Part shown: positions 1 through 39,400 of the stretch, in pieces | Layout of the letters: the number at the start of each line of letters is the position of its first letter | How positions within the stretch are numbered: position 1 is the first letter of the stretch | Assembly: GCA_017480445.1 (NCBI GenBank) | Contig: JAFVAO010000077.1 | Location: 1 to 39,400 of the forward strand | DNA length: 39,400 nucleotides | Source of the DNA: Lachnospiraceae bacterium | GTDB taxonomy: Bacteria; Bacillota; Clostridia; Lachnospirales; Lachnospiraceae | Reading direction: 5' to 3' | Notes under the pieces: generated by a model | The model's database searches: none | Seen by the model: the letters and a program-made list of their open reading frames with translations, nothing else | What the model was told of the DNA's origin: nothing | Translations under genes and position numbers: made by a program

Positions 1-1001
1 AGATGCGCGAAAACTATGAGGGAAATGTATTTTCCTGTATGGGATGCCGCTCGTTTCTTTCTCCCTGGAAGGATGAAAACGGCAATTATAAATGGGAAGG
101 ACGCTTCAATCAGGGCGTTGTCAGCCTGAATCTGCCGCAGATCGGCATCCTTGCAAAAGGGGACGAGGAGGCGTTTTGGAAGCTGCTTGATGAGCGGCTG
201 AATATCTGCTATGAAGCGCTGATGTGCAGACACAAAGCTCTGCTCGGCATCTCCTCGGACGTCAGCCCGATCCACTGGCAGTATGGGGCGATCGCGAGAT
301 TAAAAAAGGGAGAGAAGATCGACAAATATCTGCTGGGCGGTTATTCCACCATGTCGCTGGGGTACATCGGTCTGTATGAGCTGACTTATCTGATGAAGGG
401 CTGCAGTCACACCCAGCCGGAGGGCAAGGAATTCGCGCTGCGCGTCATGGATGCAATGAAAGATGCGGCGGCCAGATGGAAGGCGGAGACCGGCATTGGC
501 TTTTCCCTGTACGGCACGCCGGCGGAGTCTCTGTGCTACCGGTTCGCACGGATCGACCGGGAGAAATTCGGTGAGATCGAGAACGTGACGGACAAGGGGT
601 ACTACACCAATTCGTATCATGTGGATGTGCGGGAGCCCATCGACGCGTTTGCAAAATTTACATTTGAGAGCGAGTTTCAGAACAAGTCCCTCGGCGGCGC
701 GATCTCCTATGTGGAGATTCCCAACCTGATGCATAACACTGAGGCGATCGAGGAGCTGATCAAATTTATCTATGACAATATTCAGTACGGCGAGTTCAAC
801 ACCAAGTCTGACTATTGCCATGAGTGCGGTTATGACGGTGAGATTCTGCTCAATGAGAACAATGAGTGGGAATGTCCGCAGTGCCATAACAAAAACCACG
901 CGAAAATGAATGTGACCCGGCGTACCTGCGGCTATCTGGGCGAAAATTTCTGGAACACAGGCAAGACGAAGGAGATCCGATCACGCGTATTGCATCTGTA
1001 A
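1..1001 (+). CDS. nrdD: Anaerobic ribonucleoside-triphosphate reductase, C-terminal part (5' end outside window)
   Basis: This is the catalytic subunit of the class III, glycyl-radical ribonucleotide reductase, which makes dNTPs without oxygen. The reading frame is open to the left edge, so only about the last 332 residues are visible; the ATG at position 3 is internal, since family members are about 700 residues. Visible marks are a CMGCRSF segment near residue 12, a zinc-ribbon made of two Cys pairs (CHEC and CPQC, about residues 273-296) and the C-terminal RRTCGYLG glycyl-radical loop, with the radical Gly near visible residue 310, followed by a basic tail. The nrdG activase gene starts 30 bp downstream, the usual nrdD-nrdG order. 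Identification is firm; only the missing 5' part is uncertain. Confidence 0.96.
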   Translation, partial: MRENYEGNVFSCMGCRSFLSPWKDENGNYKWEGRFNQGVVSLNLPQIGILAKGDEEAFWKLLDERLNICYEALMCRHKALLGISSDVSPIHWQYGAIARLKKGEKIDKYLLGGYSTMSLGYIGLYELTYLMKGCSHTQPEGKEFALRVMDAMKDAAARWKAETGIGFSLYGTPAESLCYRFARIDREKFGEIENVTDKGYYTNSYHVDVREPIDAFAKFTFESEFQNKSLGGAISYVEIPNLMHNTEAIEELIKFIYDNIQYGEFNTKSDYCHECGYDGEILLNENNEWECPQCHNKNHAKMNVTRRTCGYLGENFWNTGKTKEIRSRVLHL

Positions 1002-1031
1002 AGTCGGCAGCACAAAGGGAGCCTGACAGAT

Positions 1032-1541
1032 ATGAATTACGCAAAGATCAAAAAGACAGATGTGGCAAATGGAAAGGGAATCCGGGTTTCCCTGTTCGTG
1101 AGCGGATGTACCAGAGGCTGCAAGGGCTGTTTTAACAGAGAGGCCTGGGATTTTGCCTGCGGTAAGCCGTGGGATGAGGTGGCGGAGCGGGAGCTGATGG
1201 AGGCTTTGGCGCCGGCATATATACGCGGGCTCTCTGTCCTGGGCGGAGAACCCTTTGAACCGCAAAATGCCGGGACGGTGGCGGAGATCATCGAGCATGT
1301 GCGGGCGCGTTTTCCGCAAAAGGATATCTGGTGCTACACCGGCGGCGTATATGAATCCGAACTGTGTGTACGCGAGAAGACGGAGCCTGCCGTGGCGCGC
1401 ATTCTGGACAATATCGATGTGCTGGTGGACGGTCCCTATATCGAGGAGCTGCGGAATCTGCGGCTGGAGTTTCGGGGCTCTGAGAACCAGCGGATACTGG
1501 ATCTGCGCAAACTACGCGGAAATGATAAAATTTTTCAATAA
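1032..1541 (+). CDS. nrdG: Anaerobic ribonucleotide reductase activating protein (radical SAM)
   Basis: NrdG is a small radical-SAM enzyme that uses a [4Fe-4S] cluster and S-adenosylmethionine to put the glycyl radical on NrdD. The 169-residue protein has the cluster motif C-x3-C-x2-C (CTRGCKGC) near residues 26-33 and the SAM-binding LGGEPFEP segment near residues 72-79. Length is normal for the family. It lies 30 bp after nrdD with a GGGAG ribosome site, so the two are almost certainly cotranscribed and cotranslated in similar amounts. Nothing in the sequence looks damaged. Confidence 0.95.
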   Translation: MNYAKIKKTDVANGKGIRVSLFVSGCTRGCKGCFNREAWDFACGKPWDEVAERELMEALAPAYIRGLSVLGGEPFEPQNAGTVAEIIEHVRARFPQKDIWCYTGGVYESELCVREKTEPAVARILDNIDVLVDGPYIEELRNLRLEFRGSENQRILDLRKLRGNDKIFQ

Positions 1542-1576
1542 GCATCTGTTCTGTGGTGGAACTGTTTTAGATGGTG

Positions 1577-1582
1577 TATAAT
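1577..1582 (+). promoter_or_regulatory. Possible -10 box ahead of the metal-ATPase pair
   Basis: A perfect TATAAT lies about 75 bp before the small membrane protein gene at 1658. The matching -35 position (around 1554-1559) is poor, so this may need an activator or be fortuitous. I saw no clear Fur-type palindrome in the 116-bp gap. Confidence 0.35.
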
Positions 1583-1657
1583 CAAAAAAAGCGTGTGTGG
1601 ACGGATCACGCGGGCTTACAGTCACAGAAGAAACAGGGAAACGGAAGGTGAGGACGG

Positions 1658-1906
1658 ATGAAGATTTTGGACAAACTCAACTCTAAGACAACCTGCATAT
1701 TTGCGGCAGGCGTACTGTTCGGCACGGCGGGGATCAAGATTCTGGCCAGCAAGGATGCAAAGAAGCTGTATACGCAGGTGACAGCCGCGGCGCTGCGGGG
1801 GAAGGATTGCCTGATGGAGACGGCGACCCGCATTCAGGAGAATGCGGAGGATATCTATGCAGAGGCACAGTTGATCAACGAGCAGAGAGCAGAAGTCGAG
1901 GAATGA
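1658..1906 (+). CDS. Small one-helix membrane protein, DUF6110-like, paired with a P1B ATPase
   Basis: An 82-residue protein with a basic start, one hydrophobic segment with small residues (FAAGVLFGTAGIKIL, about residues 14-28) and a helical, charged C-terminal half rich in Ala, Glu and Gln. There is no metal-binding Cys or His cluster. A GGTGAGGACGG ribosome-site region precedes the ATG. It ends 10 bp before the P-type ATPase gene. From memory it resembles the short DUF6110 family that accompanies heavy-metal ATPases in Clostridia, and it has the size and topology of the small membrane proteins of ferrosome (fez) clusters. The pairing is seen directly; the family name and ferrosome role are inference. 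Confidence 0.7.
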   Translation: MKILDKLNSKTTCIFAAGVLFGTAGIKILASKDAKKLYTQVTAAALRGKDCLMETATRIQENAEDIYAEAQLINEQRAEVEE

Positions 1907-1916
1907 GAGTCGGGCA

Positions 1917-4001
1917 ATGAAATTCAGAATTCAGCATGAGATCAAAGGGCGTATCCGCGTCCGGTTCGTCTGTAAAAGGATGAGCTGTGAGGAGGCGGAT
2001 ACGCTAAAATATTATATGGAGCAGCAAGCGTGTGTCATGTCGGTCAAGGTATATGAACTGACCGGGGATGCGGTGGTTGTCTATCGCGGAGAGCGGGAGA
2101 CGGTGCTTGCGCTTTTGCGGGATTATACAGATGCCGCTGTACAGGTGCCGGAACATTATCTGCAATGTTCCGGAAGAGCGCTGAACAATACATACCGCGA
2201 AAAGCTGATCCTGACGGTGGTCAGAAGAGCCGGGCGCAGATGGTTTCTGCCGGTCACGATCCGGCATGCGCTCACCGCGCTGCGGGCGTTGAAATATATC
2301 TGGCAGGGAGTTGTCACACTGGCTGCCGGCAAGCTGGAGGTGGCCGTGTTGGATGCGACAGCCATCGGCGTTTCGGTGGTCAGGGGAGACTATGATACGG
2401 CGGGTTCCGTGCTCTTTTTGTTAAAGATCGGAGAGATCCTGGAGGAGTGGACGCATAAGAAATCCGTGGGGGATCTGGCGCGCAGCATGGCGCTTGATGT
2501 GAGTAAGGTCTGGACAAAGCGCGGAACGCAGGAGCTGCTGGTGCCGGTGAGCGAGATTCAGCCGGAGGACCTGATTGTGGTGCGCATGGGCAATGTCATT
2601 CCCTTTGACGGAGAAGTTTTTGCAGGGGAGGGCATGGTGAATCAGGCATCGCTGACGGGCGAATCTCTTCCGGTCAGAAAAGTGGCGGGGAAGACGGTGT
2701 ACGCCGGCACTGTGCTGGACGAGGGCGAGGTGACAATCCGTGTGAAACAGGCCGGCGGCAGCAGTCGGTACGAGCGGATTGTGACCATGATCGAGGAGTC
2801 AGAGAAGCTCAAATCAAACATTGAAGGGAAGGCTGCCCATCTGGCGGATGCGCTGGTGCCGTACACGTTCCTGGGAACCGGTGCAGTGTACCTGCTCACG
2901 AGAAATGTGACCAAGGCGCTGGCTGTACTGATGGTGGATTTCTCCTGCGCGTTGAAGCTTGCGGTTCCGATCGCTGTCCTGTCGGCGATCCGGGAGGCGG
3001 GGCAGCATCATATGACGGTGAAGGGCGGCAAATACATGGAGGCGATTGCGGAGGCGGACACCATTCTCTTCGACAAGACAGGGACGCTGACTAAGGCACA
3101 GCCCACCGTGCGGGAGGTTATTTCTTTTAACGGCGAGTCGGAGGACGAACTGTTGCGTCTGGCAGCCTGTCTGGAGGAGCATTTTCCCCATTCTGTCGCT
3201 ACGGCGGTGGTGAATGAGGCGAGCAGACGGGGATTGGTGCACGACGAGATGCACTCCAAAGTCGAATATATCGTGGCACATGGCATTTCTACCACGGTGG
3301 ACGGTAAGTCTGTGGTGATCGGCAGCTATCACTTCGTGATGGAGGATGAAGAATGTCTCGTGCCGGAGGGGATGGAGAAGCGGTTCCGGCAGCTGCCGTT
3401 GGAATGCTCGCATCTGTATCTGGGGATTGACCGGAGACTGGCGGCGGTGCTCTGTATTGAGGATCCGCTGCGGGAGGAAGCGAGGGAGGTCATTGCAAAG
3501 CTCAAAGCGCTCGGCGTTGCGCAGGTCGTGATGATGACGGGGGACAGCGAGCGCACTGCCTGCTACATAGCAAAACAGGTCGGTGTGGATGCCTATTATT
3601 CCGAGGTGCTTCCGGAGGATAAAGCGGCCTTTGTGGAGCAGGCGAAGGCACAGGGACATAGGGTGATCATGATCGGCGATGGAATCAATGATTCCTTGGC
3701 GCTCTCCGCGGCGGACGTGGGGATTGCCATCGGCGACGGCGCGGAGATTGCGCGGGAGGTGTCGGATGTGACGATATCTGCGTTTGACCTGCACGAACTG
3801 GTGCTGCTCAGAGAATTGTCTCTGGCACTGATGAAACGGATCAGGCACAATTACCGGACCATCGTCGGGTTCAACGGCAGCCTCATTGCACTGGGCGTGG
3901 CCGGCGTTCTGCCGCCCACGACGACAGCGCTGCTGCACAATGTCTCGACGCTTTCCATCAGTCTGAAAAATATGCAAAATCTGATTTTAGAGTTGCCATA
4001 A
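1917..4001 (+). CDS. P1B-type heavy-metal-translocating ATPase, SCA transmembrane motif
   Basis: A 694-residue ion-pumping P-type ATPase. Family marks are the actuator TGES motif, the phosphorylation loop DKTGTLT (Asp near 386) and GDGIND near 587-592. The N-terminal ~70 residues look like a ferredoxin-fold metal-associated domain, but the usual CxxC is absent; a basic GRIRVRF segment sits there instead. The ion-selecting membrane motif is S343-C344-A345 (DFSCALKLAVP) rather than CPC, SPC or CPH, so copper or zinc specificity should not be assumed. These traits, with the small membrane protein just upstream, recall the P1B-6 ATPases of ferrosome iron-storage clusters. ATPase identity is firm; the iron assignment is an inference from memory. 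Confidence 0.93.
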   Translation: MKFRIQHEIKGRIRVRFVCKRMSCEEADTLKYYMEQQACVMSVKVYELTGDAVVVYRGERETVLALLRDYTDAAVQVPEHYLQCSGRALNNTYREKLILTVVRRAGRRWFLPVTIRHALTALRALKYIWQGVVTLAAGKLEVAVLDATAIGVSVVRGDYDTAGSVLFLLKIGEILEEWTHKKSVGDLARSMALDVSKVWTKRGTQELLVPVSEIQPEDLIVVRMGNVIPFDGEVFAGEGMVNQASLTGESLPVRKVAGKTVYAGTVLDEGEVTIRVKQAGGSSRYERIVTMIEESEKLKSNIEGKAAHLADALVPYTFLGTGAVYLLTRNVTKALAVLMVDFSCALKLAVPIAVLSAIREAGQHHMTVKGGKYMEAIAEADTILFDKTGTLTKAQPTVREVISFNGESEDELLRLAACLEEHFPHSVATAVVNEASRRGLVHDEMHSKVEYIVAHGISTTVDGKSVVIGSYHFVMEDEECLVPEGMEKRFRQLPLECSHLYLGIDRRLAAVLCIEDPLREEAREVIAKLKALGVAQVVMMTGDSERTACYIAKQVGVDAYYSEVLPEDKAAFVEQAKAQGHRVIMIGDGINDSLALSAADVGIAIGDGAEIAREVSDVTISAFDLHELVLLRELSLALMKRIRHNYRTIVGFNGSLIALGVAGVLPPTTTALLHNVSTLSISLKNMQNLILELP

Positions 4002-4050
4002 CCGAACCGATAGGTGTATCGTGATATCCGGTGAAATATTTCCTTGTCTT

Positions 4051-4080
4051 TTGACAGAAAAAATGATAAGATACAGATAG
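4051..4080 (+). promoter_or_regulatory. Probable enolase promoter region
   Basis: A perfect -35 hexamer TTGACA at 4051-4056 lies about 100 bp ahead of eno. The -10 box is not clear; candidates lie in the TGATAAGATACAGATAG stretch but none has both good sequence and 17-bp spacing. An alternative pair is TTGTCT (4044-4049) with TAAGAT (4067-4072). Confidence 0.4.
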
Positions 4081-4097
4081 TTTGTAAAACTAAATAA

Positions 4098-5459
<1,362 letters not shown>

Positions 5460-5491
5460 TCCGGATAGCAGAGATTTTCTAACGATCACAT

Positions 5492-5540
5492 AAAAAGCAT
5501 CCGCATGCGTATACTGAGAGATATGCTGCGGGTGCTTTTT
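5492..5540 (+). terminator. Rho-independent terminator of eno
   Basis: The arms AAAAAGCATCCGCA (5492-5505) and TGCGGGTGCTTTTT (5527-5540) pair over 14 positions with one G-T wobble and end in a T run. The flanking A and T runs could let it work in both directions. Confidence 0.85.
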
Positions 5541-5583
5541 GAACGTGTGGGAGTCAGGGGGCAGAAGATTGTTCGTAAGTTCC

Positions 5584-5737
5584 GATGCGGTAAAATGCAC
5601 ATATAATTATTCGGATGCGCAAAGCGCTCTGCTGAGCCCAATGCGTGAATCATTGGAACCATTGGCTTCCAATGATTCACTGGTCTCAGCTCCGCAGCGC
5701 AAACTCATAATTATATTGTGCATGTTTACCACATCTG
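5584..5737. repeat. Long imperfect inverted repeat (~70-bp arms) between eno and cls
   Basis: The 359-bp gap after eno contains a palindrome whose arms run from GATGCGGTAAAATGCACA (from 5584) to TGTGCATGTTTACCACATC-like sequence (to 5737). The inner arms TGAATCATTGGAA (5646-5658) and TTCCAATGATTCA (5667-5679) match perfectly around an 8-base loop, and the TATAATTAT/ATAATTATA and GCTGAG/CTCAGC blocks also pair. As RNA or single-stranded DNA it would fold into one long hairpin. It has no coding potential I trust. It could be a MITE-like or REP-like element, or a processed hairpin in the cls leader. Confidence 0.75.
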
Positions 5738-5818
5738 GTTTCTGAAAAGAACGATTGACACCCGGAATGACAGGGGACTGTATCGCATATAAAATGGGTA
5801 GGTAAGGGTTGGACAGAT

Positions 5819-7384
5819 ATGGGTGACACGGAGATTTTGACACTGAATAAGAGGAAAAAGACCGGCCTTTTGCGGATCATTTTCAGCAGAATGCTGGTGA
5901 TCATGATATTGATCCTGCTGCAGGTCGCGATGCTGGTGACGGTGTTCGGTTGGTTCCGGGAGTATCTGCCGCATTTTACAGTGGTGACGGAGCTGTTTTC
6001 GCTCGTCATGGTTCTGTATCTGTTTAACGCTCCGATGGATGCCTCGGCCAAGATTACATGGCTGTTTCTGATGTCGCTGACCCCAATCCCTGCATCTATT
6101 TTTCTCGCGTATACGCAGACGGACTTCGGTCATCGTCTGATCCAACGGAGAGTGGAGGAGCTGACGCAGGAGAATATGCATCGTATCCCGCAGGATGAGC
6201 GGATTCTGGAGACGCTTGCGGCGGAGCAAAACGGGACGGATGACCTGTGCAGATATGTGGCGGGCACAGGCTGTTATCCAGTGTTTGGCAACACGGAGGT
6301 GACCTATTATCCGCTCGGCGAGCAGAAGTTCGAGGCGGTTCTGGAGGAGATTGCGAAGGCGGAACAGTTTATTTTTTTGGAATATTTTATCGTGGAAGAG
6401 GGGTATATGTGGGGACGTATCCTAAAACTTCTGGCGGACAAGGCAAAGGAGGGCGTGGAGGTGCGCGTCATGTACGACGGCATGTGTGAGATTGCGCTGT
6501 TGCCGCACGACTATCCGAAGCGGCTGGCGGCGCTCGGAATACAGTGCAAGGCTTTTTCCACATTGATGCCATTTCTCTCCACCCATTACAATTACAGGGA
6601 TCACCGCCAGATTCTGGTGATCGACGGCAAGGTGGCGTTCACTGGCGGCGTGAACCTTGCGGATGAATACATCAATCATGTGCAGAAATTCGGGCACTGG
6701 AAGGATACGGCGGTACGCCTGAAGGGTGAGGCCGTGAACAGTTTTACATTGGTGTTCCTGCAGATGTGGAATATTGACGAAAAGAATCCGGTGTATGATC
6801 CTTACCTGAAGCGTAATGTGACCGCGATCCGGGCATCCGGCTATGTCATGCCCTACGCGGACTGTCCGCTGGACGGAGAGCGGGTGGGGGAGAGCGTGTA
6901 CATGGATATCCTGTACCGTGCCAATTCCTATGTGCACATCATGACACCTTACCTGATCCTGGACGGAGAACTGTTGACGGCACTGAAATATGCGGCGCAG
7001 CGGGGCGTGGATGTGAAACTGATTCTGCCCGGCATTCCGGACAAAATCTCGGCCTATGCGCTGGCGAAAACACATTATGCGGAGCTGGTGAAAGCCGGCG
7101 TACAGATTTACGAGTATACGCCGGGATTTGTGCACGCGAAGCTGTTTGTCAGTGATGATGCGAAGGCTGTGGTCGGAACCATCAACCTGGACTACAGGAG
7201 CTTATATCATCATTTTGAGTGTGCCACTTATCTGTACAAGACGGATTGCGTGGCGGATATAGAAGCGGATTATCAGACAACGCTGGAAAAGTGCCGTCAG
7301 GTGACGCTTGAAACGATCCGCAGGGAGAAGCTTTGGCTGAAGCTGCTTGGGCAGTTTATCAAGTTGATTGCGCCGATGATGTAA
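5819..7384 (+). CDS. Cardiolipin synthase-like phospholipase D family enzyme
   Basis: A 521-residue membrane protein that would condense phosphatidylglycerol to cardiolipin at the cytoplasmic membrane. Two to three hydrophobic segments lie in residues ~20-105 and two phospholipase-D catalytic regions follow. The second motif is canonical (HAKLFVSDD, H-x-K-x4-D). The first reads HRQILVID, so the expected Lys is Gln; I rechecked the codons (CAC CGC CAG). Size and architecture match the Cls family. The ribosome site is weak (GTAAGGG). It is bordered upstream by a long palindrome and downstream by a hairpin-rich repeat, so it is probably a single-gene unit. Whether the Gln substitution keeps synthase activity is uncertain. 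Confidence 0.9.
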   Translation: MGDTEILTLNKRKKTGLLRIIFSRMLVIMILILLQVAMLVTVFGWFREYLPHFTVVTELFSLVMVLYLFNAPMDASAKITWLFLMSLTPIPASIFLAYTQTDFGHRLIQRRVEELTQENMHRIPQDERILETLAAEQNGTDDLCRYVAGTGCYPVFGNTEVTYYPLGEQKFEAVLEEIAKAEQFIFLEYFIVEEGYMWGRILKLLADKAKEGVEVRVMYDGMCEIALLPHDYPKRLAALGIQCKAFSTLMPFLSTHYNYRDHRQILVIDGKVAFTGGVNLADEYINHVQKFGHWKDTAVRLKGEAVNSFTLVFLQMWNIDEKNPVYDPYLKRNVTAIRASGYVMPYADCPLDGERVGESVYMDILYRANSYVHIMTPYLILDGELLTALKYAAQRGVDVKLILPGIPDKISAYALAKTHYAELVKAGVQIYEYTPGFVHAKLFVSDDAKAVVGTINLDYRSLYHHFECATYLYKTDCVADIEADYQTTLEKCRQVTLETIRREKLWLKLLGQFIKLIAPMM

Positions 7385-7385
7385 C

Positions 7386-7613
7386 GCCCCAGTTCTGCCA
7401 TGCACGCAAAACACACAAAAAGGCTGCTTGCAGACTTTTTTGTGCTTGCGTGCATGAGGAGAGCGCCATTTTATGAGCAAAACGCGGCTGCGTAAGCAGA
7501 CGCAAAAGTGCGAAGCACGAGTTTTGCGAATGGCGCGACAGAACTGGGCAGGCGTAAGCAGACGCAAAAGTGCGAAGCACGAGTTTGGCGAATGGCGCGT
7601 CAGAACTGGGGAT
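7386..7613. repeat. Composite element: 62-bp direct repeats with stable mini-hairpins inside an outer inverted repeat
   Basis: Two 62-bp direct repeats (7490-7551 and 7552-7613) differ at only a few positions. Each contains GTGCGAAGCAC and GTAAGC units that form tiny GNRA-type hairpins. GCGCCATT...GCAAAAC (from 7463) also pairs with GTTTTGC...AATGGCGC in each repeat. The outermost CCCCAGTTCTG (near 7386) is the exact reverse complement of CAGAACTGGGG (near 7601). The whole block fills the gap between cls and the lipoprotein gene and looks like one interspersed element that has been internally duplicated. No credible gene lies in it. Confidence 0.75.
7401..7456 (+). terminator. Strong hairpin after the cls-like gene, probable terminator
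   Basis: CATGCACGCAA near 7401 pairs with TTGCGTGCATG near 7446-7456, and the inner arms CACAAAAAGGCTGC and GCAGACTTTTTTGTG also pair. The T run is inside the stem, so it would also work as a bidirectional or mid-stem terminator. Confidence 0.6.
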
Positions 7614-7659
7614 ACCAGTGCAGGTATTGCAATGCAAAGCGTTAAAAAGAGGAGTGCGT

Positions 7660-8523
7660 ATGAAAAAAAGAATGCTCTTATGTGGACTTGTTATGGTACT
7701 GGTGCTGTGCGGCTGCGGCAAGGTAAAGAGTGCAAAGGCTTTGTATAAGCAGGCAAAGTATACCCATGGAGCTTGCACGATGGTCTCCAAGAGCGAGACG
7801 GACGATCGGACCCAGGTGATGCTTCATGATACGCTGCAGGATTTTGACTATACGATGGTCAGTTCTATGAGCCAGATTACGATCGACGGAACGAATTTCG
7901 GCAGTGTGCCGGGCACGAAGGATGGCTTTACGGATGGACTGAAGAGGAAAGTGGTAGCCAATGTGGCGGACGGGTTGGCCTTTGCATGCAGCATGCAGGG
8001 TATGTACTATGAAGCAAACGGCTGGGACAACGCGGAACTGATTCTGGTAGTGTATGCGGAGAATGCAAGAGACGGTGAGACAGCGGCTGTGCAATGCGCC
8101 AAGCTGCTGCAGGAACAGAATCAGAAACACCGGCTCGACAATATGCTGATCTATGCGGTGGGAAATACAGAGGCGGAATTTTATAACAACGAGCATTACG
8201 GGAGTGTGAAGCTGCCGGACATGGTGTGGAGAACGCCGGAGATGGAGAGCGCCGATTATTATACGGAGATGGCACATATGCAGACAGACGGGCAGGCCAA
8301 TTTTCTCCGCATAGAGCATGGCACGTTTGCGGATACGGGAGCGGATCTGGATCGTGTGGTCTATGTGCTGGGGACGGACTACCCGACGGAAATGAATGCG
8401 CCGGTTACCTTTTACTATTTTTCATCATCCAAGGGACAGGAATATTATCTGTGTGATTTTAATTATTACGACGAAGATCATTACCACTATGCATGGTATA
8501 CGAATTACAGACAAGAGCAATAG
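7660..8523 (+). CDS. Hypothetical lipoprotein
   Basis: A 287-residue secreted lipoprotein of unknown function. The ATG at 7660 is chosen because AGAGGAG (7648-7654) precedes it and because it begins a clean signal peptide; an in-frame start at 7570 lies in the repeat element and adds 30 non-signal residues. The lipobox is L16-C17-G18-C19. The mature part is hydrophilic and rich in Tyr, Asp and Met with no domain I recognise. The next gene, 21 bp downstream, encodes a second small lipoprotein with the same LCGC lipobox, so they are probably cotranscribed and may act together at the outer face of the membrane. Confidence 0.8.
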   Translation: MKKRMLLCGLVMVLVLCGCGKVKSAKALYKQAKYTHGACTMVSKSETDDRTQVMLHDTLQDFDYTMVSSMSQITIDGTNFGSVPGTKDGFTDGLKRKVVANVADGLAFACSMQGMYYEANGWDNAELILVVYAENARDGETAAVQCAKLLQEQNQKHRLDNMLIYAVGNTEAEFYNNEHYGSVKLPDMVWRTPEMESADYYTEMAHMQTDGQANFLRIEHGTFADTGADLDRVVYVLGTDYPTEMNAPVTFYYFSSSKGQEYYLCDFNYYDEDHYHYAWYTNYRQEQ

Positions 8524-8544
8524 ACAGGCAAAGGAGGAGACGAC

Positions 8545-9078
8545 ATGAGGCGCGGGTTTTTCAGAAGATGCAGAAATATTGCAATGTGTGTGGTACTGGG
8601 GGCAGCGCTGTGCGGCTGCGGCGGCAACGGTTTGAGTAAGCAGGAGAAACTGGCGGTCGAGCCCGTGGTGGATGCGCTGAACCGGCAGACGGGAAATTTT
8701 ACGCTGTTGGACGACGTGTTGATTGTATACGGTACCAATGAGCAGAAGGAAGAGAAAATCTACGTGTTTGTAGAACACAACGGAGAGGAGACGAACGGAC
8801 ATGCGGGAGGCAGCGTAGCGATGTACTTTGAGACAACGTATCTGGGAGAATATACCGGAGATGCGCAGAGTAAGCTGGATCTGAAAGCTTTTGCGAACAG
8901 CGGTTTTTCCGATGAATACACCCGTACTCGCGTGGCCGCGGACTGTTACACTGCCTATCTGCAGGGAAATCTGTCCTCCCGGGATTCCTTTTTGAACCAA
9001 TCGCTTCTTGTGGAGAAGGAAAAGGTTGCGGAATACATTGAGCAGAAATACGGCAGAACCGTGCAGGTGAAGGAGTAG
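8545..9078 (+). CDS. Hypothetical small lipoprotein
   Basis: A 177-residue lipoprotein with a basic start (MRRGFFRRCR), a hydrophobic core and the lipobox L22-C23-G24-C25, followed by a Gly-rich linker. The remainder reads like a compact mixed alpha/beta domain, but I do not recognise the family. AAAGGAGG precedes the ATG at good spacing. It shares the unusual Cys at the -2 lipobox position with the upstream lipoprotein, which suggests related export signals. It is followed 4 bp later by the inositol-monophosphatase-family gene, so the three genes form a likely operon. Confidence 0.78.
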   Translation: MRRGFFRRCRNIAMCVVLGAALCGCGGNGLSKQEKLAVEPVVDALNRQTGNFTLLDDVLIVYGTNEQKEEKIYVFVEHNGEETNGHAGGSVAMYFETTYLGEYTGDAQSKLDLKAFANSGFSDEYTRTRVAADCYTAYLQGNLSSRDSFLNQSLLVEKEKVAEYIEQKYGRTVQVKE

Positions 9079-9082
9079 ACAG

Positions 9083-9907
9083 ATGCAGGAGGGAACAGTG
9101 TTGAGCAAACTGAGTATACAGATGGCAGAGATTGTCCAAGGAGCCAGTCGATTGATGCAGGATCGGCATCTTAAGGAAAGTGTGGAGCAAAAAGGGAACA
9201 CATCCAACTATGTGACGGAGGCGGACAAGGCAGTACAGAATTTTCTCGCCGAGCGGCTGCCGGCGCTTGTGCCCGGCAGTGAAATGCTGGGTGAGGAGGG
9301 CGAGCACCGACAATTAGACGCGGACAATATCTGGGTGGTCGATCCCATTGACGGCACCTCCAATTTTATTCGGGACATCGGTTTCAGCGGCATCTCCGTG
9401 GGGCTTATGCGGGACGGCAAGCCCTACGCCGGTGTGATCTACAATCCATACCGGGATGAACTGTACCGGGCGGAGACGGGAAGCGGAGCGTTTCTGAATG
9501 ACCGTCCCATCCGTGTGTCGGACAGGGATTTCGCACATGCGCATCTGTGTTCCGCCATGTGTCTGTACGACAAGCGATACGCAGATGCCTGTTTCAATGT
9601 GATCCGACGCGTGTACATGCAGTCGGATGATCTGCGGCGCATGGGTACGGCCTCTCTGGAGCTTGCCATGCTGGCGGCAGGCAGAGTGGAGCTGTATTTT
9701 GAAATGCGGTTGTTCCCCTGGGATGCGGCGGCAGCGTTTCCCATTATCCGTGAGGCCGGCGGCATGGCGGAATGCCTGTACTGCGACGGGTTTCCGCAGG
9801 ATCGGCCGTTTCCGGTGATCGCTGCCAACACGGGAGAAAATTTTGAGAGATTGAAGGCGATCGTGTGTGAGGAGGTGCCGGAGATCCCATACGCTGATTT
9901 GTTATGA
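9083..9907 (+). CDS. Inositol monophosphatase family protein
   Basis: A 274-residue Mg2+-dependent phosphatase of the IMPase/SuhB/CysQ superfamily. The metal-binding motifs are clear: GEEGE near residues 72-76, then DPIDGTSNF near residues 89-97, and a C-terminal PWDAAAAFPIIREAGG segment with the third Asp. Possible substrates are inositol phosphates, 3'-phosphoadenosine-5'-phosphate or another small sugar phosphate; the sequence alone does not decide. The start at 9083 is supported by AAGGAG (9070-9075); a second AGGAGG at 9087 could serve the GTG/TTG codons a few residues in. It ends 24 bp from the convergent YfhO-family gene with no clear terminator between. Confidence 0.92.
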   Translation: MQEGTVLSKLSIQMAEIVQGASRLMQDRHLKESVEQKGNTSNYVTEADKAVQNFLAERLPALVPGSEMLGEEGEHRQLDADNIWVVDPIDGTSNFIRDIGFSGISVGLMRDGKPYAGVIYNPYRDELYRAETGSGAFLNDRPIRVSDRDFAHAHLCSAMCLYDKRYADACFNVIRRVYMQSDDLRRMGTASLELAMLAAGRVELYFEMRLFPWDAAAAFPIIREAGGMAECLYCDGFPQDRPFPVIAANTGENFERLKAIVCEEVPEIPYADLL

Positions 9908-9931
9908 GGAAAGATATAGGCCGTTAGAGAT

Positions 9932-12406
9932 TCATTTTGCAAAACGATGTAGGGGCGTAAGATAGATTACCCCGAGGCATATCGCCAGAAGAAAGCAGAT
10001 CACGCCCGGTATGAAGCCGGGTGAAAGATAGTTGAAGGAGATGGTGTGTGCTCCGGGAGCAACATCAGAGAGCGTTTCAGAGGAAACTGCGAGAAAAGTG
10101 TCCGCAAAGCAGGTGGCGGGCACTTTTTTGCCGTCTATTCTGACAGTCCAGCCCGCGTCGTAAGGGATAGAGGTCACGATGGAATGGCCATCGGGAATTT
10201 TGATGGTGCCAGTGATACCGCCGTGTTTATGCGTGGTAATCTGCATGCCGTTTTGTCCGAGCGCATGCAGGGATGCATTCAGTTTCTCCATGGAGAGTGC
10301 ATAGATCAGGGGGGGTGCAATCTCGATCAGCGCCGAGGGCTGCACACGCACGGTGACGGTTTCGCCCGGCGCAAAGGTTCCTAAGAGGAGACAACAGGTG
10401 GTCTCCGAGGAAAAATAGTTCCCAACAAAGCGATCGTTCACATAGACCTCCGTGTAGGTGTACGCATCGGAGGGCATCATCAGATAGACTGGATCGGCAG
10501 AATCTGCGGTAAAAGTGTATTGCCATTCTTGTGTATTGTTTGGATTGCCCGAAATATTGAAGGGAATTGGAGAAAAATAATCGATATCTTCTCCCAAAGC
10601 GGCGTTTAGTAGAAGATTTTGATTTGCAAATACATCTTCTCCCAAATGCGGTTCCCAATCTGAGATAGTTGCACTATATGCGATGGGCAGGGCTGTGGGA
10701 TTTTGATAGGAAGCCGTGCCGTAGCCGGACTCGGACAGGAGCGTATAGTGCTCTGGCAGAGCATATCTTGCCAGTACATACTTTACCGAAAGCATACTGT
10801 CGGTGAGCGGAGTGGTCCCGTAGCCGGCATTCCATAGCCAGTCCGTCGCCATTCCTAAGGATTTGGTCAGCACATTCACCGACTGGTTGTAGGTAGAGGA
10901 ATAGTGACTCAGCCCGTTGTAGCCCCAGAGCATGGCATCATTTTTAGCGTATTCAAAGAGTTGGTTGATGCGGTAAAATCCGTCATCGGATGCTTTGATC
11001 TCGGAAAGTAAAGGTTCGATGGTCACAATATAATTTTCATAATCGGTCACGGTGTCGTAGTCATATTCATCCTCCACATGAAAGAGCATGGCTCTGCCGT
11101 TTAAGCCCAAGTCAACGGAGACAAAGAGCATGAGTAGGGCAAAAAGAGCATATCCTGTCGTTGTACCAGGCGTAGTCACGCGCGGAAAAGTATCACAGAG
11201 CGAGGACAGTGCCCTGAGCGCCAGGTATAACAGGAAAAAGCTGAAAATAAACGAATCTCGAAAAGGATAGCTGTTGGGCATCTGAAAACCATGCCAGAGG
11301 ATGTTCAGTTTGTTTACATACATCCCAAGAAACAATGTGGTCAGCATGCAGATGGCACCGATTTTTTCTCTGCGCGTTATAGTTTTGAAAAAGAAAAATG
11401 CAATTGAAAATATCAGAGCAAGATAGCCACAGTAGATGTAAGGTACATTCGAGTAAGTGAGACTGTTATAGGCACCGTTTGCGAACTGCCTAAGGAAATC
11501 CATGATGGAAAAGCTTGTGAACCCGGAAGCTGTAACGGATGTGCCGGTGAGCTTGCCAGTGAACAGATCCAGAGCGACCGGAATCAGCAGGGGAGCGGAG
11601 AGTCCGGCGGCCAGTAGTCCACAGAAGACAAAACGAAGCGCAATCCGGGCGGCAACACGGATAGCTTTGTGACCCTCACAGAAAAGCAACGCAAGGCGAA
11701 ACAGTATATACAGCGTTGTAAACAAAGCGATCATATATCCTGTATAGTAATTGCACAGGAAAGATGCAGTCAGGGAGAGGATGAGCAGCAGTCCCTTTTT
11801 ACCGTGCAACAGTTTCTCGGCTCCGAGAATCACGAGCGGTAAAAGGATCACGCCGTCTATCCACATCAGTGCTTGTGAGTAAACAAGATTGTAGGACATT
11901 AAGGCGTAGGAAACCGCAAACGGCAGGAGCAGAAACTGTCTGCGGACGTCAGGGACAGATAATGAACCGGACGTCAGGAAAGTCAAATGGGCAAATACAG
12001 CGAAAGTCACACCCGCCAGGCCGATTTTTATGACAGTCAGCACCAAAATACCGACATACAATTTTTCAATAGGGAACAAATTGACGATCCAGGAGAGGGG
12101 ACTTGCAAGATAGTAAGCAAACAGTCCCAGATAGTTGCCGCCCCATGAGCGTGCAAAGGAGCAAAAGATCGAATTGTCACTGTCAGCAACATAGCGTAAA
12201 GACGCGAAAAATGCCGCATATTGTGACCGCATATCGCCGGTAAAAAGCGTGTTTTCCCCAAAAGGATAAAAATGTCTGGAGAATAAAATGACCATCATGC
12301 CGATTGCCGGAACCGCAAAAGCACAGAGATAGAACAATATATTCCATACGGTTTGGTGTGCCTTATTGCGCATATTTTTTGTGTTTGTTGAATGATTTTT
12401 TTTCAT
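9932..12406 (-). CDS. YfhO-family multi-pass membrane protein (GT-C-like)
   Basis: An 824-residue protein with many membrane helices and a C-terminal extracytoplasmic beta-rich domain ending in one more helix. The first outer loop carries the family-typical stretch YPFGENTLFTGDMRSQY followed by YLASPLSWIVNLFP. YfhO proteins resemble GT-C transferases; in Bacillus one member is needed to put sugar on lipoteichoic acid from a lipid-linked donor outside the membrane. A similar role in glycosylating a surface polymer is likely here. The gene is alone on the minus strand, sharing a 234-bp AT-rich divergent region with the GT-C-like gene. A second, diverged paralogue lies at 17804-20371. Confidence 0.88.
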   Translation of the reverse strand: MKKNHSTNTKNMRNKAHQTVWNILFYLCAFAVPAIGMMVILFSRHFYPFGENTLFTGDMRSQYAAFFASLRYVADSDNSIFCSFARSWGGNYLGLFAYYLASPLSWIVNLFPIEKLYVGILVLTVIKIGLAGVTFAVFAHLTFLTSGSLSVPDVRRQFLLLPFAVSYALMSYNLVYSQALMWIDGVILLPLVILGAEKLLHGKKGLLLILSLTASFLCNYYTGYMIALFTTLYILFRLALLFCEGHKAIRVAARIALRFVFCGLLAAGLSAPLLIPVALDLFTGKLTGTSVTASGFTSFSIMDFLRQFANGAYNSLTYSNVPYIYCGYLALIFSIAFFFFKTITRREKIGAICMLTTLFLGMYVNKLNILWHGFQMPNSYPFRDSFIFSFFLLYLALRALSSLCDTFPRVTTPGTTTGYALFALLMLFVSVDLGLNGRAMLFHVEDEYDYDTVTDYENYIVTIEPLLSEIKASDDGFYRINQLFEYAKNDAMLWGYNGLSHYSSTYNQSVNVLTKSLGMATDWLWNAGYGTTPLTDSMLSVKYVLARYALPEHYTLLSESGYGTASYQNPTALPIAYSATISDWEPHLGEDVFANQNLLLNAALGEDIDYFSPIPFNISGNPNNTQEWQYTFTADSADPVYLMMPSDAYTYTEVYVNDRFVGNYFSSETTCCLLLGTFAPGETVTVRVQPSALIEIAPPLIYALSMEKLNASLHALGQNGMQITTHKHGGITGTIKIPDGHSIVTSIPYDAGWTVRIDGKKVPATCFADTFLAVSSETLSDVAPGAHTISFNYLSPGFIPGVICFLLAICLGVIYLTPLHRFAK

Positions 12407-12640
12407 ATGCTCTCACTGTGTCGTTTCATGATTCCGCTTACTGATATAATATCAAAAATCTTTTTCATCATTATATATCAAGTGGATATACTTTGCAAAT
12501 GATTCCGGATTTTCAGGATATACTCCAAAGATGTCCCGTATATTTACATTTTTTTCAGAATTGTTTATATTTTTTTACTTGCCATGTATTTGTATTTGCT
12601 CTATTATGTTATAAGAGATAATATTCGGTCGGAGCGGTGC
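12407..12640. promoter_or_regulatory. AT-rich divergent intergenic region
   Basis: This gap lies between two divergently read envelope genes and is much richer in A and T than its surroundings, with several T and A runs. It must hold the promoters for both. I could not fix either with confidence. Confidence 0.4.
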
Positions 12641-14419
12641 ATGAGAGATATGGGGAGCGCAAAAAGTTTAGAAAACAAAAGACGTGGCACCGATATGCGC
12701 GGGAAATTGTTTTGGTTTCTGTTTGGCGCTCTTTTCGTATACACGGTGAAGAGTATTTTTGTAGGAGCGGATATCGATGAAGCGTACGGTGTTACGGTAG
12801 GGTATCGCCTTGTGCAGGGAGATAAGTTGATGTGGGATATGTGGGAGCCGCATCAGACGTCCGCGATTTTTACAGCCTTGTTCATTCGAATGATTCTTTT
12901 ATGTACAAAGGGGAGTCTGCAATATCTGACAGTGTCTCTGCGCGTATGCTTTTTTGTGGTACAGGCAGGGATTGCGTTCTATTTGTATAAGTGCCTAAAG
13001 GATTGCCTGCCATGTCTTTCGGATGACGAGTGCGCACTGTTTGGTATGATCTATTATATCACGACGCCAAAGTGCATTTATGTGCCGGAATATTCTAATT
13101 TACACGTATGGTTTTCCACGCTGCTTGCGCTTTACTTGATGCAGTTTTTCGGAAGCGCCTCCAGACACAGTGGAAGGTATCTGTATCTGGTATGGGCAGG
13201 CGCTATGCTTGCATGCGATGTGCTTGCATATCCGAGTATGGTGATCTTTTACCCGATTTGTGTATTGGTGATTTTGCGGAGGACAGGGCAGGAAACAGGG
13301 CGGAGTCCATGGATCGCAGCGGCTGCCTTCACTTTGCCTTGTGTGGTGGGAGTAGGAATATTTCTGGGATATGTGTTTTGTTACATGAATCTTGCGGATA
13401 TCATGACAGTGCTGCCGTATATTATGACAGACGGATCACATAAGCTCACTGCTACAGAAAAGTGGATGCTAGTGGGAAACGGTCTGGGAGAGTTACTGTT
13501 TATTACGGTGGGATGCGCTTTTGTGGCGGCAGCAATTGCATATGGCTGTAAGCGGTGGCGTGAAAAGCGGGGGAAGGAAACCGGGCGTTTTTTTGTGGAT
13601 TTTTTGTTTTTCTGGTTTCTGGCGCAGACAGTGTATCAAATCATTTACTGGCTGTATACAGAGTACAATTCCGGGTATCCGCAGGCTGCATATCTGGTGA
13701 TAGGTTTATTCGGTTTACTTTGCCATATCAAAAGTGAGTCAAGAAACAGGATTGGAAGTTATCTGGTTGGGCTATCTTTGTTGAATTATGTGGGTTTAAA
13801 TTTGTTCTCTAACTGGAAACCCACCTCCCTGACGGTGTATCTGGTGCTGGGACTGCTCGGGGGACTTTTGTGCTGGCGAGCGTATTTTCTGGAGAAATGC
13901 CCTGCGCATGCGCTGCGGCTGATCCGGACGATTTGCGTGGTGTTTGTACTCAGCGAAGTGTTCGGCAGATGTTTTCTCGTGATTGGCGGAGATACGGACA
14001 GCAATCGGATCTATCAGGTGCGCGGATTCAACAGGGACGGTGTGCGGGGCGGAATTCTGGCCTCCTATATGAACGCGTATCGTTATAACAACAATTATGA
14101 ACTGTTTCCGGAGATCGTACCGGCGGGGAGCAATGTGCTGTATCTGGGCCCTTCGCAGTTTTATTACATGATGGGGGACTGCCGGATCGCGGCGCCGTCC
14201 ACGATCAGTACGCCGGAGTACGATGAGCATTTGCAGATGTATTATGAGCTGCATCCGGAGAAATTTCCGGATGTGGTGGTGGTGGAAAGCCTCTACGGCG
14301 ATGTGTCCTACTTTGGGGAGGACAATTATATTTATACCTGGCTGGAGGAGGAATTTGCACCCTATGAGATGGAGGACTATCCCTATGTGCGGGTGTACCG
14401 CAGAGCGGGCGATGAATGA
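12641..14419 (+). CDS. Membrane glycosyltransferase-like protein (GT-C fold, family 39-like)
   Basis: About 592 residues with a dozen or so membrane helices and a soluble C-terminal domain of ~130 residues outside the membrane. The first outer loop holds an acidic ADIDEAYG segment, the place where GT-C enzymes carry their catalytic Asp/Glu, and soon after WEPHQTSA. This argues for a polyprenyl-phosphate-sugar-dependent transferase acting outside the cytoplasm. Start choice is open: ATG 12641 has GGAG (12631-12634) at good spacing, ATG 12584 has none, and ATG 12695 begins directly at the first helix. It sits between a YfhO gene and citrate synthase. The precise sugar and acceptor cannot be told. 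Confidence 0.75.
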   Translation: MRDMGSAKSLENKRRGTDMRGKLFWFLFGALFVYTVKSIFVGADIDEAYGVTVGYRLVQGDKLMWDMWEPHQTSAIFTALFIRMILLCTKGSLQYLTVSLRVCFFVVQAGIAFYLYKCLKDCLPCLSDDECALFGMIYYITTPKCIYVPEYSNLHVWFSTLLALYLMQFFGSASRHSGRYLYLVWAGAMLACDVLAYPSMVIFYPICVLVILRRTGQETGRSPWIAAAAFTLPCVVGVGIFLGYVFCYMNLADIMTVLPYIMTDGSHKLTATEKWMLVGNGLGELLFITVGCAFVAAAIAYGCKRWREKRGKETGRFFVDFLFFWFLAQTVYQIIYWLYTEYNSGYPQAAYLVIGLFGLLCHIKSESRNRIGSYLVGLSLLNYVGLNLFSNWKPTSLTVYLVLGLLGGLLCWRAYFLEKCPAHALRLIRTICVVFVLSEVFGRCFLVIGGDTDSNRIYQVRGFNRDGVRGGILASYMNAYRYNNNYELFPEIVPAGSNVLYLGPSQFYYMMGDCRIAAPSTISTPEYDEHLQMYYELHPEKFPDVVVVESLYGDVSYFGEDNYIYTWLEEEFAPYEMEDYPYVRVYRRAGDE

Positions 14420-14454
14420 ATTGCGGGATAACAGGCAGAATAAGGAGGAGCTAG

Positions 14455-15801
14455 ATGAAGAGAAGCGGAATTGACTACACGGACTACGCACAGCTTTGCA
14501 GAGAGGCGGATCAGATTGATTTGAAGTTGTTTGATGAATATGAGGTACAGAGGGGATTGCGGGATAAAAACGGCAATGGTGTGTTGACGGGACTGACCAA
14601 AATTTCCCGTATTGAGTCCTTTCAGATGGTGAACGGTGTAAAGACGCCCTGTGAGGGGAAGTTATGGTACCGTGGCTACAACTGTATTGAACTGGTGAAG
14701 GGCTTCAACCATAAAAACTTCGGATTTGAGGAGGTAGCCTATCTGTTGTTGTTCGGAGAACTGCCCACGGAGGAGCAGTTAAAGACGTTCCGGCATGTTC
14801 TTGCGGCAGAGCGCACACTGCCCACGAATTTCACCCGGGATGTGATCATGAAGGCACCTACCAGTGATATCATGAGTTCCATGACCAGAAGTGTGCTGAC
14901 GCTGGCATCCTATGACAAGAACTGCAAGGATACCTCTGTAGAGAACGTGTTGCGGCAGTGTATGGGGCTGATCAGTCTCTTTCCTGTGCTGGCGGTGTAT
15001 GGGTATCACGCGTACAATCACTATGAGAACGATGACAGCATGTACATTCATCGGCCGTCCAAGAAGCTCTCCACAGCAGAGAATATTTTGATGATGCTGC
15101 GTCCGGACAAAAAGTACACAGAGCTGGAGGCGCGGGTGTTGGATACGGCGCTGGTGCTGCATATGGAGCACGGCGGTGGCAACAATTCCACCTTTACCAC
15201 ACGCGTGGTGACGTCCTCGGGGGCGGATACGTATGCTGTGATTGCGGCGGCGCTGTGCTCGCTGAAGGGACCCAAGCACGGCGGAGCAAATATCAAGGTG
15301 GTGGAAATGATGCGGGATCTGCAGAAGCAGGTGGGCGACTGGACCGACGAGGACAAGGTGCGTGATTATCTGCAGAAGCTACTGAATAAAGAGGTCTTCG
15401 ACAAAAAGGGACTGATCTATGGCATGGGGCATGCGGTGTATTCGCTGTCTGATCCGAGAGCGACGGTGTTTAAGGGTTTTGTGGAGAAGCTGGCCAAGGA
15501 AAAGGGGCGCGAGAAAGACTTTGCCCTATACTCCATGGTCGAGCGCATGGCGCCGGAATTGATCGGCCAGAAATCCCGCATTTACAATGGTGTCAGCGCC
15601 AACGTGGATTTTTACAGCGGCTTTGTGTACAGTATGCTGGAAATTCCGTTGGAGCTCTACACGCCGATCTTTGCCATCGCGCGGATCGTCGGATGGAGCG
15701 CGCACCGTATCGAGGAATTGCTCAACATGGATAAGATTATCCGTCCAGCCTACAAGAGCGTGATGGACACGAGAACGTATATTCCCATGGAAGAGCGCTG
15801 A
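14455..15801 (+). CDS. Citrate synthase family protein
   Basis: A 448-residue enzyme that condenses oxaloacetate and acetyl-CoA to citrate, or a 2-methylcitrate synthase relative. The catalytic set is present: His275 in GPKHGGAN, His326 in GMGHAVYS and Asp385 in ANVDFYSGF. Length and the extra N-terminal helices fit the larger type common in Clostridia. AAGGAGGAG precedes the ATG at 14455. It ends before a clear terminator at 15834. In an anaerobe it probably feeds glutamate synthesis through a partial TCA branch rather than a full cycle. Citrate versus methylcitrate specificity is not readable here. Confidence 0.94.
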   Translation: MKRSGIDYTDYAQLCREADQIDLKLFDEYEVQRGLRDKNGNGVLTGLTKISRIESFQMVNGVKTPCEGKLWYRGYNCIELVKGFNHKNFGFEEVAYLLLFGELPTEEQLKTFRHVLAAERTLPTNFTRDVIMKAPTSDIMSSMTRSVLTLASYDKNCKDTSVENVLRQCMGLISLFPVLAVYGYHAYNHYENDDSMYIHRPSKKLSTAENILMMLRPDKKYTELEARVLDTALVLHMEHGGGNNSTFTTRVVTSSGADTYAVIAAALCSLKGPKHGGANIKVVEMMRDLQKQVGDWTDEDKVRDYLQKLLNKEVFDKKGLIYGMGHAVYSLSDPRATVFKGFVEKLAKEKGREKDFALYSMVERMAPELIGQKSRIYNGVSANVDFYSGFVYSMLEIPLELYTPIFAIARIVGWSAHRIEELLNMDKIIRPAYKSVMDTRTYIPMEER

Positions 15802-15833
15802 CAGACGACAGACGATAAAAACGAAAAGGACAG

Positions 15834-15866
15834 GGAGCGCCCCACGAGGGGAGGCTCCTTGTTTTT
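15834..15866 (+). terminator. Terminator of the citrate synthase gene
   Basis: GGAGC and CCCC in the left arm pair with GGGG and GCTCC in the right arm around an ACGA loop, followed by TTGTTTTT. It lies about 30 bp after the stop codon. Confidence 0.8.
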
Positions 15867-15941
15867 ATGAATATTTTTTCTTCGCAAAACCAATACTATG
15901 TTGTCGGAAAGTGTTGCAGTCTTGGGGAGATATGGTAAAAT

Positions 15942-17081
15942 ATGAAATTGTGGAGGAAGGAAGACCGTTGCACGATCGCGCATTATCTGAAGCAGTACGG
16001 CGGTCTGCTGTTCTCGGAGTACCCGATGAATGAGGTGGACAGTCTGATCCTGTGCCAGTTCAGCTATTTAAAGTTTGACGGGCTGGTGCCGGGGATTCGG
16101 GCGTATGCGCCGTCTGTGTCGCTTTGGGAGCTGGCGCAGGATACGCATTGGGAGAAGCTGTTTGCAGATATTTTGTTTGAAACGGAAAACAGGGCGCTCT
16201 ATGCGGGGATGCTGTCGTGCAGGCGGTTCCGCGACCTGCGGATGAATTGTTATGTGAACCGGATCGATAAGGAGTGGGAGACGCAGTTCGCGGCGATCAC
16301 CTATCTGTTGGAGGACGGTGCGATCTATATTGCGTTCAGGGGGACGGATGAGACGTTTATCGGATGGAAAGAGAATTTCAACATGTCATTTCTCTCGCCG
16401 ATCCCCGGGCAGGAACTGGCAGTGCGCTATCTGAATGAGGTGGCGGGACAATTTTCCAACCCGTTCTATGTGGGCGGACATTCCAAAGGCGGTAACCTTG
16501 CCGTATACAGTGCCATGCACTGCGCACCGGCGATCCAGAGAAGAATCCGCAGGATCTACAATATGGACGGCCCGGGTTTTCGTCCGGAAATCCTGCGGGA
16601 TGACAGTTATCGCGCGATTCGGGATCGGGTTGTCAAATATCTGCCGCAATCCTCCGTGATCGGTATGTTGTTTGCAGAGGATGCGGACTGTCATGTCATC
16701 GCGTCGAGAAGCTTCGGACTGGCGCAGCATAATCCGTTTCACTGGAAGATTCGCAACGGGCACTTTGTTGCCGCGGGATGTATCGGTGCTTCCGTGCGGC
16801 GGACGGATGCGCTGTTAAATGCGTGGATTTTCTCGCTGGATGAGGCCCAGGCGCGGCTGGTGGTGGAAACCTTGTATCAGGTGGTCTTAGCTGCGCAAAA
16901 AGACGATTTGATCAGTATGGCGTCAGACTTTGGGCATTTTGCGGGCTGTGTGCTCACGGCGTTGCGCAGGATGGATGTCACGCAAAAGGAGGTTTTGCGG
17001 GAGACGTTTACGGATCTGCTTGGGCAGCTGCGTCCCAGGCGCCGGCAGGGACTGCCGGGACGCGGGGGAAACGAGCGCTGA
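15942..17081 (+). CDS. DUF2974 (Mbeg1-like) alpha/beta-hydrolase
   Basis: A 379-residue predicted cytoplasmic serine hydrolase. The nucleophile elbow G-H-S-K-G-G is at residues ~179-184 with Ser near 181, and it is preceded by an AFRGTDE segment typical of lipase-like folds. The family is common in Lachnospiraceae as DUF2974; substrates are unknown to me. The start is the ATG at 15942, with a rather distant GGGGAG upstream. Its last 74 bp overlap the end of the gamma-glutamyl hydrolase-like gene on the other strand, so the C-terminal ~25 residues, which are rich in Arg and Gly, are probably not essential to the fold. Confidence 0.87.
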   Translation: MKLWRKEDRCTIAHYLKQYGGLLFSEYPMNEVDSLILCQFSYLKFDGLVPGIRAYAPSVSLWELAQDTHWEKLFADILFETENRALYAGMLSCRRFRDLRMNCYVNRIDKEWETQFAAITYLLEDGAIYIAFRGTDETFIGWKENFNMSFLSPIPGQELAVRYLNEVAGQFSNPFYVGGHSKGGNLAVYSAMHCAPAIQRRIRRIYNMDGPGFRPEILRDDSYRAIRDRVVKYLPQSSVIGMLFAEDADCHVIASRSFGLAQHNPFHWKIRNGHFVAAGCIGASVRRTDALLNAWIFSLDEAQARLVVETLYQVVLAAQKDDLISMASDFGHFAGCVLTALRRMDVTQKEVLRETFTDLLGQLRPRRRQGLPGRGGNER

Positions 17082-17706
17082 ACACGGAGAGAACCGACGC
17101 AGCAGGGAACGCGGACACAGCCGGATCCAGTCGTTCGGGGTGCCACTGGACGCCGAGGATCGGCAGGTGGCGGTGGGAGATGGCTTCCACGCATTGATCC
17201 GCCGGACAGTACTGGCAGACCAGCAGGTCGTGGCCGAGCTGCAGCAGACATTGATGGTGGCAGGAATTGACAGATACGTTGCCCGAAGGAAAGACGCCTG
17301 TGACGGTCGGGACGGCATCCGGCGTAAAACAGACGGCATGATAGAGATCTCTGTCAGAGGTCTTATGCAGATGGGCGGTGGGCATATCCTGCAGGAGCGT
17401 ACCGCCGAAGGCGACGTTGAGCAGCTGCATGCCTTTACAGATACCCAGAACTGGTTTGCGGGCTTGGATACAGAGTTCCAGCGCCTGAAACTGCAGGATA
17501 TCCAGTTCGATATCAATGTTTACGGCGCCTTTGTTGCGCACGCCGTAGAAGCAAGGCGCGATGTCTCCACCGCCCGGCAGCAGGAGACCGTCGCAGCCAC
17601 AGACGTCCTGCGGACAGAGTGTCGGATGGGGGACAAGACCGTTTTCCGAGAGGAAACGCGTATAGTTGGCGATGTGTTCGGGCCGTCCCAAAATTGCAAT
17701 TTTCAT
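17008..17706 (-). CDS. Gamma-glutamyl-gamma-aminobutyrate hydrolase family (class I amidotransferase, peptidase C26)
   Basis: A 232-residue cytoplasmic enzyme that would hydrolyse gamma-glutamyl amide bonds, as PuuD does in polyamine breakdown. The catalytic triad is visible: Cys90 in GICKGMQ, and His189 with Glu191 in QWHPE. LLLPGGGDIAP near residues 41-51 forms the oxyanion region. The start MKIAIL at 17706 is chosen because the fold begins there and AGGA lies at about 8 bp; the longer in-frame reading to 17880 adds a non-homologous stretch across the divergent promoter region. The C-terminal tail after HPE is Ala/Pro/Val-rich and is encoded opposite the end of the DUF2974 gene. Substrate is uncertain. 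Confidence 0.88.
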   Translation of the reverse strand: MKIAILGRPEHIANYTRFLSENGLVPHPTLCPQDVCGCDGLLLPGGGDIAPCFYGVRNKGAVNIDIELDILQFQALELCIQARKPVLGICKGMQLLNVAFGGTLLQDMPTAHLHKTSDRDLYHAVCFTPDAVPTVTGVFPSGNVSVNSCHHQCLLQLGHDLLVCQYCPADQCVEAISHRHLPILGVQWHPERLDPAVSAFPAASVLSVFSARFPRVPAVPAGAWDAAAQADP

Positions 17707-17803
17707 AAGATTCGTCCTGGCATGAAGGATATAGTATAGGATATGCAGAGACGTGCGGCAGTGGTGATAGACCAAGCGACTCTGTGCAGAAGGGGTAGAC
17801 ACG

Positions 17804-20371
17804 ATGAAGAAGTACATAAACGGGAACAAATGGGAGAACATAGCCGGGATAGGCGCCTTTTTGGTGCCGATCTGCTGCATGCTGCTGATTTTTGCGGTGG
17901 ACGGGATCTATCCCTTTGGGGACAGAAGTTTTTTAAGCACGGATCTGTATCACCAGTACATGCCGTTTTTTGCGGAGTTTGTCAGGGCGATCCGGCAGGG
18001 AAACGGTCTGGCCTACACCTGGAATGTGGGGATCGGCTCGAATTTTCTGGCGCTGTATGTGTACTATCTGGCCAGTCCTGCGCACTGGTTGGGGCTTCTG
18101 GTGCCGGAAAGCCATTTCATGGAGTTTTTGACATATCTGGTGGTGGTGAAGATCGGACTGTGCGGTCTGAGCGCATATGTATTTTTCATCCGACGGGGCG
18201 CGGGGCGATGTGCGGAGGCGTATCGCAGTATGGCGGCGCTGTTTTTCGCAATGGGTTATGCGCTGTCCGGTTTTATGGCGGCCTACAACTGGAATATTAT
18301 GTGGCTGGACTGTGTGATTCTTCTGCCGCTTATCGTATGGGGGCTTGAGCGGCTTGTCTTTGCGGGAAAGCCGGTGTTGTACTGTTTGCTACTGGCGTTC
18401 TCGATATACACGAACTATTATATCTCCATTATGATCTGTATTTTTCTGGTGTTGTATTTTGTGTATTTGTTTTTCCAGAGGCCGCGAGCGGCGGCAGTGC
18501 GGGATTTTGCGCTGTATTCGCTGCTTGCCGGCGGGCTGGCGGCGGTTCTTCTGGTGCCGGAGGTCTGTGCCATCCTGACCACGGACTTCGGGGATATCGC
18601 CCTGCCGGACAAGGTCACAAGTTATTTTTCCGTGCTGGATATTCTGATGCGTCACTGTGTGGCGGTCTCCGTGGAGAAGGGGCTGGATCATTGGCCTAAT
18701 ATTTATTGCGGTGCAGCAGTGTTTTTGCTGGTGCCGCTCTATGCGGTGAATGAGCGGATCCGCGCGGGCAGACGTCTGGGGATGCTGGCACTTGCGGGAA
18801 TCATGCTGCTCAGCTTCGGGACGAATGTGCTTGATTTTGCATGGCATGGGCTGAATTATCCGGATTCGCTTCCGGGGCGGCAGTCCTTTATTTATATTTT
18901 ACTGGTGCTGACGATGTGTTTCGACGGCGTGACCCATCTGGATCTGCAGCGGAAGGAGGCGCGCAAGACGATCCTTTGGACCTATCTGGGCGTGGCGGGG
19001 ATGATGCTTTTCGTGGAAAAATTCGGGGAGCATGAGGATCTTGTGACCGGCGTGGAATGGCTCACGCTGCTGTTTGTCACCGCCTATGCGGTGGTGCTCT
19101 ATCAGATGTATCTGCGCAGGGGGAAGCGCGCAAAGGAGTTGCTGGCGGGCTTTGCTGTGCTTGTCATGGTATGTGAGACCTGTCTGAACACCGGTATCAC
19201 CAGCGTGAGCAATGTGAGCCGATCCGGCTATCTGGAGCATCTGGAGGATTACCGGACACTGTATGAGGCGTGCCGAGCCGAGGATACGGATTTTTACCGG
19301 ATGGAGAAATTCAGCAGAAAGACCAAAAATGACGGCGCGCTGGTGGGGTATCCCACTGCGTCCGTGTTTTCCTCCACAATGAACTCGGCGGTCATGGATC
19401 TGTACGAGCGGCTGGGGATGCGGCACAGCAAGGTATATTATGATTATGATGGTGCGACTGTATTGACCTCGGCGCTGCTGAATGTGCGCTATCTGTTCGG
19501 CGAGTCGGACGCATATGGCAACAGTCAGTATACGCTGGCGGGCAGCAGCGGGGAAGTCTCGCTGTATCGGGCGAAGGCGACCTTGCCCTTCGGCTATGTG
19601 GCGCCGGAGGGGTACGATGTGCCGGAGGGGTTTGTGAACAGCGGACTGCGCCTGCAAAATCAGATGGTCTATGATCTGGGGATTGCGGAGCCGCTGTTTG
19701 AAAGCTGTCATAAGACGCAGGAGGGCGAGGATACGCGGTTCGAGGCGGAACAGGACGGCATTTATTACGGTTTGATCACGACGGCCGGCACCAGGAAGGT
19801 GAAGCTGGTCGGCAGTACGCCGGAGGATATGACCTGGAATGATCTGCGGAAGGGCTCGGTGCTGTATCTGGGGGCGCTGTCCGCCGGAGACAGTCTGCGG
19901 ATTACCAACAATGATGCGGAGGATGAGACAAAACAGGTATCCGCCGAGGTGTACCGCCTGAACGAGGAGGTGCTTGCGAAGATGCTGGAAAAACTCTCCG
20001 CGCAGCACTTGGAGGCGGTCACCTACGACAGCACGCACATCACCGGAACGCTGTCTTTAAAAGAGGCAGGGCGGTTGATTCTGTCAGTGCCCTATGAAAA
20101 GGGGTGGCAGGTTGCGGTCAACGGCGAGACGACGGAGCCGGCGCTGTTCGGCGGCACGTTTATGGCGTTTGATCTCGAGCCCGGGACGTATGAGATCGCG
20201 CTGCACTATACGCCGTATGGAGCGCGTGCGGGCGCTATAGTCAGTCTGGCGTCGCTTATGGTGCTTGCGGTGATACTCAGATGCGGGCGCGCAGGACGCA
20301 GCAAACGGACAAAGAGGCCACAGGAGTCGGCGCAGGATGTGAGTCCGCAGGGTCCGACACAGGAGGATTGA
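17804..20371 (+). CDS. YfhO-family multi-pass membrane protein, second copy
   Basis: An 855-residue paralogue of the protein encoded at 9932-12406. It has the same opening pattern, YPFGDRSFLSTDLYHQY and YYLASPAHWLG, some dozen helices, an extracytoplasmic domain from about residue 480 and a last helix near 810-830 with a basic cytoplasmic tail. AAGGGG precedes the ATG at 17804. As with other YfhO proteins, a role in transferring sugar to a surface polymer such as a teichoic acid is likely. The two copies differ enough to suggest different acceptors or donors. It is followed by a small membrane protein gene in the same direction. Confidence 0.88.
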   Translation: MKKYINGNKWENIAGIGAFLVPICCMLLIFAVDGIYPFGDRSFLSTDLYHQYMPFFAEFVRAIRQGNGLAYTWNVGIGSNFLALYVYYLASPAHWLGLLVPESHFMEFLTYLVVVKIGLCGLSAYVFFIRRGAGRCAEAYRSMAALFFAMGYALSGFMAAYNWNIMWLDCVILLPLIVWGLERLVFAGKPVLYCLLLAFSIYTNYYISIMICIFLVLYFVYLFFQRPRAAAVRDFALYSLLAGGLAAVLLVPEVCAILTTDFGDIALPDKVTSYFSVLDILMRHCVAVSVEKGLDHWPNIYCGAAVFLLVPLYAVNERIRAGRRLGMLALAGIMLLSFGTNVLDFAWHGLNYPDSLPGRQSFIYILLVLTMCFDGVTHLDLQRKEARKTILWTYLGVAGMMLFVEKFGEHEDLVTGVEWLTLLFVTAYAVVLYQMYLRRGKRAKELLAGFAVLVMVCETCLNTGITSVSNVSRSGYLEHLEDYRTLYEACRAEDTDFYRMEKFSRKTKNDGALVGYPTASVFSSTMNSAVMDLYERLGMRHSKVYYDYDGATVLTSALLNVRYLFGESDAYGNSQYTLAGSSGEVSLYRAKATLPFGYVAPEGYDVPEGFVNSGLRLQNQMVYDLGIAEPLFESCHKTQEGEDTRFEAEQDGIYYGLITTAGTRKVKLVGSTPEDMTWNDLRKGSVLYLGALSAGDSLRITNNDAEDETKQVSAEVYRLNEEVLAKMLEKLSAQHLEAVTYDSTHITGTLSLKEAGRLILSVPYEKGWQVAVNGETTEPALFGGTFMAFDLEPGTYEIALHYTPYGARAGAIVSLASLMVLAVILRCGRAGRSKRTKRPQESAQDVSPQGPTQED

Positions 20372-20451
20372 GGGAGTTTTTTTGGACTAAACATATGATA
20401 CCTTCTTATCAGAGACGGAGCGAGGGAGCCGTCCGGTAAGGAGGTATTTTT

Positions 20452-20916
20452 ATGTCAGATAGAACATGGCGTCCGGAAGGACGCGCGCGAATCAAACGTT
20501 GTGAGGTGTCCCGCGGAAATTGGCTGAAGTGGTTGGAGCGCGGTCTGATTTTGGCACTGGTCGGCGTGTTTTTATTTTGCACGGCAGACACGGTGCGGGG
20601 ACAGGAGGCGATGGATGTAAAGGAGAGGGAAGCGTTCTACAGGGCACAGGAGGAACAGCTGCTACGACACACCAGGTGCCTGCTGCGGGAGCAGGGCTTC
20701 GGAGACAGCGGTGTGACGTTGAATCGGGTCGTGGAGCGGGAGGAGCGGATCTATACATTCACGATTCATCACCGCAGACTGGATGACATGGAGGAGGGGA
20801 AACGGCGGGAGACAGTTGCTGCGCTGGAGAAGGATCTGCGGACGCTGACTGTGGAATTCCCCGGCGCGGCAGAGGGGGCAAACTGTGTGTTTGTCTATGA
20901 ATTCATGATCCTGTGA
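20452..20916 (+). CDS. Hypothetical secreted or single-pass membrane protein
   Basis: A 154-residue protein with a basic N-terminus, one hydrophobic segment (GLILALVGVFLFCTADTV, about residues 32-49) and a charged outer domain with many Arg and Glu. I do not recognise the family; the shape resembles small sporulation or cell-wall accessory proteins, but no motif supports that. TAAGGAGG precedes the ATG. A small hairpin (GACGG...CCGTC, about 20413-20433) sits just before the ribosome site and could modulate translation. Confidence 0.7.
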   Translation: MSDRTWRPEGRARIKRCEVSRGNWLKWLERGLILALVGVFLFCTADTVRGQEAMDVKEREAFYRAQEEQLLRHTRCLLREQGFGDSGVTLNRVVEREERIYTFTIHHRRLDDMEEGKRRETVAALEKDLRTLTVEFPGAAEGANCVFVYEFMIL

Positions 20917-20945
20917 GATATTTTTTGATTCGACAAAAGATTTAC

Positions 20946-20974
20946 ATGACATTTGCGGAAAATAGGGGTATACT
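20946..20974 (+). promoter_or_regulatory. Promoter for the DUF1653-mutY operon
   Basis: ATGACA at 20946-20951 and TATACT at 20969-20974 are separated by 17 bp, each one base off consensus. The DUF1653 gene starts 48 bp after the -10 box. Confidence 0.65.
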
Positions 20975-21021
20975 TGACATTAGTGTGGTGGTTAGAAAAC
21001 CGGCGCGAAAGGAGTTTGCAG

Positions 21022-21564
21022 ATGTCATTTATTCCCATACCTCATGAAATTTACAAACATTTTAAGGGGAACCTGTATCAGATCGTCACCGTGGCACAGC
21101 ACACGGAGACGGAGGAGTTTCTGGTCATATACCAGGCGATGTACGGGGAGTTCAAGACATACGCCAGACCGCTCGCGATGTTTTTGAGCGAAGTGGACAG
21201 ACAGAAATATCCGGATGCAGCGCAGAAGTACCGGTTCGAGTTGCAGGGCGCCAGCCCGCAGCGTCAGGCGGAGCGGGAGATGGCGAACGGGCAGCCGGCG
21301 GGAGCGGTTCCGACAGCGGCGCAGGAGACGGATGAGGCGTTCTCATTGGATCCGCAGGTGCTGGAATTTTTGGACGCGGACTCGTATGAGGAGCGGCTGA
21401 ACATCCTGACCGGTCTGCATCATCGCATCACGGATGAGATGATCACAACGATGGCGGTGGCCTGTGACATTGAAGTGCCTGAGGGAGAGACCCAGGAGCG
21501 GTACGCCTCTCTGAAATCCTGTCTGCTGACACTGGAGAAGTTTGAGTGCAATCGCTTGCGCTGA
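21022..21564 (+). CDS. DUF1653 domain protein
   Basis: A 180-residue cytoplasmic protein. The N-terminal ~60 residues (IYKHFKGNLYQIV ... YARPLAMFLSEVD) match the short DUF1653 fold seen in many bacteria as a stand-alone domain. The C-terminal part holds an acidic helical region of unknown function. The start at 21022 is preceded by AAAGGAG (21009-21015); an upstream in-frame reading has no such site and overlaps the promoter. It lies 57 bp ahead of mutY and is probably cotranscribed with it. No biochemical role is known to me. Confidence 0.85.
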   Translation: MSFIPIPHEIYKHFKGNLYQIVTVAQHTETEEFLVIYQAMYGEFKTYARPLAMFLSEVDRQKYPDAAQKYRFELQGASPQRQAEREMANGQPAGAVPTAAQETDEAFSLDPQVLEFLDADSYEERLNILTGLHHRITDEMITTMAVACDIEVPEGETQERYASLKSCLLTLEKFECNRLR

Positions 21565-21621
21565 CAGATCCGGCGGCCAGAGTACCGTACCGCAAAACAG
21601 TGAGGAGAGAACAGTTTTCAA

Positions 21622-22761
21622 ATGAGCGATCAAGTGAATGTGCCAGCTGATGCGGCAGCAAGCGGCGGACTGCAGGCGATCGTGGAGCCGCTGCTTGCTT
21701 GGTATGACAGGCATCGCAGGATACTGCCCTGGCGGGAGCAGCCGACGGCGTATCGGGTGTGGGTGTCGGAGATCATGCTGCAGCAGACCAGAGTTGAAGC
21801 GGTGAAGCCGTATTATGAACAGTTTATGCGCGCACTGCCGGATGTGGAGACTCTCGCCTGCGCGGATGAGGAGACCCTGCTGAAGCTATGGGAGGGGTTA
21901 GGTTATTATAACCGTGTGCGCAACCTGCAGAAAGCAGCCAGGCAGATTATGGAAGTGCATGGCGGACGGATTCCGGATACGTACGAACAGCTGCTGTCCT
22001 TAAGCGGCATCGGGAGCTATACGGCGGGTGCGGTGGCGTCCATTGCGTACGGGAAGCCCTATCCGGCGGTGGATGGGAATGTGCTGCGTGTGCTGGCCCG
22101 GATTCGGAAGGATGAGCGCCTGATTTCGGAGCAGAAGGTGAAACAGGCGGTGGAGCGGGAACTGCAGGATGTCATGCCGGACGGAAGACCGGGTGATTTC
22201 AACCAGGCGATGATGGAGATCGGTGCATGTGTCTGCACGCCGTCCGGCGCACCGGACTGCGGCAGCTGTCCACTGGCGGACTTGTGTCTGGCACACAGGG
22301 ACGGCGTGGAGACAGCGTATCCGAAGAAAGCCTCCGGCAAAGCCAGAGCGGTCGAGCAGAAGACGGTTTTGGTGATACGGGATGAGGATCGCGTGGCGTT
22401 GCGCAGACGGCCGGCCCAGGGGCTGTTGGCGGGAATGTATGAGTTCCCGTGGCTGGAGGGACATTGCACGCAGGAGGAGGTTGCGGATTATTTAAACCGC
22501 ATCGGGATCAAAGCGATCCGGATCCTGCCGCTACAGGACGCGAAGCATATTTTTACCCACAAGGAATGGCATATGAAAGGGTACGGGATACAGACGGATG
22601 AGCTGGAGCCGCGGGCAAGAAGCGCCGAGACGCAGGACTGGATCTACATCCGGTCGGAGGAGACCAGACACAAATATCCGATCCCGACAGCCTTCGCGGC
22701 CTATACACAATTGCTCAAGATCAAATTAGGAAAAGAGAACTGGAAGGAGGAGCAGGAATGA
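21622..22761 (+). CDS. mutY: A/G-specific adenine DNA glycosylase
   Basis: MutY removes adenine mispaired with 8-oxoguanine. The 379-residue protein has catalytic Glu50 in WVSEIMLQQTRV, the helix-hairpin-helix LSGIGSYTAGA, catalytic Asp151 in PAVDGNVLRV, an iron-sulphur loop with four Cys (CTPSGAPDCGSCPLADLC) and a NUDIX-like C-terminal domain that reads the 8-oxoguanine. The first Cys interval is seven residues where most MutY proteins have six, a small oddity. AGGAGAG lies just upstream. The last 4 bp overlap the start of the glycosyltransferase gene (ATGA), which indicates translational coupling. Confidence 0.95.
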   Translation: MSDQVNVPADAAASGGLQAIVEPLLAWYDRHRRILPWREQPTAYRVWVSEIMLQQTRVEAVKPYYEQFMRALPDVETLACADEETLLKLWEGLGYYNRVRNLQKAARQIMEVHGGRIPDTYEQLLSLSGIGSYTAGAVASIAYGKPYPAVDGNVLRVLARIRKDERLISEQKVKQAVERELQDVMPDGRPGDFNQAMMEIGACVCTPSGAPDCGSCPLADLCLAHRDGVETAYPKKASGKARAVEQKTVLVIRDEDRVALRRRPAQGLLAGMYEFPWLEGHCTQEEVADYLNRIGIKAIRILPLQDAKHIFTHKEWHMKGYGIQTDELEPRARSAETQDWIYIRSEETRHKYPIPTAFAAYTQLLKIKLGKENWKEEQE

Positions 22762-23789
22762 AACTGTTATCAATTGCCATCCCCTGCTATAATTCTGAAA
22801 AATACATGAGAAAGTGCATCGAATCCTTGCTGGTGGCGCGGGGAGAGGATGTGGAGATCCTGATCATCGACGATGGTTCGACACAGGATCAGACGGCGCA
22901 GATCGCGGACGAATATGCGGCGAATTATCCCGATGTAGTCAGGGCGATCCACAAGGGAAACGGCGGGCACGGTTCCGCGGTGAACACGGGTATCGCGTGT
23001 GCGACAGGGCTGTATTTCAAGGTGGTCGACAGCGATGACTGGGTCAAGAAGGAGGCGTATCTGCAGGTCCTGGAGAAGCTGCGGGAGTTGGCTGGCGGCG
23101 GGAGAGCGCTGGACATGCTGATCAGCAACTTTGTATATGAGAAAGAGGGAGAGAAGCGTAAAAAGGTCATGCATTACCGGCATATTTTGCCGCGGGATGA
23201 GATGTTTACTTGGTCAGATTGTCATCATTTCAAGAAAGGGCATTATATCCTGATGCATTCCGTGATCTTTCGGACCAAGCTGTTGAAGTACTGCGGTCTG
23301 GAACTGCCGGAGCACACATTTTATGTGGACAATCTGTACGTATTTGAACCCCTGCCCTATGTTACGAATCTGTATTATCTGGATGTGAACCTTTATCGCT
23401 ATTACATAGGCCGAGAGGATCAGTCTGTCAATGAACAGATTATGATCGGTCGGATCGATCAGCAGCTGAGCGTCAACCGGCGCATGATCGATTATCTGGT
23501 GAGCCATAAGGCGGAGATTATGAAAAATAAGCGCATGTATCAATACATGCGCAATTATCTGGAGATCATCACGGCGGTTTCCTCCGTCCTGCTGATCCGT
23601 TCGGGTACGGAGGAGGATCTGGAGAAAAAAAGAGCCCTCTGGCAATATCTGAAAGAGAAAGACAGAAGGCTGTATTTCTATATGCGGCAGGGGATCATGG
23701 GCAGTACGCTGAACCTGCCGGGGAAAGGCGGTCGGAAAATATCTGTGGATGCGTACCATATTTGCCAGAGAATTTTTAAGTTTAACTGA
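22758..23789 (+). CDS. Family 2 glycosyltransferase
   Basis: A 343-residue cytoplasmic GT-A transferase using a nucleotide-sugar donor. The start MKLLSIAIPCYNSEKYM and IIDDGSTQDQT mark the nucleotide-binding half, and VVDSDDW near residue 92 gives the metal-binding acidic motif. The C-terminal half is helical, with no clear membrane span, so this is more likely a soluble capsular or teichoic-acid transferase than a DPM-type enzyme. AAGGAGGAGCAGG precedes the ATG, which overlaps the mutY stop by 4 bp. It converges on the PAP2 gene with a 5-bp gap. Confidence 0.92.
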   Translation: MKLLSIAIPCYNSEKYMRKCIESLLVARGEDVEILIIDDGSTQDQTAQIADEYAANYPDVVRAIHKGNGGHGSAVNTGIACATGLYFKVVDSDDWVKKEAYLQVLEKLRELAGGGRALDMLISNFVYEKEGEKRKKVMHYRHILPRDEMFTWSDCHHFKKGHYILMHSVIFRTKLLKYCGLELPEHTFYVDNLYVFEPLPYVTNLYYLDVNLYRYYIGREDQSVNEQIMIGRIDQQLSVNRRMIDYLVSHKAEIMKNKRMYQYMRNYLEIITAVSSVLLIRSGTEEDLEKKRALWQYLKEKDRRLYFYMRQGIMGSTLNLPGKGGRKISVDAYHICQRIFKFN

Positions 23790-23794
23790 TCCAC

Positions 23795-24487
23795 TCAACT
23801 GATGGAAGGGTGCGTCTTGTGCTTGGCTTTCGCAGTGCGCACCGCCGTCACGGGATCGAGACGGTAAACGGTGACATACAGTACCGCTGCCATGAGAAAG
23901 GCGGTGAACACATCAAACACCGAGTGCTGTTTGATGAACACAGTGGAGAGGATGATGGATACACAGAGCAGGAAGGATGCAAACGTCACTGCCCGATTCT
24001 GCCGCAGTCTGCTGTGCAGCACGGCAAGATGCGCGCCCAGAGAGTTGTACACATGAATACTGGGCCACAGGTTCGTGGGCGTATCTGTGCGCCACAGGCC
24101 GGCAACCATACGGGTGAACACATTGTCCCGGGGCATCGCCGCCAAGCGCAGATGGTGTCCGTTGGGCCAGAGGGTGGAGACGATCAGAAAGATCGTCATG
24201 CCGGTAAACAAAAAGATACAGGTGCGGTAATATTCCTGTTTGTCCGTGAAAAAGAGATACAGGACCGCAGCCGAAACATAGGCGAACCACAGGAAATAGG
24301 GGATGACAAAAAACTCGCAAAAGGGAATATAATCGTCCAGACGCATATGGATCACCTGATACGTGGTGGTCACCGTCTGCTCGAGGTGACAGAACCACAC
24401 CCAGTACAAGATACCGTAGCCGATCAGCGGCAGGGCGTGGTGGTATCGCTCAAATATGTTTTTCCAGAGATTGTGTGTCCTGTTCAT
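23795..24487 (-). CDS. PAP2 superfamily membrane phosphatase
   Basis: A 230-residue membrane protein with five or six helices. The PAP2 motifs C2 (WPSIHVYNS, near the middle) and C3 (KQHSVFDVF, near the C-terminus) are intact; the first motif is weak, as in the Aur1/inositolphosphotransferase-like branch. It probably removes phosphate from a lipid carrier or phosphatidate at the outer face of the membrane. Two ATG codons lie together (24490 and 24487); the second has better distance from AAAGAGG. A longer reading to 24565 is not supported. It reads against the glycosyltransferase gene, 5 bp apart. Confidence 0.88.
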   Translation of the reverse strand: MNRTHNLWKNIFERYHHALPLIGYGILYWVWFCHLEQTVTTTYQVIHMRLDDYIPFCEFFVIPYFLWFAYVSAAVLYLFFTDKQEYYRTCIFLFTGMTIFLIVSTLWPNGHHLRLAAMPRDNVFTRMVAGLWRTDTPTNLWPSIHVYNSLGAHLAVLHSRLRQNRAVTFASFLLCVSIILSTVFIKQHSVFDVFTAFLMAAVLYVTVYRLDPVTAVRTAKAKHKTHPSIS

Positions 24488-24828
24488 CATACGCCTCTTT
24501 CCGGGCCGATGCACCCGATCGGCTCCAAAACAACTACAGTATAATCCAAGTATAAAAAAAAGCAATGCTTTTTGCGGAAAAAGTGAAAAATTATAAAATT
24601 ATTAAGAAATTACCGGAAGAAATTAAAAAATAGGACTTCCTATTTCTGCAATTCTGTATTATAATAAACCATATGCATTGCAACAGTAGTATTTTGATCA
24701 AGGCAGTTTCTGATTATATCTTATGTGAAAATCCCTTACAATACGATACTTTGAGTGTATGTTTAACGAAAAATCATAAAAGATAAGAAAAAGAAAAATG
24801 CAGCGGTAGATTGTATCAGGAGGAAAAA
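24488..24828. promoter_or_regulatory. AT-rich control region ahead of rho, with a palindrome and a -10 box
   Basis: This 340-bp divergent gap is rich in A and T. An 18-bp palindrome AAATAGGA-CT-TCCTATTT occupies 24628-24645, and a perfect TATAAT is at 24660-24665, so the palindrome covers the expected -35 position and could be an operator. A second candidate promoter is TTGATC (24694-24699), 17 bp, TATCTT (24717-24722). Either would leave a rho leader of 100-160 nt, in keeping with the autoregulated leaders known for rho. Confidence 0.5.
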
Positions 24829-26256
24829 ATGAGAGAAAAGTATGAGTCACTGGCACTATTGCAGTTAAAGGAACTTGCGAAGGTGAGGGGGATCAAGGGT
24901 GCTTCCACGATGAAGAAAGGCGAGCTGGTGGAGGCAATGCTGGCAGAGGACGAGCGGCAAAAGAAATTGGCCCAGGCAGCCGAGAAACCGGCGGAGAAAC
25001 CGGTCGACGCGGCACCGGCAAAGAGCGTCCGCACAGCAGGAAGCGCTGTGTCCCGCGACACATCCCGAACACAGGATGCATCCCGTACGCAGGATGCCGA
25101 TGAGGATGCCCAGAGCCTGAAGGAATTGGACAGCGGACAGGAGGCGAGCGGTATACTGGAGGTAATGCCGGATGGATACGGTTTCATCCGCTGTGAGAAT
25201 TATCTGCCCGGGGAGAACGACGTCTATGTGGCACCCAGCCAGATCAGACGCTTCGGCCTGAAGACCGGAGATATCCTGTGCGGCAACAAGCGCATCAAGA
25301 CACAGCAGGAGAAGTTCAGTGCGCTGCTGTTCGTGAAGACGATCAACGGCTATACGCCGGAGGAGTGTGCAAAGCGCAAGAATTTTGAGGATATGACGCC
25401 GATTTTCCCGGACGAGCGCATCAAGCTGGAGACGCCCGGATGCGGCGTGTCCATGCGCGTGATGGATCTGGTGAGCCCGGTGGGTAAAGGACAGAGAGGT
25501 ATGATCGTGTCACCGCCCAAGGCCGGTAAGACGACGCTGTTGAAAGAGGTGGCTAAGTCTATCCTGCGCACCAATCCGCAGATGCATATGCTGATCCTGT
25601 TGATCGACGAGCGTCCCGAGGAAGTGACGGATATCAAGGAAGCCATTGTGGGCAAGAATGTGGAAGTGATCTACTCCACCTTCGACGAATTGCCTGAGCA
25701 TCACAAACGTGTGTCGGAGATGGTGATTGAACGCGCTAAGAGACTGGTGGAGCACAAGAAGGATGTGGTGATCCTCTTAGACAGCATCACCCGTCTGACC
25801 AGAGCCTACAACCAGGTGGTTCCGCCCAGCGGCAGAACGCTTTCAGGTGGTCTGGATCCCGCGGCGTTACATATGCCGAAGCGGTTTTTCGGCGCGGCAC
25901 GCAACATGCGTGAGGGCGGAAGCCTCACCATCCTTGCCACGGCGCTGGTGGACACCGGCAGTAAGATGGACGATGTGGTGTACGAGGAATTTAAGGGTAC
26001 CGGCAACATGGAGATGGTGCTGGACAGAAAGCTTTCCGAGAAGCGCATTTTCCCCGCTATTGATCTGGCCAAATCCAGTACCAGACGAGAGGATCTGCTG
26101 CTGGATGCGGAGGAGCTGGAGGCGATCAACATCATGCGGAAGGCACTCAACGGGTTAAAGCCGGACGAGGCCACCGACAGAATCCTCGATATGTTTGCGA
26201 AGACCAGAAATAACGTTGAATTCGTAAATATGGTGAAGAAGAACAGATTTATCTGA
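24829..26256 (+). CDS. rho: Transcription termination factor Rho
   Basis: Rho is the hexameric RNA helicase that ends transcription. The 475-residue protein has a Rho_N domain (residues ~1-45), a hydrophilic insert of ~60 residues with repeated SRT-QDA units, the cold-shock RNA-binding domain starting near EASGILEVMPDGYGFI, Walker A (PPKAGKTT, Lys234), Walker B (VVILLDSITRLTRAYN) and the C-terminal R-loop region. The ATG at 24829 follows AGGAGG at 6-7 bp. The insert, between Rho_N and the RNA-binding domain, is found in many Clostridia and Actinobacteria and may give extra RNA binding. A terminator follows at once. Confidence 0.97.
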   Translation: MREKYESLALLQLKELAKVRGIKGASTMKKGELVEAMLAEDERQKKLAQAAEKPAEKPVDAAPAKSVRTAGSAVSRDTSRTQDASRTQDADEDAQSLKELDSGQEASGILEVMPDGYGFIRCENYLPGENDVYVAPSQIRRFGLKTGDILCGNKRIKTQQEKFSALLFVKTINGYTPEECAKRKNFEDMTPIFPDERIKLETPGCGVSMRVMDLVSPVGKGQRGMIVSPPKAGKTTLLKEVAKSILRTNPQMHMLILLIDERPEEVTDIKEAIVGKNVEVIYSTFDELPEHHKRVSEMVIERAKRLVEHKKDVVILLDSITRLTRAYNQVVPPSGRTLSGGLDPAALHMPKRFFGAARNMREGGSLTILATALVDTGSKMDDVVYEEFKGTGNMEMVLDRKLSEKRIFPAIDLAKSSTRREDLLLDAEELEAINIMRKALNGLKPDEATDRILDMFAKTRNNVEFVNMVKKNRFI

Positions 26257-26261
26257 TATGT

Positions 26262-26291
26262 AAAGCAGGCGGAGCGTTTCGCCTGCTTTTT
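26262..26291 (+). terminator. Rho-independent terminator after rho
   Basis: AAAGCAGGCG (26262-26271) pairs with CGCCTGCTTT (26280-26289) around an 8-base loop and runs into T's. It separates rho from the next operon. Confidence 0.9.
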
Positions 26292-26320
26292 CACGTGAAT
26301 TGTATGTGAAAGACACACAG

Positions 26321-26349
26321 TTGAAAAAATTCGCGTGTTATGTTATAAT
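26321..26349 (+). promoter_or_regulatory. Promoter of the SipW-AAA-PilZ operon
   Basis: TTGAAA (26321-26326) and a perfect TATAAT (26344-26349) are separated by exactly 17 bp. Transcription from here would give a leader of about 80 nt before the first gene at 26437. Confidence 0.8.
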
Positions 26350-26436
26350 AACTGTGATTATGGGATAGTGCGCTCTTTTTTAGGGCGAAAACAGGTTAAA
26401 ATCCCTATTTATGCGGAGGAAAGGAGGAGCTGTGTT

Positions 26437-27297
26437 ATGACAAAACGGTTAAAGCATCGATTCGTAATTGCGTTGCTCGTTCTGGTGGTCTCCTTTTCTT
26501 CGATGGTGATGGTCACCTTCGCCTGGTATCTCCATCAGGCGGCGGCGCGAACGTCCGATATCCACATGGCTGTGGGCACGGGAAGTTCGCTGCAGATCAG
26601 CAATGCATACGACGATGGCTATGGAACGGCCACGGTGATGGATGAGTTTAAGGGACGATTAAACCCGGTGTCTACAAACCGGATCACGGGTGGTTTCCAG
26701 AAGGTATACGGCTACACGGATGGGGCAGAGAACCAGCCGGCACTGGTGGCGAGTATCTTCGGCGCCAGCGACACGACGGACTACTACAAGACCACGCTGT
26801 ATCTGCGGATCAGTGGAGAAGAGCAGTCCGTGTATATCTCGGATATCGGCTATGAGGATGACGATAAGCTCAATCCGATCTCCACGGCGATCCGTATGGG
26901 GTTTGTGGTGCATGAGGCCGGACGGGATCAGGATGTGCGCGCGGAGTATATCTTCGCCATCAATACAGCGGATAATCCCAAGGCGGAATACAATACCGCC
27001 ACCGGGGAAGAAGGATATGTCTTGGACTGCACCAAGACGGACGGCACGACGGTTCCGATGAATAATTTGTACACCAGTGACAACTATTGTACATACGATA
27101 CCGCTACCGGAGCGGTGACCTTAAAGGACAAATCTCTGGCAATGTTTTCCCTGAAGGGGGACGGCAGCAGCTATGGCACGCCGGTTCAGGTGGACGTCTA
27201 TATCTGGCTGGAGGGGTGTGACAAGGACTGCAGAGACAACCTCTGTAACACAATGTTGGATAAGATCGCGATTTCCTTTGCGAGCAAAGCGGATTGA
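26437..27297 (+). CDS. SipW-dependent secreted protein 1 (camelysin/TasA-type signal)
   Basis: A 286-residue exported protein, first of the operon. It has a basic start (MTKRLKHRF), a hydrophobic core and a SipW-type cleavage region MVTFAWYLHQ, in which an aromatic A-W-Y/F motif replaces the usual A-x-A. The exported part is beta-rich and acidic. Near the C-terminus stands W257-L-E-G-C261-D-K-D-C265, a motif shared by all six cargo-like proteins of this locus, followed by an amphipathic last strand. The start is set by AAGGAGG (26421-26427). By family it should be a surface fibre or matrix subunit or minor component; which one is not known. Confidence 0.82.
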   Translation: MTKRLKHRFVIALLVLVVSFSSMVMVTFAWYLHQAAARTSDIHMAVGTGSSLQISNAYDDGYGTATVMDEFKGRLNPVSTNRITGGFQKVYGYTDGAENQPALVASIFGASDTTDYYKTTLYLRISGEEQSVYISDIGYEDDDKLNPISTAIRMGFVVHEAGRDQDVRAEYIFAINTADNPKAEYNTATGEEGYVLDCTKTDGTTVPMNNLYTSDNYCTYDTATGAVTLKDKSLAMFSLKGDGSSYGTPVQVDVYIWLEGCDKDCRDNLCNTMLDKIAISFASKAD

Positions 27298-27313
27298 ACG
27301 GAGGTGAGGGCTG

Positions 27314-28174
27314 ATGAGAGATAGAACTTCCGAGAAGCGTCCTTCCGCAAAGAGAATATGGGTTTGGGGGCTGGCAATATTGTGGAGCGGCCTCATGCTG
27401 GCGACGGTGGGCGGCGTAACCTACGCGTGGTTTACCTTCAACTCGGCCACCAACGTAGAGCCGATGAGCAGCACAGTCAGCTCCAGTGAGATTGCGCTGA
27501 TGATCTCGAATGATCCGGCGGGGGAGTTTGGCATAGAATGTGCGCTGCCGCAGAGCGTAAAAGGAGATCTACAGCCGTTGTCGACGGCGGATCTGGAGCG
27601 CTTTTATCGCGGGAGCGGCCAGAACAGACAGGGCATCACCGTCACGTATCGGGATGCGACGGATCTGGTGGAGCAGGATACGATCCACGGGGAGGTCTAT
27701 TTGAAAAGTCTTGACAATCCCTGCAATGTGTATCTGTACCGGCCGGGCATGAACTTTGGTGAGGACGCGCAAATGCTGGCTGCACTGCGGCTGGGCATGC
27801 GGATCACGACCGTAAACGGCACCAATACCTACATTTTTGCATTAAATGATATGGGATCGACAGCGGGCGCATCGAGCCGGCAGACCACCGCGCGCACGGA
27901 TGTGGTGGTGAGCAGTATCTCCGGAAGCGGCACCCCGAATTATGTGGAGGATCCCGCGCGGGAGATGGGCAGTTATTTTGCGGTGCCGCCCACAAGCGTA
28001 AACGAGCGGCCGAAGCCCGGCAACGCCATCCTCTGCAGCCTGGAGGCGGATGAGGTGGCCAAGGTGGAATACTGGCTGTATATGGAGGGCTGCGACGCGC
28101 AGTGCGTGAACGCGGCGCAGGATCGGGCGGTGAGTTTGCAGCTGTCCTTTGCGGGGACACGGGTAACAGAGTAA
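27314..28174 (+). CDS. SipW-dependent secreted protein 2
   Basis: A 286-residue exported protein with a charged N-terminus, one hydrophobic segment and the SipW-type region GGVTYAWFTFNS near residues 35-46. It carries Y256-M-E-G-C260-D-A-Q-C264 near the C-terminus, so it has the C-x3-C pair seen also in proteins 1 and 3. A stretch rich in Ser, Thr and Ala (about residues 180-200) may be a flexible loop. GGAGGTGAG precedes the ATG at good spacing, 16 bp after the previous stop. A 6-bp AT hairpin with a GCGAAG loop overlaps the stop codon (28172-28189). Likely a fibre component; no specific function can be given. Confidence 0.82.
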   Translation: MRDRTSEKRPSAKRIWVWGLAILWSGLMLATVGGVTYAWFTFNSATNVEPMSSTVSSSEIALMISNDPAGEFGIECALPQSVKGDLQPLSTADLERFYRGSGQNRQGITVTYRDATDLVEQDTIHGEVYLKSLDNPCNVYLYRPGMNFGEDAQMLAALRLGMRITTVNGTNTYIFALNDMGSTAGASSRQTTARTDVVVSSISGSGTPNYVEDPAREMGSYFAVPPTSVNERPKPGNAILCSLEADEVAKVEYWLYMEGCDAQCVNAAQDRAVSLQLSFAGTRVTE

Positions 28175-28214
28175 AAAGCGAAGTTTTTATAGTAGCAGAA
28201 AGGAGGAGATACAT

Positions 28215-29084
28215 ATGCATGCAAACAGCAACGGATTCAAAATCGCGCTGGTGTTCGCGATGCTTGCCGCGCTTGCAGTGGCGACCGGAACGGCGACGTA
28301 TGCGTGGTTTTCCTCCAACAGCGTGGTGGAGACAGATATGGCCAGCGGGCGGTCCGGAACGGATGAGGTGAAGCTTTTGGTGAGCTCCTCCGGCGGCGGA
28401 TCCTTTCGGGGGGCGGAAGAGGCCTCCATCGAGCAGGTCAACAAGACCAAAACCGACAATCTGATGCCGGTCTCCACAGCGGATCTTTCTCATTTTGTGT
28501 ACAATACGGGAACCGTGCAGGGCGAGGCGGTTCATTTTGAAAAGGTGAAGGATGAGCAGTATTATTACCACGGCCGGATCTATCTGCAGGCGGTGGCGGA
28601 AGACCGCGACAAAAGCGAGCGGATGGCGCTGTATCTGGACAACGCGTCGGAGAATGGCGGCGAATTCCTGCAGAACACGAAGGGATCGATCGCCAATGCA
28701 GCTCGTCTGGGGCTGACCTTCGACGACGACAACAAAGTGATCCTGCGGCTGAGTGAGGAGAGCAACGCCAAGAGCGAGCAGGCGGGAGATACCGTCATAG
28801 ACGGAACCAGGCTTTCGACGGGGCAGGTGATTGACAGCTCCGGCAGCTCCCTCAAAGCGGTGAAGGATCCTTCGGTGGCGCTGAAAGAGTACCTGGCCGG
28901 CGATAACGGTCTGGGGGAAGGGGCGACAGAACCGCTTCTGTTGATGGAACTCAACCGGATTTATACGGTGGACATATACTTTTATCTGGAGGGCTGTGAT
29001 CCGGACTGCTCGGATGTGACACAGCTCGGGAAGACGGATTTTCACCTTGCTTTCTACGGTGTGTTGGCGGAAGGGGGCAGGTAA
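28215..29084 (+). CDS. SipW-dependent secreted protein 3
   Basis: A 289-residue exported protein. The signal is short and typical: MHANSNGFK, a hydrophobic core, then TATYAWFSSNS near residues 29-39. The exported part begins with a Gly/Ser-rich stretch and ends with Y257-L-E-G-C261-D-P-D-C265 and a final beta strand. A strong AAAGGAGGAG precedes the ATG. The stop codon is directly followed by the start of the next gene with no gap, so the two are translationally coupled. It is close in length and motif spacing to proteins 1 and 2, which suggests an ancestral gene that was duplicated and then diverged strongly. Confidence 0.82.
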   Translation: MHANSNGFKIALVFAMLAALAVATGTATYAWFSSNSVVETDMASGRSGTDEVKLLVSSSGGGSFRGAEEASIEQVNKTKTDNLMPVSTADLSHFVYNTGTVQGEAVHFEKVKDEQYYYHGRIYLQAVAEDRDKSERMALYLDNASENGGEFLQNTKGSIANAARLGLTFDDDNKVILRLSEESNAKSEQAGDTVIDGTRLSTGQVIDSSGSSLKAVKDPSVALKEYLAGDNGLGEGATEPLLLMELNRIYTVDIYFYLEGCDPDCSDVTQLGKTDFHLAFYGVLAEGGR

Positions 29085-29891
29085 ATGGAAGAACAGCGTG
29101 TGCAGACGACGAAAAAAATGCAGAGGCGGCGGGTTTACACCTCGATTCTGTTAGCCCTTGTCGCATTTGTCAGTGTCTCCGCGGCATCCGTGGCGTGGTT
29201 CACGATTGCGGATTTTACCAAGGTGCACAGTATGAATGTGGAGATTACCACGGGCATGAATCTGCGGTTTGATCTGGACGCCCATGAGACGTTTGACGAG
29301 TACGTGAAGACCCTTACCTTTGCGGAGATCGCGAACCGGATCGCCCGGGTGAAGGGATTTGATATGCGGACGACGCCGTTAGAGCCGGTGACGACAACGG
29401 ATTATGAGACGTTCACGTTTGAGAACGGAACGGTGGTGTCGGATGAAAGCGGCGTATATCTGGAATTTGTGCTGCATTTTATGGCGACGGACGATATGCT
29501 GGTGCATTTGACCAGTGCCGACAGCGACACGGCTCGGGACGGCACGCGGATCTCGTCGGACAACAGCAGACTGCCCGAGGCAATGCGGATCAGTTTCACC
29601 GTGGACGATGAAACCTATGTGTTTGATCCCGGGATGGGAGATGTGCGCAGCGAGAAGCTGCACGTGAAGCAGTTCGGGCTGCCGGCTGCCGATCGAATGG
29701 TACTCAATGAGAACAACCAGTTATTCTGGCTGGAAAAGGATACCGATCAGCCGGTCACCGTGCGGGTTTGGCTGGAAGGCACGGATCCGGTGTGTACGGA
29801 TGACCTGCGCGATGCGGATTACAGTATCCGCCTGCGGTTTGTGGGAACAGACCGCGACAACAATGTGTTAGACGGTTCCAAACGGCGTTAA
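29085..29891 (+). CDS. SipW-dependent secreted protein 4
   Basis: A 268-residue exported protein. After a longer basic start (KKMQRRRVY) comes a hydrophobic core and AASVAWFTIAD, the SipW-type region with Val instead of Tyr before A-W-F. The C-terminal motif is W229-L-E-G-T-D-P-V-C237, so the first Cys of the C-x3-C pair is replaced by Thr. The exported part is acidic with many Thr and Asp. It is the last cargo gene before the first signal peptidase, and the start lies immediately after the previous stop codon. Function as for its neighbours, by family only. Confidence 0.8.
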   Translation: MEEQRVQTTKKMQRRRVYTSILLALVAFVSVSAASVAWFTIADFTKVHSMNVEITTGMNLRFDLDAHETFDEYVKTLTFAEIANRIARVKGFDMRTTPLEPVTTTDYETFTFENGTVVSDESGVYLEFVLHFMATDDMLVHLTSADSDTARDGTRISSDNSRLPEAMRISFTVDDETYVFDPGMGDVRSEKLHVKQFGLPAADRMVLNENNQLFWLEKDTDQPVTVRVWLEGTDPVCTDDLRDADYSIRLRFVGTDRDNNVLDGSKRR

Positions 29892-29915
29892 TACATGCGG
29901 AGGGAGACTGACGAG

Positions 29916-30683
29916 ATGGGAAAAGTCAAAAAAGCAGTGGAGATCATACTGAGCGTGCTTCTATGGTGTATTATCCTGTTGACGGCACTTTTTACATTCA
30001 CGACATTGGCTACCCGGGATGACAGAAGTGTTGCCAGAGTGCTGGGCTTCACGCCGCTGATCGTCAAATCGGATTCCATGGCGCCCACCTTTTACGCGGG
30101 GGATCTGATCATCATCAGCGCGTGTGATACGGCTGCATTGCAGCAGGGCGATGTGATCACCTTCCACACCATCATCAACAATGAATATGCGCTGAATACG
30201 CACCGGATCGAGTCCGTCACGGAAGAGGGCGGTTTCCGGAGCTATACCACCAAGGGTGACAACAATGCGATTGCGGATGCGCGGCTGGTTACCGACAGCG
30301 ATATCGTCGGGCAGTATAAGCTGCGGGTTCCGGTGCTGGGACGTGTGCTGACGTTTTTGTCCAGTAGCATGGGCTTCCTGATTGTAATCGTCCTGCCGAT
30401 GCTGTTGTTTTTGATCTATCAGATCTACCATCTCGTGATCGTCAGCATCAATTTGAAGAAAGCGATTGCGGTGGAGGAAGCGACCAGACAGGCGGAGGAA
30501 GACGCGCAGGCCGAGGAAGCGCTTGCGAAGAAGGACGCGGAGGCTGAGGCGAAGCTGGCCGAAGCCCAGGCGGCACTGGCTGAGGCCAAACGCCTGAAGG
30601 AGGAAGCCGAGGCGCGTCTGGCGCAGGTTACAGGTGCGGAAGAAGTAAAAGAAATAACGAGCGGGGATAAGAGGAATGAGTGA
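29916..30683 (+). CDS. SipW-type (ER-type) signal peptidase I with long cytoplasmic helical tail
   Basis: A 255-residue membrane serine protease that would release the cargo proteins. Catalytic Ser54 lies in KSDSMAPTF and the general base is His96 in NTHRIES, not Lys, which marks the archaeal/ER/SipW type; TKGDNN follows. Helices lie at residues ~8-32 and ~150-180. After the second helix is a tail of ~75 residues rich in Ala, Glu and Lys that should form a coiled coil, absent from typical SipW. The ATG at 29916 is preferred to 29895 because GGAGGGAG lies between them. The 3' end overlaps the AAA+ gene by 8 bp. Confidence 0.9.
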   Translation: MGKVKKAVEIILSVLLWCIILLTALFTFTTLATRDDRSVARVLGFTPLIVKSDSMAPTFYAGDLIIISACDTAALQQGDVITFHTIINNEYALNTHRIESVTEEGGFRSYTTKGDNNAIADARLVTDSDIVGQYKLRVPVLGRVLTFLSSSMGFLIVIVLPMLLFLIYQIYHLVIVSINLKKAIAVEEATRQAEEDAQAEEALAKKDAEAEAKLAEAQAALAEAKRLKEEAEARLAQVTGAEEVKEITSGDKRNE

Positions 30684-32352
30684 ATTTCTAAAGCTCGCCT
30701 ATGAGCTGATTGCAAAAATTATCTATAACATTGTACAGTGTTTTGTGGCGCTGTTCCATCTGCTGTTTACGGGGTGGGGCGAATACGCGCTGATCTTTAA
30801 CACCTACTTTTGGACGCTGACGCCGGTGGCGAAGGTGCTGGCGATCATTCTGGCGCTGGTGCTGATCGCGATACCGGTGTTGATCGTGGTGCTGGCGGCA
30901 AGGCATATCGTGCTGAATATCCGGCTGCGGGCGGATAAGGAGGACAACTCCACGCTATATCGCGAGATCGGCCGTCTGAACAAGCAGGTGCTGGATCTGA
31001 TCGATGAGAAAAACAAACTGCTGGCACTGAAGGTAAACGCCATGGGAGGCACGGAGCGCATCCCCTACATGGGTGCCTCGGCGCTGGCAGACGATAAGCT
31101 GCCTACAGTGGGCAACGTGACTTCCGGCCAGATGGCGGTCGGCGCAGACGGCGTACCCATTGCAGTGGGCGGTGTAGGCGATGTGAATGTGGAAAATGTG
31201 GGTGAGGGTAAGCAGCTTGGCGTGGTGACGATCAACAAGGAGATGACGTCGGAGGATCCCAGCCTGAACATGGCGATTCGTTTCCCGAAGCTGACACTGG
31301 TGGACGAACGCTACAAGGATTATGTAAAACCTGCGTACGACAATAGTGTCACCCTACAGCAGTTTACCGAAGGTTATCGGCTGTTTGCGGCGAGCCAGCT
31401 GCACCTGTACTATACGCAGGAGATCGTTCGTCGTTTCGTGGCCGGTATGGCGGCCAGCAAGATCCTGATCTTAGAGGGTATCTCCGGTACCGGTAAGACC
31501 AGCCTGCCTTACTCCTTCAGCCGTTACCTGCTGAATCCGGCGACGCTGGTATCCGTACAGCCCTCCTACAGAGATCGTACGGAGCTGTTGGGCTATTTTA
31601 ATGAATTTTCCAAGCGTTTCAATGAGACGGAGTTTCTGCGGGCACTGTATGAGGCCGGTTACAGAGAAGATCCCAGCTTTATCGTGCTGGATGAGATGAA
31701 CCTGGCGCGTATTGAGTACTATTTTGCAGAGATGCTCTCCGTGCTGGAGATGCCCAGCCATGACGAGTGGGTGCTGGATCTGGTGCCCACCAGCTGGCCC
31801 AAGGATCCGGTGCTTTTGGAGGAAGGCAAGATTCACGTGTCGGATACCAGGTGGTTCGTGGGAACGGCGAACAACGACGACTCCACCTTTACTATCACGG
31901 ATAAGGTGTACGACCGTGCGATCCCGATCGAGTTAAACGAGCGGGCGGCAGCCTTTGAGTGCGAGTCCTATCCGGCCTGCCCGATCTCCACGACGCATCT
32001 GCAGGAGCTGTTTGCCAAGGCGAAGGAAGAGCATCCGATCAGCGATGCGATGCTGGAGAAAATGAACAAATTGGACGTCTATCTGCAGACACGTTTCAAG
32101 CTTGCGTTTGGTAACCGTATCATCAAGCAGATGTATGAATTCATACCGGTCTATGTAGCCTGCGGCGGTACAGAGGTGGACGGCTTCGATTATATCATTG
32201 CCCGTAAGGTGCTGAAAAAGTTCGAGAGCTTGAACGTCAGCTTCGTGCGGGATGAGATCAAGGGCTTGATCGAATACATCGAGAAAACCTTCGGTAAGGC
32301 ACATATGGAAGACAGCAAATCGTATCTGACCAGGATACAGAATCTGTATTAA
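30676..32352 (+). CDS. Membrane-anchored McrB-like AAA+ ATPase
   Basis: A 558-residue protein with two hydrophobic segments (about residues 14-33 and 47-77), a short coiled coil (to ~120), a Gly/Val-rich linker and a C-terminal AAA+ module. Walker A is GISGTGKT (268-275, Lys274), Walker B is IVLDEMNLAR (Asp339, Glu340), and VGTANNDDST with DKVYDRA supply sensor 1 and a possible Arg finger. The DEMN-LAR-EYYF pattern is that of McrB/MoxR-type ATPases. No nuclease or DNA-recognition domain is seen. It overlaps the signal peptidase gene and is followed after 12 bp by the coiled-coil partner. It probably remodels or drives a membrane complex for the cargo; that is inference. Confidence 0.87.
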   Translation: MSEFLKLAYELIAKIIYNIVQCFVALFHLLFTGWGEYALIFNTYFWTLTPVAKVLAIILALVLIAIPVLIVVLAARHIVLNIRLRADKEDNSTLYREIGRLNKQVLDLIDEKNKLLALKVNAMGGTERIPYMGASALADDKLPTVGNVTSGQMAVGADGVPIAVGGVGDVNVENVGEGKQLGVVTINKEMTSEDPSLNMAIRFPKLTLVDERYKDYVKPAYDNSVTLQQFTEGYRLFAASQLHLYYTQEIVRRFVAGMAASKILILEGISGTGKTSLPYSFSRYLLNPATLVSVQPSYRDRTELLGYFNEFSKRFNETEFLRALYEAGYREDPSFIVLDEMNLARIEYYFAEMLSVLEMPSHDEWVLDLVPTSWPKDPVLLEEGKIHVSDTRWFVGTANNDDSTFTITDKVYDRAIPIELNERAAAFECESYPACPISTTHLQELFAKAKEEHPISDAMLEKMNKLDVYLQTRFKLAFGNRIIKQMYEFIPVYVACGGTEVDGFDYIIARKVLKKFESLNVSFVRDEIKGLIEYIEKTFGKAHMEDSKSYLTRIQNLY

Positions 32353-32364
32353 TGAGAGGGACAA

Positions 32365-34875
32365 ATGGCAAATTCAATTAACGATCTTTATCTGAAATAT
32401 GCAAATAAGGTCGGCAGGACATTGGAGAGTGACCGATATTTCCAATACCTGTTTGAGATGGTACAGGCGGGCTCCAATGTATTTCAACAGAAATATCAGG
32501 TGATGCACAAGGTGGTGGATGAACGCTGGCTGGCCACCATCGAGAACAGCATCGACGCCATCAACGAGATCATCGATAAGCCGCGGCGGTTCGTGACCAC
32601 CAAGGAGGAAGTGGTGCCGGTGGCACTGGCCAAGAAGATTACAGCGGACAGTGTGCGGCATCTGAGCATGAACACCCAGTTCATTGCCAGCAGTGAGAAT
32701 GGCGACATCCAGCCCACCCGTGTGCTCAATGTCAGCACGGAGGAGAGCTATAACCTGTACGAAAACCGTTTTATCTACCATTTGATCCAGCGGCTCGTGA
32801 CCTTCATCGATAAACGTACGGATGTTATCTTCTGGGCGACCGGTGACGAGACCCAGAACGTGCTGAATTTCCAGAGCCAGATCGACGATGCTTACGAGGA
32901 GATCCAATACAAGATCGAAATGACGATCAAGAACCGTCAGAGCTTCGCGGAAAACGAGTCTGACAATATGCAGCTCTTCATGCGGATCGACCGCGTGAGA
33001 CGTATGGTGCTGGCGCTGAAACGGTCGTCCTTCTGTGATATCATGGCGGGATGCTCCAAAGTGCGCAGCCCGATCCAGCGTACCAACCTGATCATGAAGG
33101 ATCCGAATTACCGCACCTGTTACCAGCTGTGGCAGTTTTTGGAAAATTATGATGACGTGGGCTACACCATCGAGGTGCAGGACAGCGCGCTGGAGTTTGA
33201 TGAGGAGTACATGATCCAGATGTACACCAACCTGATCACCAACTACACCGTGTTCAAGAGCCTGATGGAGGGCGATTCCCGCAGACTGGAAGAAGTGGCG
33301 AACCAGAAGCGCAGAATCATCCGCCCCAAGTTTATCAAGAAGATCAAAGAAGAATTCGTCGAGGACCGCAATATAGAGGATGTGGAGATCCGCAGAGTGT
33401 TTGTGGAGGAAGTGACCCAGGCACAGCTGGATGCGGAGGCCGCACTGGAGCGCGAGACCGAGGCCAGAAAGCAGGCGGAGCAGAACCTGGAGGACATGGA
33501 TGCGCAAATGATCGCTCTGCAGCAGCAGGTGTCCAACCTCATGATGATGAATCAGGAGGCAGAGGTTCGGGCAGAGGAAGAACGCCAGGGCAAGGAAGCC
33601 GCCCAGCAGGAAAAGGAAGCGGCCGAGCAGGAAAGAGACGCCGCGCTGCAGGAGGCACAGACGGCAAAACAGGCGCAGGAAGCAGCTGAGGAACAGGCAA
33701 AGCAGGATGTCGCGGCGGCACTTGCACGCGAACAGTCCGGCATTGCGGCGGCGCAGCAGAAAGCGGATGCGGAGATTGCCGGAACCAAGGCACAGGCAGA
33801 GAAAGAGATCGCAGACATGCGCCAGCAGGCGGACACAGAGATCGCCGAGGCGAAGGCACAGGCAGAGGGTGCGATTGCGGACATGCGGCAGCAGGCGGAT
33901 ACAGAGATCGCCGAGGCGAAGACGCAGGCAGAGAAAGAGATTGCAGACATGCGGCAGCAGGCGGACACAGAGATCGCCGAGGCGAAGACGCAGGCAGAGA
34001 AAGAGATTGCAGACATGCGGCAGCAGGCAGACACAGAGATCGCTGAGGCGAAGCAACAGGCGGAAGCAGATGTCCGTGCGGCGGAGGATCACGCTGAGGA
34101 ATCCCGGCGCCAGGCGCAGGAATCCAAGGCGGACGCGAAACGCCGGATCGATGATGCGCTGCACAAGGCAGAGGAGATCAAGACCCGGGCTGAAGCGAGC
34201 GTCGCAGAGGTGACCGCGCAGCTACAGACACTGCAGCAGGAGAAGGATACACTTGCTGCTCAGTCCAGACAGAGAGAAAACGAGCTGACCGAACAAGTCA
34301 ATGCAACAAAGAATCTATTGGAAAATACCAGAAAACAGGCGGAGGACGACGCGAGAAAAGCACACGCAGAGCAGGAACGATTGACCCGTGAGGCTAGGGA
34401 ACAGCTCGACACCTTGACCAGAGAAAAACAAGAGCAGCTTGCTGCGGAACAGGAGAGTAATCGACAGACAGTCGCACAGCTGCAGAGAGAACACGCCGAG
34501 GCGGTCGAAGCGGCGGATCGCGCTGCCAAGAGCCAGCTGGAAGAAGTGGAGCGCCGGCTGCAGGAGCGCATTGCAGAGCTGGAGCGCAGGAACAGCCAGC
34601 TGAGCGAACAGCTGGACGAGGCCAACACAGCCTGGGAGCAGCTGGAGGAACGACTGGAAGATACCGAGCAGCAGGCCGAAGCAGCCCGCGAACAGGCGAG
34701 ACGCATGAAGGAAAAAGCAGAAGCCAACACGCTGTCCCACTATATTATATCACGATTAAACAATCGCAAGCAAAAGCAGAATACGCCGGATGGCGAGGCC
34801 GCTAGAACCGAAGCGGCTAATGTGGTCAGGGATGACTATGACGATGATAGAAACGGGGACGACGGACAAGGATGA
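32365..34875 (+). CDS. Large coiled-coil protein with possible DUF2357-like N-terminal domain
   Basis: An 836-residue soluble protein without signal or membrane span. Residues 1-~330 form a globular domain; its YENRFIYHLIQRL segment (near 132-144) recalls DUF2357, a family usually paired with McrB-like ATPases, but the match is from memory and weak. Residues ~345-790 are an almost unbroken coiled coil rich in Gln, Glu and Ala, including four to five 22-residue tandem repeats (QQADTEIAEAK type). The C-terminus is acidic (DDYDDDRNGDD). A rod tens of nanometres long is expected. It directly follows the AAA+ gene and overlaps the second peptidase gene by 4 bp, so the three are likely partners. 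No nuclease motif is seen. Confidence 0.8.
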   Translation: MANSINDLYLKYANKVGRTLESDRYFQYLFEMVQAGSNVFQQKYQVMHKVVDERWLATIENSIDAINEIIDKPRRFVTTKEEVVPVALAKKITADSVRHLSMNTQFIASSENGDIQPTRVLNVSTEESYNLYENRFIYHLIQRLVTFIDKRTDVIFWATGDETQNVLNFQSQIDDAYEEIQYKIEMTIKNRQSFAENESDNMQLFMRIDRVRRMVLALKRSSFCDIMAGCSKVRSPIQRTNLIMKDPNYRTCYQLWQFLENYDDVGYTIEVQDSALEFDEEYMIQMYTNLITNYTVFKSLMEGDSRRLEEVANQKRRIIRPKFIKKIKEEFVEDRNIEDVEIRRVFVEEVTQAQLDAEAALERETEARKQAEQNLEDMDAQMIALQQQVSNLMMMNQEAEVRAEEERQGKEAAQQEKEAAEQERDAALQEAQTAKQAQEAAEEQAKQDVAAALAREQSGIAAAQQKADAEIAGTKAQAEKEIADMRQQADTEIAEAKAQAEGAIADMRQQADTEIAEAKTQAEKEIADMRQQADTEIAEAKTQAEKEIADMRQQADTEIAEAKQQAEADVRAAEDHAEESRRQAQESKADAKRRIDDALHKAEEIKTRAEASVAEVTAQLQTLQQEKDTLAAQSRQRENELTEQVNATKNLLENTRKQAEDDARKAHAEQERLTREAREQLDTLTREKQEQLAAEQESNRQTVAQLQREHAEAVEAADRAAKSQLEEVERRLQERIAELERRNSQLSEQLDEANTAWEQLEERLEDTEQQAEAAREQARRMKEKAEANTLSHYIISRLNNRKQKQNTPDGEAARTEAANVVRDDYDDDRNGDDGQG
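33754..34086 (+). repeat. 66-bp in-frame tandem repeats in the coiled-coil gene
   Basis: Units start at 33823, 33889, 33955 and 34021, exactly 66 bp apart, with a diverged partial unit from about 33754. The units starting at 33889 and 33955 are almost identical in DNA, which points to recent copying or gene conversion. Each encodes 22 residues, two hendecads of coiled coil. Confidence 0.92.
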
Positions 34876-35492
34876 AGTGGCAAGTGTGGATTTTACGATT
34901 GATCAATCTGCTTTCGGTGAGTCTGATCGTCTGCTCGATCGGTGTACTCCTGACCGTGGTCATGACCAAGACAGGAGAAGCTCCGAATATCTTCGGCTAT
35001 TCTCTGTTCCGCGTGATGACAGGCAGTATGGAGCCGACGATTCCGGTGGACTCCCTGATCGTTGTACATCGCGTGGCGCCGGAGACCCTGCGGGAGGGAG
35101 ATGTGATCTCCTTCTATTCGAGCGACCCCAGCCTGATGGGGGCGGTGAATACCCACCGGATCATCGGGATTGAACAGGACGGCAGCGGCTATCGCTTTTC
35201 GACCAAGGGCGACGCCAACAATGTGGAGGACCGCTATACGACTGCCGGAGAAGACGTAATCGGTAAAGTGATCGGCTCTTCCTACACACTGGGGAAAGCG
35301 GTGCGGCTGATGGCCAATCCACTGATCTTTGTGCCCCTCATCATGCTGCCGCTTGCGGTCATGCTTGGCCACAGCGTCATTGAGAGTGTGGTGCTGGCGA
35401 GGAAGCTGGCGAAAGAGGAAGAAGAGGCTGCGGTGCGGGAGGCCATTGCGACCATCCGCCAGAAGAAAGCGCAGGAAGAAAATAAATCATAA
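34872..35492 (+). CDS. Second SipW-type signal peptidase I
   Basis: A 206-residue membrane serine protease of the same ER/SipW type. Ser52 lies in MTGSMEPTI and His95 in VNTHRIIGI, followed by STKGDANN. Helices lie near residues 8-31 and 143-168, and a short charged helical tail follows. It is clearly a distinct paralogue of the peptidase at 29916: the signature MTGSMEPT is the classical one, whereas the first reads KSDSMAPT. The ATG overlaps the previous stop (ATGA), which implies coupling to the coiled-coil gene. Two such enzymes in one operon suggest division of labour between cargo proteins. Confidence 0.9.
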   Translation: MKWQVWILRLINLLSVSLIVCSIGVLLTVVMTKTGEAPNIFGYSLFRVMTGSMEPTIPVDSLIVVHRVAPETLREGDVISFYSSDPSLMGAVNTHRIIGIEQDGSGYRFSTKGDANNVEDRYTTAGEDVIGKVIGSSYTLGKAVRLMANPLIFVPLIMLPLAVMLGHSVIESVVLARKLAKEEEEAAVREAIATIRQKKAQEENKS

Positions 35493-35504
35493 GAGGTGTA
35501 AAAC

Positions 35505-36188
35505 ATGGCAGGAAGCCTTAGAATCAAGACCGGAACCAAGCTGCAGATGGCGGTGGATGTTGCGGTAGGTGAAGAACCGAATTTTAATATGATCTGTACG
35601 TTCAATAAATCGCTGGACGAATCGGCATTTTTGATCTCCATTCCCATGCAGAACGGACAGCCGCTGCAGGTGGACGAGAGCCAGAAGCTTCTGATCCGCT
35701 ACGGATCCGGCAATGACGCCATGATTCTCGCAGGTTATGTGGACGACATCGTCAAGGATGGCATCCGACGCTACTGGAAGGTGCGCCGCGTGTCCGAACA
35801 GCGACAGTTCTTACAACGTGTGGACGAACGTCTGAAGGTGACGCTGCGGGTGGAATACAAGCAGGAGACCTGGGCGGTGAATGCCGACGGCGTCATTGAG
35901 AAAGAGGACGGTATGAGTCTGGATATCTCCGCCGGTGGTGCTGCTATCTACCTGAATCGCCATTTTGACGTGGGAGAGATCTGCGAGCTCACCCTGCCCC
36001 GCATCGGCACCACGGATAAAGGGCGTGCAATGGAAGACTTGGTGGGTACTGTCTGCTGGATGCGAGAGGCGCCCAAGGGAAGCCTGTATAAACATCTCTG
36101 TGGTCTGCAATTCCGTTTCTCGGATCCTTCCGAGCGGCAGCGGCTGCAGGAATACATACAAAACGTAAAGGAAAAATATAGACTGTGA
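35505..36188 (+). CDS. PilZ-domain protein, YcgR-like, probable cyclic-di-GMP receptor
   Basis: A 227-residue cytoplasmic protein. Residues ~1-95 form a YcgR-N-like beta domain and residues ~96-225 a PilZ domain. The D-x-S-x-x-G motif is intact (D140-I-S142-A-G-G145). The N-terminal Arg motif is slightly unusual: R100-x4-R105, with R105-x3-R109 as an alternative reading, where R-x3-R is the rule. AAGAGGTG precedes the ATG at good distance. It lies 12 bp after the second peptidase gene and overlaps the next gene by 4 bp. If it binds cyclic-di-GMP it would link fibre assembly to the same signal that controls biofilms and motility. Confidence 0.88.
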   Translation: MAGSLRIKTGTKLQMAVDVAVGEEPNFNMICTFNKSLDESAFLISIPMQNGQPLQVDESQKLLIRYGSGNDAMILAGYVDDIVKDGIRRYWKVRRVSEQRQFLQRVDERLKVTLRVEYKQETWAVNADGVIEKEDGMSLDISAGGAAIYLNRHFDVGEICELTLPRIGTTDKGRAMEDLVGTVCWMREAPKGSLYKHLCGLQFRFSDPSERQRLQEYIQNVKEKYRL

Positions 36189-37135
36189 AAATCTGGACAA
36201 AGGGAAAAAAATCCGCGGGAAACCCCAAGGATCAGATTGTCCGCATTGAAGAGCTGGAAAAGATTATGGCGGAACAGGGCGATGACCTCGACACCGATGC
36301 CATCGTCAGCATGTATATGCCCGGACGCCGTGCAAAGCGTCTCGGCGCAGCATTGCTTCGTCTGGATAAGATGCATTTTCTGTTGCTTCTGTTGGTGATT
36401 GCGGTGGCGTTCCTGTTCATCCTTGCTTTTATGCAGGAGAAAATGGGCAACTTCACCATCAACCTGAACCGACTGGAGCTCTATCGCAAGGGCATCGCCA
36501 TCTCCCCCACAGGAGAATTCGAGCAGCCCACAGCCAGACTGACCGTGGCCACGGTGCAGGACGCTACCAACATCTCCGTCTATGACCTGCCGGAGAACCT
36601 GGACGACATCGACGGCGATCACAACGGCCGCAACTACATGGCCTACACCTACTATGTGCGCAATGCGGGCAAGGAAGATGTCAACTACATAGCAAGTATC
36701 GTGCTGGATTCCGTCGCAAAGAGTGCCGATGAGGCGGTCCGCGTGGCGGTGTGGCGCAATGGCGAGCGCACGATCTACGCCAAGCGCGCAGCAGACGGCG
36801 GCGACGAAGAAGGCTGCGTCAGCTTCTTGAGCAACAAGGTGGTCTGCGCCTACCAGGAGGAGAATTTCCTCGTGGGCAACGTCGACAAATACACCATCGT
36901 GATCTGGATGGAGGGGGATGACCCCGAGTGCGTGGACGCCATCGTCGGCGGCAGCGTGCAGTTCTCCATGCCCATCGATGCGGTGGATGACGACGATACC
37001 GGCCTCCTGGTCAAGTTCATTCAGGATATCAAGGATACCCTGACCGGCGACAAACCCATCAGCGCGGCCGGCAACGAGGCCCCCAGCTACTACAATTCCG
37101 GGGATGTCACATGGGAAAATCGTAGAAATCAGTAG
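36185..37135 (+). CDS. Membrane-tethered cargo-like protein
   Basis: A 316-residue protein starting with GTG at 36185, overlapping the PilZ stop by 4 bp (GTGA). It has a cytoplasmic part of ~60 residues with many Lys and Arg, one membrane helix (FLLLLLVIAVAFLFILAF, about 63-80) and an outer domain that ends like the secreted cargo proteins: W241-M-E-G-D-D-P-E-C249 followed by a beta strand. It lacks a SipW-type cleavage motif, so it should stay in the membrane, cytoplasmic N-terminus inside. This makes it a good candidate for the anchor or base of the fibre. The start is uncertain, as no strong ribosome site is near; ATG 36269 is an alternative. Confidence 0.78.
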   Translation: MKIWTKGKKSAGNPKDQIVRIEELEKIMAEQGDDLDTDAIVSMYMPGRRAKRLGAALLRLDKMHFLLLLLVIAVAFLFILAFMQEKMGNFTINLNRLELYRKGIAISPTGEFEQPTARLTVATVQDATNISVYDLPENLDDIDGDHNGRNYMAYTYYVRNAGKEDVNYIASIVLDSVAKSADEAVRVAVWRNGERTIYAKRAADGGDEEGCVSFLSNKVVCAYQEENFLVGNVDKYTIVIWMEGDDPECVDAIVGGSVQFSMPIDAVDDDDTGLLVKFIQDIKDTLTGDKPISAAGNEAPSYYNSGDVTWENRRNQ

Positions 37136-37548
37136 ACATTTCTAAACTTTTGGCATAAAATGACGATATAATCGTTGCAGAGGAAAACAAGCGCTGCGAA
37201 GCAGCATTTGTTTTCCTGCAACGATTAACGAGAAAGCCCTGACGCGAAGCGGCAGAGGACGCGCCGTAAGGCGCAGGCTTTCGAGTGAAGGTGGTTTAAG
37301 CAGTGACGCGTCCACTGTTTAAATAAATAATGCAAATGCCGCACTTGGAGGCTGTTATGGAATCGGCTGATTCTATCAAGAGATGGTATCCTCACCGGAT
37401 GACGGTGATGGAGAGTACTCTTTCAACCGGGCCCGGTGGGAGTATGATCTGTTGACAGAATGAAAAGAGGACAGAACGCCGAGATGTGAGGCAACTGTCA
37501 CCGCTACAGAGCATGAAAAGCGGAATAAGAAAGAGGGAGGATAAAATT
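37136..37548 (+). other. Hairpin-rich 413-bp leader between the operon and the last cargo gene
   Basis: No gene is seen here. Three strong hairpins come first: 37169-37227 (TAATCGTTGCAG pairing with CTGCAACGATTA, AAAACAA with TTGTTTT, tip GCTGCGAAGCAGC), 37232-37282 (GAAAGCC pairing with GGCTTTC, enclosing CGCGAAGCG and GCGCCGTAAGGCGC) and 37295-37323 (CAGTG pairing with CACTG inside TTTAA/TTAAA arms). Smaller palindromes follow: GAATCGGCTGATTC, CACCGGATGACGGTG and ACCGGGCCCGGT. GAGGGAGG at about 37534-37541 is the ribosome site of the next gene. The order suggests a structured mRNA leader, with the first hairpin perhaps ending the upstream operon. I could not match any known riboswitch class. 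Confidence 0.65.
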
Positions 37549-38373
37549 ATGACAGTAAAAGCATTAAAGAAACAACTTATGGCTGCAATTGCTATGGTTG
37601 TCGTGTCTGCGATCGCGTTGAGTAGCAGTACGTATGCATGGTTCTCTATGAATACGCAGGTTACGGCAACGGGGATGACCGTACAGGCGAAAGCAGAGTC
37701 AGGGCTCGTAATTTCAAACGCAGATGACGGTTCTTACAATAATTCGGCAACTTCAGTTAAGACCACATGTGCCCAATTGGTACCTGGAAGTACAACAAAT
37801 CTTGGCGACTGGTTTCATAGTTCTAGTACAAACCCTGCTGCAGCAAATACACAGCAAGCATACGATGTAGGTAGTGCATGGGTTAATAATGAAACGGTTG
37901 CAAATTATGTGGTTCACGATTTTTACATTCGTTCGTCTGCGACAACAGATCTCACTGTTCCGGCGCTCCGTGTGCAGAAAGTAGAAGCAAAAGTTGGGGA
38001 TGCTGCAGCACAACAGAATTTGTCAAAAGCACTTAGAGTTGGTGTGCTGATTGCCGGTGATGAAACGGACAACAAGCAAAATATTTATATTTATGCGCCG
38101 GTGAGTGGTGCGACATTGTCTTATAGTGCAACAGCGGCGGATGGAGCGTATGCTGCGGGTAACATGGTTACAGTAACCGCGTTGGAGGGGAACACTGCAT
38201 CTGCTACTGCAATCACTACCATTCCCGCAAAAAATGCCAATAGCGGATTGCATGCACAAGTTTTTGTGTGGTATGAAGGTGAAGATGCGGCATGTATCTC
38301 TAACAACATTCCTACAAAGGTTCTTGAGCAATTAACAGTTACTGTAACATTTGATTATGTACCAGCTTCTTGA
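37549..38373 (+). CDS. SipW-dependent secreted protein 5, candidate major fibre subunit
   Basis: A 274-residue exported protein: basic start (MTVKALKKQ), hydrophobic core, then SSTYAWFSMNT near residues 25-36. The mature part is rich in Ala, Thr, Ser and Asn with few charged residues, unlike the acidic cargo proteins 1-4, and ends in W241-Y-E-G-E-D-A-A-C249 plus a final beta strand. Codon use and base composition are more AT-rich than the operon upstream. The start at 37549 is fixed by AGGGAGG. It stands apart behind a structured leader and may be transcribed at a higher rate, which fits a main subunit. This role is inference from position and composition; no homologue with known function is recognised. 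Confidence 0.82.
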   Translation: MTVKALKKQLMAAIAMVVVSAIALSSSTYAWFSMNTQVTATGMTVQAKAESGLVISNADDGSYNNSATSVKTTCAQLVPGSTTNLGDWFHSSSTNPAAANTQQAYDVGSAWVNNETVANYVVHDFYIRSSATTDLTVPALRVQKVEAKVGDAAAQQNLSKALRVGVLIAGDETDNKQNIYIYAPVSGATLSYSATAADGAYAAGNMVTVTALEGNTASATAITTIPAKNANSGLHAQVFVWYEGEDAACISNNIPTKVLEQLTVTVTFDYVPAS

Positions 38374-38712
38374 TATAGCCCTCTGTTTGATGTGAAAGCA
38401 TGTTATTCAATTGAGGCGTAACCGGTTGATATTAGATGGTGAAGAATAGTCAAGGACGCGATTGACTAGGGATTTATAGTACAGCAGGGGATTCGTATGA
38501 TGAACCTGCTGTATTTGTCCGTAAAAGATCTTTGTATATATGATGTCTTATTAGGCCGTAGTTATAGAGTATGATTTAATTCAAGGTTCAGTTCATGCGC
38601 CATAAAAGAGGATTGCGCTATAATATCGTTTATCAATGGAGAGAAATGAGTTCTACACGTATTTCCTACTCAGCAGCATTTCAGCCGATTTTCCAAGAAT
38701 TATAAGTGCATA
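38374..38712 (+). other. Non-coding region after the last cargo gene, with possible terminator and first copy of a duplicated element
   Basis: AT-rich and without a convincing gene. A 9-bp perfect stem, TACAGCAGG (38480-38488) with CCTGCTGTA (38505-38513), followed by TTTGT could terminate the cargo mRNA. From about 38610 begins copy 1 of a diverged repeat (copy 2 from about 38984); its -10 box TATAAT (38618-38623) is intact but the matching -35 is TGCGCC. Confidence 0.55.
38480..38519 (+). terminator. Possible terminator of the last cargo gene
   Basis: Nine perfectly paired bases with a 16-base loop, then a short T-rich run. It lies about 107 bp after the stop codon, and the T run is weak. 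Confidence 0.5.
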
Positions 38713-38919
38713 ATGCTTTCGGAGAATAGTTCTGAAAGATGCGATGAAACATACGGGGAAGAAAACGCGGAGGCGCTGCATAGTCTGGGCACAGATGCAT
38801 ATGACGTCGGCGGCATTCTGGAACAAATGAAGGATTTGCAGAGGATAAAAGAGACGTATCGAAATGAAGAAATCGTGGAGATTAGATCGAGAATTCATCG
38901 TGCAAATGAAGAAGCGTAG
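38713..38919 (+). CDS. Doubtful small hypothetical protein
   Basis: A 68-residue hydrophilic, Glu-rich and helical reading with plausible amino-acid composition, no signal and no motif I know. There is no ribosome site before the ATG at 38713, and its first codons lie inside copy 1 of the duplicated element. It may be the remnant of a larger gene or not a gene at all. Confidence 0.25.
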   Translation: MLSENSSERCDETYGEENAEALHSLGTDAYDVGGILEQMKDLQRIKETYRNEEIVEIRSRIHRANEEA

Positions 38920-38970
38920 CGCAGGGAATGAATAAGAAGCGTGGCACTAGAATCTTATTTTTAGTACCAG

Positions 38971-38999
38971 TTGACAATAGAAAAACATTGCATTATAAT
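38971..38999 (+). promoter_or_regulatory. Perfect consensus promoter ahead of the Rpn-family gene
   Basis: TTGACA (38971-38976), 17 bp, TATAAT (38994-38999): both hexamers and the spacing are ideal. The next clear gene begins 270 bp further on, so a long leader or a small RNA from copy 2 of the duplicated element is expected. Confidence 0.8.
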
Positions 39000-39274
39000 A
39001 CTACTTATCGATGGAGAAATATGAGGCAACCATTCATATTTCCCCATTCAGCGGCATTTCAGCCGATTTTCCCAAGGATTAAAAGTGCACAACACTTTCA
39101 GAGAAGCGTTCTGAAAGATCGAATATTGGTCGGGGAGTTCTCCGGACAATTCCTATGCCTACTGAATTTGGTGTATGCTCCAAGCGATGGTATTCTGTAA
39201 CTGCATTCCTCAGAGTTGTCTGTTTTCCCCGCCTGTATTCGAACACAAAATGCCAGAAGAAAAGGAGGGTTATG

Positions 39275-39400
39275 ATGGGAAAGAAAGATGTGGCAACAAA
39301 GGAATACATGCGCGATCCGGCGCGGGTGGCAGATCTGCTCAACGGATTTCTGTATCACGGAGAGGAGCGGGTACATCCGCAAGGAGTGAAGGATCTGCCG
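39275..39400 (+). CDS. Rpn-family recombination-promoting nuclease/putative transposase, N-terminal part (3' end outside window)
   Basis: Only 42 codons are visible, open to the right edge. The start MGKKDVATKEYMRDPARVAD followed by a NGFLYHGEE-like segment matches the N-terminus of the PD-(D/E)XK Rpn-type proteins that are abundant in Lachnospiraceae genomes (typical pattern MGKKD..TKEYM.D...FAD..NF.LY.G). AAAGGAGGG (39261-39269) precedes two adjacent ATG codons at 39272 and 39275; the second agrees with the family. A consensus promoter lies upstream at 38971. The family call rests on memory of the N-terminal pattern, since the catalytic region is not in the window. Confidence 0.7.
   Translation, partial: MGKKDVATKEYMRDPARVADLLNGFLYHGEERVHPQGVKDLP

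What the first reader, a model, noticed from the sequence alone, without database searches (positions are those of the whole stretch)
26321..38373. A SipW-cargo, AAA+ ATPase, coiled-coil and PilZ gene set: candidate cyclic-di-GMP-controlled surface-fibre assembly system
One promoter leads ten genes with gaps of 0-40 bp or overlaps of 4-8 bp: four SipW-type secreted proteins, a SipW-type peptidase, a membrane-anchored McrB-like ATPase, a giant coiled-coil protein, a second SipW-type peptidase, a PilZ protein and a tethered cargo-like protein; a fifth secreted cargo gene follows. The known Bacillus SipW locus (tapA-sipW-tasA) has one peptidase, two cargo genes and no ATPase or PilZ. Gene order and overlaps are seen directly; that they form one machine is inference. 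I do not know of a published account of this combination.
Basis: partly seen in the sequence, partly recalled or inferred. Interest (0 to 1): 0.9.

Follow-up and report, generated by a model that had tools for sequence, protein, structure and literature searches.

The report
Restriction-type motor wired to surface-protein export
A gut bacterium carries an operon in which a membrane-anchored relative of a DNA-restriction enzyme motor sits with dedicated signal peptidases, their surface-protein cargo and a likely cyclic-di-GMP receptor; such sets recur in other gut bacteria and probably build a switchable surface structure, but nobody seems to have tested this.

Summary
The ten-gene operon is real (26437-37135, +). 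Its "AAA+ ATPase" is a membrane-anchored McrB-type NTPase; its "coiled-coil protein" is a McrC-type DUF2357 protein with a coiled coil where McrC has a nuclease. Bell et al. (eLife 2024) named this kind CoCoPALM in a few sentences, so it is not wholly unpublished. New here: (1) the peptidases are SipW-type; in 11 Ruminococcus loci one is fused to the DUF2357 protein; (2) the AAA has its own cargo family and an uncleaved-looking homologue (TETH), found in 14 of 15 SipW-linked-AAA genomes and 0 of 376 others; (3) 42 of 56 well-flanked loci carry a c-di-GMP-type gene in one of three unrelated forms (PilZ, degenerate EAL, HD-GYP), against 0 of 13 ordinary McrB loci; 8 of 11 in a later sample; (4) a covarying ~90-nt RNA matching no Rfam family precedes the fifth cargo gene in 7 of 7 copies. 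Against: three carrier genomes show no GGDEF domain; close kin L035 and L037 lack PilZ and TETH. Fibre building and motor action are inference; no fold could be predicted. Best reading: a McrBC-derived surface-protein export or assembly machine, c-di-GMP-gated in most lineages.

The parts
26321..26349 (+). promoter-like site (TTGAAA-17-TATAAT, TG before the -10)
   Evidence: similar site at -114 to -122 in window, L016, L031, L032, L038, 5 of 13 scanned
26437..27297 (+). cargo C1 (one N-terminal hydrophobic segment, TFAWY signal, WLEGCDKDC)
27314..28174 (+). cargo C2 (TYAWF signal, YMEGCDAQC)
28215..29084 (+). cargo C3 (TYAWF signal, YLEGCDPDC)
29085..29891 (+). cargo C4 (SVAWF signal, WLEGTDPVC)
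29895..30683 (+). SipW-type signal peptidase 1
   Evidence: TIGR02228 4.5e-32; catalytic Ser 134 of 138 and His 136 of 138 across SipW domains
30676..32352 (+). membrane-anchored McrB-type AAA+ NTPase (hydropathy TM near residues 11-29 and 54-72, NTPase about 240-420)
   Evidence: profile A7 hits E. coli McrB 6hz4 at 2.2e-5; GISGTGKTS, LDEMN, NNDDS invariant in 83 of 83; TM
32365..34875 (+). McrC-type DUF2357 protein with long coiled-coil/repeat C-terminal half
   Evidence: PF09823 3e-13 on residues 1-378; 56 of 59 relatives match; 66-bp repeats 33787-34061
34872..35492 (+). SipW-type signal peptidase 2
   Evidence: TIGR02228 4.9e-24; a SipW domain is fused to the DUF2357 protein in 11 other loci
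35505..36188 (+). YcgR-like PilZ protein (RVDER and DISAGG motifs present)
   Evidence: PF07238 4.7e-12 and PilZNR 1.7e-4, just under cut-off; motifs
36185..37135 (+). tethered cargo homologue TETH (one hydrophobic segment at 65-83, no AW-type site, WMEGDDPEC)
   Evidence: family hhalign to cargo 98.4% over 211 columns
37175..37221 (+). long hairpin without U tract between TETH and C5
   Evidence: -24.5 kcal/mol, z -5.3
37372..37461 (+). conserved covarying RNA element in the leader of cargo C5
   Evidence: no Rfam match at E <= 1
37549..38373 (+). cargo C5 (TYAWF signal, WYEGEDAAC), 413 bp after TETH

Best explanation
The locus is a CoCoPALM-type system that exports and probably assembles one family of surface proteins. 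Shown by sequence: a McrB-type NTPase with N-terminal hydrophobic segments, its DUF2357 (McrC-type) partner without a recognisable nuclease, two SipW peptidases with the Ser-His pair, five cargo proteins of one family with AWF-type signals, one homologue without that signal (TETH), and a PilZ protein with c-di-GMP-binding motifs. Inferred: the NTPase ring sits on the inner face of the membrane and is driven by the DUF2357 protein. The coiled coil (or direct fusion, as in Ruminococcus) couples that complex to SipW, so cargo release from the membrane and polymerisation onto the tethered homologue occur at one site. The PilZ, EAL or HD-GYP protein ties activity to c-di-GMP in most lineages. The RNA leader sets the amount of the fifth, perhaps major, subunit.
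For: SipW-linked AAAs lie on one side of one branch (99 rows, SH-aLRT 96), apart from 20 ordinary McrB rows. Of 56 loci with at least 5 kb on both sides: DUF2357 56, two or more SipW-bearing genes within 10 kb 52, c-di-GMP-type gene 42; clear TETH (E <= 1e-25) 47. Later sample L226-L236: clear TETH 10 of 11 (the other, L234, is cut 605 bp upstream), SipW 10 of 11 (the other, L235, is cut 454 bp after the AAA), c-di-GMP-type gene 8 of 11. DUF2357-SipW fusions in 11 loci. TETH in 14 of 15 SipW-linked-AAA genomes and 0 of 376 others. In G000 both above-cut-off SipW genes and all cargo-family genes found lie in this locus. EAL or PilZ within 7 kb in 11 of 16 genomes against 0.49 expected. The TETH family is homologous to cargo.
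Against: I found no fibre, export or NTPase assay. Cargo could not be tied to TasA or any solved fold by sequence, and no structure prediction could be run. Three carrier genomes (G1005, G698, G1013) show no GGDEF domain, so c-di-GMP is unlikely to be the signal there. Fourteen of 56 well-flanked loci show no c-di-GMP-type gene, among them close kin L035 and L037, which also lack TETH in the stretch held. Clear TETH is missing from 9 of 56. SipW-dependent matrix polymers in Bacillus and C. perfringens are described without a motor in the operon. FtsB homology of the AAA N-terminus, part of the published description, was not seen with Pfam. The tree is a quick one with long-branch warnings.
Confidence: 0.55

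Rival explanations
1. Spatial scaffold rather than motor: the NTPase is a switch that makes the DUF2357-coiled-coil protein assemble into a membrane scaffold (pole or septum) which places SipW and cargo; hydrolysis resets assembly and does no work on cargo.
For: Long repetitive coiled coil with DivIVA/Wag31-like similarity, 1.4e-5 but far below that model's cut-off; DUF2357 protein length varies from 365 to 1335 aa; weak FtsL match in 4 of 31 AAA proteins.
Against: 13 of 68 complete DUF2357 proteins are under 500 aa and leave no room for the long coil, while Walker A, Walker B and NNDDS never vary in 83 AAAs.
Confidence: 0.18
2. Signalling by regulated cleavage: the NTPase gates SipW so that tethered or secreted proteins are cut in response to a signal; the products are signals or shed adhesins, not fibres.
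For: SipW fused to the DUF2357 protein in 11 loci; a tethered cargo homologue in 47 of 56 loci.
Against: TETH lacks the AW-type site in 65 of 65 strong hits, though 8 have a looser A[FY][FYW]; several cargo genes per operon look like bulk substrates.
Confidence: 0.12
3. Type IV restriction or anti-phage defence: the McrB/McrC pair is a CoCoNuT-like defence system beside surface genes.
For: AAA matches a PADLOC candidate family, PDC-M26A, 1.7e-35; McrB ancestry.
Against: No nuclease family among the operon proteins scanned; 13 of 68 complete DUF2357 proteins are under 500 aa; hydrophobic N-terminus; SipW and TETH near this AAA branch and near 0 of 20 ordinary McrB rows; 8 distant McrB-like relatives only in viral contigs.
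Confidence: 0.06

Closest known systems
[quoted passage not shown] section 7 read, other passages seen)
   Same: NxD-type McrB NTPase with TM-bearing N-terminus, McrC homologue with coiled coil, signal peptidase family proteins nearby
   Different: The text seen names no SipW type, cargo, tether, SipW fusion, c-di-GMP gene or RNA element; its supplements were not readable here
CoCoNuT and classical McrBC type IV restriction systems
   Same: McrB-type AAA paired with DUF2357
   Different: No nuclease found, hydrophobic membrane anchor, tied to SipW and cargo
Bacillus subtilis tapA-sipW-tasA (PMC9674648, passages)
   Same: Operon of SipW peptidase and secreted subunits; TapA proposed as nucleator
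   Different: One peptidase and no NTPase or DUF2357 protein in the operon as described; cargo family not shown to be related
Clostridium perfringens sipW-bsaABCRSD (PMC7395162, passages)
   Same: Dedicated SipW needed for export and polymerisation of matrix protein BsaA
   Different: Two-component control; no McrBC-type pair in the operon as described

Membership tests
CoCoPALM | McrB-type NTPase with NxD motif | tested here: met
   NNDD in 83 of 83; the 7 of 22 other McrB loci in which the script found the motif read NMDE, NVDE or NEDE there. NNDD also satisfies NxxD to the letter
CoCoPALM | N-terminal TM domain homologous to FtsB | tested here: inconclusive
   Two hydrophobic segments found; Pfam shows FtsL weakly in 4 of 31 and no FtsB among the 25 of 44 families listed
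CoCoPALM | McrC homologue (DUF2357) | tested here: met
   PF09823 3e-13, 56 of 59 relatives
CoCoPALM | coiled coils on McrB and McrC homologues (usually) | tested here: inconclusive
   Coil-like segments found on the DUF2357 protein only; a simple home-made test found none on the AAA
CoCoPALM | associated signal peptidase family protein | tested here: met
   Two SipW genes. SipW in 56 of 56 well-flanked loci of the branch, but the branch was picked by SipW plus L072; the tree is the independent check
McrBC restriction | PD-(D/E)xK nuclease on McrC | tested here: not met
   No nuclease family found by Pfam in the operon proteins; 13 of 68 complete DUF2357 proteins are under 500 aa. No structure-level test was possible
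SipW (ER/archaeal-type signal peptidase) | Ser-His catalytic pair | tested here: met
   Ser 134 of 138 (2 of the rest are gaps), His 136 of 138, both window copies intact
TasA/camelysin fibre subunits | sequence or fold relationship to TasA | tested here: inconclusive
   No meaningful PDB hit by profile, Camelysin 0.11 for C5; fold prediction unavailable
c-di-GMP-binding PilZ | RxxxR and [DN]xSxxG motifs | tested here: met
   RxxxR 10 of 10, [DN]xSxxG 9 of 10, window both; motif names recalled

The most novel reading that the evidence does not exclude
A restriction-enzyme motor (McrBC) was converted, in Clostridia and some Bacilli, into the second-messenger-gated engine of a surface-fibre machine: an NTPase-driven SipW 'assemblase' with its own subunit family, a nucleating tether, interchangeable c-di-GMP receptors and, in the window's lineage, a new class of RNA regulator on the main subunit gene.
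Probability: 0.3. Interest if true: 0.92.

Novelty: new variant of a known kind. Interest (0 to 1): 0.74.

Why it matters
McrBC proteins are known for cutting foreign DNA. A branch that lost the nuclease, moved to the membrane and in some lineages is fused to a secretion peptidase would be a clear case of a defence enzyme turned into an envelope machine. It would make Gram-positive surface-fibre assembly an NTP-driven, c-di-GMP-gated process in rumen and gut bacteria, including cultured Ruminococcus albus and R. flavefaciens strains, where it can be tested.

Tried and rejected
Defence reading: rejected as the main one (no nuclease found; SipW and TETH near this AAA branch and not near ordinary McrB; 8 distant McrB relatives only in viral contigs). 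c-di-GMP riboswitch: none in the window (Rfam gathering) nor in the C5 leader at E <= 1. DUF2357 profile against PDB did not reach McrC; hhalign against two ordinary DUF2357 proteins gave 62% and 86%. Cargo profile against PDB gave only pectate lyase at E 0.65 and 0.87. A home-made heptad test found no coil in the two SipW proteins or the AAA. G1228's weak RNA hit (7.4e-4) is not in such a locus and is treated as chance. In one search the alignment is poor at the EAL motif itself; only the DDFGTG aspartates and the KID lysine are used.

Dropped rows and limits: L153 and L154 (same records as L078 and L060) were dropped. In one search the branch was picked by SipW within 7 kb plus L072 (contig starts 16 bp upstream; no SipW within 7 kb downstream), so SipW counts there are partly by definition. 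The TETH count (51 of 56) also counts cargo caught by the same model; one search gives 47 with clear TETH. My first signal-motif test was too loose and flagged some TETH proteins, the window's among them; one search is the strict one. The chance estimate uses rounded genome sizes and assumes random placement and independent genomes. One search compared 8 regions and one search scanned 13 loci, all close to the window. One search is a quick tree with long-branch warnings and no bootstrap.
Full report
Anatomy. The window is a whole 39,400-base contig of a 2.17 Mb, 82-contig draft genome; its nearest AAA relatives are Lachnospiraceae MAGs. After the Rho gene (24811-26256, named from its sequence, not scanned) comes a strong promoter-like site at 26321-26349, then ten + strand genes with gaps of -8 to 40 bp. 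The first gene starts at ATG 26437, behind a GGAGG box. The fifth cargo gene starts at 37549, 413 bp after the tenth gene.

What the two odd genes are. Gene 6 is a McrB-type AAA+: a profile of 31 relatives finds E. coli McrB structures (6hz4, E 2.2e-5). GISGTGKTS, LDEMN and NNDDS are invariant in 83 of 83 sequences, and two hydrophobic N-terminal segments precede the NTPase domain. In 7 of 22 other McrB loci where a script found the motif, it reads NMDE, NVDE or NEDE, the NxD form of Bell et al. Gene 7 carries DUF2357 (PF09823) at 3e-13 when its first 378 residues are scanned alone; the scan of the whole protein did not list it. Of 59 relatives, 56 match DUF2357. DUF2357 is the part of McrC that activates McrB (PMC11090510, introduction passages). 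Pfam found no nuclease family in the operon, and 13 of 68 complete DUF2357 proteins in the SipW-linked loci are shorter than 500 aa, so neither nuclease nor long coil is part of the core.

Distribution and linkage. By record title these include Lachnospiraceae, Ruminococcus (albus 8, albus KH2T6, flavefaciens YRD2003, FC2018), Oscillospiraceae, Erysipelotrichaceae and Bacilli; one Collinsella-labelled MAG may be misbinned. A class sample of 391 genomes gave 21 with the AAA, 15 SipW-linked; a family sample gave 15 of 200, two of them of the sister type. In a quick tree of 131 AAA rows, the 99 SipW-linked rows (L072 included) are one side of a branch (SH-aLRT 96), and the 20 ordinary McrB rows are one side of another (99); the program warns of long branches. 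Among 56 loci with at least 5 kb on both sides, DUF2357 is present in 56 and two or more SipW-bearing genes in 52; clear TETH is in 47.

Fusion. In 11 loci, all labelled Ruminococcus, the DUF2357-coiled-coil protein continues into a SipW domain. Such a fusion argues for physical coupling of the McrC-type subunit and the peptidase. The Ser-His pair is kept in 134 and 136 of 138 SipW domains. In 9 of 13 carrier genomes, every SipW above the curated cut-off lies in this locus, G000 included; in G802, G816, G837 and G1005 others lie elsewhere.

Cargo and tether. C1-C5 and the tenth gene share a [WY]xEGxDxxC motif; the strict WxEG form is in 40 of 71 cargo proteins. An AW(F/Y/L/Q) site is in 67 of 71 cargo proteins and in 0 of 65 strong TETH proteins, of which 8 have a looser A[FY][FYW]. 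In the window's genome all five cargo genes, plus a partial match to the tenth gene, lie here and none elsewhere at E <= 0.001 (draft 83% complete). The TETH and cargo families are homologous along 211 columns (hhalign 98.4%, E 9.8e-15). Across 391 class genomes, TETH occurs in 14, all among the 15 with SipW-linked AAA; the exception, G915, has a cut contig that holds part of TETH (Fisher 8.5e-25). It is not always beside the AAA: in G837 and G1014 it lies elsewhere.

Second messenger. PilZ here keeps RxxxR and DxSxxG. PilZ is only one of three solutions. Ruminococcus-type loci have a stand-alone EAL protein just before TETH (30 of 30 aligned proteins, one of them the longer L043 protein, match Pfam EAL). 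In the other 29 the DDFGTG aspartates are D in 2 and 5 and the KID lysine is K in 1, so it looks like a receptor rather than an enzyme. Others have HD-GYP, alone or joined to EAL. In all, 42 of 56 well-flanked loci have one of these within 7 kb on the same strand (EAL 33, PilZ 9, HD-GYP 7), against 0 of 13 well-flanked ordinary McrB loci (0 of 20 in all) and 0 of 12 sister AAA rows. A later family sample, read after this pattern was noted, gave 8 of 11 within the stretch held, Pfam-confirmed, with HD and HHExxDGxGYP intact in 7 of 7 HD-GYP proteins. In G756, G698 and G1005 the only EAL gene found in the genome is in the locus; in G292 and G802 the only PilZ gene found is. Random placement predicts 0.49 of 16 genomes with EAL or PilZ this close; 11 were seen (9 of 12 counting one per genus). 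Against: G1005 (85% complete), G698 and G1013 show no GGDEF domain, and G756 one weak match; there the signal must be something else, or the domain is kept for contact only. Close kin L035 and L037 carry neither PilZ nor TETH after the second SipW. The window's genome has 26 GGDEF matches.

RNA element. The gap before C5 holds a ~90-nt stretch (37372-37461); window 37370-37462 folds at -44.4 kcal/mol (z -5.9). It is found in the leaders of C5-type genes in L016, L031, L032, L033 and L036. A covariance model searched in 200 family genomes found one new strong copy, in G1144 (E 8.9e-11). That copy lies 56 nt before the C5-type gene of a complete operon of the same order, PilZ included; both genomes with strong hits are AAA carriers. 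On the seven copies (six distinct), the main helix has 97.1% of cells paired and five pairs changed on both sides; 0 of 500 shuffles reach the whole-structure value on four measures and 11 of 500 on the fifth, and sliding the partner destroys it. The inner helix is weak (78.7%, no pair changed on both sides). The alignment was fitted to the model, which favours the structure; the rod is near-palindromic, so the minus strand also matches, weakly (36 against 93 bits in the window). No Rfam family matches at E <= 1. All seven copies precede C5-type genes, by 56-164 nt in six; in L036 the first in-frame ATG follows by 1 nt and the likelier start comes later. It was not seen in the other 49 of 55 loci searched, so it seems limited to the window's lineage. 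It could be a riboswitch, an attenuator or a stability element.

Mechanism. Shown: genes, order, domains, motifs, linkage, fusion, co-occurrence and covariation. Inferred: the AAA ring and DUF2357 protein form a membrane complex that controls SipW, releases cargo and lets it polymerise on TETH, with c-di-GMP receptors as gate. By analogy TETH would play TapA's proposed nucleating role (PMC9674648, passages), and SipW would be needed for polymer export as in C. perfringens (PMC7395162, passages). Whether the NTPase does work or only switches assembly is open.

Literature. Bell et al. (PMC11090510; section 7 read in full, other passages) define CoCoPALM in a few sentences and defer it to a later paper; the preprint PMC10542128 (passages) says the same. 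Searches for DUF2357 with SipW (0 papers), CoCoPALM (ten listed, only these two relevant by title), DUF2357 (five listed), SipW with c-di-GMP and PilZ (two, unrelated by title and abstract start) and pairs among McrBC, SipW, c-di-GMP and 'coiled-coil and pilus' (83 papers, 15 seen in the listing) showed no account of the cargo, the fusion, the c-di-GMP genes or the RNA. The library is open-access only, and supplements were not readable.

Noticed in passing
L163 7748-15594; L164, L165, L166 8240-17187, L167; also L237, L238: Sister type AAA-DUF2357-AAA (AAAs with hydrophobic N-termini around one DUF2357 gene) without SipW, TETH or c-di-GMP gene by the models used. In L163 and L166 it is followed by a 903 and a 1341 aa TM-bearing protein with a transglutaminase core (8e-22, 3e-21); L164, L165 and L167 have a large TM protein there too, not scanned. 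A second envelope-linked McrBC-type system.
   Followed up: partly
L058, L079, L081, L099, L105: Bacilli-type loci with five further conserved genes (about 198, 204, 310, 351 and 256 aa) and, in the stretch held, no c-di-GMP-type gene by the models used; the extra upstream SipW-like protein in L081 and L079 has lost the His.
   Followed up: partly
24 loci, e.g. L075 14548-15003: A conserved ~150-aa one-TM protein follows the DUF2357/SipW genes in Ruminococcus-type loci; the one member scanned (L050) reaches no Pfam cut-off.
   Followed up: no
window 37175-37221: Near-perfect 20-bp-stem hairpin without U tract between TETH and C5, -24.5 kcal/mol.
   Followed up: no
G1005, G698: Genomes with an HD-GYP+EAL protein in the locus, the only EAL found, but no GGDEF domain found.
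   Followed up: partly
L016 1191-3997; L037 14340-14789: Arginyl-tRNA synthetase and a prepilin-peptidase-like (A24_N) gene lie just upstream of the operon in the same-genus relative; similar genes in 4 and 3 loci, L016 included. In L037 a short protein that looks like a prepilin peptidase (by eye only) follows the second SipW.
   Followed up: no
L017 16754-19901: Giant secreted repeat-rich protein after the cargo genes, possibly an adhesin partner.
   Followed up: no
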